From contig JAGQNH010000085.1 of the NCBI GenBank assembly GCA_020428185.1, positions 1 to 11,518 on the forward strand: DNA of 11,518 nt. Direction: 5' to 3'. Numbering within the stretch: the stretch's first letter is position 1; each line of letters begins with the position of its first letter. The notes under the pieces were generated by a model, which made no database searches, was not told the DNA's origin, and was given only the letters and a program-made list of their open reading frames with translations. The position numbers and the translations under genes are program-made. Source of the stretch: Candidatus Saccharimonadota bacterium (GTDB lineage Bacteria > Patescibacteriota > Saccharimonadia > Saccharimonadales > Saccharimonadaceae). This document shows, piece by piece, positions 1 to 11,518 of the stretch.

Positions 1-2
1 TT

Positions 3-650
3 GATTTGCAGCGCGAAATAGATGGCGGAGATGTGCAAGAACGGGATGAGTTGATTCGTTTATCTGCGCGTAATCATCTGCAAAGTTTGGCTGCTTTTTA
101 TAAGCGACTATATCCGGAATCAAATGCGGTTCATGTTGAAGATGGTGTGCATTCTGCATTGCCGCTACGCAATGTCATAAATGGAGATAATATTATGTTT
201 CTTGCAACGACACTTATCTTGGATGAGGGTCGTTCGGTTGATCTTATTTCTGTGTCTTCGCGTGACGAGTATGTGCTTAGTAATAGCTCTGTGTTTATGA
301 ATGACGACGGTAGGTTTGAAACAGTGGGTATGATTAAGGCCCGTGACGATGGACTCATCGACGAAGCATTGAGGCTGGTTGAGGTCGGAAAGCGGAATTT
401 AGTATTGCCCCTGCTCAGCGGAGTGGTTCATCCGAATGATGTCGCAAGCCGTTTGAACGAATTAAGAAAGGTTGTCGCCGAGAGTTATGATGACGATGCG
501 ACTGAGCGGTTTATCAGCAATGTCGAAAATTGCTATCACGAGAAACGTCAGACTGCGCAAATGGCAAAAGAGTTGGGTCTCGTCGAGATGTCTCTAAGTG
601 AAATCGAAGATGTCTTGTCACGTCTTGCTTCGATTGAAGATTATCAATAG
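3..650 (+). CDS. Protein of unknown function, 5'-truncated by the window edge
   Basis: I do not recognise the family. The reading frame is open to the first base of the window, and no Shine-Dalgarno or convincing start is seen. The TTG at position 6 is only the first possible start codon, so the real start is probably upstream. The visible ~215 residues are soluble and acidic. There is no signal peptide or membrane segment. The N-terminal part looks helical, the middle alternates hydrophobic strand-like stretches (for example residues near LATTLILDEG and VDLISVSS), and the C-terminal third is helical and charged. The gene ends in TAG at 648-650, which lies inside the 5' arm of a terminator hairpin, so it is the last gene of its transcript. 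It is convergent with the HExxH membrane protein. Confidence 0.6.
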   Translation, partial: DLQREIDGGDVQERDELIRLSARNHLQSLAAFYKRLYPESNAVHVEDGVHSALPLRNVINGDNIMFLATTLILDEGRSVDLISVSSRDEYVLSNSSVFMNDDGRFETVGMIKARDDGLIDEALRLVEVGKRNLVLPLLSGVVHPNDVASRLNELRKVVAESYDDDATERFISNVENCYHEKRQTAQMAKELGLVEMSLSEIEDVLSRLASIEDYQ

Positions 651-678
651 TGACTACGAGCGGTAGCTACTATTTTTT
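647..678 (+). terminator. Rho-independent terminator after the first gene
   Basis: Arms 647-657 and 663-673 pair over 11 positions, with one G-T wobble and one A-C mismatch, around a 5-nt loop (658-662). A run of six T follows at 673-678. The hairpin starts within the stop codon of the plus-strand gene, and its 3' arm covers the stop codon of the convergent minus-strand gene (670-672). No T-run follows on the minus strand, so it should act mainly on plus-strand transcripts. Confidence 0.6.
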
Positions 679-1101
679 GTGAGAATGTTTGGAAGATTTT
701 TTCTCGGGCAAGATGATATCCATTTCTGACTTTTCCCAGAGTTCTTTTGGAGTGAGTTTTTGTAGCTCTGGGTTATTTGGGAATAATATTTGCGCTGGGT
801 CGCGATCGTCTTCGTCGTCCATGATTTTGAACACGTATAGCGCAGTGAAGATTATCACGATAAATGAAATGATATAGGCGACCATTTCTTCCCCATCTAT
901 GTCATAGCCGGGTGGCAAATTGGTCTCGATTTGTACTATAGTCCCGGGATTTGGAAATATAGAAACATGTGAGATATTGCCCCAGTGCAAAATGATATGA
1001 AATGCTTCATGCGCGATAAGACTCAGTAGCGCACCGATCATACAGACAAGTATGACTTTGACGACTACGTGCGGCTTAATTTTTACTGGGAGCTTCACCA
1101 T
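670..1101 (-). CDS. Small membrane protein with HExxH motif (putative metalloprotease)
   Basis: This 143-aa protein has a basic N-terminus, a first membrane segment at about residues 12-38 and a second at about 73-93. The sequence HEAFH (residues 31-35) sits inside the first segment and fits the zinc-metallopeptidase HExxH pattern. Glu71 and Glu72, just before the second segment, could supply a third zinc ligand. Site-2-protease (M50) and DUF3267-type proteins also place HExxH in a membrane helix, but this protein is far shorter and I see no NPDG-like second motif. The C-terminal ~50 residues are charged and end in a Lys/His-rich tail. The ATG at 1101 has no Shine-Dalgarno; TACAAT lies 7 nt upstream, which suggests a leaderless message. 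Membrane location is well supported. Protease activity is inference. Confidence 0.65.
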   Translation of the reverse strand: MVKLPVKIKPHVVVKVILVCMIGALLSLIAHEAFHIILHWGNISHVSIFPNPGTIVQIETNLPPGYDIDGEEMVAYIISFIVIIFTALYVFKIMDDEDDRDPAQILFPNNPELQKLTPKELWEKSEMDIILPEKKSSKHSHKK

Positions 1102-1108
1102 ACTACAA

Positions 1109-1114
1109 ATTGTA
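1109..1114 (-). promoter_or_regulatory. -10 box (TACAAT) for the HExxH gene, probable leaderless start
   Basis: On the minus strand TACAAT (5 of 6 matches to TATAAT) lies 7 nt before the ATG at 1101, so transcription should begin at or next to the start codon. There is no Shine-Dalgarno in between. Candidate -35 elements are weak (TTGTTG at 1133-1138 with an 18-nt spacer). Confidence 0.4.
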
Positions 1115-1160
1115 CACTCTATTTTGTCGTTGCAACAACTCTCTATGAATCAGAGTATTG

Positions 1161-1937
1161 CTACGCGTTGCGGTTTAATGAATGTACCGCGTTGGCGTAG
1201 TCTATTGCGGTCTGGAGTGAATCGCGCGTGACATCCAATAATGTATTGATTGTGTCGGTGTATTCGACGCGAACAGATGGAGCGACTATCACGCTGGCTT
1301 GTTTGGGATTAAGTGAGTCGATAGTGGGTCCGAACGACATGCCGATAGGTGTAATTGCGACGTTGGCACCGATATTGTATGCGTGAAGTGCGATGCGCGC
1401 AAAGCCTGGGCGGAGTTTTTGGAGCTTGGTCGGATCGGCTTTGTTGTGTGTGCCTTCGCCAAAAACTGCTACGTTTTCGCCGCCAGCGACAATAGCGCCT
1501 AGCGCAGCAAACATAGCGTCGTTGGCACGATCGACTGTTTCGACGCCGGCAACATGGTCTTTTTTGCGAAAGGTAGGGACTGCGCCCATAAGGTTGACGA
1601 AGCGACCTTGTACGCCATGAAATAATTCATCCTTGGCGAGTACGCGGGTGCGACCGACATCCTCTGGTATCATTTGGTGAGCGACGGCCGAGGCGACGAA
1701 TTGGTCGTGTTTGTTGGTGAGATGGTTGAATACAAAAATTTGAGATGTATTGTCTATACGAAATTCATCGAACTGGTCCTCTGCCCCATCGCTGTAATAT
1801 ACAGATGGTTTATACATACGATTGAGAGCTGCATATGCTAGTTTGGTGAGAGGTCGTGGCTGACGGTACTGTTGGTACCAGTCATATACTGCTTGGTAGT
1901 TGTCGAGGGTTACTTCAGGTCTTTTCATGTGATACAT
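1161..1937 (-). CDS. plsC: PlsC-like 1-acyl-glycerol-3-phosphate acyltransferase
   Basis: The family moves an acyl group to lysophosphatidic acid at the membrane, giving phosphatidic acid for phospholipid synthesis. In this 258-aa protein block I is NHLTNKHD (residues 71-78), block II surrounds KDELF (102-106) and leads to MGAVPTFRK, block III is FGEGT (159-163) followed by RPGFARIA, and block IV is the ITPIGM stretch near residue 195. The His-to-Asp distance in block I is H-x5-D rather than the usual H-x4-D, so the catalytic pair is either shifted or formed differently. No strong membrane helix is present. An in-frame ATG at residue 4 (1926-1928) is an equally possible start, and neither has a clear Shine-Dalgarno. 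In Saccharibacteria such an enzyme could remodel host-derived lipids (inference). Family call is firm; exact acyl acceptor is not. Confidence 0.82.
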   Translation of the reverse strand: MYHMKRPEVTLDNYQAVYDWYQQYRQPRPLTKLAYAALNRMYKPSVYYSDGAEDQFDEFRIDNTSQIFVFNHLTNKHDQFVASAVAHQMIPEDVGRTRVLAKDELFHGVQGRFVNLMGAVPTFRKKDHVAGVETVDRANDAMFAALGAIVAGGENVAVFGEGTHNKADPTKLQKLRPGFARIALHAYNIGANVAITPIGMSFGPTIDSLNPKQASVIVAPSVRVEYTDTINTLLDVTRDSLQTAIDYANAVHSLNRNA

Positions 1938-1987
1938 GGTAGCACGTATCGCCGAAGATGTAGTAGAAAATGCAAAATTGAAAAAAT

Positions 1988-2521
1988 ATGGTACAGTATG
2001 AGTCTATGACGTATAGCAGATATGATTCTGGAGAATCAAATAATTCAAGACAACATATTGGATGGATTATGGGTACTTTGCCTGGAAGTACGCATGATTA
2101 CAGAAAGGATGCTCGCAGGAGGGTGCAGGCGCAGATATTGCGATTTGACCGTATATGGACCGACCTGAAGGATAATCTGCAAGAACCGATACACGATGAG
2201 GGCGGTAATTTTGGTGGATATACTGGCCACCGTATTGTGACATTTGAGGATCAATTGGGACGATGTGCACTTGGATTTTATTTGCAAACAGTTGCGACTG
2301 ATTTGTATCGAACCATTAGCGCTACCCGTCGCATGATATACCAAGATGATGAGCCGCGGCATGAGTTGATTGTCGATGAGCAGTATGTGCGCCTCAACGA
2401 TGTCCGCTATCATGACATCGATGAAGACGATGAGTATGATCGTAGACTTTCAGCCATGAGGACCTGGGCAAATAAGTTTTTGAGCGCACAATCGTACGAA
2501 GACCTCCGGGAAATTCGGTAA
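1988..2521 (+). CDS. Protein of unknown function (177 aa)
   Basis: I do not recognise the family. The protein is soluble and rich in charged and tyrosine residues, with a Ser/Asn-rich N-terminal tail, a helical centre (about residues 40-60 and 95-115) and an acidic Asp/Glu-rich stretch near residue 145 (IDEDDEYD). No signal peptide or membrane segment is present. The start is uncertain. ATG at 1988 has no Shine-Dalgarno, while the in-frame ATG at 2006 has TACAGT 8 nt upstream, which would fit the leaderless pattern of other genes here. The gene is divergent from plsC (50-bp gap) and convergent with the AurF-like gene (30-bp gap). Open frame, flanking gaps and the absence of a better frame support it as real. 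Confidence 0.6.
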   Translation: MVQYESMTYSRYDSGESNNSRQHIGWIMGTLPGSTHDYRKDARRRVQAQILRFDRIWTDLKDNLQEPIHDEGGNFGGYTGHRIVTFEDQLGRCALGFYLQTVATDLYRTISATRRMIYQDDEPRHELIVDEQYVRLNDVRYHDIDEDDEYDRRLSAMRTWANKFLSAQSYEDLREIR

Positions 2522-2551
2522 TTTCGTATCGGTTGTATGAGCGGATGCTTG

Positions 2552-3571
2552 CTATTCTTTTGAGTTGAGGTCTGCGAGGCGCCATGCGAGTTGGCCTATC
2601 CTGCTGCGTGCGGCTCCTGTCTTAGGGTCGCCGTTTCGTAGCCCAAGCGTATCTGCACGTTTGCCCGTATTGACGAATAGATCTTGCAGATTTTTGCGGC
2701 CTGTTTCGGACTTCCACCAGACATCATTGGCGACTGACTTTGGGATGCCCATGTCGGCTTGAGCCTGCTTGCTTGGCTTTAGGATTGCATTTGCAGCAAA
2801 GCGCAAGACAAGTGGCAATGACGCTGCGAATAGCTTTTTTTGAATTGGTGTGAGTTTGTCGATATGCTGCTTTTGGAATCTATCGGCAAATCCGATATGT
2901 CGCGCTTCTTCGGCCACATGTACTTTCATGACTTTTTCGAGCATTGGATGAATATCGAGGCCTTTTCTGCCCATATCTATGAGGGTTCGCTGTGTATGAT
3001 CGATTGGCTCTTCTCCGGCAAGTACCACTGCCCAAAATCCGACAGGCATCTTGCGCGCGATATAGCCGACAAGTGGGCTGAAATTGCGAAACCAGTTTGG
3101 TGCTCCCTTTGGTTTTGAGCCGATTCGATTTGCCATCTCATTGAACATGAGAATGTGGCGCTGTTCTTCTTCGGCTTCGTGGGTGGAATATCGCTTTTCT
3201 TCGCTGCTACTTGGAAGTGTTTGATTGCGGAGTGCGATACCGGCAATAAGAGCTTCTTCGAATTCTGAACCGACCTTGGCTACTTGTGCATAGCGATACA
3301 TGCCGATTTCGATTTGTTTTTCGCGTGGCAATTCTTGATACCATTCGCTAGCACCAAGGTCGAAGTTTTTTGGCAATATCCAGCGTTCGTCGTCAGGTGT
3401 GACGGCGTATTCAGGGTTATCCCAGTCGATAAAATTAACTGTTTTTACAGGAAATGGATTGTTGTAGACTTCTGCTGATTTTTTTGACCAGCGATGTACT
3501 CTTTCGTCGTACTCTTCTTTGCTAATCCGCGTGCCGTTGTCTGAGTTGTGGTTGTTTGAATGATTTTCCAT
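2552..3571 (-). CDS. AurF-family diiron oxygenase
   Basis: This is a 339-aa member of the p-aminobenzoate N-oxygenase (AurF) family, ferritin-like four-helix proteins that use a carboxylate-bridged diiron centre and O2 to oxidise a substrate. The visible ligand pattern is Glu105/106 in GSEFEE, E136-x2-H139 in HEAEEEQRH, Glu187/188 in LAGEE, and H218-x3-E222-x2-H225 in VHVAEEARH. The last triplet has the same spacing as His223/Glu227/His230 of AurF, and the site looks complete. The start at 3571 is preferred over 3625 because AAGGAG lies 10 nt upstream and the extra 18 residues look non-coding. The substrate cannot be read from sequence; arylamine N-oxidation is known for AurF itself, while many actinobacterial relatives are uncharacterised. 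It follows two unknown genes on the same strand but has its own promoter candidate. Confidence 0.85.
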   Translation of the reverse strand: MENHSNNHNSDNGTRISKEEYDERVHRWSKKSAEVYNNPFPVKTVNFIDWDNPEYAVTPDDERWILPKNFDLGASEWYQELPREKQIEIGMYRYAQVAKVGSEFEEALIAGIALRNQTLPSSSEEKRYSTHEAEEEQRHILMFNEMANRIGSKPKGAPNWFRNFSPLVGYIARKMPVGFWAVVLAGEEPIDHTQRTLIDMGRKGLDIHPMLEKVMKVHVAEEARHIGFADRFQKQHIDKLTPIQKKLFAASLPLVLRFAANAILKPSKQAQADMGIPKSVANDVWWKSETGRKNLQDLFVNTGKRADTLGLRNGDPKTGAARSRIGQLAWRLADLNSKE

Positions 3572-3581
3572 AGCGTCAACA

Positions 3582-3587
3582 CTCCTT
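3582..3587 (-). promoter_or_regulatory. Shine-Dalgarno (AAGGAG) fixing the AurF-like start
   Basis: AAGGAG on the minus strand lies 10 nt before the ATG at 3571. It selects this start over the longer open frame beginning at 3625. Confidence 0.6.
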
Positions 3588-3596
3588 GTTATCTGT

Positions 3597-3625
3597 ATCT
3601 TATGCCTCGTGTGTAAATAATGCAA
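3597..3625 (-). promoter_or_regulatory. Candidate promoter of the AurF-like gene
   Basis: TTGCAT (3620-3625) and TAAGAT (3597-3602) are separated by 17 nt on the minus strand, each matching 4 of 6 consensus positions. It lies between the end of the 211-aa gene and the Shine-Dalgarno of the AurF-like gene, so this gene may be transcribed independently. Confidence 0.35.
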
Positions 3626-3639
3626 TATAACGACATGTA

Positions 3640-4275
3640 TTAGTATCTGGAAATTATATTGATAAACTCGTCGTTGTTTGCGACTTGATATGCGCGGTAG
3701 GCTTGTTGTGCGAGGGCGGCGCCTAATTTGCAGTAATATATATCTAACTCGTCATCATATGCGACTTCTGCAATGTCGTCTGTTAGCTCGAGTAGTCCCC
3801 CATCGTATTTGGATGGTCCGAAGCTATCGTGGTTGTATGTCCTAAATGCCACAGTAATTACTTGATTGATAAATAATGGGTGATCTTTTGTGGGTTTTGG
3901 CATTAGCTTGGTGATGTGCGGGACAAGGAGCGAGTCGGTGTGTTTGCCGAGGATTTTGTAGTTTGCATGTGCTCCAAGCGCTACGCCCTTTTTGAATGGC
4001 TTACTGACATACAATTGAGGCATTGCTCGAAATGCATCGGTTGATGGATTCGCGACATTGTCTTTGACAGCAGACTCCAGATTCGCATGAAAAGCATCCC
4101 GAGACTGGATGTTGATTGGACGTAGAAATTGTTTGACGAACTCTGTATTTTGATAGTCCTTCCAATTGATATCGACGTAGGTACTGACGAGATCGTGAGA
4201 TTTGAGATCGGTGCGAATATCACGTGCGGCTCGGGATATGTCGACGGTGTTGAGGTAGCGAGGGTTATCTTCCAT
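3640..4275 (-). CDS. Protein of unknown function (211 aa)
   Basis: I do not recognise the family. The protein appears soluble, with no signal peptide or membrane segment. The N-terminal half is charged and helical. The centre carries a GAHANYKILGKHTD stretch and a FINQVITVAFRTYNHDSFG stretch, and the C-terminal part has an Ala/Tyr-rich helix (LGAALAQQAYRAYQ). The gene begins 5 nt after the stop of the upstream 225-aa gene, with AAGGA inside the end of that gene, so the two are almost certainly co-transcribed and translationally linked. The 64-68 bp to the AurF-like start carries a promoter candidate but no terminator, so read-through into that gene is possible. Confidence 0.65.
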   Translation of the reverse strand: MEDNPRYLNTVDISRAARDIRTDLKSHDLVSTYVDINWKDYQNTEFVKQFLRPINIQSRDAFHANLESAVKDNVANPSTDAFRAMPQLYVSKPFKKGVALGAHANYKILGKHTDSLLVPHITKLMPKPTKDHPLFINQVITVAFRTYNHDSFGPSKYDGGLLELTDDIAEVAYDDELDIYYCKLGAALAQQAYRAYQVANNDEFINIISRY

Positions 4276-4280
4276 ATTAC

Positions 4281-4958
4281 TTATTCCTTAAATTTCTTTA
4301 GTACTGACTTTGCGATGCCAATAAAAGCGCTGACTGCTAGTATTCCGAGTGATCTTTGAATGCGCTTAGCTCTGCGGTTTTCGATACGCACAAGGTCTGT
4401 TGCTTCGCGTGGTTTGTCTTTGAGTATGACGAGCGAATGTTTACGTATATGTGCTCGATATAATTCTTTGGCAATATCGGGGCTGAGAACGAATTCTTCG
4501 ACCTCACCTATTTTTGACTTTTTATCTGGTGTCAAAGTATGTCCTTTTGGATCAGCGAACGCCATGACGATATCGCGAAAATAATCATCTGACGACGGCT
4601 CGATGAGATCGTGTTCGTACCAATCGGCTATGCGTTTAATGCGACGAGCCTCTTCTGTCCTTACGAGATCATTGAGTGTTTTGATCGCATTTTCTTCGAT
4701 AGGACTATCCGCCGCTACTTGGTGTGCGGCATCAAAAAATGCATCGACATACAGGTTTTCGTATCCTATTAATCTTGAGTCAGTGCAAGCTTGCTCGTAT
4801 GTATTGTCGCCTCGTTTGACGACGCGCAGTCGATTATTCCAGTCGTCACTGGCCTTGTGCCAATCGCCGATGCTTTTTGCGACAGGGTCGGTATATCGAT
4901 CAAAGTCGAGACTAGCAAGCGAGAGTTTTTCTGCATCGGTGAACTTCTCTGGATTCAT
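4281..4958 (-). CDS. Protein of unknown function with C-terminal hydrophobic anchor (225 aa)
   Basis: I do not recognise the family. Residues 1-200 are charged, mostly helical and rich in Asp, Glu, Arg and Lys. The last ~20 residues form a hydrophobic stretch (LGILAVSAFIGIA) bracketed by basic clusters (RRAKRIQR before, KKFKE after), which reads as a tail anchor or membrane-associated helix with the bulk of the protein in the cytoplasm. It is the first gene of a minus-strand unit with the 211-aa gene and is divergent from crtE, with a shared 93-bp promoter region. The ATG at 4958 lacks a Shine-Dalgarno; TAGAAT lies 6 nt upstream and TATTAT 11 nt upstream, so a leaderless message is likely. 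Confidence 0.65.
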   Translation of the reverse strand: MNPEKFTDAEKLSLASLDFDRYTDPVAKSIGDWHKASDDWNNRLRVVKRGDNTYEQACTDSRLIGYENLYVDAFFDAAHQVAADSPIEENAIKTLNDLVRTEEARRIKRIADWYEHDLIEPSSDDYFRDIVMAFADPKGHTLTPDKKSKIGEVEEFVLSPDIAKELYRAHIRKHSLVILKDKPREATDLVRIENRRAKRIQRSLGILAVSAFIGIAKSVLKKFKE

Positions 4959-4964
4959 GGCTAT

Positions 4965-4975
4965 ATTCTATAATA
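4965..4975 (-). promoter_or_regulatory. -10 boxes for the 225-aa gene, probable leaderless start
   Basis: On the minus strand TAGAAT (4965-4970) is 6 nt and TATTAT (4970-4975) is 11 nt from the ATG at 4958. Either would start the transcript at or within a few bases of the start codon. No Shine-Dalgarno is present. Confidence 0.4.
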
Positions 4976-4987
4976 TTTTTAAATATT
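4972..4987. repeat. AT-only inverted repeat in the divergent promoter region
   Basis: AATATTT (4972-4978) and AAATATT (4981-4987) are perfect 7-bp inverted copies around TT. They lie between the divergent 225-aa gene and crtE. This could be an operator, or chance in AT-rich DNA. A larger AT palindrome lies at the other end of the carotenoid operon. Confidence 0.4.
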
Positions 4988-5037
4988 TACAATGTTACAG
5001 GCACCGTGCAATCTATCACGAAGGGTGAAAAATACTA

Positions 5038-5043
5038 TATAAT
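5038..5043 (+). promoter_or_regulatory. -10 box (TATAAT) of the carotenoid operon
   Basis: A perfect TATAAT ends 8 nt before the crtE ATG at 5052. The expected transcription start falls at or next to the A of the ATG, there is no Shine-Dalgarno, and no good -35 is seen at 16-18 nt. This is the usual form of a leaderless bacterial promoter. Confidence 0.55.
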
Positions 5044-5051
5044 GTATACAA

Positions 5052-6119
5052 ATGAAACACATACGACATCGCGCCGATGACATGGTCGCAGTTGAGCATG
5101 CTATCGATAGCTTCTTCGAGCGTTCTATCGTACATGCAGCGGACATAGATTCATCGTATGAGAGATTGTGGCGTACGTTGCACGAACTAATTCGTTCGGG
5201 CGGTAAACGCCTTCGTCCAAGAATGACGCTACTTGCATATGATGCGTTTGGTGGCAAGGATAGCATGTCAATACTTCCGGTTGCCGTTGCGCAAGAGTTG
5301 CTGCACTTTAGCTTATTGATTCATGACGATATTATTGACAGAGATTATCTGCGATACGGCACATCAAATATCGCTGGTTCGTACAAAGCGGTTTATAGAG
5401 AGCATACTGCGTCAGATGATGATATGACGCATTATGCTCATAGTGCTGCTATGCTGGGGGGTGATTTGATGTTGTCCGCAGCGCATCGGATGGTAGCATC
5501 GAGTCAATTGAGTGATTCAGATAAGATTATTGCCCAGGACTTTTTGGCTCATAGTATTTTTGAGGTAGCTGGCGGAGAGCTGCTAGATACAGAGCTGAGC
5601 TTTATGCCATATCGTGAGGGTGATGCGCTAAAAGTCGCTCGGTACAAGACTGTAGGATATTCATTCGTAAATCCTCTTCTTGCTGGCGCCACGCTGGCTG
5701 GCATAAACGAAAATCAAGCTCGCGCTCTGCGTGATTATGCAATAGCATTGGGTGTCGCGTTTCAGTTGGTTGATGATTTGCTTGGTGTGTTCGGCGATGA
5801 ATCATCGACTGGAAAATCAACATCAAGTGATATACGTGAAGGCAAGATGACATATATTGTCGAGCGAGCTATTAAGGAGATGGATACTGATCAAAGGAAG
5901 GTATTTGATACGTGGTTTGGCAATCATACAGCTAGTGACGACGGGGTGGCCGCAGTGCAGTCGCTGCTCGAAGTAACTGGTGCAAAGCAAGCAACGGTGG
6001 ATCTAGTAGCAGAATATGTCTCTGCTGCGCACGAGGCAATCGACAGGATGGAGCTTGATGCTGTTGCCGCGCATGAGTTTGTGAAGCTTGTAAAAAAAGT
6101 CACGGAGCGAACAAAATAA
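5052..6119 (+). CDS. crtE: Geranylgeranyl diphosphate synthase (polyprenyl synthase family)
   Basis: The enzyme condenses isopentenyl diphosphate with allylic diphosphates to make C20 GGPP, the carotenoid precursor. The 355-aa protein shows GGKRLRP (residues 50-56), the first Asp-rich motif HDDIID (91-96) with Arg101 downstream, Lys199-Thr200, and the second motif QLVDDLLGVFGD (238-249) followed by TGK and DIREGK. The DDLLGVFGD form and the length resemble actinobacterial IdsA/CrtE proteins. Residues 4 and 5 before the first Asp motif are Leu and Ser, not aromatic, which fits a product longer than farnesyl diphosphate. It is the first gene of the operon and its stop overlaps the crtB start by 1 nt (TAATG). 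Family certain; GGPP as product follows from motif and context. No upstream isoprenoid genes are in this window. Confidence 0.92.
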   Translation: MKHIRHRADDMVAVEHAIDSFFERSIVHAADIDSSYERLWRTLHELIRSGGKRLRPRMTLLAYDAFGGKDSMSILPVAVAQELLHFSLLIHDDIIDRDYLRYGTSNIAGSYKAVYREHTASDDDMTHYAHSAAMLGGDLMLSAAHRMVASSQLSDSDKIIAQDFLAHSIFEVAGGELLDTELSFMPYREGDALKVARYKTVGYSFVNPLLAGATLAGINENQARALRDYAIALGVAFQLVDDLLGVFGDESSTGKSTSSDIREGKMTYIVERAIKEMDTDQRKVFDTWFGNHTASDDGVAAVQSLLEVTGAKQATVDLVAEYVSAAHEAIDRMELDAVAAHEFVKLVKKVTERTK

Positions 6120-6950
6120 TGGAACTCTACGACCAAGTTGCGTATGACAATAGCAAGCATTTGACGCTTAGCTATTCGACTTCATTTGGACTAAGCAGTC
6201 GGTTATTTCCAAAGCAGATGCAGCGTCATATTTATGCGATATATGGACTTGTGCGTATAGCCGATGAGATTGTACGATACGTACAAAGGTGCAGATGCTG
6301 CGACACTACTCGATGATTTGGAGACGACTACATATAGTTCGATACAGTCGGGATATAGTACGAATCCAATCGTACATGCGTTTGCACGGACGGCGGCTAC
6401 CTATGGTATCGATAAGACGTTGATTGCGCCATTTTTTGCGAGCATGCGTATGGATTTGCAGCCACAAACGTATAGTCCTGACAACTATCAAAAATATATT
6501 CATGGGTCTGCAGAAGTCGTCGGACTCATGTGTTTGAAAGTGTTTCTTGATGGCGACGATAAGCGATATTCAGAGCTTCGCGAAGGTGCTGCGGCGCTCG
6601 GATCGTCATATCAAAAGGTGAATTTTTTGCGCGATATGGCAGCGGATTATGAGGAGCTTGGGCGACTGTATTTTCCGGGTGTGAAGTATGATGCTTTTGA
6701 CGAGGCGGCTAAACAAGAAATTATTGATGATATTACACATGATTTTCAAAAAGCGCTCCCTGCCTTGTGCGAGCTTCCGGTATCGAGCCGACGCGCAACT
6801 ATGATGAGCTATGTGTACTATTCGGAGTTATTGAAAAAACTCGAAGCAACGCCGGCATCGGTAATTAAGACGACGCGCATCCGCTTGCCTTCTCGCCGCA
6901 AACTAGCATTACTACTGCGTACATTGCTACGAGAAGGAGGAAAGCGATGA
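6119..6950 (+). pseudogene. crtB: Phytoene synthase CrtB, broken by a one-base insertion
   Basis: Phytoene synthase joins two GGPP head to head into phytoene. Two overlapping frames carry the two parts. The frame from 6119 encodes YSTSF (residues 19-23), the RHIYAIYGLVRIADEIV stretch and then off-frame residues up to a stop at 6314-6316. The frame from 6276 continues DTYKGADAA through the second Asp motif NFLRDMAADYEELGRLYFP to TGA at 6948-6950. Removing the C at 6275 restores a continuous 276-aa protein of normal length, with DEIVD at 49-53 and D172-x3-D176. The insertion falls exactly before the last Asp of the first substrate-Mg motif. The remaining ~225 codons show no further damage, so it is either very recent or a sequence error. 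The crtB start overlaps the crtE stop, and GGAG lies 11 nt upstream. Confidence 0.88.
6934..6940 (+). promoter_or_regulatory. Strong Shine-Dalgarno of crtI inside crtB
   Basis: AAGGAGG ends 6 nt before the crtI ATG at 6947. It is the best ribosome site in the operon and could allow crtI to be translated even when ribosomes terminate early in the broken crtB. Confidence 0.65.
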
Positions 6951-8470
6951 CACGAGTTGTCATAATTGGTGCTGGTATTGGCGGATTGGCGACTGCAAAT
7001 ATGCTTGCAAAGGCTGGGTATGATGTGGCAATCTACGAAAAAAACGATCAGCCGGGTGGCCACGCTGGCATGATGGAGATCAAAGGATTTCGTTTTGATA
7101 CAGGACCGTCATGGTATTTGATGCCAGAAGTCTTTGAACATTATTTTGAGCTGTTCGGCAAGGACGTCAACAAAGAACTTGATTTGGTACGACTTTCGCC
7201 TGCATACAAAGTGTTTTTTGAAAATGAATCACCCGTGATTGTGACGAGCGATGAAAAACGCGATGCGGAAACGTTTGAAAAAATCGAGCCAGGATCTGGC
7301 GAGAAGCTTTTGGAATATGTTGCTCGCGGTGATGATATTTATCAGCTTGCCCTGAAGCACTTTTTGTATACGAATTTTTCTTCGGTGCGTGATTTTGCGA
7401 AGTTTGATGTTGTAAAGCGCAGCCACATGATGACGAAATTGGCGTTTACGTCGATCGACAAATATGTCGCAAAGTACGTGAGTGAGCGACGCTTGCGACA
7501 AATCTTGGAATATCCAATGGTGTTTTTGGGATCGTCGCCATTTGCTGCTCCGGCAATTTATAGTCTCATGAGTGCGCTTGATTTTCGCGAGGGCGTGTAC
7601 TATCCGAAACGAGGCCTATATACGATTATTGAAAGTTTGACGAAATTAGGACGAGAACTTGGTGTCGAATATCACTACGCAAGTCCGGCGGCGCGTATCA
7701 CGACTGTAAATGGACGAGCGACAGGAATTGACTTGGCTGATGGAACGCACTGTGATGCGGATATTGTGATATCGAATGCTGATCTGCATTTTACTGAAAC
7801 ACGTTTGCTCGACAAGTCTGATCGCTCCTACCCTGCTTCGTACTGGAATAAGCGCGAAGCTGGTCCGAGCGCGTTGTTGATGTATCTTGGAGTGCGTGGA
7901 GATTTGCCAGAGCTTGAACATCATAATTTGTTTTTTGTTGATGATTGGAAGCAGAATTTCGAAAGTATATTCAAGACCAAAACACTTCCCGACCCTGCCT
8001 CTGTGTATGTATGTAAGCCAAGCGCAAGTGACGATAGCGTCGCACCAAAAGGGTCTGAGAATGTATTTGTGCTAGTGCCGTTGCCCGCTGGAGTTTCGCT
8101 TGCTGGCAAGGTACTTCGTGATGCGGCAGAAAAATACCTGCAACTTATTGAACAAAAAATGAATATCAAAGATCTCCGGAAGCGTATTGTCGTGAAGGAG
8201 CTTTTTGGGCCGAATGATTTTGAAGAAAAATACAATGCGTGGCAAGGTACTGCACTCGGGCCTTCGCATTTGCTTAGCCAAAGTGCGATGTTCAGGACGC
8301 CAAATGTAAGCAAGAAGGTCAAAGGACTGTACTACGTAGGTGGCTCTACGACGCCTGGCATTGGGTTGCCGATGTGTCTGATTGGAGCGGAGTTGATATA
8401 TAAGCGATTGGCTGGAGATAGGCTCGGAGGCCCGGTGAAGAAAATACATAAACTGCCGGAGCAACAATAA
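6947..8470 (+). CDS. crtI: Phytoene desaturase (lycopene-forming type)
   Basis: CrtI is a membrane-associated FAD enzyme that dehydrogenates phytoene, usually in four steps to lycopene. The 507-aa protein has the N-terminal dinucleotide fold IIGAGIGGL (residues 6-14) with acidic Glu31 at the end of the second strand, then QPGGHAG and the RFDTGPSWYLMP stretch. The C-terminal FAD-binding region is YVGGSTTPGIGLPMCL (463-478), followed by IGAELIYKRL. Length and motifs are normal for bacterial CrtI. The ATG overlaps the crtB stop by 4 nt (ATGA), and its own stop overlaps the crtYe start by 1 nt. A cyclase and an elongase follow directly and both need lycopene-type ends, which supports four-step desaturation. 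Step number cannot be read from sequence. Confidence 0.93.
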   Translation: MTRVVIIGAGIGGLATANMLAKAGYDVAIYEKNDQPGGHAGMMEIKGFRFDTGPSWYLMPEVFEHYFELFGKDVNKELDLVRLSPAYKVFFENESPVIVTSDEKRDAETFEKIEPGSGEKLLEYVARGDDIYQLALKHFLYTNFSSVRDFAKFDVVKRSHMMTKLAFTSIDKYVAKYVSERRLRQILEYPMVFLGSSPFAAPAIYSLMSALDFREGVYYPKRGLYTIIESLTKLGRELGVEYHYASPAARITTVNGRATGIDLADGTHCDADIVISNADLHFTETRLLDKSDRSYPASYWNKREAGPSALLMYLGVRGDLPELEHHNLFFVDDWKQNFESIFKTKTLPDPASVYVCKPSASDDSVAPKGSENVFVLVPLPAGVSLAGKVLRDAAEKYLQLIEQKMNIKDLRKRIVVKELFGPNDFEEKYNAWQGTALGPSHLLSQSAMFRTPNVSKKVKGLYYVGGSTTPGIGLPMCLIGAELIYKRLAGDRLGGPVKKIHKLPEQQ

Positions 8471-8784
8471 TGAGCTGGTTGTATTTGCTGGGAATCTTGG
8501 TATCGATTGCTGGGATGGCGACGCTTGATTGGCGCTACAAGCTGGCATATTTTGCTGATCGAAAACGCACGATATTGACAGTTGTGATTTGTACGGGCGT
8601 GTTTGTGCTGTGGGATTTGATGGCAATACGACAAGGTGTGTTCATATACGGCAACAGCCAATACTCACTGCCATTTACAATTGTGCCGGAGTTTCCGGTG
8701 GAAGAAATATTTTTTCTGACATTGCTTTGTTATTGCACATTGGTGATATATAACGCAGGGGTCAAGCGATGGCGACGTACTTAA
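8470..8784 (+). CDS. crtYe: Lycopene cyclase subunit, first half (CrtYe/CrtYc type)
   Basis: This 104-aa integral membrane protein has about three hydrophobic segments (roughly residues 2-18, 34-52 and 79-95). The conserved acidic motif PVEE (76-79) sits at the start of the last segment, and LDWRYKLAYF lies after the first. It belongs to the lycopene cyclase domain family (CarR/CrtYcd), in which two small subunits act as a heterodimer to form the rings of carotenoids. CrtYc/CrtYd make beta-rings on lycopene; CrtYe/CrtYf make epsilon-rings on elongated C50 chains. I use the C50 names because a lycopene elongase follows, but ring type cannot be decided from sequence. The frame overlaps crtYf by 16 nt; GGAG lies 8 nt before the start, inside crtI. 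Confidence 0.85.
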   Translation: MSWLYLLGILVSIAGMATLDWRYKLAYFADRKRTILTVVICTGVFVLWDLMAIRQGVFIYGNSQYSLPFTIVPEFPVEEIFFLTLLCYCTLVIYNAGVKRWRRT

Positions 8785-9062
8785 TATTGAATTGTTTGGT
8801 ACTGGGTGCTGTCTGGCTGGCACTGTGGCAGAAGCCGCGATGGCCATCAAAGCTTTGGCTGATTTCGTTTGCCGCGATACTTGTCCTTACATTACTATTT
8901 GATAATTTTTTGATATGGCTCGGTATATATAGCTATGAATCTTCGAAAATTTTGGGTGTGTATATCGGGAAGGCACCTATAGAAGATTTCATGTATGCAG
9001 TTATGGCGGTGATTATCGTGCCATTTATTTGGAACAAATTGGGAGAGCGTCACGATGGATAG
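8769..9062 (+). CDS. crtYf: Lycopene cyclase subunit, second half (CrtYf/CrtYd type)
   Basis: This 97-aa membrane protein has about three hydrophobic segments (roughly residues 3-20, 28-51 and 72-88). The family motif appears as PIED (70-73), with FDNFLIWLGIYSY (44-56) before it. It is the partner of the preceding subunit: together they correspond to the two repeats of the fused fungal and archaeal cyclases. The fourth motif position is Asp rather than the Glu seen in the first half, and the key Glu is kept. The start overlaps the end of crtYe by 16 nt, with AGGGG 7 nt upstream, which should keep the two subunits in balanced amounts. The stop overlaps crtEb by 8 nt. Confidence 0.83.
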   Translation: MATYLILNCLVLGAVWLALWQKPRWPSKLWLISFAAILVLTLLFDNFLIWLGIYSYESSKILGVYIGKAPIEDFMYAVMAVIIVPFIWNKLGERHDG

Positions 9063-9909
9063 CCTACGAAAATTGTTCGTAATTTCACGCCCTGTATCGT
9101 GGCCGAATACTGCATATCCATTTGCTGCTGCGTATTTGATGACGGGCGGGACGCTTGGCGTGACATTTTGGGTGGCGACGATATTTTTTCTGATTCCATA
9201 CAATTTGTTGATGTATGGCGTCAATGACGTGTTTGATTACGAGTCTGATATGCGCAATCCTCGCAAGGGTGGTATCGAGGGTGCTCGTGAACAAAAAGCC
9301 TTTCATCCGACTATATTGTGGGCGTCAATTGTATCGACGTTGCCGTTTGTCGTATGGCTGCTACTGACTGGCTCAGCGGTGGCGAATGCCGTACTGGCAG
9401 TGCTGATGTTTTTTGTAGTTGCCTACTCGATAGCTGGACTGCGATTCAAGGAAGTCCCCATAGTAGATTCGGTGACGAGTAGTATACATTTTGTCGGTCC
9501 GATGGTGTATGCGATGGTACTGACTGGATTTGCGTCGGAGTATGTTCCCTATATTGTCGCATTCTTTTTGTGGGGTGTTGCGAGTCATGCGCTTGGTGCG
9601 GTGCAAGATATCATACCGGACCGTAAGGGCGGCTTGGCTTCGGTTGCAACTGTGTTCGGTGCGCGCGTGACAACGCGGGTGGTCTTTGTGTTGTATTGTG
9701 CGAGTGGTGTCATCATGATGATGCAGGGGGTCTTGCCTGCCCTAGTGGGTATAGCGGCATTGATGAATGTCATTAATGTCGTGCCATATCTTGGCGTCAG
9801 TGACAAAACATCTGGTCGTGTCAATAAGGCATGGCGTCGATTTATCTGTCTCAATCTGATGACCGGATTTGTGATTACTATGGTATTGTTGACAACTACG
9901 CTCGTATAA
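9055..9909 (+). CDS. crtEb: UbiA-family lycopene elongase (C50 carotenoid synthesis)
   Basis: This 284-aa protein is a polytopic UbiA prenyltransferase with about eight hydrophobic segments. Its two Asp-rich motifs are NDVFDYESD (residues 57-65), followed by NPRKGG, and QDIIPD (184-189), followed by RKGG. The NDVFDYESDxRNPRKGG form and the length match CrtEb/LyeJ-type lycopene elongases, which add C5 units from DMAPP to both ends of lycopene, giving C50 chains. As the last gene of the operon after a split cyclase, it points to a cyclic C50 pigment of the decaprenoxanthin or sarcinaxanthin kind. Related archaeal enzymes also hydrate the chain, and other UbiA members prenylate quinones or chlorophyll; neither fits the context as well. 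GGGAG lies 9 nt before the start, inside crtYf. Confidence 0.85.
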   Translation: MDSLRKLFVISRPVSWPNTAYPFAAAYLMTGGTLGVTFWVATIFFLIPYNLLMYGVNDVFDYESDMRNPRKGGIEGAREQKAFHPTILWASIVSTLPFVVWLLLTGSAVANAVLAVLMFFVVAYSIAGLRFKEVPIVDSVTSSIHFVGPMVYAMVLTGFASEYVPYIVAFFLWGVASHALGAVQDIIPDRKGGLASVATVFGARVTTRVVFVLYCASGVIMMMQGVLPALVGIAALMNVINVVPYLGVSDKTSGRVNKAWRRFICLNLMTGFVITMVLLTTTLV

Positions 9910-9910
9910 T

Positions 9911-9939
9911 TTGATAAATAAATATTTATATTGTATAAT
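9911..9939 (+). promoter_or_regulatory. Strong sigma-70-type promoter
   Basis: TTGATA (9911-9916) and TATAAT (9934-9939) are separated by 17 nt, with 5 of 6 and 6 of 6 matches to consensus. It begins directly after the crtEb stop codon and drives the 132-aa gene, leaving a leader of about 40 nt with a good Shine-Dalgarno. Confidence 0.7.
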
Positions 9940-9947
9940 ATAAATAT
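9922..9947. repeat. 11-bp perfect AT inverted repeat over the -10 region
   Basis: Arms 9922-9932 (ATATTTATATT) and 9937-9947 (AATATAAATAT) are perfect inverted copies around GTAT. The right arm begins inside the -10 box and the left arm lies in the spacer, so a bound protein would block the promoter. As RNA it would form an A-U-only hairpin at the end of the carotenoid operon, but no T-run follows, so it is a poor terminator. No other terminator is seen after crtEb. Confidence 0.5.
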
Positions 9948-9973
9948 ACAGAGACACAATTCTGACGTACCTT

Positions 9974-9981
9974 GAGGTGAT
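9974..9981 (+). promoter_or_regulatory. Shine-Dalgarno fixing the start of the 132-aa gene
   Basis: GAGGTGAT matches the 16S 3' end well. Its GAGG core ends 8 nt before the ATG at 9986, so this ATG is chosen over the GTG at 9977, which lies within the site itself. Confidence 0.65.
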
Positions 9982-9985
9982 TGAC

Positions 9986-10384
9986 ATGAATGATTCTGAA
10001 AAAGTGACAATAGATTTTTCAAATTTAGCGCCACATTTACATATCGGCCTCGTGATGCATTATATGCAAGAGACACTCGAAAAGCCTTTGATTGGCTTTA
10101 TCAAGGAATTTTCTATATATGGCAGAGCATTGCGTATCGATTTTGATGATGATGCACTCCTGGCAATGGATTTGATAGTTAGAGAACGAATGTTTCTCGA
10201 GAATCCATGTGCTGAGTCAGCTCGTCATCTTGGCAGTCTGTGGTGCGAGTGGGCACGACAGTCGATGGATCGCTTGCGCCGGCATGCGGCACCGCGACAG
10301 TTCCCTAATTTGGAATGTAGATTGGACGATTTTGTTGATTCGCTCGATGTCGCACGACAGCAATTTGTCACATTTACTCAATAA
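9986..10384 (+). CDS. Protein of unknown function (132 aa)
   Basis: I do not recognise the family. The protein is soluble and mostly helical by appearance, with no signal peptide or membrane segment. It contains an acidic FDDDALLAMD stretch (around residues 53-62) and an Arg-rich region with two Trp (LWCEWARQSMDRLRRH, about 86-101). It is a single-gene unit with its own strong promoter, a good Shine-Dalgarno and a perfect terminator, which strongly supports it as an expressed gene. Nothing links it directly to carotenoid synthesis apart from its position. It could be a small regulator or a helical accessory protein, but no DNA-binding motif is visible. Confidence 0.7.
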   Translation: MNDSEKVTIDFSNLAPHLHIGLVMHYMQETLEKPLIGFIKEFSIYGRALRIDFDDDALLAMDLIVRERMFLENPCAESARHLGSLWCEWARQSMDRLRRHAAPRQFPNLECRLDDFVDSLDVARQQFVTFTQ

Positions 10385-10396
10385 TTCAATCACTTT

Positions 10397-10425
10397 GACC
10401 CTGCTAGTAGCAGGGTCTTTTTTTT
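10397..10425 (+). terminator. Rho-independent terminator
   Basis: GACCCTGC (10397-10404) and GCAGGGTC (10410-10417) form a perfect 8-bp GC-rich stem around the loop TAGTA, followed directly by eight T (10418-10425). It starts 12 nt after the stop of the 132-aa gene and separates it from the PE-PPE gene. Confidence 0.93.
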
Positions 10426-10445
10426 CTTCCGAAAACCGGGGTGTA

Positions 10446-10474
10446 TTTACTTATCATAAGAATTATGCTATAAT
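10446..10474 (+). promoter_or_regulatory. Promoter with extended -10 for the PE-PPE gene
   Basis: TATAAT (10469-10474) is preceded by TGC (10466-10468), an extended -10 element, with TTTACT (10446-10451) 17 nt upstream as a weak -35. The predicted leader to the GTG start at 10556 is about 75 nt. Confidence 0.6.
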
Positions 10475-10491
10475 ATATTTAATAGGCTTTG

Positions 10492-10534
10492 TTGTAAACG
10501 TGAGTCTATGTACAACCCGATGTGTCGGGAATAA
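10492..10534 (+). promoter_or_regulatory. Structured 5' leader of the PE-PPE gene
   Basis: TTGTA (10492-10496) can pair with TACAA (10511-10515). The next base begins a second hairpin, CCCGA (10516-10520) with TCGGG (10525-10529) around TGTG. An 8-codon frame (ATG 10508 to TAA 10534) spans them and ends 6 nt before the gene's ribosome site. The leader could affect expression, but stems of 5 bp are weak evidence and no known riboswitch is recognised. Confidence 0.25.
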
Positions 10535-10540
10535 CAATTT

Positions 10541-10547
10541 GGAAGGA
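10541..10547 (+). promoter_or_regulatory. Shine-Dalgarno fixing the GTG start of the PE-PPE gene
   Basis: GGAAGGA ends 8 nt before GTG 10556-10558. It supports the GTG, which places an apparent signal sequence at the N-terminus, over later in-frame ATG codons. Confidence 0.65.
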
Positions 10548-10555
10548 ACACTACC

Positions 10556-11518
10556 GTGTTTTTTACTCGAATACGTGCAGCCGCCCTAGGGCTAATGCCG
10601 GCGATCGCGATTTGTTTCGGTGTGGTTATGGCCACACTCAAAACTACTGTTGCCGTCGTATCGACAGCTGTAGTAGTCATGATACCTGGTACCAAGGCAG
10701 TGGATCCTCAAACGAATGAGAAGCCTGAGGTGCCCACCGAAGTACTGCAGCAGGAGCTGCAGGGATGGGTTTATCAACAAGCAACGGAAGGTTGGATTAC
10801 AAATGATTATCCACGTTCGATGGGCGAACTTACTGGTTCTGGGGACCCATTATTTGAGGTATCGACTGCAATCGGCAAGGAAAATCTCGACCGCCTCATC
10901 GTCGCCAATGTCGTTTCAGGAGTGGTCGGTTTCGGCTATTCGCAAGGAGCAACTGTAGCGTCGCTATGGCTGAATGATCATGCCAATGGCAATGATCCGA
11001 ATGCTCCGTCTGCCGATGATGTCTCGTTTGTCCTGATTGGTAGCCCCAATAGGCCAAATGGTGGGTTGTTGGCTCGTGCGACTGGAGTGTATATTCCAGT
11101 CCTTGGAGTGCCGTTTAGTGGCGCAACTCCAGAGAGTCAGTATGCTGTGACAGATGTTGTGCGTCAGTATGATATCTTCGCAGATTTCCCCGCTGATCCG
11201 CTCAATGTTTTTTCGCTATTGAATGTGTTTGCTATCGCTGGCGCAATTCATGGTGATTACCTTGATGTGGACATCAATGATCCCGCCAATGTAGTAGAGG
11301 TGCACGGCAATACGACGTACATTATGCAGCCTGCAAAAACTCTGCCCTTGGCAGATGCCTTGCGCAACATTGCTGCGCTTTTCGGTCGGACCGAAACGCC
11401 AGTTATTGATGCGTTTGAGCCGGCATTGAAGTATCTTGTTGAGCTCGGTTACGACCGGACAAGTCAAGCGACCACAGTGCCGTTTCAGCCCGGATCTTCG
11501 ATTGTTCGTTTCTTGAAC
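10556..11518 (+). CDS. Exported or anchored PE-PPE domain alpha/beta hydrolase, 3'-truncated
   Basis: The frame opens at GTG and continues for 321 codons to the window edge. Residues 1-40 hold Arg residues and then a long hydrophobic stretch, a signal peptide or anchor. A MIPGT strand end (42-46) begins the hydrolase fold, GYSQG (127-131) is the nucleophile elbow with Ser129, and YDIFADFPADPLN (205-217), IHGDY (231-235), TTYIMQPAKTLPL (253-265) and LGYDR (297-301) follow in the order seen in PE-PPE domains. Candidate acid and base are Asp206 or Asp210 and His232. Characterised mycobacterial members are esterases acting on short to medium acyl chains. No N-terminal PE or PPE module is present, unlike most mycobacterial examples. 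It probably acts outside the cytoplasm on lipids, perhaps those of an actinobacterial partner (inference). Confidence 0.88.
   Translation, partial: MFFTRIRAAALGLMPAIAICFGVVMATLKTTVAVVSTAVVVMIPGTKAVDPQTNEKPEVPTEVLQQELQGWVYQQATEGWITNDYPRSMGELTGSGDPLFEVSTAIGKENLDRLIVANVVSGVVGFGYSQGATVASLWLNDHANGNDPNAPSADDVSFVLIGSPNRPNGGLLARATGVYIPVLGVPFSGATPESQYAVTDVVRQYDIFADFPADPLNVFSLLNVFAIAGAIHGDYLDVDINDPANVVEVHGNTTYIMQPAKTLPLADALRNIAALFGRTETPVIDAFEPALKYLVELGYDRTSQATTVPFQPGSSIVRFLN

What the first reader, a model, noticed from the sequence alone, without database searches (positions are those of the whole stretch)
5052..9909. Complete C50-type carotenoid operon in a probable Saccharibacteria genome
Six overlapping genes give every step from prenyl diphosphates to a cyclic C50 carotenoid, in the same order as the Corynebacterium cluster. 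Cyclic C50 carotenoids are known mainly from Actinobacteria and linear ones from haloarchaea. Saccharibacteria are reduced episymbionts of Actinobacteria and, as far as I know, generally lack de novo isoprenoid synthesis, so the operon may depend on host IPP/DMAPP and may have been gained from a host lineage. Taxonomic assignment is inferred from compactness, GC and gene affinities.
Basis: partly seen in the sequence, partly recalled or inferred. Interest (0 to 1): 0.75.

Follow-up and report, generated by a model that had tools for sequence, protein, structure and literature searches.

The report
Pigment operon in host-dependent Saccharibacteria
A tiny bacterium of a host-dependent lineage carries a six-gene set for an unusual 50-carbon pigment, although key genes for making the pigment's building blocks were not found in it or its relatives, and the set does not look borrowed from the actinobacteria compared here.

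Summary
The six genes are real and at the stated coordinates, but crtB (6119-6950) is split by a frame change near 6264-6274 in this assembly. In 27 Saccharimonadales relatives that part of crtB is one frame (one more is cut by a contig end), so this is a recent lesion or a sequence error. The genome is a Saccharibacterium: same genus as UBA2112, same family as complete genome CP011211. CrtEb matches occur in 36 of 392 genomes searched in the order. All six genes in this order are in 26 of 31 window-type loci (window included); the other five stop at contig ends. Among the 36, IspH, HMG-CoA reductase and type-2 Idi were found in none, UppS in 32, which suggests an external C5 source. None of the 36 matched type-1 rhodopsin. 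Gain from an actinobacterial host is not supported: in a five-gene tree rooted on haloarchaea the 20 sampled Actinobacteria are one clade (100/100) inside Saccharimonadia diversity, and nesting of the window's type in Actinobacteria is rejected (AU p 0.0004), although CrtEb alone does not reject it. One relative lost the operon by internal deletion. Linear C50 genes in Patescibacteria were already in print (Lake Baikal, 2023); I saw no report of the cyclic operon here in the library searched.

The parts
5052..6119 (+). crtE: geranylgeranyl (polyprenyl) diphosphate synthase, 355 aa
   Evidence: NCBIfam polyprenyl synthase models up to 195 bits, all under their cut-offs; both Asp-rich patterns; 52-58% identical in L033 and L086-L090
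6119..6950 (+). crtB: phytoene synthase; reading frame changes near 6264-6274, so split in this assembly
   Evidence: PF00494 in two pieces; sequence; single ORF in 27 of 28 Saccharimonadales relatives, the other cut by a contig end
6947..8470 (+). crtI: phytoene desaturase, 507 aa
   Evidence: TIGR02734 542 bits, cut-off 238; NF058655 (CrtI/CrtD type) 547 bits, under its cut-off of 640; 73% identical in L033 and L035
8470..8784 (+). crtYe: C50 carotenoid cyclase subunit, 104 aa
   Evidence: TIGR03462 61 bits, cut-off 39.4; PxEE pattern in 32 of 32 Saccharimonadales and 48 of 49 actinobacterial copies
8769..9062 (+). crtYf: C50 carotenoid cyclase subunit, 97 aa
   Evidence: TIGR03462 50.7 bits, cut-off 39.4; PxE[DE] pattern in 32 of 32 and 49 of 49
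9055..9909 (+). crtEb: lycopene elongase (UbiA family), 284 aa
   Evidence: PRK13105 395 bits, cut-off 217; NDxxDxxxD-like pattern in 32 of 32 and 49 of 49; 53 named relatives

Best explanation
This is a cyclic C50 carotenoid operon of a Saccharibacterium, resident in part of the order Saccharimonadales and lost at least once there. Shown by sequence: the genes, their order, conserved motifs, distribution, and the absence of the C5-synthesis markers searched. Inferred: C5 diphosphates (IPP and DMAPP, or FPP/GGPP) come from the host; CrtE makes GGPP, CrtB phytoene, CrtI lycopene; CrtEb adds a C5 unit at each end (flavuxanthin); CrtYe/CrtYf close the two rings. The product would sit in the membrane as a stabiliser and antioxidant. 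The ring type cannot be read from the sequence. In this genome the crtB frame change means the pathway is newly broken or the assembly has an error. The sampled actinobacterial operons branch inside Saccharimonadia diversity, so the window's operon does not look taken from any sampled actinobacterial lineage.
For: Genes and motifs. The operon lies in single-contig genomes G146, G154 and G199, which argues against contamination. Six-gene order in 26 of 31 window-type loci, the other five cut by contig ends. C5 supply in the 36 genomes with a CrtEb match: HMGR 0, IspH 0, type-2 Idi 0, each with controls ringing, against UppS 32. An idi gene lies in the fetched stretch of 41 of 49 actinobacterial loci but 1 of 30 other window-type loci, some of either kind cut short; none found in G000. 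Phylogeny: five-gene tree, 20 Actinobacteria 100/100, Actinobacteria plus window type 100/100, L114, L115 and L118 outside; nested-in-Actinobacteria rejected, p 0.00035; all cyclic-type Saccharimonadia in the tree as one clade rejected, p 0.0015; CrtEb alone p 0.0195 for the same question. Loss: G114 keeps flanks of G109's operon at 90-91% with crtE's start joined to crtEb's end.
Against: No chemistry exists for any of these proteins here. The crtB frame change, if real, stops the pathway in this strain. G000 is 75.5% complete and lacks even RpoB and UppS, so absences rest on its relatives. The 36 include a remnant (G114) and distant or bacterioruberin-like types. Seven of 36 have type-1 Idi over the cut-off, so C5 needs differ. 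CrtEb alone does not reject nesting beside two actinobacterial MAGs, L064 and L068 (p 0.413); an early CrtEb tree favoured it (95/94); CrtI alone is borderline (p 0.061); CrtI does not reject the window type as one clade (p 0.259). Actinobacteria were found mainly through short words shared with the window's CrtEb, so deep lineages may be missing.
Confidence: 0.75

Rival explanations
1. The operon was gained by the window's lineage from an actinobacterial host.
For: First CrtEb tree put window-type Saccharimonadia beside two actinobacterial MAGs (L064, L068) within the actinobacterial rows, 95/94; with wider sampling the CrtEb test does not reject that grouping, p 0.413.
Against: Sampled actinobacterial CrtI are one clade, 100/100 (30 rows; 25 rows); nesting has p 0.061 for CrtI alone and p 0.00035 for five genes; divergent Saccharimonadia copies lie outside both groups.
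Confidence: 0.07
2. Both groups received the operon from a third, unsampled lineage, so neither gave it to the other.
For: The flanks of the operon are not conserved among Saccharimonadales, and crt and RpoB trees share only 6 of 23 splits, all shallow, so the unit moves.
Confidence: 0.25
3. In this strain the operon is a decaying remnant and makes no phytoene. (Not exclusive of the best explanation.)
For: crtB frame change at the first Asp-rich motif; no second crtB found in the assembly; operon lost by deletion in relative G114.
Against: Both pieces are otherwise open, and the longer one is as conserved as its neighbours (68-72% against 73% for crtI to L033 and L035); a 146-contig assembly may carry errors.
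Confidence: 0.35
4. The contig is a low-GC actinomycete's, misbinned.
For: Flanking genes include AurF-like and PE-PPE-domain proteins, which I recall as common in Actinobacteria.
Against: The operon's nearest relatives are Saccharibacteria of the same genus and family; a homologue (31% identity) of the flanking gene at 1988-2521 stands next to crtE in same-genus G134.
Confidence: 0.02

Closest known systems
Corynebacterium glutamicum crtE-cg0722-crtBIYeYfEb (decaprenoxanthin operon; PMC3598387, abstract and outline seen)
   Same: Same six enzymes in the same order
   Different: No cg0722 between crtE and crtB; C5-synthesis markers not found in the window's genome or its relatives; crtB split in this assembly
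Operons of Microbacteriaceae and other Actinobacteria (L036-L082, L084, L085)
   Same: Same gene set; CrtEb mostly 47-54% identical (a partial match in L082 reads 61%)
   Different: 41 of 49 have idi in the fetched stretch; the 20 used form their own clade
Bacterioruberin genes lyeJ, crtD, cruF in Lake Baikal Patescibacteria (PMC9948471, passages seen)
   Same: C50 carotenoid genes in the same phylum, including a Ca. Saccharibacteria genome
   Different: Linear C50 type with CruF, reported as not forming one cluster; the window has CrtYe/CrtYf. L116-L119 look like this other type
Saccharibacteria proton-pumping rhodopsins (PMC9296517, parts 1 and 2 of 3 read)
   Same: Isoprenoid-dependent trait in Saccharibacteria thought to be fed by Actinobacteria
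   Different: No overlap seen: none of the 36 genomes with CrtEb is among the 15 of 392 matching PF01036

Membership tests
Cyclic C50 carotenoid operon | Lycopene elongase CrtEb | tested here: met
   PRK13105 395 bits over a 217 cut-off; NDxxDxxxD-like pattern
Cyclic C50 carotenoid operon | Heterodimeric cyclase CrtYe/CrtYf | tested here: met
   Both over the TIGR03462 cut-off; adjacent and overlapping
Cyclic C50 carotenoid operon | CrtE, CrtB, CrtI upstream in one run | tested here: met
   Order crtE-B-I-Ye-Yf-Eb
Cyclic C50 carotenoid operon | Intact phytoene synthase | tested here: not met
   crtB is in two frames in this assembly; single ORF in 27 of 28 relatives. The window is therefore filed as a copy of the operon with one broken or misread gene
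Cyclic C50 carotenoid operon | Co-transcription | not testable with these tools
   Only overlap of reading frames is seen
Cyclic C50 carotenoid operon | C50 product | not testable with these tools
   No chemistry
Bacterioruberin (linear C50) gene set | CruF hydratase near the elongase | tested here: not met
   Nine other ORFs of the window do not match PF04240, and eight of them match no NCBIfam CruF model (the ninth, AurF-like, matches none)
Ca. Saccharibacteria | Kinship of the window's assembly to named genomes | tested here: met
   Genus g1 with UBA2112, family f1 with CP011211
Ca. Saccharibacteria | 16S rRNA gene | tested here: inconclusive
   None found in the 75.5% complete assembly

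The most novel reading that the evidence does not exclude
The cyclic C50 carotenoid operon of Actinobacteria was derived from the Saccharibacteria side: an episymbiont lineage that cannot make its own C5 units gave its hosts, or the hosts' ancestors, their characteristic yellow pigment operon.
Probability: 0.35. Interest if true: 0.8.

Novelty: new member of a known kind. Interest (0 to 1): 0.58.

Why it matters
Cells with genomes of about 0.6 to 1.4 Mb and none of the C5-synthesis markers searched keep a pathway that spends ten C5 units per molecule. That is a measurable handle on what a Saccharibacterium takes from its host. The trees also question the usual assumption that such operons flow from host to symbiont. 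Linear C50 genes in Patescibacteria were already reported, so the trait is not wholly new.

Tried and rejected
Rhodopsin antenna or retinal route: PF01036 matches 15 of 392 genomes (9 over cut-off), none with CrtEb. With so few positives no overlap is expected often (Fisher p 1.0), so this shows only no positive link. None of the 14 control genomes rang in that search. Retinal-making Blh and heliorhodopsin were not searched.

Idi as a partner gene: 7 of the 36 over the TIGR02150 cut-off; 29 of 392 over the PRK03759 cut-off, the same seven among them. 7 of 36 versus 22 of 356 gives p 0.011, mixing two models and not corrected for kinship.

Motif patterns: the CrtI C-terminal pattern matched 0 rows in every group (ill-made) and the N-terminal one 17 of 31 and 29 of 49; neither was used. 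The second CrtEb pattern matched 29 of 32 and 48 of 49, the second CrtB pattern 28 of 29 and 47 of 47.

Conserved neighbours: apart from the crt genes no family occurs in more than 7 of 37 loci. Phages: no CrtEb match. Plasmids: 6 CrtEb records, five haloarchaeal and one Arthrobacter.

Rows dropped before trees, by name in the scripts (near-duplicate actinobacteria and partial sequences): 75 of 92 CrtEb rows used; 85 rows, including 16 distant proteins and 3 actinobacterial ones, and 3 haloarchaeal; 65 and 58 plus 4 outgroups of 90 CrtI rows; 20 of 31 window-type and 20 of 49 actinobacterial loci. L163 (Arthrobacter plasmid) was fetched but put in no tree. The 16 distant proteins carry no verified taxonomy.
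Full report
OBSERVATION. The window holds six + strand genes from 5052 to 9909. NCBIfam places crtI, crtYe, crtYf and crtEb over family cut-offs; crtE and the longer crtB piece match their families below the cut-offs. Neighbouring genes overlap by 1, 4, 1, 16 and 8 bases. The one fault is crtB: PF00494 is met in two pieces in different frames, and the ORF list (80 aa or more) shows only 6264-6950. Of 28 Saccharimonadales relatives with a crtB hit, 27 have an ORF of 272-296 aa there and one is cut by a contig end. The change falls at the first Asp-rich motif, which I name from recall. Identity to relatives is as high in crtB as in crtI, so the change is recent or an error.

WHOSE GENOME. The assembly G000 has 700,561 bases in 146 contigs, 75.5% complete, 2.3% contamination. 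Its genus-mate G224 has the contig of Candidatus Saccharibacteria bacterium UBA2112 (same length and place), and its family-mate G199 is CP011211, Candidatus Saccharibacteria bacterium GW2011_GWC2_44_17, titled complete genome. No 16S gene was found. Among the 120 best CrtEb proteins the few with an organism name say Saccharibacteria, Saccharimonadales, Patescibacteria, Nomurabacteria (P0003) or Chloroflexi (P0071). I did not test the last two labels; another record labelled Chloroflexi, L034, falls among Saccharibacteria in the trees.

DISTRIBUTION. CrtEb matches in 36 of 392 genomes of the order, drawn from a larger group, and in 29 of 315 of the better ones. One of the 36, G114, is a remnant. 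In 379 genomes drawn from the phylum 25 match at E 0.001; outside the class none exceeds 35% identity over most of the protein. Of 31 window-type loci, the window included, 26 have all six genes in the same order; the other five stop at contig ends. Divergent copies are arranged otherwise: G035 has all six genes in another order, G079 has crtYf, crtEb and a turned crtI, and no cyclase gene was found in the stretches fetched from G032, G073, G092 and G009. These four share a protein that in G009 passes PF04240 (carotenoid biosynthesis) and matches CruF models below their cut-offs.

LOSS AND INHERITANCE. In G114 flanks of its genus-mate G109's operon are kept at 90-91% nucleotide identity, and the start of crtE runs into the end of crtEb, with 14 bases shared at the join. 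That is an internal deletion. RpoB and crt trees of 26 genomes share 6 of 23 splits, against a mean of 0.2 and a maximum of 3 in 1000 shuffles. All six are shallow; deeper branches differ. So the operon is inherited among close relatives and has probably moved between deeper lineages, as its unconserved flanks also suggest.

C5 SUPPLY. In the 36 genomes with a CrtEb match: HMG-CoA reductase 0, IspH 0, type-2 Idi 0, UppS 32, type-1 Idi 7 over cut-off with weaker matches in 13 more. Control genomes rang in each of these five searches (5, 10, 14, 14 and 5 of 14; for the two Idi models only 7 and 2 of 14 over cut-off). This agrees with a published survey in which C5 synthesis among freshwater CPR is described for Gracilibacteria and other classes seem limited to C10-C20 steps (PMC9166423, passages). 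An idi gene lies in the fetched stretch of 41 of 49 actinobacterial loci but 1 of 30 other window-type loci; stretches differ in length and some are cut. G000 has no match to either type-1 Idi model. The simplest reading is that both C5 units, or longer prenyl diphosphates, come from the host. Import itself is not shown; the other MEP steps, mevalonate kinases and prenol salvage were not searched.

ORIGIN. A first CrtEb tree without haloarchaea seemed to nest the window's type among Actinobacteria. CrtI disagreed. With haloarchaeal outgroups and 16 distant proteins added, CrtEb gave Actinobacteria as one group (94/70) beside the window's type (86/75), with other Saccharimonadia outside. Holding the 50 non-outgroup, non-actinobacterial rows together was rejected at p 0.0195, while joining the window's type to L064 and L068 was not (p 0.413). 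For CrtI, nesting via L064 has p 0.061, and window-type unity is not rejected (p 0.259). Five genes together: Actinobacteria one clade 100/100, joined to the window's type 100/100; L114, L115 and L118 outside, L115's exact place weak at 88/48; nesting within Actinobacteria p 0.00035; window type plus L114 and L115 as one clade p 0.0015. The groups tested were named after earlier trees were seen, many rows differ in letter make-up, and actinobacteria were found mainly through short words shared with the window, so I hold the boldest reading at 0.35.

FUNCTION. Conserved motifs are kept in CrtE, CrtYe, CrtYf and CrtEb in nearly all Saccharimonadales and actinobacterial copies checked. By analogy with C. 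glutamicum, where deletions assign crtI, crtEb and crtYeYf (PMC3598387, abstract), the product should be a cyclic C50 carotenoid. Ring type and any sugar are unknown. A role in membrane stability or against oxidation is inference. A rhodopsin role finds no support.

PRINT. Searches and 76 of the held library were seen as listings, two of them long (25 of 71 papers, 25 of 2,096). Passages were opened in PMC9948471, PMC12805836, PMC9875498, PMC9166423, PMC12422013, PMC6146748, PMC12650772, PMC7308576 and PMC6290093. Only PMC9948471 reports C50 genes in this phylum, the bacterioruberin type. I saw no report of the cyclic operon in Saccharibacteria. Most subscription journals are not in that library.

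Noticed in passing
window 10556-11518 (+): A protein with a PE-PPE domain (PF08237, 172 bits; a weak match to acyltransferase PE), a domain I recall from mycobacterial proteins, runs off the contig end in a Saccharibacterium.
   Followed up: no
window 2552-3625 (-): An AurF-like diiron oxygenase (PF11583, 227 bits) near the operon.
   Followed up: no
L138:352-2406 (-) (G685, same class, another order): One 684-aa open frame joins a UbiA/CrtEb part to a family-2 glycosyltransferase part (PF01040, PF00535), which would fit a glycosylated C50 carotenoid.
   Followed up: partly
L222 (G114:C4:24000-42000): Deletion scar joining the start of crtE to the end of crtEb with 14 shared bases.
   Followed up: partly
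L116-L119 (G073, G032, G092, G009): A second, bacterioruberin-like C50 gene set with a PF04240 (CruF-like) protein; in G032 and G092 an idi gene lies about 2 to 4 kb from crtEb.
   Followed up: partly
G134, G224, G199, G206, G269, G035: Divergent UppS (E 1e-34 to 1e-40 against 1e-60 or better in the other matches); G000 has none in its assembly.
   Followed up: no
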